DNA of 64,000 nt from Fulvia fulva (lineage: Eukaryota; Ascomycota; Dothideomycetes; Mycosphaerellales; Mycosphaerellaceae). Location of the stretch: the NCBI RefSeq assembly GCF_020509005.1, contig NC_063012.1, positions 5,580,001 through 5,644,000 on the forward strand. Direction: 5' to 3'. Positions 1-64,000 of the stretch are shown here, one piece after another (the first letter of the stretch is position 1; every line of letters begins with the position of its first letter). The notes beneath the pieces were generated by a model. That model was given only the letters and a program-made list of their open reading frames with translations, did no database searches and was not told the origin of the DNA. The translations under genes and the position numbers were made by a program.

Positions 1-2594
1 AGGTATGTAGACGTCTTTCCTGCATACTGGTATCTCAACCCTTGAAGGTAGAGCTTGGCTAGTGGGGAGCCAGACTCCATTTCGACCACCCTTATTAGAG
101 TTGACTTGTATGCTCCAAGCACCTTTTTGAGATAGGAGGCTTGGGCTCTGCTGATAGGATCTGCAATTCTCTTTGGGATCTTGTCTTGGGCTGACTAGAT
201 CTGGGCTCTATATAGCATGGCTGGCTTCACAATGGCCTTGTACATAACCTTTGCTTTCGCAAATGTGGCTCCCTATGTGGAGGCTATAAGCCTGTCAATT
301 GATTACCTGTTGTTGTCTGCTCTTGCCTGTGCTTTCTTGACCTGTGGTCCCCAGCTGAGCTTTGGATCCAGCTATATTCCTAGCACCCTTAATTCACTTG
401 AGGGTTCTGTTGTGTGTCCCTGAATAGTGATTGGGGCTTGCATATTGTGTCTGTTTCTAGCTCTACTGAAGTGGATGAGTTGATACTTCTCTGGGGCAAC
501 TCTGGCTCGTCGAGGCTAGGATGTTTGTGTCATCCACAAACCCTGAGGCTGATGTGTTTCTGGAGTTTAGCTTTGCTAGCAGGTCTGCTATAAAGAGGAG
601 AAACAGGATTAGAGACATTGTTGATCCCTATGGGATTCCTATCTCTGTAGGCATACTGTTAGATTTGTATCTGCCCAGTCTTAGTCTTGTAGTTCTGCCT
701 CTAAGGAAGGACTAGATAAACTAGACTGTCCAGTTAGGGATAGCCTTCTGTTTCAGGATGTGGATCAGCCTCTAGTGTGAGACATTGTCAAAGGCTCCTA
801 ATATGTCCAGTGAGAGGAGTGTGGCTGCTTTGTTGTTCCTAAAGTGCTATAGGGTCTTGATCTGCTCTGTGATAAGTTCTACAGCTGTTAGTGTTGGTCT
901 TTGTTTCCTGCCTCCTATCTGTTCTTTAGGAAGGATTCTATGTTCTTCAGCTAGGTTTGTCAGCCTTTCTGCTATGATCTTTTCCAGGAGTTTGCCTAGT
1001 GTATTGAGCAAGGCAATAGGTCTGTATGCCTTTAGCTTTATGTAGTCCTCTTTCTGTAGTTTTCTTAAGACTACAGTCAGTGACTCCTTGAAGTGTTTAG
1101 GGCAGTGTCCTTAGGCTATACACTATAAAAAGATGTTTGACAGTGCAGGGGAGATCTGGTCCTTGTATGTCTTGATGAACAAGTTTGGAATCCTATCTGG
1201 TCCTAGGGCCTTGTTTCCTGACAGTCTCTTAATGATGCTCTTGATCTCTCCCTCTCCCACTGTGCAGGATTGCTCTAGTAGTGTTGGATACATACTGCCC
1301 TCCAGATCCTGCAGGTCAGCTTCTACCTGTGTGCCAAAGAAATGTTTCCCTAATGCCTGTGCCTTTCCTGGGAGAGTGTGTTGGATTACTCCTTCCTGGT
1401 CTTCAATGTTTAGAAACTGGGGCAGCATGTTTCTGTCCTGTGTGGGTTGTCTTGCCCACTTTGCTAGTTTCTACATCTTCTTAGGATTCTGGGTAATGGA
1501 TCCAACTGTTGACCTCCACTCCAGCATCTTGTCCCTCTTGATCTGGGCCTTCTTGTCTCTGGTTGCCTGGTTGTATCTGTCCTATGCTTCTTGGGAGTGA
1601 CTCTGGGTAAGGGCTCTCCTGGCCTGCCTGGCTGCCTTGACCTTCTCTGAGCATTCCTTTGTCGAGAATGGCTTCTGGTACAGTGACTGTTTCTTTTCTC
1701 TAGTGTGGGCTGCTGCAGTTTCCTGTATTGTTCTAACCAGTTCTGCCACTGCTTAGTCTATGTCTAAGGCTGTTTCCAGTCTCCTGGTCTCTAGTCCAGC
1801 TAGCTTCTGTTCTAGGTCTTGTCTGATCTGTTCCTAGTTGGCTGCCTTCCAGGCCAGCTGAGGTTCTAGGTCTCCTTCCTGCTGTGTCTGTGTTTCAAAC
1901 TCCACCTGAATTAGGAGGTGATCTGATGAGGACTCGAAGTCCTGGTTAACCCAGCATCTGGTGACCTTCTGCTGCAGGTCATGTGATGCAAAGCACAGGT
2001 CAATGGTGCCTCAGCTTGCTCTCTATGACCAGGTAGTTAGGCCCTTTGGGGTAACTAGGTGCATGTTGTTGCTTTGGGTAGTGGAGAGGAGTCTGTTAGC
2101 TAGGAAGTGATGGGCAGGTGCAAAGTCTGATCCCTATGTAGGATGGTGCAAGTTGAAGTCTCCCAGCACGATGTGTTGGGAGTCACTCTACAAGATGTCT
2201 GGCAGCTGTTGTAGTGTGCCTAGCTGGGTGCTGCTTCTAGAGCTGGTGGGGGTGGGTTGTATACACTGTGGATGTGGATGCTGCCTTGGTTGGTGTTGAG
2301 TCTGACTGAGGTGATGTCTCCCCCTTCCTGTTGGATTTGTTCCTAGCTGTCTGTTGCCATCTCTTTGCTGATGTACATGCATGTTCTAGGGGTGCCTTGT
2401 TTGGCTAGGAGTGTGTGATACCTTAGGTCGTTAGCAGTAGATAGTCTGTTAGATTTGCTGTTGATCCAAGGTTCCTAGACTACAATGACTAGGTGTTTCT
2501 TTGGGTCTAGTGCTTAGAGAAAGCTTCTCTGGACCTTGTGCTAGCTTTTGTTGACATTGTACTGGATAGTGGTAAGATTGGGTGTCTTAATCAT
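1..2594 (-). pseudogene. LINE A1 ORF2: APE-type endonuclease plus reverse transcriptase, broken
   Basis: ORF2 would nick target DNA and reverse-transcribe the element RNA at the nick. The start codon is read on the minus strand at 2594-2592 and overlaps the ORF1 stop as ATGA. The first residues read MIKTPNLTTIQYNVN, the usual start of the exonuclease-endonuclease-phosphatase fold. GDFNLHHP (catalytic Asp/Asn region) lies at about 2139-2163. The linker and N-terminal RT region at 1123-1428 includes a KALGPDRIPN motif. The FVDD polymerase motif is near 520-550, next to a 74-bp deletion. Premature stops are nearly all TAG at CAG/TGG positions. One frameshift separates the start codon frame from the downstream frame. 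Tad-family ORF2 is normally about 1,100 residues; the C-terminal end is outside the window. Confidence 0.88.
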
Positions 2595-3870
2595 GACTCA
2601 TCTATGCTGGTCTCCTGCTGGTCTTCTCGTGCTTCCTGCTGCTGGCTACTATTTAGGATTGTGGTAAGGTTGAGCCTGCTTTGTGACGGGTCTCTTCCTG
2701 CAACCACAATTGATTTTGGTCTACCTATGGTAGGGTGGCCTTGGGCCTGTGTGGTCTCTTCTGTTCTGCCTCTTTTTAGAGGGTTGTAGACAGTCCTTAG
2801 GGGTTCTTGGGTGATTGTCCCTGTCTGGAATCTGATAGGGGTGTTGATCCTGGCTTCTCTTGCCCTCCTCTTTGCCTCAATCCTAGCTGTGCAGTCTTGG
2901 GACCAGGAAGGGTGTTTCTTTCCACAGCATGCACATCTGGCTTCACTCTTTGGGGCTGTGCAATTCTGTACTTTGTGGCTACCAGCACAGTGGGAACAAG
3001 TGTCCTTTTGGCTTAGGCATCTAGTAGAGATATGACCATACTGTTGGTACTTAAAACATTGCAGTAGTCTGTGGGTGCTTCTATGGATTTCTGTGTCCAT
3101 TCTTTCACATTCCTAGAAGATGCCCTTGTCAAGCACGGTGTTTGCCTGTTCTACAGTGCCTATCTAGAGCACTAGAGAAGACTCTCTCTTTGTGTCCTTT
3201 GTCTTTCTGTTGACCTATGCTGCTTTTATGATCTGTAGCCCTAGGCATACAGCCTAGTTCTGGTCCTGTAGCCTCTTAAGGTCTCCTTTAATGTCAAACT
3301 TTGTGGTCATCCTATAGGCAATAACCATATTTTGTTAGTGTGAGACCTTAGCCGTCTTGCCTAGTTTGACTGTCCACTCCTTCTATGTCTCTAGCCTCTT
3401 CCTGTGTTGCTCCTGTGCTGTGAACAGCTTAAGGACACCTCCCTTCTCTTTCCTGGCTCCAATGATGCCTTGTATCCCAATCTTCTGTATGATCTCCTTG
3501 CCTGACAGGCCCTCAATCTCTTTCTGCTCTTGCTAGTCGGAAATGTAGACCTTGATAGCTGTTTTCTAGGGGGGAGGGTTTTGGGATGTAACTGCTGCCC
3601 AGGTTGGTTGGCTTAGTTTCTAGCCTTCCTATGTCCTCTTCTTTGCTGCTGCTACTACTGTCCTATTAATGATCTGTCCTGTTTGGCTCCTTAGTGCCTT
3701 TAGCCCTCTAAGGAGCTCCAAAATCATCCCCTTAAGTGCTCTTTCTAGGTCCTCGCCATCTCCTGCTATTGCCATTGTTTCTGCCTTCCTGCAGACCTCC
3801 TTCTACTCGTTACTCTCCTACTCCTGGTCGTTTCCTACGATCGCTATTATCGTGTCTTCAACGTCTGATC
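2591..3870 (-). pseudogene. LINE A1 ORF1: gag-like RNA-binding protein with three CCHC knuckles
   Basis: ORF1 proteins of Tad-like LINEs coat the element RNA. The best-preserved part is an open stretch at 2591-3100 with three zinc knuckles in order: CFKYQQYGHISTRC (second Cys changed to Tyr), CSHCAGSHKVQNC and CACCGKKHPSWSQDC. It ends ETSIDES-stop, and that TGA overlaps the ORF2 ATG. The N-terminal part, up to about 3870, matches the N-terminus of LINE A2 ORF1 (conserved ERALKG and GLKAL segments) but carries in-frame TAG codons and no clear initiating Met. The Cys-to-Tyr change and the stops fit C-to-T and G-to-A mutation. Confidence 0.88.
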
Positions 3871-3875
3871 AATAA

Positions 3876-3984
3876 TAGTTATAACTATATCTATAGAAGT
3901 GGTATACTAATCTAATATAACGTAAAGCACTAGTGAGCTAGGAACACTAGTTAATTCATTAATAATAGTAGAGTTAACGGTACG
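3876..3984. other. Short spacer between LINE A1 and the gypsy-1 fragment
   Basis: This A/T-rich stretch holds the untranslated 5' end of LINE A1 and the flank of gypsy-1. I see no ORF, LTR end or duplication that fixes the exact junction. Confidence 0.4.
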
Positions 3985-5837
3985 GTCGAACTATCCAAAT
4001 TAGACATGTCGTCTCCCGTATTAATTATTAAAAAGCTAGGAGGCGGACTCCTCGTCTACGTCGACTACCGCGCCCTAAATACTATTATAGTTAAGGACCG
4101 ATACCTAATACCTCTATTAAGGGAGGCACTTAAGCAAGTTTTTAAGGCCAAGTAGTTTACTAAGCTTAATATTGTCGCCGTATTTAATAATATACGTATC
4201 TATAAGGGGGACGAATAGATAACCGCCTTTATTACTAGATATAGATTGTACTAGTTTAAGGTCCTTCCGTTCGGCCTCTATAATAGCCCTAGTAGTTAGT
4301 AGCGTAAGATCAACGACATCCTCCGAGAATTCCTAGACGACTTCGCTATAGTATACCTCGATAACGTCCTAATTTATATGGACGGCCCCTTAGATAATTA
4401 TAGAGCTTACGTACGAAAGGTCCTATATAGACTACGAGATATACGGCTACTAGTAGATATTGATAAGTATAAATTCTACGTTAAATGAATTAAATACCTA
4501 GGCCTTATTATTACGACGGAGGGCGTTAAGATAGACCCTATAAAGATTAAAGCTATTATAAACTAGGAGGTGCCTCGTAACGTTAAGGACGTTCTTACGT
4601 TCCTTAGCTTTACTAGATTCTATAGGAAGTTTATCTACGCCTTCTCTAAAGTAACCGCGTACCTTATAGACCTTACGAAGATAGGTAAAAAGAGTAAAGT
4701 CGACGGCAAGGTAGTTAAGAAGCTACCCTTCGTATAGACCTAATAGTATAATATAGCCTTTAAGAAACTTAAGTAGCGCTTTAGCCAAGTAGGTATACTA
4801 GCCTATTATTAACTAGGCGAGCAGATTTAGGTAGAAATAGACTCTAGTAACTAGGTCAATATAGGGGTACTATTATAGATAATTAACGGCGTCCTTAGAC
4901 CCGTAGCGTTCTACTCGAAGAAGCTTAGTCCGTAAGAATATAACTACGATATTTACTACAAAGAGCTACTAGCTATCGTTAAGGCGTTCGAGGTATAGTA
5001 ACCGGAACTTATCGGCGCTATAGACGATAAGCTAGTTCGGGTACTTACCGATTACCGTAATCTTAAGTACTTTATAACTACTAAGTAGCTTAACCGGCGC
5101 TAGGTACGCGAGGCTAAGTTCCTATCCTAGTTCAACTTTAAGATTACCTATTGCCCGGGCGCCTAAGGAACGAAACTAGATAGTCTTACCTGTCGCTCTT
5201 AGGACATACCGGCGGGGGTAGACGATACTAGAACGTAGTATTAATAATAGACTATTCTAAAACCCTATAACCTAGACATCGTTACTTAGTTCGCTATATA
5301 AGTATAGGACGACCTACTAATAAACTATTAAGTACTATTAATTTGCGACTCGGACGATAAAGAAGAAGACTACTATACTAGCGATATCGCTACCCCCCGG
5401 CGATTAACCCGCCTCGCCTAGCGAGACGTAATATAGCCGTTACTAGAACTAAACGACGCCGAGGTAGGTAGTGATATAGACTCGGGACTAGATAGTAGAG
5501 TCCTAGTCGAAGAGACGCCTAGTAACGAGCAACCTGTTAAAGGAAGTATAGAGCCGTTAGACGAACCTACGCTACTAGAGGAACGGGAGTAAACAGAGTT
5601 ATATAAAGAATAACTATATATAGAAGTATATAATAGCCGGCCTATAACAATACGTATACTTAAACTAAAGTCCGATCTCTAGTAGGGGATTGCTAACGTA
5701 TAGCTATAATAATAGAAGATCGCCGTATTAGATTATGAAATTATCGCGGATCGACTATACGTCGATAAAGCCTTATATATCCTAGCCTTTCAGAACCTCT
5801 ATACCCGGATAGTACGTAAATACTATAATAGTAGAGC
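3985..5837 (+). pseudogene. gypsy-1 pol fragment: reverse transcriptase, RNase H, start of integrase
   Basis: A Ty3/gypsy pol fragment without gag, protease or LTRs. Reading one frame through many TAG codons gives SSPVLIIKK and VDYRALN (RT start, about 4006-4080), LDDFAIVYLDNVLIY (degraded YxDD region, about 4335-4380), YLGLIIT, the FYRKF thumb motif (about 4617-4635), and the RNase H signatures VAFYSKKLSP and YNYDIYYKELLAIVKAFE (about 4905-4990). The frame then runs through a tether into the integrase zinc-binding N-terminus (LYVDKALYI, then LYTRIVRKYYNSRA at about 5790-5837). It stops there because LINE C begins inside the H2C2 finger. The catalytic second Asp of YxDD reads as Asn, so it is inactive. 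Confidence 0.87.
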
Positions 5838-6919
5838 GGTCGACGACGAGAATTACCTATACGTAGTACCGGCTACGAACCTCTCGTCTTACTACGAGAG
5901 AGCTAAGTATTCTTACGCTAGAGCGTCGTAGGCGCGACGGGCGCGTAACGTAGGCGAAGCCGCGGCGAATAGAGGACTACTAGTAAAACGGGTATAAAAA
6001 CTATCCGACGAGCGTATACTCGTGTTAGGAGCGAGTCCCTCTTCTTTCTACGTATAAGAAGGGCGCGGAACCGTAGCCTATACGCTCGATAGGACACCTC
6101 TAGTATAAGTATAGAATTTTCACCTCTAAAGACCGTAAACCGAGCGGGCTAAGCGACGAATATTAGACGAGCGGACTATAGAATAACAACTAAGCGGACT
6201 ATACGACGGCGTCGAGCGGACTACAAAACAATCTAGTATTTACTAGCGGGTAATACGGTAGGTAGGTAGACACGCGACGAAGCCTATAAGGGCCTATTAA
6301 GTACCCGGTATAGGAACGAGGGTTTTACCTAAGGCACTACCTATCCCGCTATATAACGTACCTAGTCTAATATAGTAGATTACGACGAGGAAAAGACGAT
6401 AGCCTAAGTAAGGAAAAGACGGCTATTAGGACGGGGAAAAGACGTATAATATAAGTAGATTAGTTCTATAATCGGGGAGGATCGAGGGTAGGGTAATAAG
6501 GAACTTTATATTAGTTAGTAGGTAGAAACGTAAGGAGTACGCTACCCGGCGTAGTATGTGCCCTAAGTAAACCTACGAGGTATAGACGGCCGCTTTCTAG
6601 AGATAGGCTACGGTAACGCGAAGGGTATTAAAACCTAGGGCGTAGTATATACTAGTAGCGACGGCTAACACTATCTATATAGCCCGAGAGGACGGATACG
6701 TATATCGGTTAATAGAGAGCACTAAAGGGCTTAGGCCTATAGAGGTAGATGTTAGCTTAAGGAGCAAATAGGGAGGGAGGGCGTAGAGGGAAGCTTTTGC
6801 TCCGGACTAACCTCTCGAAACGAGACTATACGGTAGTACTAGATAAGTAGGAAAGCGCGGTTAAGACTTATTACCTTATCTTATAGCTAGCTTACTAAAT
6901 ACAATTCCTTCCTTACCCT
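5838..6919 (+). repeat. 1,082-bp 5' module, copy 1 (same as 42826-43907)
   Basis: This stretch has the same length as the copy opening LINE B2, with no net indel. Differences are mostly C/T and G/A, with this copy having the T or A form. It shows no LINE ORF homology. Each frame I read has about as many stops as chance predicts, including TGA codons in the better copy that RIP at CpA would not make, so I treat it as non-coding. It holds two sets of spaced decamers: GAGCGG(A/G)CTA four times and GGAAAAGACG three times, each at intervals of about 22-27 bp. See the findings for the template-jump interpretation. Confidence 0.85.
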
Positions 6920-8560
6920 CGACATTATAGGAGCCTTTGACAACGTCTTATACTAAAGGCTAATATATATTCTATAATAGAAAGGCATCCCCTAGTAGGT
7001 AATAAAATTCGTCTACTCCTTTCTCTAGGAACGGACGACATATCTAGTCCTAGGGGGTATACGTCCGACCCGGTAAAGGTAGAGGCTAGAATACCTTAGG
7101 GATCTACTCTCTCCCCTATCCTATTTCTAATATTTATATCTAGTCTAATCCCCCTACTTACCTCTCCGTAAACCTTAGTATCGGGATTTATAGACGATAT
7201 AAACATTCTAGCCTAGTTAGACTTAATAGAGGAGAACTGTCGCCTTCTTAAAGATAGGTATAAGAAATACGAGGAGTAGGTAAAGAAGTCTAGTACCCGG
7301 TTCGCCCCTAAAAAGTAATAACTTGTATACTTTAGTAAAGCGAGAATATACTATAATATAAAGGCGGCGGTAAGAATCTAAGGCTACGAGACTAAGCTAT
7401 TAGCGGAGCTACGAGTACTAGGGATCTAGCTCGACCCGAAGCTAAGCTAGAATATATAGATTAAGAAAGCCTAGAGTCGAGCGCAAGTTAACAAAGCCTC
7501 GATAAAGAGGCTTACGGCGTCTATATAGGGAGTAACATTCGATAAGGTAAGAGTAATATATAAGGCAATCGTTAGACTAGCTATATTATACGGGGCATAG
7601 ATTTAGGGAACAGGAGGCGTAGGTAAGCCGATCCCGAAACGGATAGAGTAACCCCTAAATAGGATATAGGTAGATAACCTACGTAGGATACTAGGTATAT
7701 ATAAGACAACGTTAATAAGTACGGTAGAAATAGAGACGGGAACACTACTAATCGGCTAATTTATCCGGGAAATAAGAATTTAATACGCGGTAAAGACGAC
7801 AGATTACCTAGTATAAACTACGATCTAGGAGGTAAAGAATAAGATTGAAAGCCGCTACCGGAGAGGGGCCGGACATAGGACAAGCTAAAAAGAGGATGAC
7901 CTTACTACCTTTACGGCCGTATATATAAGTACCGAATAGCTAGTACGAAAAGAGGAGGAGCGTAGGACTCGCTAGCCCGGCGGGAGTAAGGCTAAGACCT
8001 AAAGTCTAGCGGAATAGATAGCGAGCTATCTATAGGAGTAGGACTAGAAAAGGAAACCCTCTAAGACAATAGGCCCGATAGTACTCCGAGCCTTCTAGAG
8101 ACATAATTACTAGCTATATAGGGACCTAATAAGGGCCGAAGTAAGTATAGCGATCTAAATTAGGTCCGAATATATTAGATTAAGGGCCTACCTGTTTAGG
8201 AGACGCGTACTAGACATCTAAAGCCTAGCCTACTAGTATAGCTACCTATCGTAAAACCTAGAATATATACTACTATAATGCTCGTAGTAAGCGAGAGGTA
8301 GGGGAAATTAGAGGCACTAAGCGGGAAGAAGAGACTATAAGTCAATTATTAGGAATAAAGGTAATATTTGCCGAATCTCTTAGTAGATACTATAGTAGGG
8401 ATACCTCTAGTAGTTTAGCCTTGCTAGCGAGACGGAGGAGTAGATAGATAAGAGGCGGAAGCTAGGGGGTTTATAGATAGGGTAGTTATTAGGGTAGGCC
8501 TATAATACTAGCGTACCCTTAATAAGGGAAATCTAAGACGATAACGAGGGGGAAAAGATA
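6912..8560 (+). pseudogene. LINE C ORF2 fragment: RT palm to C-terminal zinc finger
   Basis: The reading begins within RT motif A (FLTLDIIGAFDNV). It continues through IPQGSTLSPILFL (motif B), SGFIDDINILA (motif C; FIDD for FVDD), FAPKK, LRVLGI and LDPKLS (thumb), a KASIKRLTASI helix and ILYGA. It ends with a degraded C-terminal cysteine/histidine knuckle (SYLSQNLEYILLQCS, equivalent to CGYxSQNxEHxxxxC in LINE A2). Interruptions are TAG/TAA. It is a distinct LINE subfamily, diverged from A and B. Without the endonuclease and upstream RT it cannot transpose by itself. Confidence 0.85.
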
Positions 8561-8690
8561 GGCGGGAAGGAGGAGGGGTTTTTACTAATACGGTTTCCCC
8601 TCTATATATACGAAAATAAGAAAGTATAGCTATATAGGCTAAAGGTCACTATAATAGCTTAATGAAATATCTATCTATCTATCTACTTAT
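8561..8690 (+). repeat. LINE C 3' UTR and (CTAT)n tail
   Basis: The 3' UTR repeats the plan seen in LINEs A2, A3, B1 and B2: GGTTTTTAC, then CGGTTTCC, a T/A-rich stretch, TATAGGC, a GGTCACTATA segment, AATGAAAT, and then about four CTAT units. LINE-encoded RT recognises such 3' ends to start target-primed reverse transcription. Confidence 0.8.
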
Positions 8691-9139
8691 ACTAGTTAGC
8701 GCGCTATACGTATACCTATAGCATTCTTATTCGGTATCTAGTCTATAGGTAGTTAAAAACTAGGTAGCTTAGTCGCTCTTAGGTAGTTATAGTGAAAGTC
8801 GGCTACGGAGGCGGCGGTAGTCTCGATAACCTAGTCCGTAGCTTTATAGGATAGCTTATTATATCTAATATATTTTACTAAGTATTCCTAATATAGCTAC
8901 TTACCTCCTACCGGTATTAGTCCTCGCGGCTATCTCTTCTTATAGTCTAGAATTTGCTTAACTTCCTGTTAATTAGGTTCGGCGGGATTGGCTTCGTATT
9001 ATTCGTCGTCGATAATTTAGATCGGTAGTAGTACGGGTTATATCTATCCTATAACCGGTAGATAAACTAGTATAAGAAGGTATAAGTAAAAGCAGTTATC
9101 GATATTTAAAGTAGGTAGGAACTCTACTTTATAAGTATT
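8691..9139 (-). pseudogene. gypsy-3, 3' portion: integrase C-terminus and chromodomain
   Basis: Read on the minus strand from 9139, the frame gives YKVEFLPTLNID (the integrase C-terminal 'FHVS' region), LLPI, EANPAEPN and then a chromodomain: EVKQILDYKKR, EYLVKYIRYNKLSYKATD, VIETTAAS. Chromodomains at the end of integrase steer chromoviruses to methylated-H3K9 heterochromatin. The RT, RNase H and integrase core of this element are missing, because the other part of gypsy-3, at 21270, stops before RT. The LINE C tail cuts its 3' end, so no 3' LTR is seen. Confidence 0.75.
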
Positions 9140-9344
9140 TGTTACGGCCGCTCCGTAAGTAAAGGATTCGAATCTAATCACGTGACCCGGGGTCAAGTGA
9201 CCTGGATGACTAAGCTCGGCCCGATACTAACGCCTAACACCTCGGCCTTTAAGTATAGGCCTCGTTCTTAGACTCTCTTCTCTCTTTAGCTATCGACTTC
9301 GTTAATACTACACCCTTATACTCTCTTACTCTAGTCTCGTAACA
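9140..9344 (+). repeat. gypsy-2 5' LTR (205 bp)
   Basis: Matches the 3' LTR at 21065-21269, with most differences being C/T and G/A. Ends are TGTTACG and CGTAACA. The left copy keeps more CpA/TpG than the right one. An internal GGATTCGAATCT resembles a pol III B box, but there is no matching A box or tRNA fold. The primer-binding site just inside (CTTCGATAGC onward) is not one I recognise. Confidence 0.93.
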
Positions 9345-9399
9345 CTTCGATAGCTTATATTAAGGACGCTACTATATTTAGCGCCGCTTAAGACTCTAG

Positions 9400-11640
9400 A
9401 AATCGCGATATTACGACTCCTCGAAATCCCCGACTCGTACTAGCGTAAAAGTAGCGTAGTACTCTCTCTTTCTCCCTAGATCGAGACGCTAAGAAGGCGC
9501 ATTACTATATTATAGCTAGGCTATAGGGCACCGGTTACCCTAGCGGCGGCGGCGGCGCGAATACTTAACGTATTAAGCGCCGCGCGCGACTAACTCGAAA
9601 CTTAGAACTTTTTATGCGATCCGATTAGTATACCTAGTCCGACGATACCGTCCTACTAGATCCCTTTACTAAGTACGCTAATAAGGAACGCGCGGTTCTC
9701 GATAGGCTCCTAGAAGAGGAGGAAGGAGAGGATACCTAACTAGAAATTATAGACACTTTTAACCTCGTAGTATTGCTCTACGAGGGCGATATTATAGATT
9801 ACCTCGATAAGAATAGGTCAACCGATAATACTCGTAAGGACTTTACTATTGACTATATAGACGACCGCGGTCGTACCGGGGGAATTACCTACGCCCTTCG
9901 TAAACACGAGGCTAATCACCGCTAAGCTATCCTAGATAGGGCGGCGCTATATTAAGCTAACGAGCTAAATAAGAAGAAGTTCGAGGAAGTATATACCGAA
10001 CTATAATATACGGAAAAGTATAAGTAGGAATATAAGTAGGACCTAGAACAAGCTAATAAGGACCTTATAAAGGCTAACTAGGACGTTACTAAGTATAGGA
10101 AGCAGGCTAATATCTAGTATAGCTTTACTAAGAGAGCTAAAAAGGAGGTCGATATATTTAAAGTTAAAGTCGCTAAACTAGAAATACTCGTACCGGACGA
10201 CTCCGCCCCTACGGCTACCGACGTAGTAGGGCTATAGCAGACTATCGCTACGCTTAAACAGGATCTCGAGGAAGCTAAGCGTAGCCGTACTACCGAGAAA
10301 CCTAAGGAGCGTAGCGCCCGGTCCCTCTCCGAGTCACGACGTCGACGCGGCGATAAACTAGCTAAAAAGTACGCTAAATAACCCGCTACGAAGCCTACGC
10401 GGAAGTAACGTAAGGAGCGATTCGCTAATAACTCCTCCGACCCCGATTCCTCCGACTCGTCCTTAGACTCTAATTCCGATTTCGAAGAGCGTCCGCGCCG
10501 TAAGAGTAAGGGTAAGGACAAGAGATCGAGAAAGAGATAAGAGACCGTTATCGTCGACGACGACGACTTCGAGATTATAGATAGTAGCGTAGATATCGTA
10601 CGCTATGACCGAACTATAGTAGAAGACTTTAAGACGAGTTCCCGTATCGAAGTACCTAAGCTTAAATTCTTAGGAGAGAATATAGGTAGTAAAGACTCGC
10701 CGACATTTAATAAGTAGACTACTTAACTCGGTAATAAGCTTGCCGCTTCTATCTTTAAGGACGTACTATCCGCCCTACGTTTCGTATAAGAAACTACTAT
10801 AGGGTTAGTATACTCTATACTCCGTAACTATATTTCCTAGAAGATCATCTTCTCTAAGGTTCCCTCCGCGAGCCGGCTATTTAAGAGCGTAAAGAAATGC
10901 CTACGTTACCTAGATAAGAACTTCGGCGACTATAATCCCGAGGGCACCGCGCGTAATAATATAGACGCGCTTAAGATAGTAGAGAATAATAAGTTCTCCG
11001 AGTTCTATACTAAGTTCTAACGTAAGCGCGCCTAGCTCCTATAAGGCGCGAGCCGTAAGTACGAGGTTATCGAGCTTAAGAAGAAGCTAAGCTTTAAGTA
11101 CCGTAATCGACTAGTCGTACTACCTAACGCGAAGTTAGTTAAGGAGCTTACTCGGCAATACTACCGCCTAGAGAGCGAGCTAGCTCAACTTAAACACGAC
11201 CTACTACGTACTAAGAACGACGAGAAGAAGGACAAGAAGACGACTATACCTAAGGGTAACGGTACGGTATCGGTACCTCCTATAGTAGGGCAGATTATAC
11301 TACCGATACTCCCTTTAGATAACGGTATACCTCTCGGCCGCTCTCCTTATACTAATTAGCCGCTCTTTCCGTAGAAGGACCGCTCTAATTAGTATAAGAA
11401 CCTTATATAACTTACTTAAGATTAGCGTACTTAGATTATCGCTAGCGGTAGCTACCTACGCTACCGGGGTACCGGCTACGTCTTAGGCGCCGCCGGCTAC
11501 CTAATTGACCTATACGAGCGTCCTAAGAAGAAGGCTAATAATAACGGCCTTACGGTTACCAAAGTACCGGCGGGAAATGCCTAAGCTATCATTTGAGTAT
11601 AATAGATAATAGTCCGCCTTAGGAAGTCTTATACCCTCGC
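9400..11640 (+). pseudogene. gypsy-2 gag: coiled-coil, charged capsid region, possible zinc knuckle
   Basis: The protein reads through TAG codons as a charged coiled coil (LKQDLEEAKRSR at about 10255), an Arg/Ser-rich basic segment, an acidic Ser/Asp tract (about 10435-10490), and a capsid-like part (VPKLKFLGEN at about 10650, then LRYLDKNFGDYNP and NKFSEFYTKF near 11000). A degraded CCHC-like knuckle with Tyr at Cys positions (SYLRYRGTGYVLGAAGY) sits near 11450-11500. This is the usual plan of fungal chromovirus gag. The start codon is not clear. Confidence 0.8.
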
Positions 11641-11749
11641 GAACCTTATAAATATACCCGTACCGTATAGGCGTTTTCCTTATAAGCCCGAGCGAGTCCG
11701 CCCTCTTCTATAGAAGTAGATAAAGGACCCGAAGTCTCGTATTACTTTA

Positions 11750-14631
11750 TAGTAGAGGGTAGGGCAAATAGAATATATATATATACCTTCCTTAATAATA
11801 GTACTATCTCTAAACTCGTAAATACTTCCTTTACGTAAAAATATAAATTCCCGCTCTACGAAATTAAGCCCTTTACGCTAGGCCTAGGTAATAGCTCCTA
11901 AGCACTAACAATTATTACTAAAGCTATAAACATTAAACTGAACCTTTAAGGCTATATCGAGATAGTTAAATACCTAGTTACCGATACCTACTACGATATA
12001 GTCCTTAGCCTTAGATAGTACGCGAAGTATAGCCCTTATAAAGACTAGAAGCGAAGCGTACTTACCTTTAATAACGTTAACTATTAGAATCACTCTCTCT
12101 AGAAGAACGTTAGCCTAGTAGTAACGTTACCTATCCCCGAGTTACTACTAACGCCGGTACCCGACTATAATAGTCTTAAGCGACCCGATATCCGCGATAT
12201 ACTAGTCCCTTAGCCCCTTAAAGTCGGCGCTAAAAGAGTTAGGGCTAGGTATAGAGACGACATTAAGCGGATCAACTTATACGAACTCCGGAGACTCTAT
12301 TATACAAGAGGCACGGAAGTATATAGTATATAGATTAACCTACGCGAAGTATATACGGCTAAGAGCGCGGCCGATCTAGTTATAGTATAAGCGTTAGGGC
12401 TTTACGCTATAATAGTACGAAAGGTTATAGGCGGTAACGCTATATTCCCGTACGCTATATATATTAAAGACAGCTACTATAGGACGCTCCGTTATTAATA
12501 GGAGCACTAGGTAGAGACCTACGCGATAAACGTAACTGATTATAATATATTTATAGAAAAGCTATACCGGAAGTAGAAGGACCCCGACGTACTTGGTAAG
12601 CTACCGGCTATATACTATTATCGGTAAGCTCTATTCTTAAAGTCAGAGTTAGATAAGATACTACCTTATTGCCCTAGCCTAGATTATAAGATTAAGCTAA
12701 AGAAGGATACTCGGCTACCGTTTAAGCGGCCCTATCCGATTTCGAATAGAGAGTGAGAAGTAGTAAAAGCTTAGGTAGATAACTAACTTTAGAAAAGTAA
12801 TATCTAACGTAGTAACTTACCTATAGTATTACCGGTAACTATCGTACGTAAACTAGGTAGTAGACTACGCGTCTATATCGACTACCGCGCCCTAAACGCT
12901 ATTACTATAAAATCGAGGTACCCTATCCTACTTATTTAAGATACCCTCAACCGGATTAGTAGTAAGAAGTACTTTACTAAGCTCGATATAATCGCTACCT
13001 TTAATCGTTTACGTATCGCGGAAGGGGACGAGTAGAAAACGGTATTCGCTACGCGCTACGGCCAATTCGAATGTCTAGTAATGCCCTTTAGTCTCTATAA
13101 TATACCCGGTACCTTCTAGTTATATATTAATAACGCGCTCCGAGAGTACCTAGACGATTTTACCTCCGCGTACCTCGATAACGCACTTATATTTAGCGAC
13201 ACCCTAGAGGAGTATATTGTTTACGTCGAGAAGGTTATAGCAAAGCTATAGGAGGTAGGACTTCAACTCGACATCGATAAGTACGAGTTTTACGTCTAAG
13301 AGACGAAGTACCTTAGCTTAATTATAGGCGCGGACGGTATTAAGATAGATAAGGACAAGATCGCTATAATCTAAGAATAGGAGACCCCTCGTAACCTAAT
13401 AGATATTCTGTCCTTCCTTAGCTTTTATAACTTCTATAGGCGGTTTATTCGTAACTACTTAGGCATCGCCTACCCGATAATATAGCTTACTAAGAAAGAC
13501 GTACTATAGGTATAGGGTAACGAATATTAGGACGCTTTCGAACGTATAAAACAAGCGTTTACTAAGGACAACATTATACTCGTATATTTCGTATCCGGGC
13601 GAGAAACAAAGCTCGAAACTAATACGTTAGACTTCGTTACTACTATAGTAATATCGTAGCGAGGAGAAGACGGTATATAGCGCCTAGTAGCTTTTATGTC
13701 TAAGAAGATGTCGCCGTAAGAATATAACTACGACATCTATAATAAGGAACTACTCGCTATCGTAAAAGCCTTTAAGGAATAGAAGCTAGAGCTTATGTCT
13801 AGAGATATTAATAGAGATAAGGCCGACTTCGAAACCTTACTAACAAAAGCGGTAAGCTAATCCTAGTGTACTCCGATTATAAGAACCTTAAATAGTTCAC
13901 GAGTACTAAGGTCCTAAATAGACGCTAGGTACGTTAGTCCGAGTTCTTGTCGTAGTTCTACTTTAAGATTGTCTATATCCCTAGTAAGACGAATATCAAA
14001 CCTAATACTCTAATACGGCGGCTATAGGACGTCCCTATAAACGATAACGACCTACGAAGATAGTATTAAGAACAGACGTTACTACCTAAGTACCGATTCC
14101 TTAATATCTCGCCAATAGAGATCCGTCTAGGCCGATAGGACAATGAACTTATAACTAAGATCCGCGTTATATACGGAGAAGCGGAGCTATAGTAAGCGTT
14201 ACGCTAGTTAGACGTAGAAGAGCCTTATACGCTACTACGCTAGTACCGTATAGATAATAGCGAGGCGGTAGCTATAGGCGGCCCTATCTATATTAAGAAT
14301 AGATACGGCGGCTATAGCGTCTTTATACTAGACGTACCGGGTTTACGCTTTAAGGTCTTCTAAGTATATTATAGCACCCCCTCTACTAGTTACCTAGGTC
14401 GTACGAAGACCTACGAGCTTATTACTCGCGACTTCGTCTAGCCCGGCCTTTCGTAGTATATACGTAATAAGATCTTTAAGTACTACGAATGCCGCTTATT
14501 AAAACCCTCGTAGACGTAATACCTAGGGCTACTAAAACCCCTACTAATCCCGTTTAAACTATAGGACGAAATTGCTATAGATTTCGTAGTAGGACTACCG
14601 AAGAGTACTAATTATAATAGCGTTATATATA
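11750..14631 (+). pseudogene. gypsy-2 pol, first part: protease, RT, RNase H, integrase N-terminus
   Basis: The protease region is about 11780-12010 (LNNSTISKLVN for the D-S/T-G loop). RT is about 12830-13480, with VTIVRKLGSRLRVYIDYRALN, YPILLI then DTLNRI, KLDIIATFNRLRI, MPFSLYNIPGTF, DDFTSAYLDNALIFS (YxDD degraded to YLDN) and FYRRFIRNY. RNase H has VAFMSKKMSP and YDIYNKELLAIVKAFKE (about 13680-13780). A frame change near 13855 is followed by SDYKNLK and the integrase H2C2 finger (YSTPSTSYLGRTKTYELITRDFV, about 14370-14440, His changed to Tyr). AIDFVVGLPKSTNYNSV then opens the catalytic core. LINE A2 interrupts it at the target duplication. Confidence 0.88.
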
Positions 14632-14839
14632 GATAGATAGATAGATAGATTATTCATTCGCCTGTTTTAGTGCCCTATGGCCTATGCAGGTCTCTCGCTA
14701 TTTAGGTCTATTTGTGTAGGTAGGAAACCCGATTAACGGATGAAAACCTCCTCGTCTTTGCCCTCCTCGTTCTTTCCTGTCTTGTCCTTTCGTTCTCCTT
14801 CCTTCAGGGTACGCTAGTGTCATGGTTGTTACCCTATGA

Positions 14840-17800
14840 CTACCTTGCCCGTAACCCTAGTGATGTCCTCCTCTCGATTCCCTTTCTCCCTTCTGTTTCC
14901 CCGGCTCTTCTCTCTCTCTCCCTCCTCTCTATCCACCTTTCCGTTTCTACTGCTAGGGAGAATTGCTCTAGGTAGTCCTCGTTAAGGATCCATCTTATCA
15001 CTCTCCTTATATCTTGTCTGTCCTGGATGATGGCCTGGTATTGCCTGTCTCTTGCCTTCGCCCTCCACTGGCTTCTCCCTTTTACCCACTTAGTACAGTT
15101 CAGCACCATGTGCTCCGGGTTTTGGGATAGGTAGCCACAGGGGCAACGTTTAGAATCGTATCCTAGGACTCTTCTTTAGTACAAGTATGCTCTTAGCCCA
15201 ATGTACTTAGAGCGAATCGAGATAGCTATACTTGCTTCCGCCCTCTTTAGGTCTTTATAGATAAGGTAGTTATACCTCCCGAAGGTCCTAGCCGCTAGTA
15301 GGGCTCCTAGCCTTACCGGTTTTTGGTTCTAACGCGTTTCCTATAGGTGACCTATAATCCTTTCTGCTTGGCTTTGCTTTTTTTTCCCTTTGTCCCCTGT
15401 GTTAGCTTGCTCCCTTAGAGCTTCTCTCTGTTCAAGGGCTGCTAGGATTTCCTGTGATGTTTTTAGGTCTGCTTCCTTCTGTGGGATCATGTGTGGCCGG
15501 TTGGGTCTTCTCCTCCTCTCCCACTGGGTTCTTATCCTTTGAGTAGCTGCTTAGATGGTTCCCTAGGCTGGGTATGCTGATGTCTTCTCTGCGTATTGAC
15601 ACCTCATGCCCTGGAGGTACTCCCTAATGGGGGCTGTACCTGATTCCATTTCTATTGTCCTATGAGGGGTTGACTTGTATGCCCCTAGTACTCTCTTTAG
15701 GCAGGCTGCCTACGCTCTGTTAAGGGGGTCCTCAATTCTCTTCGGGATGTGTTTTTCCGCTGCCCAAATTGCTGCTCCATATAGCATTGCGGGCTTGACA
15801 ATGGCCTTGTACATGGTCTGGGCCTTTGTGAAGGTCGCCCCCCAGGTTGACGCAGTGAGTCTCTCGATTAATTGTCTGTTGGTGTCCGCTCTCGCTTGCG
15901 CCTTCTTCACTTGTGGTCCCTAGCTGAGTTTCGGGTCTAGCCATATCCCAAGGACTCTAAGTTCCCTTATAGGATAGGTCTCGAACCCCTGGATTTTTAC
16001 TAGTACTGCCAAGTTGTGTTTTGTCTTTACCTTACTAAAATGGATAAGTTGGTACTTGTCCGGTGCGAATTTTGCCCCATACTCTCTTGCCCACTTTTCG
16101 CATTGTCTATGTCTCTCCTCTAGGAGTGCGCAGTTTTCCTCTATAGACCCCGACCACGCTAGGATATTTGTGTCATCCACGAACCCCGATGCTGAGGTGT
16201 TTGCTGTTTCTAGGAGTGGGGTCAGGTCGGCCATAAAGAGGAGGAACAGAATTGGGGAGAGTGTAGAGCCCTGTAGGATGCCCGTGTTCGCAATTGGGGT
16301 CTGCGGGGCTTTGAAGGACCCTAGGAGGATCTGGGTTGTTCTGTCCTTAAGGAATGACTGCACAAAGTGTACTATCTAGGCTGGGATGCTTTTCATTCTG
16401 AGGATGTGTAGGAGCCTTGCGTAGGACACATTGTCGAAAGCCCCTGATATGTCTAGTAAAAGCAGTGAGGCTACCTTGTTGTTGCTATAGTGCCAGATGT
16501 GTCTAATTTGCTCTATGATCAGTTCGACTGCTGTGAGGGTAGATCTCTTTTGTCTCCCCCCCATTTGCGTTGCCGGGAGGAGGTTGTGTTCTTCTACTAT
16601 TCCGGTGAGCCTTATAGCCACGACCTTCTCTAGGAGCTTCCCTAGTGTGTTCAGCAACGCAATTGGTCTGTATGACTTCAACTTGGTATAGTCTTCCTTT
16701 TGGGGTTTCCTTAGGACGCAAGTCAGTGATTGCCTAAAGGCCTTTGGGCAATACCCCTGCTTCATGTACTAGGTAAAGATTGGCGCAAGCACTGGAGTGA
16801 TAAGGCTGCTGCTAGCTTTTAGGTAACAGTTAGGGATCTTGTCTGGGCCTAGGGCTTTGTTGCCCTTTAGTTTCTTGATAATGTTTCCGATCTCTATAGC
16901 AGACACTTGCTAGTTAGCCTCCCTTAGCGGAGGAATGTGTGTTCCTAGGATGTTGCTTAGGTCTGCCTCTACCTGAGTCCCGAAGAAGTGGTCTACGAAT
17001 GCTTTCGCTTTCCCTATCGGAGTGGTTTGCGTTTCCCCGTCTTGGTCCTGTATTAAGGGAAACTGGGGCGGGGAGTTTCGTTCCTCGTCTAGTTTCCTGG
17101 CCCATTCTGCTAGTCTCCAGATTTGTTCCGGGTGTTCTGTGATCATCCCTACAGTTGACCTCCACTCCTGCGTCTTGTCTCTTCTGATCTGCGCCTTCTT
17201 TGCTTTGCACGCGTTGTTATAGGCTTCCCAGTTTGCTTGGGTGCGTCGTTGCTCCTATCTCCTTCTTGCTCTCCTTGCCTCCTTGACTTTGGCTATGCAC
17301 TCTGGTGTCCAGTATAGCTTCTGGTATAGCGACCATCTCTTCTCAGGTATATGGGCCTGGGCTGCCCTTTGTATAGCTTCTATCAGCTGCTCCACTGCTT
17401 GGTCAATCCCCTCCGTTATGTGTATGTTGTCAATGTTCACCTGTTCTAGTTCGCCTTCTAGCCGCTGCTGTACTAGTGTCCACTCGGCCTGCTTCTAGCA
17501 GAGCCTCCTCTTAGGTTCCCTCTCCTCCTTAACTGTGAGTTGGATGTCGGTTTGGATTGGATAGTGGTCTGATGAGGACTCTAGTTGGTCATTGACTATG
17601 CAGCTTTCTACCCGTCGTGTTAAGGCGTGGGATATAAAGCATAGGTCTAGCGTGCTAGAACTGTTGTTTCTAGCCCAAGTTTCTGTTCCCTTTGGCGTGA
17701 TCAAGTCCATTTGGGCTGTTTCCATCTGACCAATGAGCCTCCCTACTAAGAAGTGGTGTGCTGGGGTGAAGTCCGATCCCCACTTTGGGTGGTGGAGGTT

Positions 17801-18241
17801 GAAATCTCCTATCACGATGTTGTGGTTTTGTTGGTTCATTGCTTCCGGGAGCCTTCCTAGCGTATGTAGTTGTGTGCTGCTTCTGGACTCTAGAGGTGGG
17901 TTGTATACGCTATGGATCAGGACTTGGCCTTGAGTTGTTTTGAGCTGCACTGTGGTGATATCCCTGTCGGTACTCGGCCAGGCCTGCCAGTCCTCTGCTA
18001 GTACCTTCTTACTGACATAGATACAAGTTCGTAGGACTCCCTCGGTTCTGTTTATTACTACGTGGTATCTCGGGTCTCGCACAGTTGATGGAATCCTAGA
18101 GTGTGGGTTGATCTATAGTTCCTGTATTGCTATAATGTGGTGTTCCTCCGGGTCTAAGGCTTGTAGAAAGCTCCTTTGGACCTTGTCTTTGCTTCTGTTC
18201 ACATTATACTGAATGATTGATAGTCTGTTAGTGTGAGGCAT
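14840..18241 (-). pseudogene. LINE A2 ORF2: endonuclease-reverse transcriptase, frame intact, point stops only
   Basis: It starts at the ATG overlapping the ORF1 stop (18241-18239; MPHTNRLSIIQYNVNRSK). The endonuclease is about residues 1-230, with RTCIYVSKK, HSVYNPP, VIGDFNLHHPKW (about 17780-17820), STLDLCF and SSDHYPI. RT is about residues 430-800, with PEQIW/FFGTQVEADL, KSYRPIALLNTLGKLLEK, LLLDISGAFDNVSYARL (motif A), LQGSTLSPILFLLFMADL (motif B), SGFVDDTNILAW (motif C, catalytic DD kept) and LRVLGIWLDPKLS. The C-terminus has a CPCGYLSQNPEHMVLNC knuckle near 15100-15140. Open segments at 17495-18082, 17255-17440, 16910-17146, 16376-16765, 15920-16363 and 14840-15109 all share one frame. 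Length matches Tad-family ORF2. Least RIP-damaged LINE ORF2 in the window. Confidence 0.93.
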
Positions 18242-19533
18242 CAGGACATGTTTGTGTCTAGGTCCGTTTGGTCTTGCTATTGGTCTTACTGTTGGTTTTC
18301 CCGTCCCTCCTCCTGTTCTTCCCTTTGGGGTTGGCTCCCTATCATTTGGTTGATTCTCATTTGTCCATTGCTCTGCGCTGCCTTGTACAAGAACGTTGGT
18401 CTCCCTATTACTGGCACTATTTGTGGCTCCTCTTGTGGCCGGGGTCTCTTATTCGGGTGGGTGGTTCTCTCTGGTTGTTTCTGTTCACCTACTAGGAACC
18501 TGGTTGGTGTTGTTACCCTTGCTTCCCGCGCTCTCCACTGGGCTGATAGTCTAACTAGGCATTGGTTTGACTATGCCGGGTGTTTTCTCCTACATGCTGC
18601 GCATCTTGTGTCCTCCTTCCGTTTTTGGCACTCTTGGGTCGCGTGATCACCAGCACAGTGTGAGCAGACTGGTATGGCTTTGCTACACTTTGGGGCAATA
18701 TGTCCGTACTGTTGACAGTTGAAACATTGAAGGATTCTGTGGTTGCTCTAATGGATTTCTACATCCAGCCTCTCAAAGTCCCAGTACAACCCTTGGTCTA
18801 AGACCTTGTTCGCTTGCTCTGGTGTTGCAACCCATAAGATCAGCGAGGAGGCCCTCTTGCCCTCCTCTATCTTCTTCTTGACCCACGCTGTCTTTGTGAT
18901 CTGTAGTCCTGGTGCTGTTACCTAGTTTTGCCTCTAGAGGTTTGGTGTATCCCTTTGTGTATCAAAGGTTCGTGGGACCCTATGCGCAATTACTATGTAC
19001 TGTTGATAGGAGACTTTCGCTGTGCTCCCGATCTTCAGTGTCTACTCCTTGTTTATTTCGAGGGCCTTCTTGTCCTGTACGTGTGCTGTAAACAGCTTGA
19101 CCCCTTTGTTGTCTGCCCTTGCCCCTACTATTCCCTTTACTCCGATCTTCTCGACTATCTCCCTCCCGGTCATCTTTCCTATCTCTTCCTTCTCTTTCTG
19201 GTCCGTAATATGGACTCGTAGTACTGAGCTTTGAGGGGGGGTGGGTTGGCTCGCGATTGTTGCCCAGGTCGTTGGGCCCTAGGTCTGTCTCGGGTCTCTT
19301 TGAGGGTTGTTTCTTGCGTTTCGTGTTGCTGCCTCGATTGCCATGTTGATCGTAGTGCTTGTTTGTCGTTTGAGCGCCTTCAGTCCCCCGAGCAGTTCGC
19401 TTATTACTCCTTTCAGTGCTCTCTCCGGAAACCTCCCTTCTTCTGCCGCTACCATCTCTTCCGCCTTCTTGCAGAGCGTCCTCCACTCGTCTCCCCCTTG
19501 CTCTCGGTCGTCTACTGCCGTCGTCGTCGCCAT
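18241..19533 (-). pseudogene. LINE A2 ORF1: gag-like nucleic-acid-binding protein
   Basis: A 430-codon frame from Met at 19533 (MATTTAVDDREQGGDEW) to TGA at 18243-18241. It begins with an open N-terminal helix-rich part (GRFPERALKGVISELLGGLK) and ends with three knuckles, CFNCQQYGHIAPKC, CSHCAGDHATQEC and CAACRRKHPA...C, between about 18730 and 18560. A basic, Gln-rich tail follows. Several in-frame TAG/TAA codons inactivate it. Start and stop are in phase with no net indel. Confidence 0.88.
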
Positions 19534-19683
19534 TTTTCAATCCGTTGTACTTAAGTATATCGGTTATACTATATGTCCTAGATAAGTAGGAAGTCGGGCT
19601 CCTATATAGCCGTATATATAAGTCGTGACTACCGGAAGTCCGCCCCCTATATAGACGTAGTGAGCCTCTAGTATGATGCTATC
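19534..19683 (-). other. LINE A2 5' UTR with captured 86-bp LINE B fragment
   Basis: Next to the ORF1 start is about 60 bp of A2 leader. After it, 19597-19682 matches 29128-29209 inside LINE B1 ORF2 (and the equivalent part of B2 near 47490-47570), in the same transcriptional sense. The match begins at ATAGCCGTATATA and ends at GATGCYAT, then the target duplication follows directly. This is what a switch of the reverse transcriptase from A2 RNA to a LINE B RNA at the end of cDNA synthesis would leave. Confidence 0.82.
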
Positions 19684-19696
19684 AGCGTTATATATA

Positions 19697-20990
19697 CTAA
19701 TACCCTTACGATCGCTAACCGTACGGGTAAGGGATGCTATATAATCCTAGTAAAGGAGATAACGGCCGAATATATCGCCGAGATCTTCGTTCGGGACTAC
19801 TACCGCTTATATAGTACCCCTCTGTCTATCGTTATAGATCGAGGTAGTCAGTAGCTATTAGCTTTTTAGTAACGCTTCTACGAACTAGTAGGGATAGTCT
19901 ATAAGTTGTCTTTAGCCTTCTATCCTAAGACCGATAGATAGTCTAAGAACACGAATAAGGAGATAGAGAAGTACCTCCGTATCTTTATCGACTACGTATA
20001 AGGAGATTAGGTATAGTAGCTTCCGCTAGCGGAATTCGTAAAGAATAACTACATTATAGAAGTAATAGGTATGTCGCTATTCTTTACCGAACGAGGCCGT
20101 AATCCTCGTACTAGTAACTTTAATAGAGATAGCCTCCCTAAGCGTCTAATACCTACTAAGTAACGCCTATCCGCCGAAAAGGTAGAGCGTTTTGCTTAAT
20201 AGATAAAGGACTTCCGTACGTACCTATACGAATACTTACGTTACGATTAAGCTCTATAAGTAGATAACGCTAATATATACCGTACTATACTACCGCGATA
20301 TAGCCTAGGCGACCGTGTCTATATTAATACTAAGAACTAGAAGTCATTACGCCTAGCTAAGAAGCTTAATATTAAATGGTTTAGACCGGTAATAATTACT
20401 ACCGCGCTCGGTAAGAATATGTATAGTATTACCCTACTAGAGACGATCCGCGTATATAACTCCTTCTATTTAAATCTTCTCCGACCGGTAGATCTAGAAG
20501 ATAACGTACGACCGCCGCCGATCGAGGTTACTAATAAAACTAGTAATATGTTTAAGACCTAGGAGGTTAAACGCGTCCTAGATACTAAGCCGAAGGGCAG
20601 AGGCATTACTATACTAGAGAAATAGAAGGGCTATTTAGATAGTAAGTCTACCTAGGAGCCCGCGAGCGTAGTATATAAGGATGTACCGAAGGTAGTCGTA
20701 GACTTTAAGTATAATAACCTAACTAAGTCTATACCGATTAACTTTTATCCGCTAGAAGATTAGATTCCGAATAAGACCTTAGTCGATATAAGGCCGGACG
20801 CGAACGTAATAGATCTAGTACCTTAGTTAACCGTAACGGTATAGCCTCTATATAAAGGTAATAGCCCTATAGCTCTAGCTAAGTATAACTATACGCCTAA
20901 TACTAACAATAGCTATATTAAAAGGGTCTTGGTACCTACCTCTAGTATTATTAGAGCTAATAGACGAAACGAACGATATAGAGGATAATA
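19697..20990 (+). pseudogene. gypsy-2 pol, second part: integrase core and chromodomain
   Basis: Continues in frame from 14631 once LINE A2 and one target duplication are removed. It reads GKGCYIILVKEITAEYIAEIF, RDYYRLYSTPLSIVIDRGSQ (second catalytic Asp) and FYPKTDR then NKEIEKYLR (third acidic residue region). A GDRVYINTKN segment and the C-terminal 'LRPVDLED' region follow. The chromodomain is about 20560-20670 (EVKRVLDTKPKGRG, KGYLDSKST, EPASVV). A Pro/Asn-rich tail follows. In-frame stops are nearly all TAG/TAA. Confidence 0.87.
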
Positions 20991-21064
20991 AAGCTTTCGC
21001 GTTTACGCTAAGGGAGATTTAAGGACATACGCTTCGAGACGAAGGTGTTTTAGAGAGGGGGTAG
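20991..21064 (+). other. gypsy-2 3' untranslated stretch and polypurine tract
   Basis: Non-coding run between the pol tail and the 3' LTR. It ends in GAGAGGGGGTAG at about 21053-21064, a purine tract directly abutting the LTR as needed for plus-strand priming. Confidence 0.7.
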
Positions 21065-21269
21065 TATTACGGCCGCTCCGTAAGTAAAGGATTCGAATCT
21101 AATTACGTAACCGTAGGTCAAGTAACCCGGATAACTAAGCTCGGCCCGATACCGACGCCCGACACCTCGGCCTTTAAGTATAGGCCTCGTTCTTAGACTC
21201 TCTTCTCTCTTTAGCTATCGACTTCGTTAATACTATACCTATATACTCTCGTACTATAGTCTCGTAATA
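21065..21269 (+). repeat. gypsy-2 3' LTR (205 bp)
   Basis: Same length as the 5' LTR. It begins TATTACGG (RIP form of TGTTACGG) and ends CGTAATA. Most differences from the left LTR are G-to-A or C-to-T. The next five bases, CTTAT, do not match the five before the left LTR. Confidence 0.93.
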
Positions 21270-22035
21270 CTTATAGGGTCGCTACGCTTCTAATCCTAGT
21301 TTTAAGTTAATCGTAGAGTCGGACGGGCTATACTTAGGTAGCTTAAACTCGCTCTTATACCTAAAGGCGTCGGCTAGGTCGTAATATTCGGGCGGTAGCT
21401 TAGCCTTCGGGTCCTATACCTTGTTCCTATTTATAAAGATTTCTAAATTATCTAGCGATATAGCAAAGATAGACGTATACTCCTCGTCGTCGAAATCCTC
21501 CGGCTATAGTACGAAGAGCTTATCGGCGTCTAGCTAGTCTTATAGCTTCTAGGCTTACTTCGCTATATAATTATAGGCGTCCGCGCTAATAAAATAGATA
21601 TCGGGTTCTAGCTCGGGTAGTACTAGTTTCGGCGCCTCGGGCTTACTACCTTCTATTATAATCGTATAAGGCATACCGTTCTAGTAATAATGTTAGTAGT
21701 AGGTAGGCTTATCGAAGCTAAGTGTCTTATGTTTAAAGCTATACAAAGGGTCGTATTCTTTGAGCTAGGAGATACCTAGTACTAGGTCGTACTTATCGAG
21801 CTTAGTAACGTAGTATAGCTCTTAACTAGTATAGCTACTAATAGTAACGTCGATTAGTACTACTTCGAGTAGTCGTAAAGCCGCTCTATTAGCTATACGT
21901 AGGCGTCTTAGCCTTTCTAGCTTAAAGGTAGGGACTTTGTTTACGCGAACGAATCTTAGGTTAATAAACTTAGAGGAGGCGCTAGTATTAGAGAGGGTAA
22001 GTACGTTTGCTTTTCTACCTAATGTACTAGTTATA
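21270..22035 (-). pseudogene. gypsy-3: protease and linker up to, but not including, RT
   Basis: Minus-strand reading gives a retropepsin-like domain (TLSNTSASSKFINLRFVR at about 21940-21990; DLVLGISWLKEYDP near 21745-21790). A linker leads to the segment that precedes RT in gypsy elements: PEDFDDEEYTSIFAISLDNL, then KAKLPPEYYDLADAFRYK and LPKYSPSDSTINLKLGLEA. It breaks off at the gypsy-2 LTR, just before RT. This is one of the better-preserved older reading frames in the window. Confidence 0.83.
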
Positions 22036-23168
22036 ACGTGCTTTACTACCGAGCGGGCTATACTACCGAGCGGGTTACTTTTGCTAAGAACTATACTACT
22101 TCTACTTTAATTACGACGGTATCTTAATACGACGACATCCTATAGAATTGTTACTAGGAGGACAATTCCTCTTTAGATTCTTCGCTATCTAGCGAGTCTA
22201 CTTAATAGGTACGTACGTTATGCCCCGACTCGCTATATCGCTTATAGCGTCGTAGCCTTAGTACTAGCCGAACACTATCTAGCGACTCTCTACTTACTTC
22301 CTACCTCCTAGTATCCTCTAGAGGTATTAATTGCGACGCCTTATCGAAGGTAAGAGACCCTCTAGACTAAATATACTTACGCTTTCGTGCTTTTCGCTAT
22401 ATAAGGGCCTCGTTAGACTTACGTAGCTTACTAATCTCGCTTCGTATAGGAGCTATCTAATACGCTATCTCTCTACTCCCTCTCTATTGCCCTGTCGAAC
22501 GACCTTCCTCTTTCTACTACGCCTTTCTAAACCCGTAACGACGCTCTAAGACCTAATGACACCTATTATAAACCCTATCTCGTCGAAGTTATAGGTGTCC
22601 TAGTTAAGGATGCTATACTTCTCCTTTATATTACGTATAAGTAAGAACTACTTCTCGATAACGTCTAGATCTTCTATTAGGGCTCGCTAACGATCGTATC
22701 TACGTGTTATAGGAACCTTTAGCTCACGATGCTAGCTAATGAACCTGTCTATGTAATTAAGACTAGCGGGCTTAAGACCCTTCTCTTATAGTAATAAATT
22801 AGCTATTACTCGTATACTAGACTTTAATAGCGGGAAACCTCTAAGATCTAGCTCGAGTATATACTCAAGTATTACCCTCTCTTCTAGCTCTATAAGCTTC
22901 TTCGAATTAGGCTCGTAGTCACCCTAAGGAGGTCGTCTATTCAATCAATACCCTAGTATAGTTCGAGACGCGTCGTATACCTTTATAGTAAGTCGATTCG
23001 TGATTATCGCGTCGCGTTTCGTGGCCTAGACAGCTAAGGTCAGTTTGGCCTCGTTTAAAGACAATATACGCTATAATAGTAGTTATATAGCTATATCTAT
23101 ATAAGTGGTACAGTTCTTAGTAAAAGTGGCCCGCTCGGTAGTATAGCCCGCTCGGTAGTAAAGTACGT
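22036..23168 (-). mobile_element. Fot1/pogo-like DNA transposon, internally deleted, with ~60-bp TIRs
   Basis: Terminal inverted repeats begin ACGTGCTTTACTACCGAGCG on the left and match the reverse complement of the right end (ACGTACTTTACTACCGAGCG) for about 60 bp. Each TIR holds CTACCGAGCGGG twice. TA flanks both ends (22034-22035 and 23169-23170), the Tc1/mariner-type duplication. The transposase inside is truncated internally. Fot1 family members are normally about 1.9-2.1 kb, so roughly 0.8 kb has gone. The insertion separates the gag knuckle from the protease of gypsy-3. Confidence 0.92.
22140..23095 (-). pseudogene. Fot1-like transposase with central catalytic deletion
   Basis: Fot1-family transposases bind TIRs by a CENP-B-type helix-turn-helix and cut with a DDD/E core. 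Seen here in order: a psq-like HTH start (NEAKLTLAV, LTIKVYDASRTILGY), the second HTH (LEERVILEYILELDLRGFPLL, PASLNYIDRFIS) and RRYDR, EDLDVIEK. The first catalytic motif is YNFDEIGFIIGVI (about 22565-22595), then GLERRSRK and RQGNRE. Directly after that the frame passes to the C-terminal part (SEISKLRKSNEALI, RKARKRKYI, RGSLTFDKAS) and a Cys/His knuckle (YKRYSESGHNVRTY, about 22195-22250). The segments with the second and third catalytic Asp are missing. It cannot be active but its TIRs could be mobilised in trans. Confidence 0.88.
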
Positions 23169-25246
23169 TAGTACTAGTATATACTTTATACTTTCTATAC
23201 GTTAGTTATATATATATAGGCGTATAGGTGTCACCCTTAGCTATTACTATATATAGGTATTCTTCCTCTTAGGTATATATCTTATAGTCAAATTCTTCGT
23301 ATTTATAATTCGTAGATTTATATATTACTCCTTTAGCGCGACGGTACTAAGGAGCTAGGTATTTCCCTAAACGGGTAGTACTTCGATCTAGAGGGCTAGC
23401 GCGTCGGTTATAGCGTTAAGAGCGATAGGTGTCTCGCGGTTAACGTCGCCGGTACGCTACTTACCGCGGGAGTTATAAAGAATATATACGGGGTCGAGGC
23501 CGGTATATCTAGGTTCACGACAGCGGAAGTAACGGCCTTACTAGCGTAGCCGGTCGCGGAGTTCGTCGGTAAGCTTAGGTAGTATAGTATAACGCTAGGG
23601 GATAAGGCGTACGGCCGGGCTAGCGTTCTAGGTACGCGTAGAGACCGTAAGCGTCTTGTTTATAGTAGGCGGCGCGGCTCGTAGTACTATACTAGCGCTC
23701 TATTGTCTAAAGCCCTATTAGCCTTGTCCTTAACTACTACGACGCCCGTTACCGCCTTACTAGATATCCTTATCCTTATCCCTCTTACTATATACTTTTT
23801 ACGGTATTATATACCTCTTCTTTATCTTTAGCGATACGAATAAACTAGCTAACGGGGTCTATAAGCTAGTGGTCCTCTATCTTCTTTATCTAGAACTCGT
23901 TTAGGCTAATCTATAGCTCGTACGATACTATAGGGTTACCGGCCTTAGCGCTAAGGCGGCGGTATTCGACGATATATTTACTAAACTCCTAGCCGTACTT
24001 CTACTTTAGCTAGTATAGGTCGTGTCTAGCCTTAAGCTTAATATCTCGAGGATTCTTACCGAAGTTGTCGTCTAACTCGTCCTATATATCCTCGAGGCTT
24101 ACCTATTCGTCGTTCTCGATAGCCGTACGGATAATATCCCTAGAGGTACCGAGAGTATAACGCTTAACGTAGTTAAAGATATTAAGGTAAGGTGTTTATA
24201 TAGTATATCGTACCGCGATAGAGTCCTTATAGCTCTCTTTCTAGTCGATATAGGAGAGCTCGCCTAAGTTATCGAACTCTTTAGGATAGGGGAAACGTTA
24301 GTCGGTTTAGGCGGCGAATATCGTAGTATTATTAGTACGGGCTACTAAGGGTACGAGAGAACCGGCGCGGGTGGTACGGTTATAGGTACGGGCCCGATAG
24401 CCGCTACCTACTAGAGTCTAAGAACGACGGGTACCGGCTTATAGGAATTCTTCTAGACTAGTAGTCTATTATTCTTACTACTACGGCTATTACTAGGGTC
24501 GTAACTACTTAGGGAAAGTGAGCGGGCGGTCTCGCTCGCTTAGTAAGGCGGTAAGCCGGGCTTATATCTTAAGTTACGAGATCTTAGTGTCCTACTATAT
24601 AATCTTAGCCTTAAGTTGGTCGACTTCGTCCTCTACTTGCTCGAGATAGCTATTAGTAGTATTAATACGGCCTAATAGCTTATCGGTAATCTTCTTATAG
24701 TATTCCTTAGTTACGGCGTCGTCTAAGGCTATTTATAGTATCTAGATACGGGCCTTAGTATCTTCCTAGGATATCTAATATATTATAGTATCGGCTTATA
24801 TCTTATCTCGCTCGGTCGCTATATCCTATCGGTCTTCGAAGACGACATTATATTCTTCTTAGAGCTTCGCGAGTTTAGTATCGACTTAATCGCGTTCCTC
24901 GTAATAGCGTCGTACCTAGGCTCGGGAGTAGTCGAGTATAACCTTCTAGTAGGCGTACCTATCTATAGTACTCTTAATTTTAAGATATATAGTATTAGGC
25001 CGCAAGGTAACTACCCTCTTAAATGCTTTAGTATCGGCGATCTTATAGTTTATTAAATCGTACTCGAAGTCTATATTATCGAAGTCGATTTAGTCTATAC
25101 GAGGAGGCGATATACTATAGATAACTATATAAAGTCGATACCTTTACTATCGTCCTCGTAAGACGAGAGACGAGTATCTTCGATATCTAGTCGTACTAGC
25201 TTCTTATACTCTACCCTACTACCCTCGTATCGTATAAAAGACTAAG
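23169..25246 (-). pseudogene. gypsy-3 gag
   Basis: Minus-strand gag of the same element as 21270-22035. A start near 25240 reads SFIRYEGSRVEYKKLVRLDI. The middle (about 24000-24900) is charged and coiled-coil-like. A capsid-like region runs about 23800-24350. A degraded CCHC knuckle (GRYFRCREPRYTGLDP, expected CFRCREPGHTG..C) is near 23490-23540, with Cys and His changed to Tyr or Arg as RIP would do. The solo LTR is inserted upstream of the start. Confidence 0.72.
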
Positions 25247-25654
25247 TGTTAAACAGGTACGAGTTGTATATACACGGAAGTTAGGACACGTATTAGAGAA
25301 GGAGGAAGGACTAATATAGTATACGAAGGTATATAGTAGAATAGTGTTTAGTACTAAAGGTGTCTCTACTATCGGTATAGAGACTACGTCTCTTATACCT
25401 ATATAGAGGGATCTTGCTCTAGTCCTAGTTCTGTTTTACTACGCCTTATAGGTTTTACCTATATCTTAACTTACGACGGTAGTTCCTCCGACAGTCTCGT
25501 ACTAACTAGCTAAGTAACTTTAGGTCCTCTAAGTCGCTCCTACTATTCGTACGGTATCTCGGTAGTATTACCGTACTATTATCTCGACTAACTTAGTATA
25601 TACTAAGTTAGTCTTAGTACCGTACGATATGCCTACTAACCTATATTCGTGATA
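25247..25654 (-). repeat. Solo LTR of the copia-3 family (408 bp)
   Basis: The reverse complement of this block matches the copia-3 LTR at 59916-60323 along its whole length, 408 bp in both. Its ends are TATCACG (RIP form of TGTCACG) and GTTTAACA. A perfect 5-bp duplication, CTAAG, flanks it at 25242-25246 and 25655-25659. It is what remains after recombination between the two LTRs of an inserted copia element. Confidence 0.96.
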
Positions 25655-26230
25655 CTAAGGCGTATTATTAGTTATAGGAATTTGTAAATCGGGTATATAA
25701 AGATAAGAGAGAGTAGACCTATCTATTCTATTTCCTTACTTATACTATATCCTACTTACGCGGTCCGGATATATACTATTACTAAGGATCGAGTTGAGCT
25801 AGTTCTAAAGTTCTAGGTTCTAAGAGTCTCCGGTTAGTAACTCGGCTAAGACAGAGGGCGTGCGATATAGGTGTTACTATCGCTAAGTAGCGGCGGTAGG
25901 TCGTATACTTAAAGGTCGTAGGGGAGGACGTCGAGAGGCCTCGTCGGCGTTCTCTATTATCGCGAATTAATCGTACGGTCTAGTACTATCGTACTATCTC
26001 GGGCGGTCTCGGTATCGTACGTAGAGGTTAGCTCTCTACTCGTAGGTAGGCGTAACTAACTATTACGGGCGAGAGTACTATAATAGGGTCGGGTAAAGAC
26101 ATATATAGTTACGCGAGCTATCTAAGAGAGCGCGAGAAGCGCGAGAAGATAAAGTCGCGTAAATCGAGCTAGCGGATACTAGCGGCCGCTAGCGCGCGGG
26201 CGTACGGCCGACGATACTATATTACGAGGT
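25655..26230 (-). other. Likely 5' leader/LTR region of gypsy-3, no gene
   Basis: Lies upstream of the gypsy-3 gag start. It is GC-patchy with many CGCGAG-type words. I see no ORF with domain homology and no second copy in the window, so LTR ends cannot be set. Confidence 0.4.
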
Positions 26231-26239
26231 AGTTCGTAA

Positions 26240-27560
26240 AAAGGGCTGTCTCGTAATAGTAAGCTAGGAATTTTGTCTTAGTATAATTAACTCGTATTCT
26301 TTATTAATCGTTTTTACTACTATTAAATAGAGAACTAGTAAACTTAATACTCTTATTCGATTTAGAATTATTCTCTTTATCTTCCTAGTATGTTCGTACG
26401 TTATAGCTAGTCTAACCGTAGTTACTATACCGCCGTCTACTTAGCTAGCCCTCTTTCGTACCCTCTAACTAATGACTCTTCTTTAACTATTCTCTAGCCT
26501 TTAACGACTCGACGACTACCTATAACGAGCTAACTCTATACTCTTAGACCCCGCTATACTAGAGACGCTTTCGTTTACGAGATCGGCGCTTTATTAGAGT
26601 CTTAACTTGTCGTTTAAGCTTAGAGTTACGAGCTCTAAGAAGCGTATTCTCTTATAGTAGTACTTCGCCGCCTTTTATAAGCTAAGAGAAGCTATTATAA
26701 GCTGTTTTAGAGTTACTTAGTATAGCGTCGTATATAACCTTATATTATAACGTAAACTCCTTTAAATTACTCGGAGTTTAAGACTACTATAATGTCGTCT
26801 AAGGCGGTAGTAGTCCTAGCGGGGTTTATAGGCGTATATTAAGGCAATTAAGTACTACTTACGCGTTAATAGGAACTAACTCTATAGCCTTAAAGACCTT
26901 CTTATAGTTTAACGCGCGCGGTAAATACGTCGAAAACGCGTCTTTAAACGGCGAAAGGAAGATTTCTTTATTAATATAGAAGACGCGCTAACGCGCTAAG
27001 TCCCGTATATATTATAAGTACTTTAGCTTTAACGGCGTAAAACAAACTATATTAAGAGGCTATAGGATATACGACGAATACGCCGGTAGATAGAGCGTAA
27101 GGATCTTATAGTCTAGATAGTAGTCCTTAAAACCCTAGTTTAAATAGCTCTTATAGCCGTCTAAAATAAGTAACCTATAGCTACCTATAGAACGCGCCTC
27201 TATATACGCGTTAAAGTGCTTTAACTACTCGAGGCTAAGTACGTTATTTGTCTATCTAATACCTCGGCTTATATATAGCCTCGGCGTACCTCGCGCTCCT
27301 CTTTCCTATATACCTAGCTACTTTATATTAATACGACTATAAACCGCTATACTTAGCTAGGTCTCTATATCCGTAGAAGAGCTACGACGGGATCTATAAG
27401 AGTATAGATTATTAATAACCGTAATAAGACATTACGGCGTACGTTAGAAAAAACGTACGACTCGGTATAAGAGACTACTACCTTAGGCTAAGTAGTACCT
27501 AATATAGTACGCCCTTAAGGATAGCGAGGCTCGCTACTAGCTATACGACTAGTAGTATAG
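26240..27560 (-). pseudogene. Pogo/Tc1-type DDE_1 transposase remnant
   Basis: Minus-strand reading gives a typical fungal DDE superfamily core: LKHFNAYIEARSIGSYRLL followed by ILDGYKSYL (second Asp, about 27140-27200), then LTLYLPAYSSYILQPLNIVC (third Asp region, PLD changed to PLN, about 27030-27090). FTPLKLKYL, FLSPFKDAF and VFKAIELVPIN follow. A basic, coiled-coil C-terminus (LRARNSKLKRQVKTL, KRRSRKRKR) lies at about 26560-26640. The N-terminal HTH and first catalytic Asp are not recognisable. The left end near 26230-26265 (CGAGGTAGTTCG, AAGGGCTGTCTCG) could be one TIR, but I find no matching right TIR. It is a different family from the Fot1 element. Confidence 0.75.
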
Positions 27561-27589
27561 CGCGAGTCTATATATAATATATAGACTGA

Positions 27590-28079
27590 AGGAGAGATAT
27601 AGTAGTAGTAGTAAACTACCGACGACGCCTTATAGTATAAACTCGAGAGCTTATAGCGACTAGTTACCGACCTACCGCCTAAGTTTAACCTATACGACCT
27701 TCTTTCCGATAACGAGATCTAGAATGTCGATAGTATAGCTACGGCGGTAGTGAACTACGACGACGACGGCGCTACTAAAGAAGGCGAAGGAGAGGAAGGT
27801 AAGATATAATAATAAGTCGCGAGGACCCTCTAAATCCCCGTTAACGACCTCCTATAACTCGATACCGATCAACTCGTTAAGCTCGTATAGGAGCCCGAGA
27901 GGGCCGCGGCTATCTACTTTATCCTACGACGTACGGAGTAAGAGTATAGGAATATAATATAAATAGCGACTATACTCTACGAGTAACTAGGTAACGTAGG
28001 TTAAGAGCTTAGGAGATAGAAGAGTCCTGATTAGTAGATACGTAACGAGTACGATATACTAGTTAAGGATCGCGATATA
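27590..28079 (+). pseudogene. gypsy-4 gag, first part
   Basis: A plus-strand frame with Q-coded TAG/TAA stops reads FNLYDLLSDNEI, an acidic stretch, VARTL, IPVNDLL, LDTDQLVKLV, EPERAAAIYFILRRTE, YRNII, and NEYDILVKDRDI at the LINE B1 target site. It continues in frame at 33089 after LINE B1 and one copy of its 12-bp duplication are removed. The gag start and 5' LTR are not defined. Confidence 0.7.
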
Positions 28080-28229
28080 GATAGATAGATCTGTCATTCC
28101 CCTATTCTAGGACTCTATCCGGCCTATATAGGTATATATTTATTGTTATATATAAAGGGAAACCCGAATAGGTGAAAACCCTTCCCGCCCCCGACTACTC
28201 CTTATCTAGATTAGCTTTCCCTCTAAACG

Positions 28230-31200
28230 TACGTAGTCTATATTACTACCCCGTTAGCCCCCGCTCCTAGCCGGTCTCGTCGCGCTACGTCGTGTCCTCT
28301 CTTCCTATACTACTCCTACTAGGCGGTACTATTCTAGCTAGCCCTTCTCTAGTATCTAGTTCGTAATACGCCGTAGGTCCTTAGCGTTATTAAGAAGTGC
28401 CCTAATCGTCCGGTTCCTCGCCTTTACTATCTACTCCCCCCTTCCTAGCGACTACCTCGAATAGACGAGGAGTACGTACCGTACGTTCTAGGAGTAATAG
28501 CCGTAGGGGCAGCTAGTATTCGTATATCCTAGAACCTTCCTCTATAATAGGTACCCCTAGAGGCCGATATGTTCGCTTCGTAGTTAGGTTACTATACTAC
28601 TCTATACCCTCGTAAGGCGGTAGTAGATAAGCTTCGGAGGGTGCTTGACCGCGGATTTTATAGCTAACTATTCCTTAGGTTGTCCCGCTAGCTAAGGGCG
28701 TCTACTATACCCTACACCCTAGTTGTTCCACCTCTCTTTCTATAGTTGCTCTATAAACGACTTCTTACCTTCCTATCGTATTACTAGCTATTCGTCCCTT
28801 ACCCGGTAGTTCGGCTCGTTTCCGGGTCGAATGCCCTTATACGCTAGTACTAATTCGCGGGCCCTTACGACTATACTAGCGATGACCTTCTATACTAGGT
28901 ACTGTGCCGACTTGCCTAAGTAGGAGGTCCGTAGTCTCTAGATATATAGGTCGATCGGCGGTATAGCGGTCTCGTACTTAAGTATCCTTATTAGTGTCGA
29001 CTTATATGTCCCGGTGACCTTCCTTAGGCATTGGTTTTTGATCTTCGCTAGCGGCGCGACGAGTCCCTTCGATGGGCAGGCCCTCTCGCCTAAGGACTAC
29101 ACTTGGCTGCCATAGGTAAGGACTGGCCGTATAATAGCCGTATATAGAAGTCGTGACTGCCGGAAGTCCGCCCCCTATATAGACGCAGTGAGCCTCTAGC
29201 ATGATGCCATATTCTGTTCAGCTTTCCGTAATATTGCCTATACGTGCTTCCTCTACCGTAGCGCCGGGTCCACCTATAGTCCGAGGATCCTGAGCTGATT
29301 TGCCGGGTTAGTCGTATGCCCCTATATCTAGATAGAAGCTTATATATTATAGAACCGTAGCCGGCGCGTAAAGTGTATTAGATTGTACTTTTCTGGGGCA
29401 AACCGAGCCCCGTGCCTCCTAGCCCAGTCCTCGCAGATCTTGTGCTTCTCTTCTAGTAGCCTACAGTTCTCCTCAGTCGAGGAAGACCACGCTAGGATGT
29501 TTGTGTCGTCTACGAAGCCACTCGTAGCGGTGTTCTAGGATTCTAGGGCTAGGAGTAGCGTCGCTATAAAGAAGAGGAACAGAATAGGTGCTAGCGTTAA
29601 GCCTTACGGGATTCTAGTATAGACTGCTTAAAATAGGCTTCTATACTAGCCGACTAGGATCGACGTACTACGGTTTTAGAGGTAGGACCGTACGAAGTTA
29701 ATAAGCTACTTAGGGAGTCCTTTCGACCTTAGGATATAGAGTAGCCGCGGGTATAACACGTAGTCGAAGGCTCCCGATATGTCTAGACTAGGTAAGGATA
29801 CTACCTTGTCCCTATTCCTATACTAGATAGCCTTTACCTAAGAGGTAATAAGTTCTATCGCGGATAGCGTCGACCGCTATAGGCGCGTACCTATCTAGGT
29901 GTCCGGGAGTAGGGAGTACTCCTCTACCGCCTCGGAGAGTCTCGTTATAACTAGCTTCTTAAGCGCCTTCCTAAGAGTATTAAGGAGCGTAATTAGGCGG
30001 TACGACTTCACCTACGTATAGTCTTCCTTTTGCGGCTTACGTCGGACTACTGTCGTCGATTGTTTAAATGCTATCGGGTAGTATCCGGTCTATAGGTAGG
30101 CGTTAAAGATCGCTATAACTACTAGGGCTAGTTGATCTCTACACTTCTTTAGTAGCTCGTTTAGGATCCTATCCGGCCCCGGGGCTTTCTTCGCCGGTAA
30201 CTTCCTAAGTATAGCGGCAACTTCTCCCTCGGATACCTCCTATTAGACCGCGATACTAGGGGCTAGGGAAGTGGAGCTGTTTATGTCGCTTAGATTAGCC
30301 TCGACTAGGGGCGGGAAGAACTTACTAGCTAGTAGACGCGCCTTAGCCTCGGGGTCGCTAACCGGGCTACTAGGCGATTATAGCGCTAGGATAGAGAAGG
30401 AGGGGCGCTATATAGAGTCCTATTGGGCCTATTTCACTAGCCTCTATATCCTCGCTAGCTTGCCGGCGATTTCTTCTACTATAGCCCTCTAGCCGGCTAC
30501 TTTCTCCCTCCGTATTATAGCTTTCTTCTATTAGTATGCCTCCCTATATACGTTCTAGGCCTCCTCGCTATAGCTACTCGTCCACACCCGGCGGGCTCTC
30601 CTTACTTCTCTTACTACCGTAGTATACTCCGGCGTCTAGTATAGTTTAGACTATATCGTTAGTTAGGTAAGCGGAACGTAAAGTAAGGTCGCTTTTCTTA
30701 TTTCGTCTATTAACCCTTAGACTGCCTCGTCTATCTCGTCTTTACTATTATATTACTACTACGCGATCTAGACTAGCCTCTCGGAGTTATCGAGGTACGC
30801 CTAGATATTAGCCTAGTAGGCCTTTCCCTAGTTTAGCTTAGGGGTTCTCGCTAGTATATATTATATCTATATTATAATAGAGGTCCTAACTAGTATATAG
30901 TCTAACGACGCCTCGAGTTTATATTCGATCCTATAGTAGGTTACTATATAGTAGTAGCTATCTAAGATCTAGGAGAGGTCGATCGTGCCTTAGAGTCCCC
31001 CTCTCTTCTAGGTGCCTAGGTCCTTCGGGGTATTAAGCGCAATTACGTTACTCGCTATTAAGTCGAGTACTTCGTCGGCTATAGGGTGCGGCTATATAAG
31101 GCTTTCCTAGGAAGGGTAGTATATATTAAAGTCTCCTACTACGATATAGTACCCTTGTCTCTTAAGCGTACTGTCTAGGTGTCTATAGACCCCTAGGTCG

Positions 31201-31565
31201 CTACTAGACCTCGAGGCTAGCGGTTATATATATAGGTTGTGTATCTAGGTACTACCTACGTAGAGGGAGGTAATATCACCCCCGCCTTCTTCGTCTACGT
31301 AGTACACTACCTCCTAGTCGGATTCTAGTATGTCCTTACTAATATAGAAGTACGTACGGGGTCTACCGTCGCCTCGTAGGTATATCGTGTAGCCTAGTAA
31401 CTTATAGGTCGTTAGTCTCTTATAGTACGGGTTAATCTATAGCTCCTAGATTACTAGGACGTAGTAGACGTACGGGTCCGCCTTATATAGGAAATAGTTC
31501 TAGACTATATCCTTACTATAGTTAACGTTATACTAGATAATACTAAGCGTATCGAGGCTAGTTAT
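28230..31565 (-). pseudogene. LINE B1 ORF2: endonuclease-reverse transcriptase
   Basis: Same order as LINE B2 ORF2. Endonuclease GDFN is near 31130-31145. RT segments include the KKAPGPDRI-type region near 30150-30200, SYRPI near 29990-30010 and SGFVDDTNILAW at about 29480-29530 (catalytic DD kept). A C-terminal cysteine knuckle is near 28490-28530. Dense TAG/TAA codons inactivate it. The start codon position reads ATA where LINE B2 has ATG, a RIP-type change. Confidence 0.85.
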
Positions 31566-32900
31566 CGGTATCGACAATCATTTCCTCTATAGCGTCCTAT
31601 GTTCTACTACCTTATACGTCCTAGTCTACGCCTATCGGCTATATACTAAAGGGGAGCCGGGCCTAGTTAGATTCCCTCGCCGTAGCGAGTAGAGTACGTA
31701 GCCTCCCGTACGCCCTAGGTTACGTATCCTTTATATTATTCTCGGCCCTAGGGCGCTTATACCCGACCGCCGCTAGCTAGTTCCGGTATAGGCTAGCCTT
31801 ACGGTCGCCGTAGAATCTTAGGGCGACGGTTCTGTTTATAATTACCTTGTTTTTCGCTAGTTTCTACTATAGGCATTCCGCGCTATACGATAGGTAGTGC
31901 CCCGGACAGTTCGCGTACCGTCTCGTAGCCAATATATAGTCCCTAGATATATAGTCTCCTATATAGTTCGAGCAGGCCTGCTTATTTATATACGTATAGG
32001 TTTGGTGTCTATACTGTTAGTATTTGAAGTATTAGAGGATACGAAAGGATAAGGAGTGCTTTTCTACTATCTTAAGGCTATATAACTAGATCAGGCCTTA
32101 TTCTATTACTAGATCCGCCGCTTTCGCGTCTTTTAGCTATACTATTAGCGCCGAGGCCTTCTTACCTTCTAGCCATTTCCTATAGAGCCAAGTCGCCTTC
32201 TAGATTAGAGAGTTAAGAGTGACCGGGTTGTCCTCTTAGAGAGTACGTAGGTGACCTTAGTTAGTTAGGTCGAACTCCTTAGGTATATCGCGGACTAGGA
32301 TCGTGAAATTGCTTCGTTAAGACCTTCGCTAATACCGTAACCTTAGATGCCTACTATAGCTATGCCTCTAGGTGCCTCCTAGTAGTAGTAGAGCTAGTAT
32401 AGATCTATAGAGTGCCGTTAGACTATTGGTTCACTACGACTACCCCTAGTTAGTTAATTCGTTAGGCGAGTTCCTTGTTCGATAGCTTCGTAACTTCGGC
32501 CTAGTCTTCCTTTGCTATAATACGGATCGTAACTATATCGTGCGTTAGGCGGGGGCCTAGTGTCGATACCGCGACCGATACCTAGCTATAGGGGTGTTAA
32601 TTCCGGAAGGCCTTACTAATTGCCTAGGACGTCGTCCTTATTTCTTATTGCCCTCGGTAATACGACAGTACAAGCGCCGTACGTAGCTAAGTAATTATTA
32701 CCTATAGAGACCGGTATAGGAGCTAATCGTTAGTTTCTATACTTTTTGCGTCCTCTATAAGTTGCTACTAGTTGTCTTAGGGGAGCTTCGCCTATAGAGC
32801 CGTAGGCGCCGTTAGTGCCGTAGCCTAGGCTACTATTGCCTAGGAGTTGCCTAATGTAGCTAGGCACCTCCGCGGCGTTAAGAGCTAAAGAAACAGAGTG
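31560..32900 (-). pseudogene. LINE B1 ORF1: gag-like protein
   Basis: Aligns with LINE B2 ORF1 (LIEDAKSIETN near 32750; LQYFKY/YRHQ-type knuckles near 31980-32040). Upstream of the point where LINE B2 switches to its module, this copy continues in frame for at least 35 codons of Ala-rich sequence (ATALTAP, KLP), so the true N-terminus of the family is longer than what B2 retains. Confidence 0.75.
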
Positions 32901-33076
32901 AAGAGAACTTCAAGCTGTCTAGATTAAATGAGGTAGAACTCCCTCAATTCTAGGGGTAGTGGCCTGCTTTGTATATCGTTAGAATGGCCTTAATAAGAGC
33001 TTTCGAATATGTCGTGTTTTAGGGCCACCCTCGATAATATTAATAAGATAATTCTTATACCTCCGGTAGGTAAAAT
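32901..33076 (-). other. LINE B1 5' terminal segment, possibly a captured LINE RT fragment
   Basis: This end lies inside the target duplication, so it arrived with LINE B1, but it is unlike the module at the 5' end of LINE B2. One minus-strand frame reads KALIKAILTIYKAGHYP, resembling the RT segment before KSYRP in LINE ORF2 (compare VVAIFNACL, GYHP in B2). It may be a short fragment of another LINE captured at the 5' end, or a normal leader. Confidence 0.4.
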
Positions 33077-33088
33077 GATCGCGATATA

Positions 33089-33951
33089 TAGAAGATATAG
33101 AAGGAGGATACTATTAAGTACCGCGACGCTTTCTAGAAGGACCTAGGTACGGTACGAGGAAAAATAGCTTAGGCTAAGTAATAGCTTACTTAGGTCTAGT
33201 AGGAACTCGATAACCTAAAGGCCTAACCTAGAGCATCCTTGAGTATAGTAATAACCGCCGAAATCAGCTCGCTTACTATAAAGAACGACACCCTAAAGAA
33301 GTAGGCGAAGGAGGTACTTTAGTAGTTATCTAATAACGAATCGAAGATTAAGGCCCTCGAATTTAACCTTAATATATACAAGATAGAAGCCTAGACCTAT
33401 TAGAGCGATATAGATTAGCTTAATAAGTCGTAGTAAACTTAGGTAGATAACCTTAAGAAGTAACTCGACGACCGCCGAGGCCGCTCTCGAGTACGATCCT
33501 TACTATCTCGCGCTATATTATAGCGCCGTGCCCTATAAAACGGCTAAACCCTATCTAAGGATAAGAATAATAATAATAGAGCTAGTAGAGCTAGTGATAA
33601 GGACCGCGGTAATAAGTACGAGGATAAGGTAGCTCGCCGTACTACTAGAAAGAAAGCTAAGAAGTCTATACGTAAGCTAGATAATAGTAACGACTTCGAT
33701 CTATTATCTAATAAGTGAGAGGAGGCCTCGGAGTCGGATAGCGATACTCGTACTTATCGCCGCTCTTCTAAGAAGAAGCTAGTCTACGACTTCGAGTCTC
33801 TAGTTAAGTACGATCTGGACCTTAGCTAGCCCTTTAAGACTTAGCGTAGTGTAGATAAGCCTAAGAAGTTTGTTAGTACTATTAATAGTAAGCTATCTAG
33901 ACTCTCCCTCGAGAAGTTCTTCTCCGAGTTAGAGACTATTATTAACTATAT
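33089..33951 (+). pseudogene. gypsy-4 gag, second part
   Basis: Continues the frame from 28079: KEDTIKYRDAF, VRGKIA, a long coiled coil (ELDNLKA, ITAEISSLTIKNDTLKK, NESKIKALEFNLNIYKIEA), a basic Ser/Arg linker, an acidic region (DNSNDFDLLSN, EASESDSD) and LSRLSLEKFFSELETIINYI at the LINE A3 tail. The capsid C-terminus, knuckle, protease and RT start are missing; the next piece of gypsy-4, at 35982, is already in RT. Confidence 0.75.
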
Positions 33952-35981
33952 AGATAGATAGATGATTCATTTACCCGTTATAGTGCCCTCCGGCCTATAC
34001 GGGTTTATGTCTATATATATTGCTACATAAGGTAGGAAACCTGTTCCTAGGTAAAAACCTCCTCTCCTTCTCTAATAGCTTCCTTGCTATAAGTTCTTAG
34101 TTTTCCTTCTATTAGGGTGCACTAGTGTTATAGTGGTTAGCCTCTAACTACCTTGTCTACAACCCTAGAGTTGTCCCCCTCTTCCTGCTCTCCTCCTCCT
34201 TCTTTCTCTCCTCAATCTATCTCTCTGTTTCCCTAGTAATAGAGAACTGCTCCAAAAATCCTTAGTGGATGATCCACCTTGTAATTCTCTGGAGGTCTCC
34301 CTTATTGCTGATCATGGCTTAGAAGTTTCTATTCCTTGCCCTTGCCCTCTATTCACCTCTCCCTGTACTCCATTCTTTGCAAACCAGAAGTCTATGTTCG
34401 ACATTCTAGGACAGGTAGCCGCATGGGCAACTCTTGTCTTCGATACCTAGGACTTTTCTCTGATGCAGGTATGCCCTGACTCCGATGTGTTCAGAGCGGA
34501 TTTGTATTGCTATGCTTGCTTCTGACCTGGTCAGGTCTGAGTACAGTAGGTAGTTGTGGCTACCAAACTGTTAGAGTGCCTTTAGGGTTCCTGGCCTCTG
34601 TAGGGTTCTTGTCCATTCAGTCTTCCAGAGGAGTCCTGCCATCCTTTCAGCTAGAGACTGTTGCTTCTTCCCTTGGCTAGCTACTGATCCTCTCCCTTGA
34701 GCCCTTCCGTCCTGTTCCTACTAGGCTAGGTGCAGCTGTTCTGTTAGTTCTTTGAACTTCTGCAGGTCCTGCTGCTTCTGTGGGGCTAGATTGGGTCTTG
34801 CTTGTCTGTGCCTTCTTGTGCACTGGCTCCTGATTTTGTTGACTACCTTCTGGATTACTAGCTAGGCTAGGTATGCAGACGTCTTTCCTGCATACTGGTA
34901 TCTCAACCCTTGAAGGTAGAGCTTGGCTAGTGGGGAGCCAGACTCCATTTCGACCACCCTTATTAGAGTTGACTTGTATGCTCCAAGCACCTTTTTCAGA
35001 CAGGAGGCTTGGGCTCTGCTGATGGGATCTGCAATTCTCTTTGGGATCTTGTCTTAGGCTGACCAGATCTGGGCTCCATATAGCATGGCTGGCTTCACAA
35101 TGGCCTTGTACATAACCTTTGCTTTCGCAAATGTGGCTCCCTATGTGGAGGCTGTAAGCCTGTCAATTGATTGCCTGTTGTTGTCTGCTCTTGCCTGTGC
35201 TTTCTTGACCTGTGGTCCCCAGCTGAGCTTTGGATCCATCCATATTCCTAGCACCCTTAATTCACTTGAGGGTTCTGTTGTGTGTCCCTGAATAGTGATT
35301 GGGGCTTGCATATTGTGTCTGTTTCTGGCTCTACTGAAGTGGATGAGTTGATACTTCTCTGGGGCAAATCTGGCTCCATGTTTCCTGGCCCATTCCTCAC
35401 ATTCCTTGTGTTTCTTCTGCAAGATTCTGCAGTTCTCTTCTGTGCTGTCTGACCAGGCTAGGATGTTTGTGTCATCTACAAACCCTGAGGCTGATGTGTT
35501 TCTAGAGTTTAGCTTTGCTGGCAGGTCTGCCATAAAGAGGAGAAACAGGATTGGAGACATTGTTGATCCCTATAGGATTCCTGTCTCTGTAGGCATGCTG
35601 TCAGATTTGTATCTGCCCAGTCTTAGTCTTGTGGTTCTGCCTCTGAGGAAGGACTGGATAAACTGGACTGTTCAGTTGGGGATAGCCTTCTGTTTTAGGA
35701 TGTGGATCAGCCTCTGGTGTGAGACATTGTCAAAGGCTCCTAATATGTCTAGTGAGAGGAGTGTGGCTGCTTTGTTGTTCCCAAAGTGCTATAGGGTCTT
35801 GATCTGCTCTGTGATAAGTTCCACAGCTGTTAGTGTTGATCTTTGTTTCCTACCTCCCATCTGTTCTTCAGGAAGGATTCCATGTTCTTCAGCTAGGTTT
35901 GTCAGCCTTTCTACTATGATCTTTTCCAGGAGTTTGCCTAGTGTGTTGAGCAAGGCAATAGGTCTGTATGCCTTTAGCTTT
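33952..35981 (-). mobile_element. LINE A3: 5'-truncated copy of the LINE A1 subfamily
   Basis: It starts with the GATA/CTAT tail and common 3' UTR at the left, and ends within RT at the right, where homology to LINE A1 stops after TTTAGCTTT. About 2.03 kb, a typical 5' truncation. The left flank is gypsy-4 gag and the right flank is gypsy-4 RT, with no target duplication and roughly 2 kb of host element missing. RIP is lighter than in LINE A1. Confidence 0.9.
34130..35978 (-). pseudogene. LINE A3 ORF2 C-terminal half: RT and zinc finger
   Basis: From the right it reads KAYRPIALLNTLGKLLEK, GRKQRSTLTAVELITEQIK, the motif A region (GAFDNVSH), then MSPILFLLFMADL (motif B), SGFVDDTNILAW (motif C, intact), FAPEKYQLIHFS, LRVLGIWMDPKLSW and QSIDRLTAST. 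The C-terminal knuckle is near 34395-34440. The stretch 35141-35560 is open. It covers the 74 bp deleted from LINE A1. Confidence 0.9.
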
Positions 35982-37382
35982 GATGCCCCTTATATAGGAT
36001 ACCCTTAACCGTATCGTAGGAAAAAGGTACTTCACTAAACTCGATATTATCGTAGCCTTTAATCGTATACGGATTGCTAAAGGCTTAGAATAGCTAATAG
36101 CTTTTACTACGAGATATAGATAGTTTAAATGCCTTATAATGCCGTTTAGTCTATATAACGCCTAGGGACGTTTTAGTCTTATATTAACGATACCCTAAGG
36201 GAGTTCTTAGATAACTTCGCCTCGGTACACCTCGACGACATCTTAATATTTAGTAATACCTTAGAAGGATATATCGAATATATAAAGAAGGTGCTCTAGA
36301 AACACGGCGAGGCCGGCCTACAACTCGACATTACTAAGTACGAGTTTTATACCTAATCTACTAAGTACTTAAGTATTATTATTAGTAAGAAGGGAGTCTT
36401 AATAGATTCGGCTAATATGTAAGCGATACGAGAATAGGGTATACCGGCTAATATTAAAGATATCCTTACGTTTAATAGCTTCTCCGGCTTTTATCGGCGC
36501 TTTATTAAGAACTATAGTAAGATAGTACTGCCTATAGTAAAGCTAACTAAGAGAGACACACCTTAGTAGTAGACTAAAGAGTATTAAAAGGCCTTCGATA
36601 GGCTAAAGTAAGCGTTTACCGATAAAGAAGGTACTATCCTTATAATGTTTGTTCTAGGGCGTAGAACCGTCCTTAAAATAGATACTAGCGACTTTGTTAC
36701 TACGGCGGGACTATCTTAATACGATAAGGACAATACCTTAAGACCTATAGTATACTTATCTAAGAAAATAAGCCCGTTAGAATATAATTATAACATCTAT
36801 AATAAGGAGCTACTTACTATTATTAAAGCTTTCGAAGAATAGAGACCTGAGCTTATAGTAGGTAATATCGATAAAGAATCCGACTTCGAAAACCTATAAG
36901 ACCCGAGCGGCCGCCCTATACTTATATATAGCGACTATAAGAACCTCGAGTACTTTATAAGTTCGAAATAGCTAAATCGTCGATAAGCGAGATAGGCCGA
37001 GTTCCTATTACAATTCTTCTTTAAGATTATATATAGACTAGGCGTATAAGGGGCAAAGCTAGATAGTCCTATACGGCGCTCTTAGGATATAATTCTATAA
37101 GACAAGTCCGACCCGAGGTATATTTAATAGGACCGGATCCTACTAAAACTAGAGCACTTCCTTTTAGTCTCTATAAGCACGATTATCCGACTATCTTCCT
37201 TAGAAGTAGGAGTAGTCGTAGATAAATAACTAGCTACTAACATTAGTAAGTTATATAAACAAGAAGATACGATAGAGACTACGACTTAGCTAGTAGCCGG
37301 TAAGCCTATTAAGCTCCTTCGTAAGAACAAGATCGATAACAAATATATAATACTAATCGATAGTATAATCTATATTAAGAAC
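35982..37382 (+). pseudogene. gypsy-4 pol: RT from mid-fingers, RNase H, tether
   Basis: Starts abruptly in [36 protein letters not shown] (motif B region), a small deletion near 36165, then DDILIFSNTLEGY (the second catalytic position keeps LDD here). YLSIIIS and [11 protein letters not shown] follow. RNase H has [24 protein letters not shown] (about 36750-36830) and SDYKNLEYF. The tether ends KNKIDNKYI and IYIKN at the copia-1 insertion, and the frame resumes at 48706. Stops are TAG/TAA. Confidence 0.86.
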
Positions 37383-37616
37383 TGTTAAGAATATATAGGC
37401 CGTAGGTCAAGTATATAGGTGTGGGTACGTTATGTAACTAGACTATATAACTAGAGTTTACTAGCCTATAGGCTAGTAAACATCCGGACACCTAGTATCT
37501 ACCTATACTAATACTAGCGATACTGTATATAGATATACGCCATCCTATTAGGTCCTTCTTTGTCTTTCGTATAATCCGCCGTCTTCTACTACTACGTAAC
37601 TCGTACCTATTTAATA
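37383..37616 (+). repeat. copia-1 5' LTR (234 bp)
   Basis: Starts TGTTAAGAATATATAGGCCG and ends CGTACCTATTTAATA (RIP form of TTTAACA). The U5 end is shared with the LTRs of copia-2 and copia-3, which otherwise differ. Confidence 0.95.
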
Positions 37617-37633
37617 GGTTATAAGCCCGAGTT
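37617..37633 (+). promoter_or_regulatory. copia-1 primer-binding site, half-tRNA type
   Basis: GGTTATAAGCCCGAG directly follows the LTR. With one RIP change reversed (TATG for TATA), GGTTATGAGCCC is complementary to the anticodon stem-loop of initiator tRNA-Met (GGGCUCAUAACC). This implies priming by an internal tRNA fragment, as in Drosophila copia and yeast Ty5. The same site follows the copia-2 and copia-3 LTRs. Confidence 0.8.
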
Positions 37634-37719
37634 AGTAACTCGGTATTTTTACCCTCGACAAAGTCGTATTAGAGTTATTCCTCTTTAGAATAAAAGGAAG
37701 GTAGACTAGAGGCCGTACC

Positions 37720-39170
37720 CGCCTTATATAGGAAGCTATAGCCGTGCTATAGGTGTATATAAGACGTAAAAGAGCCTAGTAAGGCACTATTAGACTCCGA
37801 GTCAGGGAGCCTATACTAATACCTTAGATAAGTAGGCGAGCTTACTAAGAAGAGTCGCTCTCCGGACATCGCGTTCGTTCGTATCGACTAACTATTTATT
37901 CTAAGAGAGCCGTAGTATCTTAGAAACCCCCTCTACTAAGAGAGTTACGCTATAGTGTCTTAGTACTAATACGATTCTTACCGACCGACTTTCCTCCTCT
38001 TCCCGGCGGATAGCCATCCTCTCCGCTATTAACCTCGCGTTCGGTTTATCCTATTTCGATCCGATCGCGTACGACCGAATATATCCTTTTACCTAAGGGT
38101 AGCTAACCTATCCCTTAACTTACAAAAAATAGAGAACGAGACTAGGTTTATAAGAAAGAGAGTAGTACCTATTCTAATAAGAGAGAACTACGAAACATAG
38201 TTCAAGCTAATAAGAATATACCTAGTATTAAAGTAAGTTGACTAGGTCCTCGAAGACATTATTACGGACATTCCCGCTACAACCCTATCTATAGCGACAC
38301 CCTCTATATTATCGGAGTTATCCCTTCCTTTAGATTAAGCGATAATGAAGGCATCGTACAGACGGTATAATATAACGGCCCTATATAAGATGTATATCTG
38401 TCTGTCAATAGATAACTAAGAGACAATATACTAGATCCGGTATACGAAGGAGTTATAGGAATAGGCTAAAGCTAAATATAAGAGAAGACTTCTCGCTACT
38501 AGAAGAAGTTTGCTTTAGCAATACACCAATTTCGTAATAATAGAGGACTAGTCAATAGATAACGCCTAGTAGGAGCTTAGCTCAATTATAAGGAGGGCTG
38601 TTTTAATCTCGCCTTTATTCTAAGACATTAAGACTAAGGACAGAAAGATCTAGTAACTCTTAGTAGCTCTACTAGACTCATTTGGCTCAATTCGCGATGC
38701 AATTAATGCCTAGGTAAATCTCTTACTACAAGACATTCTTACAATTCTTAGGGAGAAGTAAGAATCAATAATTTATTAAGGGATAGCTATGTTTGCTAAG
38801 AAGGGTTTCTAGGGTAAGCTTACGTACTATCTCTACGGTAGTAACCATTTTATAAGTAAGTGCCTACACCTTTCTATAGCTTAGTAGGCTATTAGGAACA
38901 AGGACAAACTAGCTAGGTTTACCTACCCTACTAAGAGATAACCGTCACTACCTCGTAGGAGGCCATTATCACTAAACCTTTGTAATGTCCTTAAGGTAAT
39001 AACGGACCTTATAAAGTAGATAAAGGAGAGCCGTAAGCTAAAGGCCTCCTCTAGTAAGAAGCCTACAAGGGCCTATACGACCTAGGAAGACGTATTAGAC
39101 TCTAAGATACTATTAGAAGATAATGATGTTGATGAGGTTGCCTATTCTACTATAGAAGCTAAAGGTAAGT
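37720..39170 (+). pseudogene. copia-1 gag with CCHC knuckle
   Basis: The gag of a copia element forms the particle. The N-terminal part is poorly resolved because of dense stops. The middle has QTR-type helices. The zinc knuckle lies at about 38825-38863 (YYLYGSNHFISKC; the first two Cys read as Tyr). The acidic linker to the protease includes EDNDVDEVAYSTIEAKGKY. Confidence 0.72.
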
Positions 39171-42100
39171 ACCCCTCGTCCGAGTAGTTACTTAACTCTT
39201 GTGCTTCATTATATATAACTGACTAAGATTCACCATTTAGGACACTAAAGCCTCTTTAAAAGAGGAAGTGGATTAAGGTTAGAGGTAGCTATCTACAAGC
39301 TATATATATAGGAAGTGTAGTAAAAGGTAGTCCTTCTAGAAAGCAAATTGTCTTAGAAAATGTTATGTTTGTTCCTAGCCTTAGAGTTAGTCTTGTTTCG
39401 TAGAATCAGTTTAGCTAATAGTTTGCTATCTAACTACCTAGTTTCACCCTAAAATCCTTGTCTAGTAAACCCGTTGTCTAGACTAAACTTCGAGGAGGAG
39501 TACCGTTTATCTACTCGATCTCGGAAATTCTTAAGCTATAGCATACTAGTATACTCTCTTAAGAACGTGACGGCACCGCTATAGCTAATACTAAGTCCGA
39601 AGATTAGTAGGAGCTATAGTATAGAAGATATACAGACCTTAGTAAGGGACTACTAAGAAACCTATATAGAGTTACTAATAAGCAAGATCCTATTCCTATT
39701 CCTTCTAAATACTAGAACTATAAGGTCTACTCCCTTATAAACATAAGGAAGTTCAAAGGACCTACTATAGAGAGGAAAGGGGAGAGGCTGTCCCTCATCT
39801 CTATTGACATCTATAGGCCTTTTCAGGGCGTAGTCTCTAGGCTAGGATATAAATATTAGCTTAAGATTATAGACAACTTCTCTAGGAAGAAGTAGGTAAT
39901 CCCTTTAAAGGCTAGGAGCGACGCTCCTATAGCCCTACGGGATTAGAAGGTCTAGGTAGAACGGTAGTTAAGGTGCTTTCTGTCTACGATCCGTAGTGAT
40001 AGTATAAAGGAAATTCTCGCCTTACTAAAAGAGTAGGAGAAGGAGTTTAGTACTTAGATAGACATAACTAATGCCTACAATTCTCTTCAAAATGGACCTA
40101 TAGAAAGGTCAATTTAAGCCTCTAAGAACATAGTCCGGGCTATACTTAAAGACTCTAGTATACTAGTTAAGTTCTAGCTAGAAGCTTTATAAGTATAGAC
40201 TATGATCAGAAACAGACTACCTAATAGTCCGATCATTAATAGTATTGCTCTTTTACTAGAAGAAGCCTTTACTAGCTAAGTACCGTTAGTCGACCATTTC
40301 CGCGTCTAGGGATACAAAGCTATAGTCTATATAGACCTAAGCGCCTAACCTCAAGGCTTAAGGAGAGACAAGTTAATAAACCGAGGGAAAGAAGCCGTGT
40401 TTATAGGCTACTTAGAAAATACTATAAAACAATAGCTATTCTAGGATCCTGACATAGAAGCTATAAAAGCGTATAGTCACGTCGACTAGTTTAAGAATAA
40501 GAAGGGGGGAGATATAGATCTTGGTATTACCTTTACTAACTAGCCGAGTCGAGCGCTATAGCGTAATCCTATTAGGAGGAAGCCCTTTAGGGCGAAATTT
40601 TCCGATAGGGGATTATTAGAGACACCGTTACGAAGGCTAGGAGAAAATATAGCGGTTTTAATACTATCGAAGGCCGATAACGGTGGATCTATATAGAACC
40701 TACCTAAGTCATTAACACTATAACAACCGCTATTTATATAACTTCCCCCTCCCCTAAAGGACATTAGGGAATACTAGAAGTTTAGAGATTAGGGTACTCT
40801 AATAAAAGAAAAAGAAGATGTTATTCAGTTCGACCTATCCGAACACCTAGCGGCACCTCAGGTTATAGGTAATAAGAGGTCAAGGGGGGACGGAGATAAT
40901 AACTCTAAAGAGTATAAGGCGAAACACTATAAGGCTCTTATCGCCTAGATGTTCTATCTAGACCCTATAATAGGCTAGTTAGAGGAGATTCTAAACGACG
41001 TAGAAGAATATACATTTGCTACTATTAGGTAGGCTATAGCCTATTAGTAGGAAGTACTAATCCTAAAGTCCTATAAGGTAGCCGTAGGAGACCCCGAATA
41101 GGGATATATATAGAGAGAGGCAATCGAGAACGAACTTATTGCCTTAGTAAGTCACAATACCTAGAAAGCAGTTATACCGCTAAAGGGTACAAATCTAATT
41201 ACTTCTAGGTAGGTCTTTGATGTGAAAAGAATGATTAGTAGAGCTATTAAGAAGTTCAAGGCAAGACTAGTTATAAGAGGGTTTTTATAGAAATATAGGG
41301 TTGACTTCGAAGAGACCTTTACACCTACTGTTAGACATAATACTCTCCGAGTATTTATAGTATTAGTGTATAAGAGAGATCTCGAGATACACCTAGTAGA
41401 TATAAATAATGCTTTTACCTAAAGTAGCCTTCTTAAAGACATCTATATAATCCTACCCCTAGGAGTTAAAGTACCTCTAAACATAGTGTTCAAGGTCCTA
41501 CAAAGCCTTTATAGGCTTGAGTAAGTAGCTAGAGACTCGAATAAGCTCTATGTTACGAAGCTAGAGAAGATTAGATTTACCTAGTCCTAGGTAGATCTAT
41601 ACCTACTTATCTATACGGATAGAGACCTTATAGTCCTTACCTATATAGATGACATACCTATTATAGCTCCGAAGCTATTAGATGTTCAGTAGTTTAAGGC
41701 TAAGCTTAGAAAAGTGTTTAAGATTAAAGACCTTAGGGAACCTACAAAGATCCTTAGAATAAGGATTATAAGAGACAGGTCCTAAGGCACTTTAAAGCTT
41801 AATTAAGGACACTATATCTACGCTAACTTAGCCAAGATGAAAATAGCTAGAGAGAAGGCTACGCTAACCTACTTACCTATAGAGAGCTACGAGTATTAAG
41901 TGCCTACGGCTCCTATAGATAAGAGGTGTAATAAACAGGATTACTAGAGCTATAATAGTACCTAGATATAGCTAATGATAATAATAAGGCCAGACTTAGT
42001 ATTCCCCCTTAGAAGAATTAGCTTATATATTGCTAATCCCTCGTAGTAGTATATAAAGGCTTTGAAGAAGCTCTCCCGATACCTACGGTCGTACCTAGAC

Positions 42101-42690
42101 CTAGGTCTTATATATAGAAAGGGCGGGGGCAATCTCTAGGGATACTCGGACTCTAACTACGCTATAGACAAAGTGGATAGAGTCTCAACTCTAGGATACG
42201 TGTGGTTCCTTTATAGATTACCTATGTCCTAGATAAGTAGGAAGCAGAAGTCTATTATAACATTAATAATAGAAGCTAAGTTTATAGCTATAAACGTAGC
42301 CGTAAAGTAGTTACAATTTCTTGCTACTGTCCTTAGGGAAATAGGGTGCCTAGAACTAGTAGGAAAGAGCTCTTTCTAGCCGAGTATAAGGGCAAGTAAG
42401 GGCACTATTGACGAGCTAAGGCTAGTTAAGCTTATAGGTAATAACTAAGCCGCTTTAATACTTGTTAAAGATGCCTATATATATAAAAGGTCAAAGCATA
42501 TTAATGTTATATATAACTATGTAAGACATCTCTAGTGGTAGAAGAAGATTATAGTAGACTACTACTATATAAAGGACATAGCTACTAATAGGTTAATAAA
42601 GCCCCTTAACAGCTAGTAGTTCTAAAACTTTATAAGGCAGCTCTAGCTTACGTAAAGGGATTATAGGAGACTATATGGCCTAAGTAGGAG
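39171..42690 (+). pseudogene. copia-1 pol: protease, integrase, RT, RNase H
   Basis: Protease: LLNSCASLYITD at about 39184-39222 (DSGA degraded to NSCA) and MFVPSLRVSLVS. GAG-pre-integrase: YRRYTDLSKGLLRNLYRVTN (about 39620). Integrase core: LISIDIYRPFQGVVSRLGYKY, IIDNFSRKK, then a degraded DDE. RT: ITSR, VFDVKRMISRAIKKFKARLV, RVDFEETFTPTVRHNTLR, DINNAFT, LTYIDDIPI (YVDD equivalent YIDD, about 41640). RNase H: GYSDSNYAIDKVDRVSTLGYV (about 42140-42200), ITEAKFIAIN and KHINVIYNYVR. The order integrase before RT marks it as Ty1/copia. Many TAG stops. Confidence 0.9.
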
Positions 42691-42825
42691 TGTTAAGAAC
42701 ATATAGGCCGTAGGTCAAGTATATAGGTGTAGGTGTGTTATGTGACTAGATCACGTGACTAGGGTTTACTAGCCTATAGGCTAGCAAACATCCGGACACC
42801 TAGTATCTACCTATATATAGATATA
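42691..42825 (+). repeat. copia-1 3' LTR, left piece
   Basis: Begins TGTTAAGAACATATAGGCCG after a purine-rich GTAGGAG. It keeps more G and C than the 5' LTR. It ends at the LINE B2 target duplication TATATAGATATA (42814-42825). Next to the duplication it lacks 20 bp present in the 5' LTR. Confidence 0.93.
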
Positions 42826-43907
42826 GGTCGACGACGAGAATCACCTATACGTGGTGTCGGCTACGAACCTCTCGTCTAGCTACGAGAGAGCCAAGTATTC
42901 TCACGCTAGAGCGTCGTAGGCGCGACGGGCGCGTAGCGTAGACGAAGCCGCGGCGAACAGAGGACTACTAGCAAAACGGGTATGAAAACTATCCGACGAG
43001 CGTGTACTCGTGTCGGGAGCGAGTCCCTCTTCTTTCTACGTGCAAGAAGGGCGCGGAACCGTGGCCTATACGCTCGACAGGACACCTCTAGTATAAGTGC
43101 AGAATTTTCACCTCCGGAGACCGCAAACCGAGCGGGCTAAGCGACGAACATTAGACGAGCGGACTACAGAACAACAACTGAGCGGACTATGCAACGGCGT
43201 CGAGCGGACTACGAAACAATCTGGTGTTTACTAGCGGGCAATGCGGTAGGTAGGTGGATACGCGACGAAGCCTATAAGGGCCTATTAAACACCCGGTATA
43301 GGAACGAGGGTTTTGCCTAAGGCACTGCCTGTCCCGCTACACAACGCACCTAGTCTGACATAGTAGATTGCGACGAGGAAAAGACGATAGCCTGAGCAAG
43401 GAAAAGACGGCTGTTAGGACGGGGAAAAGACGTACAATGCAAGTAGATTAGTTCTGTGATCGGGGAGGATCGAGGGCAGGGTAATAAGGAACTTCATATT
43501 GGTTAGTAGGTGGAAACGCAAGGAGTACGCTGCCCGGCGTAGTGTGTGCCCCGAGCAAACCTACGAGGCATAGACGGCCGCTTTCTAGAGATAGGCTACG
43601 GTAACGCGAAGGGCGTCAAAACCTAGGGCGTGGTGTACACTAGCAGCGACGGCTAACACTGTCTATACAGCCCGAGAGGACGGATGCGCATGTCGGTCAA
43701 TAGAGAGCACTAAAGGGCTTAGGACTATAGAGGTGGATATTGGCTTAAGGAGCAAACAGGGAGGGAGGGCGTAGAGGGAAGCTTTTGCTCCGGGCTAACC
43801 TCTCGAAACGAGGCTATACGGTGGTGCTAGATGAGTAGGAAAGCGCGGTTAAGACTTGTCACCTTATCTCGTAGCTAGCTTGCTAAATACGATTCCTTCC
43901 TTGCCCT
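42826..43907 (+). repeat. 1,082-bp 5' module, copy 2 (less RIP-mutated)
   Basis: Same start, same end and same length as 5838-6919. No ORF of note on either strand; the frame in phase with ORF1 has about 19 stops, three of them TGA. Four GAGCGG(A/G)CTA decamers start at 43130, 43157, 43180 and 43202. Three GGAAAAGACG decamers start at 43377, 43400 and 43423. The target duplication encloses the module, so it moved together with LINE B2. Confidence 0.9.
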
Positions 43908-45126
43908 AAGACAACTGGCAGCAACTTATAGAGGACGCAAAAAGCATAGAAACTAACGATCAGCTCCCTTACCGGTCTCTATAGGTAATGATCACTCAGC
44001 TACGCACGGCGCTTGTACTGTCGTATCACCGAGGGCAACAAGAAATGAGGACGACGTCCTAGGCGATTAGTAAGGCCACCCGGAATCAACACCCCTATAG
44101 CTAGGCATCGGTCGCGGCATCGATACTAGGCCCCCGCCTAACGCACGATATAGTTACGATCCGTATTGTAGCAAAGGAAGACCAGGCCGAAGTTGCGAAG
44201 CTATCGAACAAGGAGCTCGCCTAACGAATTAACTAACCAGGGGTGGTCGTAGTGAACCAACAGTCTAACGGCACTCTATAGATCTATACTAGCTCTACTA
44301 CTACTAGGAGGCACCTAGAGGCATAGCTACAGTGGGCATCTAAGGTTACGGCATTAGCGAAGGTCTTAACGAAACAATTCACGATCCTAGTCCACGACAT
44401 GCCTAAGGAGTTTGACCCAACTAACTAGGGTCACCTACGCGCTCTCTAAGAGGACAACCCGGTCACTCTTAACTCTCTAATCTAGAAGGCGACTTGGCTC
44501 TATAGGAAATGGCCAGAAGGCAAGAAGGCCTCGGCGCTAATAGTATGGCTACAAGACGCGAAAGCGGCGGATCTAGCGATAGAACAAGGCCTAGTCTAGC
44601 AATACAGCCTCAAGACAGTAGAAAAGCACTCCTTATCCTTTCGTGTCCTCCAATGCTTCAAATGCTAACAGTATAGACACTAAACCTACACGTGCACAAA
44701 CAAGCAGGCCTACTCGAACTATATAGGAGACTATATGTCTAGGGACTATACATCGACTACGAGACGGTGCGCGAACTGTCCGGGGCACCACCTATCGTAT
44801 AGTGCGGAATGCCCACAGCGGAAACTAGCGAAAAACAAGGCAATCACAAACAGAACCGTCGCCCTAAGATTCTACGGCGACCGTAAGGCTAGCCTATACC
44901 GGAACTAACTAGCGGCGGTCGGGCATAAGCGCCCTAGGGCCGAGAACGATGTAAAGGATACGCAGCCTAGGGCGTACGGGAGGCCACGTGCTCTGCTAGC
45001 TACGGCGAGGGAATCTAACTAGGCCCGGCTCCCCTTTAGTATATAGCCGATAGGCGTAGACTAGGACGTATAAGGTAGTAGGATATAGGACGCTATAGAG
45101 GAAATGATTGTTAATGCCGATAACTA
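43908..45126 (+). pseudogene. LINE B2 ORF1: gag-like, N-terminally replaced
   Basis: Reads DNWQQLIEDAKSIETN after the module, then an RNA-binding-type middle (VHDMPKEFDP, KATWLYRKWPEGKKA). Three knuckles follow at about 44653-44815: CFKC then HI-TYTC, a degraded second (YSNYIGDYMSRDY) and CANCPGHHLSYSAEC. A basic C-terminus includes GHKRPRAEND. It runs past the ORF2 start codon in another frame. Stops are TAG/TAA. Confidence 0.85.
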
Positions 45127-48100
45127 GCCTCGACACGCTTAGCATCATCTAGTATAACGTCAACTATAGCAAGGATATAGTCCAGAACCATTTCCTACAC
45201 GAGGCGGACCCGCGCGTCTACCACGTCCTTACAATCCAGGAGCTATAGATTAACCCGCACTATAAGAGACCAACGACCTACAAGTTACTAGGCTATACGA
45301 CATGCCTACGAGGCGACGGCAGACCCCGCACGTGCTTCTATGTCAGCAAGGATATACTAGAATCCGACTAGGAGGTAGTGTACTACGTAGACGAAGAAGG
45401 CGGGGGCGATATTACCTCCCTCCACGTAGGTAGCACCTGGATACACAACCTATATATACAACCGCTAGCCTCGAGGTCTAGCCGCGACCTAGGGGTCTGC
45501 AGACACCTAGACAGTGCGCTTAAGAGACAAGGGTGCTACATCGTAGTAGGAGACTTCAACATACACTATCCTTCCTAGGAAAGCCTTATGTAGCCGCACC
45601 CTATAGCCGACGAAGTACTCGACTTGATGGCGAGCAACGCAATTGCCCTTAATACCCCGAAGGACCTGGGCACCTAGAAGAGAGGGGGACTCTAAGGCAC
45701 GATCGACCTCTCCTAGATCTCAGATAGCCACTACTACACGGTAACCTACTGTAGGATCGAACATAAACTCGAGGCGTCGTCAGACTACATGCTAGTTAGG
45801 ACCTCTATTACGACATAGATACAACGCACACTAGCGAGAACCCCTAAGCCAAACTGGGGAAAGGCCTACTAGGCCAATATCTAGGCGTACCTCGATGACT
45901 CTAAGAGGCTAGTCCAGATCGCGTAGTAGCAATATAACAGCAAAGACGAGATAGACGAAGCAGTCTAGGGGTTGACAGACGAAATAAGAAAAGCGACCTC
46001 ACTTCACGTTCCGCTTGCCTAACTAACGATATGGTCTAAACCATACTGGACGCCGGAGTGCACTGCGGTAGTAAGAGAAGCAAGGAGAGCCCGCCGGGTA
46101 TAGACGAGCAGCCATAGCGAGGAGGCCTAGAACGTATATAGGGAGGCATGCTAACAGAAGAAAGCTATAATACGGAGGGAGAAAGCAGTCGGCTGGAGGG
46201 CTACAGTGGAAGAAATCGCCGGCAAGCTAGAGAGGATGTGGAAGCTAGCGAAATGGGCCCGACAGGACCCTACACAGGGCCCCTCCTTCTCTATCCTAGC
46301 GCTACAATCGCCTAGTGGCCCGGTTAGCGACCCCGAGGCCAAGGCGCGTCTACTGGCTAGCAAGTTCTTCCCACCCCTAGTCGAGGCTGATCTAAGCGAC
46401 ATAAACAGCTCTACTCCCCTAGCCCCTAGTATCGCGGTCTAATAGGAGGTGTCCGAGGGAGAAGTTACCGCTGTGCTAAGGAAGTTGCCGGCGAAGAAAG
46501 CCCCGGGGCCGGATAGGATCCCAAACGAGCTACTAAAGAAGTGTAGAGATCAACTAGCCCTAGTAGTTGTAGCGATCTTTAACGCCTGCCTATAGACCGG
46601 ATACCACCCGATAGCTTTTAAACAATCGACGACAGTGGTCCTACGCAAGCCGTAGAAGGAAGACTATACGTAGGTGAAGTCGTACCGCCCAATTGCGCTC
46701 CTTAACACTCTTGGGAAGGCGCTTGAGAAGCTGGTTGCAACGAGACTCTCCGAGGCGGCAGAGGAACACTCCCTACTCCCGGACACCCAGATGGGTGCGC
46801 GCCTATAGCGATCGACGCTATCCGCGATGGAACTTATCACCTCTTAGGTAAAGGCCATCTAGTATAAGAATAGGGACAAGGTGGCTTCCTTACTTAGCCT
46901 AGACATATCGGGAGCCCTCGACTACGTATCATACCCGCGGCTTCTCTACATCCTAAGGTCGAAAGGACTCCCTGAGTGGCTTGTCAACTTCGTACGGTCC
47001 TACCTCTAAAACCGCAGTACGTCGATCCTGGTCGGCCAGTACAGAAGCCCATTTCAAGCAGTCTACACTAGAATCCCGTAAGGCTCAACGCTAGTACCTA
47101 TTCTGTTCCTCTTCTTTATAGCGACGCTGCTCCCAGCCCTAGAATCCCAGAACACCGCTGCGAGCGGCTTCGTAGACGACACAAACATCCTAGCGTAGTC
47201 TTCCTCGACTAAGGAGAACTGTAGGCTACTAGAAGAGAAGCACAAGATCTGCGAGGACTGGGCTAGGAGGCACGGGGCTCGGTTTGCCCCAGAAAAGTAC
47301 AATCTGATACACTTTACGCGCCGGCCACGGTTCCACAATATACAAGCTTCTATCTAGATATAGGGGCACACGACTAACCCGGCAAATCAGCTTAGGATCC
47401 TCGGACTATAGGTAGACCCGGCGCTACGGTAGAGGAAGCACGTATAGGCAATATTACGGAAAGCTGAACAGAATATAGCATTATACTAGAGGCTTACTAC
47501 GTCCATATAGGGGGCGGACTTCCGGCAGTCACGACTTCTATATACGGCTATTGTACGGCCAGTCCTTACCTATAGCAGCCAAGTGTGGTCCTTAGGCGAG
47601 AGGGCCTGCCTATCGAAGGGAGTCGTCGCGCCGCTAGCGAAGATCTAAAACCAATGCCTAAGGAAGGTCACCGGGGCATATAAGTCGACACTAACGAGGA
47701 TGCTTAAGCACGAGACCGCTATACCGCCGATCGACCTATATATCTAGGGACTACGGACCTCCTACTTAGGCAAGTCGGCACAGTACCTAGTATAGAAGGT
47801 CATCGCCAGTGCAGTCGCAAGGGCCCGCGAATCAGTACTAGCGCATAAGGGCATTCGACCCGGAAACGAGCCGAACTACCGGGTAAGGGACGAATAGCTA
47901 GCAACACAATAGGAAGGTGAGAAATCGTTTGTAGAGCAACTATGGAAAGAGAGGTGGAACAACCAGGTTGTAGGGCATAGTGGACGCCCTTAGCCAGCGG
48001 GACAACCTAAGGAATAGTCAGCTACAAAATCCGCGGTCAAGCACCCCCCGAAGCTTATCCACTACCGCCTTACGAGGGCATAGAGTAGCATAGCAACCCA

Positions 48101-48480
48101 ACTACGAAGCGAACACATCGGCCTCTAGGGGTACCTATTATGGAGGAAGGTCCTAGGATACACGAATACTAGCTGCCCCTACGGCTATCGCTCCCAGAAC
48201 GTACGGTACGCACTCCTCGTCTGTCCGAGGTGGTCGCTAGGAAGGGGGGAGTGGATGGCAAAGGCGAGGAACCGGACGATTAGGGCACTTCTTAACAACG
48301 CTAAAGACCTACGGCGCATTACGAACTAGATACTAGAGAAGGGCTGGCTAGAACAGTACCGCCTAGTAGGAGCAGTGTAGGAAGAGAGGACACGACGTAG
48401 CGCGACGAGACCGGCTAGGAGCGGGGGCTAACGGGGTAGTGACATGGACTACGTACGTTTAGAGGGAAAGCTAATCTAGA
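45114..48480 (+). pseudogene. LINE B2 ORF2: endonuclease-reverse transcriptase
   Basis: Met at 45114 (MPITSLDTLSII then YNVNYSKD, aligned with LINE A2 ORF2). Endonuclease: RTCFYVSKDILESD, DITSLHVGSTWIHNLYIQP, YIVVGDFNIHYPS (about 45530-45575), GTIDLS, and ASSDYMLV (SDH changed to SDY). Linker: FFPPLVEADL. RT: KKAPGPDRIPNELLKK, KSYRPIALLNTLGKALEK, LSLDISGALDYVSYPRLL (motif A), GSTLVPILFLFFIATL (motif B), SGFVDDTNILA (motif C, intact at about 47160-47190), RLTTSI. C-terminal knuckle: CPYGYRSQNVRYALLVC. Open segments starting at 45378 and 46206 share the start frame; stops are TAG/TAA. Confidence 0.92.
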
Positions 48481-48609
48481 TAAGGAGTAGTCGGGGGCGG
48501 GAAGGGTTTTCACCTATTCGGGTTTCCCTTTGTACATAACAATAGATATATACCTATATAGGCCGGATAGGGTCCTAGAACAGGGGAATGACAAATCTAT
48601 CTATCTATC
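48481..48609 (+). repeat. LINE B2 3' UTR and CTAT tail
   Basis: Contains GGGTTTTCACCTATTCGGG, TTTCCC, TATAGGCCGGATAGGG, CAGGGGAATGACAAAT and then CTAT units to 48609. It is the mirror image of the LINE B1 end at 28080-28210 and shares its plan with the A and C families. Confidence 0.9.
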
Positions 48610-48621
48610 TATATAGATATA

Positions 48622-48700
48622 CGCTATCCTATTAGGTCCTTCTTCGTCTTTTGTATAATCCGCCGTCTTCTACTACTACGTAACTCGTACCTATTTAATA
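48622..48700 (+). repeat. copia-1 3' LTR, right piece
   Basis: Continues the LTR after LINE B2 (CGCTATCCTATTAGGTCC) and ends CTATTTAATA, followed by the AGAAC target duplication. Confidence 0.93.
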
Positions 48701-48905
48701 AGAACTAATATAGCGGATATAGCCTTTTTATCCCGCCTATAGACGATAAAGAGAACACTATCTATATACGTATTATCAAAGCCTTCTACGATACGCTAGT
48801 AGTAGGACACCTAGGAAAGACTACTACGAGTAGATTAGTATTACGGTACTATATATAGCCTCGAATATATTACCGTAACGGCGTATATTTACTTAAACCC
48901 GCGGG
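48701..48905 (+). pseudogene. gypsy-4 integrase H2C2 fragment
   Basis: Continues the frame broken at 37382: YSGYSLFIPPIDDKENTIYI, IIKAFYDTLVVGHLGKTTTS (zinc-binding His region, about 48790-48830), RYYI, PRIYYRNGVY. The catalytic core is not present; a different sequence follows near 48905. Confidence 0.72.
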
Positions 48906-49250
48906 TACATACCTAGACCTCGCGCCCGCTAACTAATCCGACTAGCGGCTTAGCACCCGTATATAACTCTCGCGCCCTCCGCGCCTCCCTTAGATAGAAC
49001 ATCTATTCGACTTATACCTTACCCGACTATATACTTATACCTACTTATAATACTTCGAATAGATAATTACTAACATATAGAGAGATACGAGAAGCTATAT
49101 TCGGGAGATTATAGAGAAACCGCGATAGTATACGAGGAAGTACTAAGATTAGGTATCGTACTTGCTAAGTCGTACCTTAAAGTAGATTATAGCTAATATA
49201 GTAATAATAGCGAGACAGACCGGTACCGGCGTACTAGGCGTAAGTATAGA
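48906..49250. other. Junction between gypsy-4 and gypsy-5, no clear gene
   Basis: Probably the 5' leader, and perhaps part of the LTR, of gypsy-5. I see no second LTR copy in the window and no readable domain. Confidence 0.35.
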
Positions 49251-51317
49251 GAATACTAATAGACGCGTTCATCGCGCGTCCCTTAATAGATTATCCTTCT
49301 TCACCCTACTATCCGATCTACCCGATAACGATAGCGCGAACCCGGCGACGTAGACTTAAGGACGTAAAGAGGATATCGTAAATAGGCTCCTCGACGAGAA
49401 TAACTAGTACCGTAAGTAGTATAAGAAGGTATCTAACTAACTTAAGGCGATTGAGGAAGAGGAGGTCGAGATAGAGCTAGACTTAGCTAACCTATATAGG
49501 GCGGAGTTTATCGAGGATAAGATAGAAGATAAGGGTACTAAGGTACCGAGGAAGAGGAGGGTTACTATTAATAACTTCTAGGAAGCCTTCGACTCGTTAA
49601 ACGGGTTGAATATAGATAAGTTTAAGAAGACGGTTAATAACTATCCCTAGTAGATCTATAAGATCCTCTATAATATCGAGTCCGATTACCGACGTACGTA
49701 TAAGCTTAATACTACGCTCGATATAGCTAATCGTATTAACCTTCGTAAGGCGTAAGATACTAAGGACTAGATAGACCGACTCGAGGATATAATCGATACG
49801 GAATAGGCGACTAGACAGTCCCTAGAAGAGGAGGCTACGCGACTAAAGGAGGAGATCGCTAAGCGCGATAATACTATCGTTATCGACCTAGACGAGCTTA
49901 TAAGGGCTAAAGATATAAAGAAGGTATATTGTACGTAGTATAAGGTAGCGGAGAGCAAGCTAGTAGAGACCGAGACTAAGCTCGTAGTAGCCGAGAAGCG
50001 TATTACTAAGCTTAAGAAGTAAGAGAAGGACCGTAGCCGGTCTAAGGAAAAGTAAGACCTACTACCTTAGCGAACCGAGTCTAAAGAGTCACTAGAGTAT
50101 CGGTAGAATAGAGGTAAGCCTAATAGGAAGAAGTCGGACCCGGATTTATCGGACTTTTTAGACGACGAGGACGACGGTAATAAGGGCCGTAAGAATAGCC
50201 GTAAGGACGGTAGTCGTAAGGGTAGGAAGAATCGCCCGAGTACCGACTTAGATAGTAACCCTATCTCCGTATATACGACTTACGACGCCGACATAACTAC
50301 TAGTATCAAGTCCTCTAACGAGCTAAAGGCCTCTACTAAGTTCGATCTAAAGAGCGACGATATTAAGTTCTAAGAGTAGTAGCGTACTACCGAAGCTAAG
50401 CTCTAAGCCTCGAAGTACCGTACTATAAAGGACTCCCTTTAGAACGTCTAGAGCTAGTTAAAGAACGGTATATAGACCTATGTCGACTTAAACATCCCTA
50501 GTCTTACTAAGTCTACGGAAGGTACGACTACTTAGTACGCTTCTATAGATAAGATAATAGAAGATCTAGCCCGGCGCTACGGTACCCGTAATGCCTATAC
50601 TAATACTATAACTAAGCTTAACAGTCTATAGTAGGGTGATAAGGAGAAGTTTAGTGACTTCTACCTATCCTTCCGTAAGAACGCCGATATCGTTAACCTT
50701 AATAACGGCGCGAAGAAAAAGAAACTCGAGAAGGACTTCCTACTCCGTAAGTTAAACTCGCGCTATAACAACCGTGTTATAAACGAGGATATAGTCAACA
50801 TGACCCTTAAGTAAGTCGTGTCTACGCTATATAACTACGAGGACAAATTTGAGGCGTTCGACCTTAAGTACGGTAAGACTAGTAATAGTAATAAGACCTA
50901 AGGTAATAAGAAGACTACTAAGAGTAACGACGATAAGAAGGATACGGCTTCGGGTAGTAGCGATAATAACACTAACCCGAACGCTAAGACTAAGTAGGCT
51001 TATCGACCTTAGGCATTTTAGTATATCTAACCTTTAGATACTACTCGCGCCTAGGAATATATCGATTAGAATCGGTACTTAAAATGCGAATAAGAAGGTT
51101 ACCGCCGTATTAATACCGATTAGTACCCCCTTCGAGATGTCGCCCGCCGCCTATTTACGCTAGGCTATAACCTAAGCAATAACCGCCGTAACGGTAGTAA
51201 TAGTAGTAACGCTAATAATATCGGCGGCGCGGGAAACGCCTAGTCTACTCCGTAAGCGTAATACGTAGTAGACCGTACAAGTTAGAGTTACGAGAAAACG
51301 AGAAAAAGTATAAATAT
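49251..51317 (+). pseudogene. gypsy-5 gag
   Basis: Reads YKKVSN, KAIEEEEVEIELDLANLYRAE, VPRKRRVTINNF, FDSLNGLNIDKFKKTVNNYP. A long coiled coil follows (DRLEDIIDTE, EEATRLKEEIAKRD, ESKLVETETKLVVAEKRITK), then a Ser/Arg-rich acidic-basic stretch (DPDLSDFLDDEDDGNKGRK) and a capsid-type domain (DLARRYGTRNAYTNTITKLN, KFSDFYLSFRKNADIV, LEKDFLLRKLNSRY at about 50560-50770). A degraded knuckle (YLKCE then EGYRRINTDYYP) lies at about 51075-51130. copia-2 interrupts it just after the knuckle. Confidence 0.82.
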
Positions 51318-51552
51318 TATTAAGATATAGTATCTTAAAGGGAGTCAATAATCAGGAAGTGATCTAGTAGCCTAAGGTATCTACGATAACTTAGCTTATA
51401 GGGAGATACCTTCTCTCCCCTTTAGCTTAGATAGACATCTAACACAATTAACATATTAGTTCCTAATATATTGCTATATGCTCGTGCTATTAGTCAGTTG
51501 AAGATTGATCTCTTACTCTACTCCGCTACTATCTACTCGTACCTGTTTAATA
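51318..51552 (+). repeat. copia-2 5' LTR (235 bp) and adjoining PBS
   Basis: Begins TATTAAGATATAG (RIP form of TGTTAAG) and ends CCTGTTTAATA. GGTTATAAGCCCGAG at 51553-51567 is the same half-tRNA initiator-Met primer site as in copia-1. It has more C-to-T and G-to-A changes than the right LTR. Confidence 0.95.
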
Positions 51553-51639
51553 GGTTATAAGCCCGAGTTTATATAGGAATAAGAGCAACCTATATCAGTA
51601 TAGGTTACTTATATCCCTTACTATCGTAGTAGAAAACAT

Positions 51640-53090
51640 CTAGGAATCAGAAGTCTACCCCGTCTATCCTATTAAGGAGCTTAGTTTGATACTAAGTAAT
51701 AGGTGACCTAGACAAGGACTCTATACGGTTTACTTAAAGCTAATACCTTAAAGATACTCTGTAGGTAGAACTGCATCGAGATACTATTAAGAGGGACTTT
51801 AAGTAAGTCATTTGAAGCTCTGCTAGGAGAGACAGACCTATGTCCTAGCCCCGAGACCTTACACCGCTCCTTCTTTACTTTACTAAGCAGGCCTTAGTAT
51901 CTACACCTACGAACCTTCCTATTCTATACTAGAAGCCTTAGTAGGATCTAAGCCACCACCTTAGAACATACATACCTTGTTTCATTACATCCAATTTATT
52001 ATAGATTTATACTAAGAGAAGATAGAGGAGAAGGGAGGCAAAGTCCTAATTCTTAGGAGGGACAATTAGAAGAGATAGTTCAATCTTTAGAGATATAAGA
52101 TAGAGAGCCAATTAGCATTCTTTACAATTGATGACCTAATAGAAGTGTCTTTTGACAATATTAAGGGCAAGACTCTAAAACTCTAAGAAGAGGCTACAAC
52201 TAAAGAGATCCTTAATACGCTAACATAGACAAGACACAATATAGTGTGCAACTTCAGTATCCTTAGTAGGATTATAGAAGAAGATGAATTTGAGCTTAAG
52301 GGCTTATATGAATCTAGAAGAGCTGCTAAGAAGTAGGTGTATCTCTAGAACAAGTATAGCCAGGTGCTACCAACCTATGTACATGAGCTCACAAAGCAAT
52401 TTGTGACCTTTGAGATGAGTGAAGAGTTCACTATTAGATCTGCATAGACACACCTAGTTTCTCTTAGAAAAAGGATTGCTAATGTTGACCTAGAGGGTCA
52501 GCATTATAGGAAAGCTAATGTGAGGATGACCCGGCTCTTAAGCTCACTGCCACCTGACTACTATATAGCTAGGGATACTATTATAGCTCAGCTAAAGATG
52601 GATTATAAAAGGACCTTAAAGATCCTTGAAGCTTAAGAAGCTAGGTTAGATCCCTCTAAGGCTAAGTATAGCATAGTAGCCACCTAGGTCAAGCCCTTAG
52701 GTCTAGTAAGACCACTCTCCTGCCTTCTCTATAAGAAGGATCATCTGATCAAGGACTGCCCTAGTTTGCCTAAGGCAAGAAAGGTCCTTAGATCTCATTC
52801 CTAACCACTATCTTCCTAGAATATAACATATGTCAAGAAGAAGAGAACTCTACTACCCACTTCAAGGAGGACACTAAGAGAGAAGTCCTCTATAGAAGAA
52901 CTTAAGAAAATGGTAAAGAAACTCAGCTCTAACATGCTGTCACTCTAGAAGAACCAGGCCTAGTCTTTTACCTCTAAAGCAAAGAAGACTAGAAAAGGGT
53001 TTTCCGCCCAAGAGTCACGTGACTCATGTAGCTCATCCCTAGAGACAATGTCTGATGATGATGAGTATAATAAAGTGGCTCGCTTAACTA
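51640..53090 (+). pseudogene. copia-2 gag with CCHC knuckle
   Basis: The capsid-like part is about 51990-52720 (FITIDDLIEVSFD, YESRRAAKK, QVLPTYVHELTKQFVTFEMSEEFTI, RMTRLLSSLPPDYY). The knuckle is CLLYKKDHLIKDC at about 52718-52757 (second Cys to Tyr). A Lys/Ser-rich linker leads to the protease. Stops are TAG/TAA. Confidence 0.8.
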
Positions 53091-56000
53091 TAGAAGTCCA
53101 AGGCAAGTTCCCCTCGTTAGAGTAGTTACTTAACTCCTATACTTCATCCTATATGACTGACTAAAGCTACCTCTTTAGATCTATAACTCCCTTAACAAGG
53201 AAGAAATGGATCAAAGTAGGAGGTGGGTTTTTATTGGCCACTTATATTAGGAATGTAGAGATGAGTAGGAGAGCTAGCAGAAAAGTTGTTTTAGAAGATG
53301 TCCTACTTATACCTAAGCTAGGAGTGAACCTGGTTTCATAGAAACAGTTTAGCAAGCAGTTTAGTGTACAACCTCTATCATTTTCTCTTGTTTCCCCCTC
53401 TAGTGAGACTGTTGTCTAGACAAAGCTCCTTAGGGGGGTTCTATTCATTAATAAGATTTCTCCTCTCCTACAAGAACGGGCACATTACTTATCATGTGCA
53501 CTACTAATAGAGAATGCCTTTGTGACTGCTTAATTAGAGACCGACCTGAAGTAGTAGGAGCTTTAGTATAGAAGATTTGTACACTTTAGGAAGAATTTGC
53601 TCCAGAATCTTCACAAGGTAACAGACTTAAAAGAACCTATTCCTATCCCTAAGGATAGCTTTCACTAGTACAGAGTATGTTCAATAGTAAAGATAAAGAA
53701 GTATAAAGGCAAAGTTATAGAGAGAAGACCTAAAAGACTTGCCCTTGTATCTATTGACATATATGGCCCACTACTAATCTCAAGACTAGGATTTAAATAC
53801 TAGCTTAAGATTGTTAACAACTTCTCTAGGAAGAAGTGGACCTTTCCTCTTAGGAAAAGAGAAGATGCTCCAGTTGCTCTCTAGAACTAGAAGATCAAAG
53901 TAGAGAGGAAATCATTAGCGTAGCTAAAAGTAGTAAGACTCAACAATACAAAAGAACTTATTGCATTAGTAAAGTAGTAGGAGAAGGATTTAGGGATTAG
54001 GCTCGAGCCGACTAAGGTATACAACTCTCTACAGAATGTACTAGTTAAGAGGTCAATATAAACCTTAGAGGACTCTATAAGGGCAATGCTTAAAGAGGCT
54101 AAAATGCCGGTTGAATTTTGGCCTAAAGCACTAGAGGCCTAAACTTATATAAGGAACAAACTGCTAAATGGCCTAGATTACGATAGGTTCAAGGTTTCAC
54201 TAGATAAGGCTTTTGATAGTATCAAACCGACCATTAACCATTTGAAAGTTTAGGGATACAAAGCTGTTGTCTATATAGACACAAGATCCCAACCTCAATA
54301 GGCAAGAAGTGACAAGCTAATAAATAGGGGTAAAGAAGCAGTGTTTATTAGGTATGTTAAAAACACAGCTAAAGCCTAGCTCTTTTAGGAACTAGACATA
54401 AGAGCTGTTAAACAATACACATATACAGACTTCTTTAAGGACTAGCCTAGAGGTGATATAGGTCTTAATGTTCTAACATTGAATCTACTAAGCAGTGTAC
54501 TAGCTAGGAAGCCCTTAGGAAGGCCGAGGAAGAACGTATCCTTAGGACAATCTACCTACTATTTAGGCGTCTATTAGAGCACCCCCGAAATAGATCAGCC
54601 AATTGAGAGCCCTAAAGTCGCTCAGCCGAGAAAGCTGTTTGTATAACTTCCCTAACCTCCGGAGAACGTAGGGGAATTTCAGAAAATCGATTAGCTAATT
54701 AAGAGAAGCTCCCTAGATCCCTAGGAAATAGACGTTACTAGGTCATAAGTGACGGTCCCTAAATCATCCCTTGGAAAGAGAAAGGCTAACTATGATGTTA
54801 AGGGCTATGACATAAAACAGAAAGCCCTAAAATCTATAGTCCCTAAGCCCGAACTAACTACTAAAGTGGGAGAAGTAATGGACCTCTTAGAGAACCTTGC
54901 TGCTTTTCACCAAGCTTTCTTTGTAGCTATATAATCAGTGGATAGTTCAATCCTATAGGATAGCGAATTCCTAGAAGAAGTTGAGGAAATGGCCTTTGTA
55001 GCAACTGTAGAAGCTATTGTATATAAGCAAGAGGTCCCAATTCCAAAATCCTATAAGGATGCTATAAATGACAAGAAATGGGGACATCTTTAGAAGGAAG
55101 CAATCCAAAAGGAACTAGATGCTCTACAGAGTAACAACACCTAGGAAAATTCTGTTCCACTAAAAGGAGCAAATCTGGTTACATCAAGGTGGGTCTTTGA
55201 TATTAAGAGAAGCATTAGTGGAGCTATTGAAAAGTTCAAGGCTAGACTAGTTGCAAGGGGCTTCTCACAGAAGTTTGGTGTTGACTTTATGGAGACATTT
55301 GCACCTACAGTAAGACAGGACACCCTTAGGGTGTTTATGGCTATTGTGTGTAAGAAGGATCTTCATCTTCACTAAGTGGATGTGAACAATGCATTCACAG
55401 AAAGCACCCTCTATGAAGACATCTTCATGTTACCACCACTAGGAGTTGAGCTTCCACTAAACATAGTGTTCAAAATCCTCAAAAGCCTGTATGGACTTAA
55501 GTAAGCAGCTAGAGATTGGAATCAACTCTGTGTGTCAAAGCTCAGAGAGATTGGATTCACACAGTCAGAAGTGGATCCATGCCTACTTATCTATAAGAAG
55601 AGGGAGATCATAATCCTTATACATGTGGATGACATTCCAATTGCTGCACCAAAGTTGACAGATGTTCTCTGGTTCAAAAGAGAACTTGGCAAGATCTAGG
55701 TGAACCTGAAAAGATCCTTGGCATGAGAGTCACAAGGGACAGGAAGAGAGGAATCCTGAAACTTGACCAAGGACACTTTGTTAGGGACAGCCTAGCCAAG
55801 ATGGGAATGAACCATAAGAAGGCAGCACCTACACACTCACCCATGGACAGCTATGAGGCCCTCAAACCTTCAAGCCACATAGATGAGAGGTGTGACAAGG
55901 CAGAGTACTAGAGTATTAATGGTACTTAGATGTGGCCAGTAACAATCACGAGGCCAGACATTGCTTTTGCCCTAGGAAGGATGAGCTTATTTGTGAGTGA

Positions 56001-56600
56001 CCCATCCACCTACTACATAAAGGCTTTGAAGAAGATCACTAGGTACCTAAGATCATACCCTGATCTAGGACTTCAGTTCTCAAAGTCTAGAAAAGGACAC
56101 CTTATTAGATACTGTGATTCTGATTATGCAATAGACAAAGCAGATAGAGTCTCAATCCTTAGGTATGTCTTCTTCCTCTGTGGGGCACCAGTTTCTTGGA
56201 TAAGCAAAAAGCAAAAGTCTGTAGCAACATCTATAATAGAGGCTGAATACATAGCTATGAATGTATGTGCGAAGTAGTCCCAATTCCTAGCTTTACTGCT
56301 AAGAGAAATAGATTGTCTAGAGTTAGTAGGAGACTGTTCCTATTAACCAAGAATCACTAGAAACTAGGAGACTATATCAAATTTGAGACCAGTCTAATTA
56401 AGAGGTGACAATCAAGCTGCCCTTACCCTAGTGAAAGATGTATATGTTCATAACAAGTCGAAGCACATTGACATTGCCTATAACGCTATTAGGAAACTTT
56501 AGTGGAGGAGGCTTATTACTATTAAGTACACCCTAACCTCTAAGATAGTTGTAGACGGGTCTATAAAACCAAAGACTGGTCCACACTTCTAGAGGTTTGT
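53091..56600 (+). pseudogene. copia-2 pol: protease, integrase, RT, RNase H; one frameshift
   Basis: Protease: LLNSYTSSYMTD (about 53125-53162). Pre-integrase: YRRFVHFRKNLLQNLHKVTD. Integrase: LALVSIDIYGPL, SRLGFKY, IVNNFSRKKWTFPL, NSLQNVLVKRS, EFWPKALEA and a long linker. RT: ANLVTSRWVFDIKRSISGAI, VDFMETFAPTVRQDTLR, VDVNNAFTES, YGLK, LIHVDDIPIAAPKL (HVDD for YVDD, about 55615-55660). A deletion near 55695 shifts the frame; 55723-55911 and 55930-56277 carry on (TRPDIAFALGRMSLFVSDPS, RYCDSDYAIDKADRVSILRY, IIEAEYIAM). KHIDIAYNAIRKL ends RNase H. Confidence 0.92.
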
Positions 56601-56687
56601 AAGCCAGCTAAACCTGTTATAAAAAGGTCCAAGTGCTATTGATAGGAAGTAAGCAGACTGTAACCTCCTATACGAGATGAGTAGGAG

Positions 56688-56922
56688 TGTTAAGATATAG
56701 CATCTCAAAGGGAGTCAACAATTAGGAAGTGATCTGGCAGCCTGAGGCATCCACGATGACTCAGCTTGTAGGGAGATACCTTCTCTCCCCTTTAGCTTAG
56801 ATAGACATCCAACATAATTAACATATTAGTTCCTGATATATTGCTACATACTCGTGCTATTAGTTAGTTAAAGATTGATCTCTTACTCCACTCCGCTACT
56901 ATCTACCCGTACCTGTTTAATA
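56688..56922 (+). repeat. copia-2 3' LTR (235 bp)
   Basis: Begins TGTTAAGATATAG after the purine-rich GATGAGTAGGAG and ends CCTGTTTAATA. The same length as the 5' LTR; it keeps more CpA/TpG sites (for example CCACGATGACTC against CTACGATAACTT). Confidence 0.95.
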
Positions 56923-59915
56923 AATATAAATATAGGCCTCCTAAGAGAGGCAAGGTTTTAAGTATATCGATACACTCCCTACTAGCTATAAACTACTCTA
57001 TAGATAAACACAATCTGGTAATAGCTTCTTATCTAGTTATACTATATATAGTGAATAGAAAGATCCCTACTTAAACCCTTTATAATAATAGTACTAACTC
57101 TACGTACTTTAATATCAACTTTACGTATAGGAACAACCTTAATATAATATAGCTACCTAATCCGTTAGGGCTAATATTAGTAGATAGCCGACCTACTAGT
57201 GACCTTATTACTTATAGAATAACGGTATAGATTCAGATCGGTAACTACGTAGAGACTAGGTCTAGCTACTACGTATTACTAGAGTACGATATAGTCCTCG
57301 GCCGTCCCTAGTACGACGAGTATCAACCTACGTTCTACTATACGTTAGGAACTATAACCCTATTCTTACTATATTGTCGACAGAACTATATACTCGGAAC
57401 TGAACTAGTATACGTATAGTCTATTACTAATAAGGGTATTGTACTAAGAGGCGTTCTTTAGACCGAGATACTAGTACTAGAGAGTTCGCGACCTTAAGCT
57501 CTATCTAATTACGTCAAACCCTATATAGAGGATAAAGACGAACCTATAGTAGTATAGGAGACGTATACGACGAAGGTAGTAATACGACATACCGTCGACA
57601 CCTACGATAAACCGGAACCGTCTTATTACGTCCGCTAGCTACTACCCGCCGATAGGGTTGAAACACTTAAGCGCCTAGCGTATCGAACGAAGAAAGAACT
57701 AAAGGTCGAGACTAAGCCGGAGATCGATATCAAGCCTATTAATAAAGAAGTACTTCGGCGTATAAGCCGGAGGAAGGGCTATAAAGTATATATAATATAG
57801 ATGTTTAACCTAAAAGAAAATCTTAATAAGTAAGTCGCGCGAGACCCGCTATCCGTATATATACTAAAGGCTTTCGGTATAAGAGCGAAGCTAGTACTAG
57901 GAGGTAGCGCGGCGATGTTAGTAGATACTAATACTTAAGAAAATATAGATAGATAGGAGGAGCCCCGGGGTGACTATACCTAGCGGCAACTTAACGCCTC
58001 TACTATATTAGCTAACGACTATTAACGTTTTATAAACGGTAAGGACAAAGACTAGGATCCTACCCCTTTATTACTAGTAGAGTTTAAGGAAATAGCTAGG
58101 CTATTTAGCCGTAAGGAAGTAGATAAGGTCCTACCGCGACGGCCTAGCGTAGACTATAAGATTAAGCTAAAGAATAGTTAGACACCGCTATTTCGAAGAC
58201 TATACTCCTTCTCTATACGAGAGAACGAGGTGATTAAGAAGTAGATCGACGACCAACTTAAGAAAGGTTTTATTTAGAGAAGCGTATTACTAGTAGTAGC
58301 ACCTATTCTAATAGTCAAAAAGCCGGGTAGAGGGCTACGAGTATACGTAGACTATAGAGCTCTAAACGCGCTTACGACGAAGAGTCGCTATCCGATTCTA
58401 CTATTTTAAGAGACCTTAGATCGTATTACTAGCGCGTAATAGTTTACTAAGCTAGATGTTATCGCTACGTTTAATCGCATCCGTATTATAGTAGGAGACG
58501 AGTAGAAAACGGCCTTTACTACTAGATATAGGTAGTTTAAGTACGTAGTTATACCTTTTAGACTATATAATATACTAGGAACGTTTTAGTTATTTATAAA
58601 CGACATACTAAGGGAGTTTCTAGATGACTTTGTGTTATGTTACCTTAATAACGTACTTGTCTTTAGTAAGACAAGAGAAGAGTATATCCAATATATCCTA
58701 AAGGTTCTACGAAAGCTAGATACCGCCGGGCTCTAGTTAGATATTAACAAATACGAGTTCTTTAGATACGAGACTACTTATCTAGGTGTTATTATCACAA
58801 ATAAGGGCATTAAGATAGACCTAGCTAAGATTAAATACGTTAAGAATTAGCCTATACCCGCGAATATTACCGACATCTTATCGTTTATAGAGTTTACTAA
58901 CTTCTACCGTAGGTTTATTAAGAATTTCAGTAAGATCTACTTACCTATAACGAAGCTTACGAGGAAGAATGTCCTATAGGATTAGTCTCTAGTATGTTAA
59001 TAGGCGTTCGAGGCATTAAATTAAGTATTTATCGATACGCCTACCTTGAAACACTTCTACCTAGGGCGAGAGACTATTCTAGAAACAGATGCCCTAGATT
59101 ATATAATAGTAGTAGTACTCTTATAACGTAACGAGCGAGGAGTATTACATCCTATCGCTTATATATCTAAGAAGATAGATCCCTAGTAATATAACTACGA
59201 CATCTACGACAAGAAGCTCCTAGCTATTATATAAGCTTTTAAGGAATAGCGACCGGAGCTAACTATTAACGAATATAGTACCGACGATTATAAGAATCTA
59301 CTAGACCCGGAATCTAAGGACAAGCCGACGCTTATATACTCCGATTATAAGAACCTTAATTAGTTTATAAGTACGAAGTAATTAAACCGTAGACAAGCTC
59401 GCTAGGCCGAGTTTCTCTCGTAGTTCTTCTTTAAGATCGTCTATAGGCTAGGAGTTCAAGGTACTAAGCTAGATAGCTTAACCCGACGTTTATAGGACTT
59501 ACTAAAGCCTAGAGACCTAGATAACCTACGAGATAGATAACCTACGAAACTAATAGTAGCATTAGGTATTACTAGGCCTAGATCGTATCCTAAACCTATT
59601 ATCTACTAGAGTATTGTCGGTATATAATAATAACGTTATGACCCCGCTTACGACCGCTATTCGAGGACTCTATACGTAACTAGAGGCTAAGGAAGCCGTT
59701 TAATAGCTAGAACGAGATGATCTATATACCTTGCTAAGGAAGTACCGTATCGATAACTATTATATAGTCCTAGTCGGAGGTATAATATACATTAAGAATA
59801 TATATAGTAGTTATAGCCTATTTGCTCCTCCGGAGTTAGAAGACAATCTAGATAAAGATAAAATCCCGGTACGTACTCGTATTATATAGGCTTTCTACGA
59901 CTATATAGTAGCTAG
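56923..59915 (+). pseudogene. gypsy-5 pol: protease, RT, RNase H
   Basis: Retropepsin region about 57010-57340 (NNSTNSTYFNINFTYRNN, YDIVLGRP). Pre-RT: VDKVLPRRPSVDYKIKLK (about 58110-58175). [73 protein letters not shown] (YxDD to YLNN), [27 protein letters not shown]. RNase H: IAYISKKIDP, YDIYDKKLLAI, SDYKNLN. The tether follows and copia-3 cuts it before the integrase. Stops are TAG/TAA. Confidence 0.88.
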
Positions 59916-60323
59916 TATTACGAATATAGGTTAGTAGGCATATTGTACGGTACTAAGACTAACTTAGTATAAACTAAGCTAGTCGAGACAATAGTACGGC
60001 AATACTACCGAGACACCGTACGAATAGTAGGAGCGACTTAGAGGACCTAAAGTTACTTAGCTAGTTAGTACGAGACTATCGGAGGAACTGCCGTCGTAGG
60101 ATAAGATATAGGTAAAACCGATAAGGCGTAGTAAAACAGAACTAGGACTAGAGCAATATCCCTCTATATAGGTATAAGAGACGTAGTCTCTATACCGATA
60201 GTAGAGACACCTTTAGTACTTAATACTATTCTACTATATACCTTTATATACTATATTAGTCCTTCCTCCTTCTCTATTACGTGTCCTAACTTCCGTATAC
60301 ATATATACTATACCTATTTAATA
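59916..60323 (+). repeat. copia-3 5' LTR (408 bp) with PBS
   Basis: Matches the solo LTR end to end. It ends TACCTATTTAATA, and GGTTATAAGCCCGGA at 60324-60338 is the half-tRNA initiator-Met primer site shared with copia-1 and copia-2. It holds GTAGTCTCTATACCGATAG and a near-palindromic GACTAACTTAGTATAAACTA stretch near the start. Confidence 0.94.
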
Positions 60324-60359
60324 GGTTATAAGCCCGGATTTGCTTAATAGGATATCGAT

Positions 60360-61480
60360 ATACTAAGGAAGTACGACGTAGGGTATTATACCCTATACCC
60401 GGAATCCGTATAGTAACGTACTAATAGACTCGGGGAGTCTACTATACGGAACGCTACTAATAGACTCGGAGAGTCTAAGCTTATTCTAACTACCGTAGTC
60501 AAGTAGAGCTTGCTATATATCTAAGGCTACCTTCGCTATAGAAGACTTAACGAGTTACGAGGGCCCCCGGAAGGTCGGCCCTACCCTTACTTATAAGAAC
60601 TAGAAGCGCTAGTTCGTTATACGACGAGACTATCTCGAAAGCCGGGAGGTATTCTAGGTTATTAACGACTCGTTAGCTAATCTCCTAGAATCCGTTACGC
60701 CTAAGATCACTTCGAAGGCGAACGGTATAGCGAGATATACTATCTTAGTATATTTGTCCGAGGAGGACAACTAAGAAATCTTAGATATACGAGATACGAA
60801 AGAGATCTAGAAACTTCTATAGAAGAAGTATAGTAAGGTCTATAAGGCACACGTAGTAGCGCTTATAAAACAGCTAGTATCGTTTAAGCTACCGGACGAT
60901 TAGACAATTAGATAAGGGTAGATATATCTAGGTAACCTATCTATATAGATTACCGAAACAGATAGTAAAGAGACCTACTATAAGGACCCTATCCGGAGGT
61001 TCAAGCACCTACTAAGTAGCCTCCCGGACGTCTACGCTAGTACTAGGGACACTATCCTAGCCTAGCTAAACCTAGGCTAGGAATCCGCTATAACCTTGCT
61101 TAAATCCTACGAATTACGGATCTAAGAGAGTAAGGGCGAGACCGCTCTATACTCCTAGAGGCAAGGGGGTAAGAGCGGCTACTTTATCTACGATAGTAAC
61201 TACCTAGTTATATCGTGCCCGGAACTAGATTCCGTAAAGGAGTTTGTTAAAAAGAAGAATACCTAGAAGTAACCGGAGGAGAAGTCCTACGAAGAGCTAG
61301 TCCGGGATCTAGAGAAGGCCTAAAACGCCCTTAAGAAGTCTAGGAAACAGTAGAAGGATAGGAGAAGCCAATCCGATAACAAGACAAAGGTAAAGGCGAT
61401 ACGACCCTATACCTTACGAGAAAGTAATACCGAGGAAATATACGACGACGAAGTCGCCTATTCTACTACCGAAGTAAAAG
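60360..61480 (+). pseudogene. copia-3 gag with CCHC knuckle
   Basis: Reads as a copia gag: FRYSQ-like start unclear, then RRDYLESREVF, ITSKANGIARYTILVYLSEED, DPIRRFKHLLSSLPDVYASTRDTIL (about 60980-61060). The knuckle is GYFIYDSNYLVISCP at about 61177-61221 (Cys and His partly Tyr). An acidic linker (NTEEIYDDEVAYSTTEVKGK) leads to the protease. Confidence 0.75.
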
Positions 61481-64000
61481 GCAAGTCTCCCGCCTTTAAA
61501 TAGTTACTAGACTCCTATGCCTCCTTATACATAACTAATAATAAGTCTCTATTTAGATCGCTTAGGAAACTAGCGAGAAGGAAAGTAATTAAAGTCGGTA
61601 GGGGGTACCTAGATATATTCTATAAAGGAATAGTAACTATAGGAGGCCTAATAGGGAAACAAATTGCTCTAGAGAAAGTCTTGTTTGTTCCTAATCTCGG
61701 AGTTAATCTAGTTTTATAGAGGTAGTTTAGTAAGCAATTCAATATCGAACCTCTAAACTTTATACTTAAGTATAAGAGTAGAAAGCCTATCGTACAAATA
61801 GTACTACGAGGGGGGGTACCGGTAGTATCTTCGATATCCGACTCTCTAAACTAGGTAGATAATATACCCCCGGAGATACTATACGAGGAAGCTCTAGCCG
61901 TAGTAACTACCGAGGATTAGTAGGAGCTTTAGTATAGAAGATTCGTACACCTAGGTAAAGGATTGCTCCGGAACGTCTATAGGGTAAGTAATAAGAAGGA
62001 CCCAATTCCTATCCCGGACGAGTATAACTATAAGGTATACTCTATCGCGAACATACGGAAGTTTAAAGGCGCTATCGTAGAACGAAAGAACGAAAGACTT
62101 GCGCTTATATCTATCGATATCTACGGACCCTTCGAAAATACGACATCTAGGCTAGGTTTTAAATACTAGCTAGAGATCGTAGATAACTTCTTAAGAAAGA
62201 AGTAGGTGATCCCGCTTAAGAACAAATCCGACGTACCGTAAGCACTACGATAATAGCGGCTAACTATAGAGAAAGCATCGAAATGCTACGTAAGAGTAGT
62301 ACGGAGTAATAATATACCTAAGCTACTAATAGTTCTAAAAGAATAGGAGAAAGAATCGGGGGTTTAATACGATACGACGGATACTTATAACTCTATATAA
62401 ACCGGAGTGGTAGAAAGGTTAATCTAGGTATCGGAGAACGCGATCCGCGTAATACTCGAGGAATCGGGGATGCCGGTAGAATTCTAGCCTAAAGCGCTAG
62501 AGGTATAGGCGGTTATACGTAACCTACTACCGAACGGACCGTTACTTAACGGTATCTAACTTTCGCCGGAAGAAGTATTTACTAGCAAAGTGCCGACGGT
62601 AGATCACCTAAGAGTATAGAGTTATAGGGTAGTAGTTTACGTAGAACCGAAATTATATCTAAAAGGGCTACGATAGGATAAGTTAATAAACCGGGGTAAG
62701 GAAGCTATTTTCGTTAGATACGGTCAATCGACTAAGTAATAGTAGTTCTAGGAGCTAGATATACGAGCTATTAGGCAGTATAGCTAAGTAGATTAGTTCG
62801 AAAACGAGAAGGGGAGAGATCTAGACTTAGGTATCTCCTTTACGAACTGTCCTAGTATAGTACCCGAACGAAGGCTAGTCGGTCGACTACCGGCGGTCTC
62901 GCGACCACTACTAGTTTAGTAACTAGCGGATGCCCCGATAGCAATCTCACGATCCTCGGGTAGTATAATACCCTAACTTCCTACTACTAAAGTAGCCGAG
63001 TCCTCTATAGAAGAACCGACCTAGCTAATCCCCGCTCCCTACGTAGAGACCGAACCCGCTACGGCTAAGGACAAAGGACTAACTATCTTAAGACCGCTCT
63101 ATATCTAACTTCCCGGTAGACTAGATAATATCGCGGACTATAAGAAGATCGAGAAAACCCTAGAGCTACCGGAACTAATCGTCTAGAGGAAAAGGACTAG
63201 GGATCCTAACGATAACTACGGCTAGGACTAGGACTATAAGGCTAAGCACTATAAAGCTATAATAGCTTTGTTCTACTAACTACTATAGGTGAATAATAGA
63301 CTTACCGATGCCGACGAACGTATATTTATAGCTACGGTAGAGGAACTATTCGACGAAGTCTAAGAATACGCCTTGACTATATTCGGACCCGGTATCGCCT
63401 ACTAATAGGAAGTACCTATCCCGAAGATATATAAGGCTATAGTAGGGGATCCTAAATAGGGCCACTTGTAGAAGGACGCTATTAATACCGAGCTACTCTC
63501 GTTATTAAGTAATAACACCTAGGAAACGGCTGTCGCTCTAAGGGGGGCGAATATAGTCACCTCTAAGTAGGTCTTTAACGTAAAGAGACTTATTAGCGGA
63601 GTAATCGAAAAGTTCAAGGTAAGACTTGTCGTAAGAGGGTTTTTATAGAAATTCGGCGTTAACTTCGAAGAGACATTCGTACCTATAGTACGCTATAACA
63701 CCCTAAGGGTCTTTATAGTAGTAGTTTACGAGCGGGATCTCGAGATATACTAGGTCGACGTTAATAATACGTTTACCTAAAGCTACCTAGCCGAAGACAT
63801 CTATATAAAACCCCTACTAGGAGTCGAAACCCTACTAAATACGGTCCTTAAGGTACTCCGGAGTCTCTACGGCCTAAAGTAGGTAGCTAGAGACTAGAAC
63901 AAGCTCTATATCGCTACGTTAGTTAAAATAGGATTCTACTCGTCCGAGGTAGACCTATATCTCCTAACTTATACTAAGAGAGACATTAGACTACTTATCT
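61481..64000 (+). pseudogene. copia-3 pol: protease, integrase, RT (partial)
   Basis: Protease: LLDSYASLYITN (about 61502-61540; DSGA to DSYA). Pre-integrase: YRRFVHLGKGLLRNVYRVSN (about 61930-61990). Integrase: LALISIDIYGPFENTTSRLG (open stretch 61963-62169), IVDNFLRKK, then a C-terminal linker. RT: ANIVTSK, VFNVKRLISGVIEKFKVRLV, VNFEETFVPIVRYNTLR, DVNNTFT, PLLGVETLLNTVLKVLRSLYGLK at about 63540-63880. The frame continues to the window edge. Stops are TAG/TAA. Confidence 0.9.

Follow-up and report, generated by a model that had tools for sequence, protein, structure and literature searches.

A constant non-coding module, present in hundreds of copies in Fulvia fulva, is fused to several LINE subfamilies, probably by template jumping

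The window, that is, the whole stretch of 64,000 nucleotides of Fulvia fulva DNA that was analysed, harbors two chimeric elements, B2 and C, in which a module forms the 5' part and a 5'-truncated LINE follows (Table 1). The initial annotation had given both module copies the same start, end and a length of 1,082 bp. The pairing holds, since the two copies align without a gap over this length (983 of 1,082 positions identical), but the part that is constant across loci is 1,078 nt long, runs from GGTCGACG to CCTTCCTTG and ends in G1078. The CCCT that follows in both copies is LINE sequence common to the two partners by chance. The annotation was right that the copies head different LINE subfamilies at distant points: in B2 the junction lies in LINE type B, ahead of the ORF2-matching part, and in copy C it lies in LINE type C, within motif A of the reverse transcriptase (RT). 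Past the module ends, similarity between the two copies is limited to target sequence and extends for about 15 bp, so that a longer common element is not found.

Table 1. Positions, within the window, of the module copies, their LINE partners and the associated target sites
Feature	Position	Strand	Remarks
Module, 5' part of LINE chimera B2	42826..43903	+	1,078 nt; ungapped match to copy C; ends constant across loci
LINE type B fused to the module, 5'-truncated	43904..48609	+	(ATCT)n-type tail; 92% identical to the copy at 28080-33076
Target site duplication of B2, left	42814..42825	.	TATATAGATATA; 12 bp
Target site duplication of B2, right	48610..48621	.	TATATAGATATA; 12 bp
Paralogous unoccupied B2 target site	37360..37616	.	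Single TATATAGATATA; 20-base difference beside it
Module, second copy (C), RIP-mutated	5838..6915	+	Ungapped alignment; constant start and end; RIP analysis
LINE type C, 5'-truncated in RT motif A	6916..8685	+	(ATCT)n-type tail, its end judged by eye
Module-less LINE type B copy, for comparison	28080..33076	-	Spans the B2 junction uninterrupted

Module copies and LINE partners in the genome

The assembly searched is gapless and comprises 67,169,167 bases in 14 contigs. The last 26 nt of the module match it at 623 places with at most 2 mismatches, and the first 30 nt at 574 places. Reversed-pattern controls gave 0 matches in each case, and a chance origin is therefore dismissed. Taken in genome order, 24 of the first 30 copies begin at position 1 or 2 of the module, and the other 6 have their start within it, between positions 338 and 957; the earlier statement that the module is always complete thus applies to the 24 and fails for the 5'-truncated 6. 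For two LINE types, 647 and 1,395 3' ends were counted genome-wide, which gives about 30% of LINE insertions with a module, an upper estimate as only these two LINE types were included.

What follows the module was read at 83 places, a number that leaves out L072 (the same place as L031) and includes the duplicates L017/L023 and the tandem L027-L029. A LINE follows in 81 of them and a second module copy in 2, and at none of the 83 does the module stand alone. In the chimeras, module and LINE always have the same relative orientation. The partners belong to at least three LINE subfamilies, counting groups D and E, which are 98.6% identical, as one. At the protein level, their ORF2 pieces show identities of 57% between C and B, 63-68% between C and D, and 56-65% between D and B. 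They would be of the Tad1 type, a clade name taken from the available part of the genome paper, where Tad1 LINEs are given as 16.3% of the genome (PMC9453070). The partners at L033, L034, L041 and L046 may represent further LINE subfamilies. The LINE behind the module at L041 carries heavy RIP mutation, shows a gag-like zinc-knuckle pattern and matches none of the other loci at the nucleotide level; this partner is perhaps an additional subfamily, its assignment as a LINE being weaker than the others, with a translation made by eye and one tblastn match at 3e-6.

The partner at L066 retains an ORF2 remainder that is open for 1,065 codons and matches PF14529, PF03372 and PF00078 (endonuclease and reverse transcriptase domains). 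Here, together with L093 (C5:5683900-5687900), a perfect module copy, the open ORF2 and a 14-bp duplication occur in one element, a combination that we take as a sign of recent activity.

The module-less LINE B copy of the window has a duplication of its own, tatatcgcgatc, and a 56-nt leader, both read by eye. In LINE B copies that extend to the 5' end, AAAACACGAC is preceded by differing leaders, about 35 to 56 nt long, in the window at 33021-33076 (minus strand) and, directly behind the module, at L004, L060 and L077. These leaders are possibly flank carried from a parent site, or pieces of other RNAs.

Module and LINE of B2 had been proposed to have inserted as one unit. This is borne out: the duplication encloses the whole of B2 and the paralogous unoccupied site holds a single copy of it, and for these reasons module and LINE must have entered together. 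Duplications of 11-15 bp surround the whole chimera in 13 of the 16 elements tested (11 of 13 in one batch, plus B2 and L066, with copy C negative), both module dimers included. No clear target duplication was seen at L021, L006 and copy C, the other 3 of the 16. A CTATATA-like target lies about 8-18 bp upstream of most module starts among L001-L060, and the LINEs appear to prefer such sites.

The two dimers, L073 and L074, consist of a complete module, then a module beginning at position 165 or about 371, then a LINE, all within one enclosing duplication. Two successive jumps of a reverse transcriptase explain this arrangement, whereas inheritance of the module as a 5' UTR does not. The module does stand at the 5' end of every chimera examined, as a 5' UTR would, and one could imagine that it is the ordinary leader of a LINE, with junctions created by later deletions. 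An ordinary 5' UTR would have a single constant junction with a single LINE family. Instead, 55 distinct breakpoints were found, one module heads subfamilies that are 56-68% identical in protein, the breaks follow a sequence motif, and module-less LINE copies span the junctions, the B2 junction among them. Already contradicted on these grounds, a 5' UTR origin deserves practically no credence. Numerous copies with constant termini and variable LINE junctions are what the initial annotation had named as support for its reading; one LINE sequence behind all copies, which it had named as a refutation, was not observed.

The copies differ from each other mainly by RIP. When 47 ungapped copies were compared with a RIP-corrected consensus, 2,049 of the 2,102 differences were C>T or G>A, and 1,772 of these lay in a CA/TG context; only 26 reverse transitions and 27 transversions remained. 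The consensus takes C or G wherever it occurs in at least 8% of the copies, which partly sets the direction of the C>T and G>A changes and has no bearing on the transversions. Only three non-RIP variants are common to several copies. One of them, a transversion at module position 53, is present in L032, L048, L053, L055 and window copy C. These five belong to the more mutated copies and have different LINE partners, as if the source sequence had changed over time. The consensus is matched perfectly by twelve copies, spread over eight contigs, and a LINE is fused to every one of these copies; the exact matches followed by a purine after the module end are likewise fused in 7 of 7 cases. Judged by this near-uniformity, the source looks like a single, slowly changing sequence that has been used repeatedly and recently.

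Solo or genic donor copies, which had also been expected, did not turn up: none was found in the 83 places examined of 623, a survey that a donor split by introns or altered by RIP would escape. The absence of a solo perfect copy does not prove that a source gene is absent, since such a gene could be intron-split, RIP-altered or among the other ~540 copies. The module was also considered as a SINE, which would have copies of its own with a LINE-like 3' tail and no LINE body; solo copies were found at 0 of the 83 places.

Breakpoint motif and hot spots

For 46 of the 55 breakpoints, the native sequence is known from an uninterrupted LINE or module copy. Position 0, the native base that is replaced by the last G of the module, is a pyrimidine in all 46. 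The base before it (position -1) is a purine in 43, the exceptions being L001, L009 and L016, and the first base retained after the break is a pyrimidine in 42 and a C in 40. In the first 33 sites, the succession purine, pyrimidine, pyrimidine occurs at 30, compared with 9.8% of random LINE positions; P values for this set are descriptive, as the motif was derived from the same sites. Out of sample, the motif R|Y.C was found in 9 of 9 new, unselected sites (8 in LINEs and 1 inside the module), against a background of 5.7%, and four further sites picked for a purine after the module all kept R|Y. In the dimer L073, the inner module copy, which starts at position 165, shows the same motif (A163|C164.C165). 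Three choices enter these counts. First, the native row of L066 is one other than L056, which is itself a chimera. Second, L070 and L055 have the same breakpoint, which was counted once. Finally, the merging of sites pools homologous sites of different subfamilies (L016 with L033, and L035 with L040).

If the module were an exon spliced to sites within LINE RNA, the outcome would likewise be a single fixed 5' partner with many 3' points. Such an origin is contradicted by the motif: the base before the retained LINE is a pyrimidine in 46 of 46 sites, and there is hence no AG acceptor, which makes splicing scarcely conceivable here. Transfer guided by homology was rejected as well, the 22 nt upstream of the native breaks resembling the module end no more than control sites do.

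Fourteen of the 55 breakpoints are common to at least two copies. The strongest hot spot corresponds to the codons of RT motif A, where LINE types B, C and D break at slightly different bases; 98 module copies genome-wide break within 6 nt of these codons. In 11 groups of copies with the same junction, only the duplicate pair L017/L023 has related flanks; in this comparison the flanks of L050 and L052, which are truncated copies, are not the adjacent ones. One unusual LINE B junction with a purine after the break occurs at L075, L076 and L079, on C2, C5 and C9, with unrelated flanks, and reflects either a hot spot or an amplified chimera.

Such recurrence could mean that most copies descend from a restricted number of chimeras, whose transcripts arise from the module and which LINE proteins mobilise in trans. 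The 14 recurrent breakpoints and the rare junction type at three places with unrelated flanks would fit this origin. It would nevertheless still require 55 breakpoints, and it has to accommodate the slightly different bases at which LINE B, C and D break in motif A and the different LINE partners of the older module variants. As the source of most copies, amplification is therefore highly improbable. The route can operate alongside template jumping, and given the recurrent breakpoints part of the copies may be ready-made chimeras that were amplified.

Template jumping onto a discrete RNA

Very probably, the LINE reverse transcriptase jumps off the LINE RNA and lands on the 3' end of a single discrete module RNA, the reading that had been put forward for the two window copies and that the constant ends, the variable junctions and the insertion as a unit with duplications now support. 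The module would be the DNA copy of a non-polyadenylated RNA about 1,078 nt long. While several Tad1-type subfamilies carry out target-primed reverse transcription, the enzyme would quit the LINE RNA at R|Y.C, a purine-pyrimidine step usually followed by C, and would resume synthesis on the 3'-terminal G of the module RNA, usually continuing to its 5' end. The whole cDNA would then enter TATATA-like targets with an 11-15 bp duplication. Constant ends, variable breakpoints, a single orientation, duplications, motif and dimers can be read directly in the genomic sequence; from them we infer that the switch takes place during reverse transcription and that a free RNA with G1078 as its last base acts as the acceptor.

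The contrast between a nearly uniform module (27 transversions in 47 copies) and partners that have diverged to 56-68% protein identity argues for jumping. The 5'-truncated module copies (6 of 30), the dimers, the empty site of B2 and the breaks in motif A were also counted in its favor. Counted against it were the lack of a stand-alone RNA gene among the loci found, the 3 of 46 sites without a purine, the 3 of 16 elements without a duplication, the nine breakpoints of 55 for which no native copy was available, the 14 recurrent breakpoints, a module fold no better than that of shuffles and the lack of an Rfam match.

The main rival to template jumping is a joining of the RNAs before they are copied, in which a cut between Y and C would release a 3' fragment of the LINE RNA, and ligation would attach this fragment to the module RNA at the latter's 3' end. 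A motif as sharp as R-Y|C would suit an RNA-cutting enzyme, and RNA ligation is a published alternative for U6/LINE-1 in the available text of PMC13174262. The 5'-truncated modules fit reverse transcription after joining under ligation as under jumping. The dimers, with an inner copy starting at a site of the same type, would need two cuts and two ligations, and we consider ligation improbable.

Known parallels and the nature of the module

Template jumping was also the mechanism inferred for the MINE elements of Magnaporthe grisea, in which WEIRD, a full-length, non-coding sequence of 1,113 nt, is joined to the 5'-truncated LINE MGL (PMC2104539). The available part of that report describes 33 bipartite elements and one tripartite element, puts the missing WEIRD source gene down to an incomplete genome and gives, in its table 3, a native switch motif GCC, GTC or GCT before the break in 17 of 18 rows. 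As far as that text goes, the plan is the same. Both systems have a constant non-coding 5' part of about 1.1 kb with a truncated LINE behind it in the same orientation, target duplications, no solo copy, some repeated junctions, and a native purine-pyrimidine-pyrimidine core at the break. The MINE consensus is GCC*A/U, whereas A/U after the core is not the rule in F. fulva, the two registers being incomparable without the WEIRD 3' end. The F. fulva system is also unlike MINE in its size, with 623 module 3' ends against 33 bipartite elements and one tripartite, in its at least three LINE subfamilies against one LINE (and a SINE), in its module dimers, and in a gapless rather than incomplete assembly. 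One printed 20-nt MINE primer, whose place in MINE is not given in the available text, matches the module no better than shuffles do, a comparison of little weight. The F. fulva chimeras would thus appear to work like MINE, in plan rather than by shown descent.

Two other systems offer partial parallels, again within the available text of the reports. In mammals, chimeras of U6 and other RNAs with LINE-1, for which template switching or RNA ligation has been proposed, likewise carry a cellular RNA 5' of a 5'-truncated LINE, in sense orientation and with target duplications (PMC13174262). They involve known small RNAs and others, whereas the module is 1,078 nt long, has no Rfam match and is present in hundreds of insertions. 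Template jumping and microhomology have been described at R1/R2 junctions (PMC2718515). There, as proposed here, a LINE-type enzyme moves on to a second template despite little or no homology; the difference is that in F. fulva the donor site is internal to the LINE RNA and displays a clear motif.

A search of the fungal literature, beyond whose reach most subscription papers lie, returned such chimeras from Magnaporthe only, and the available parts of the genome papers PMC9453070 and PMC10823647 contain no mention of chimeric elements or template switching. The F. fulva chimeras are a real system with recent activity; the kind is known, the variant new and far larger. The MINE plan is now found outside the class of Magnaporthe, in hundreds of copies within a gapless assembly, where the 12 perfect copies are without exception fused to LINEs. 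The copy numbers yield a breakpoint motif and hot spots, with which the identity of the RNA and the choices made by the enzyme become testable.

A bolder and rather doubtful proposal is that the module, rather than a housekeeping RNA that was captured, is a mobile element of a separate kind without a stand-alone gene, which would multiply solely as the landing point of LINE template jumps. If so, its RNA would be made from chimeric copies, with a promoter and a 3'-end signal within the 1,078 nt, and, where SINEs make use of priming on the 3' side, it would be their counterpart that makes use of the jump on the 5' side. An RNA that persists only through LINE jumps would represent a new form of selfish sequence.

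The module itself is non-coding, its longest sense ATG frame having 52 codons; on the antisense strand there is an ATG frame that runs to 91 codons. No Rfam family was matched within it: the lone weak match (L001, E 0.74) falls outside the module, and a search of L061 gave nothing up to E 10. A group I intron and a telomerase RNA were also considered as identities of the module, with the Rfam search, which gave no match, as the test applied to them. Folding of the first 963 nt gave a structure less stable than 20 shuffles (z +3.2). Mimicry of LINE ends was examined and rejected, with 2 11-mers common to the module and LINE C against 1.45 in shuffles, and none for B and D. One 11-mer, GAGGAAAAGAC, occurs also in the 3' UTR of LINE C, shared 11-mers being at chance level. 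The module further contains two triplets of short repeats with a spacing of about 23 nt, the first at window positions 43159, 43182 and 43204 (consensus 334, 357 and 379) and the second at 43377, 43400 and 43423 (consensus 552, 575 and 598). Their units, GCGGACTA and GGAAAAGAC, respectively, are possible binding sites.
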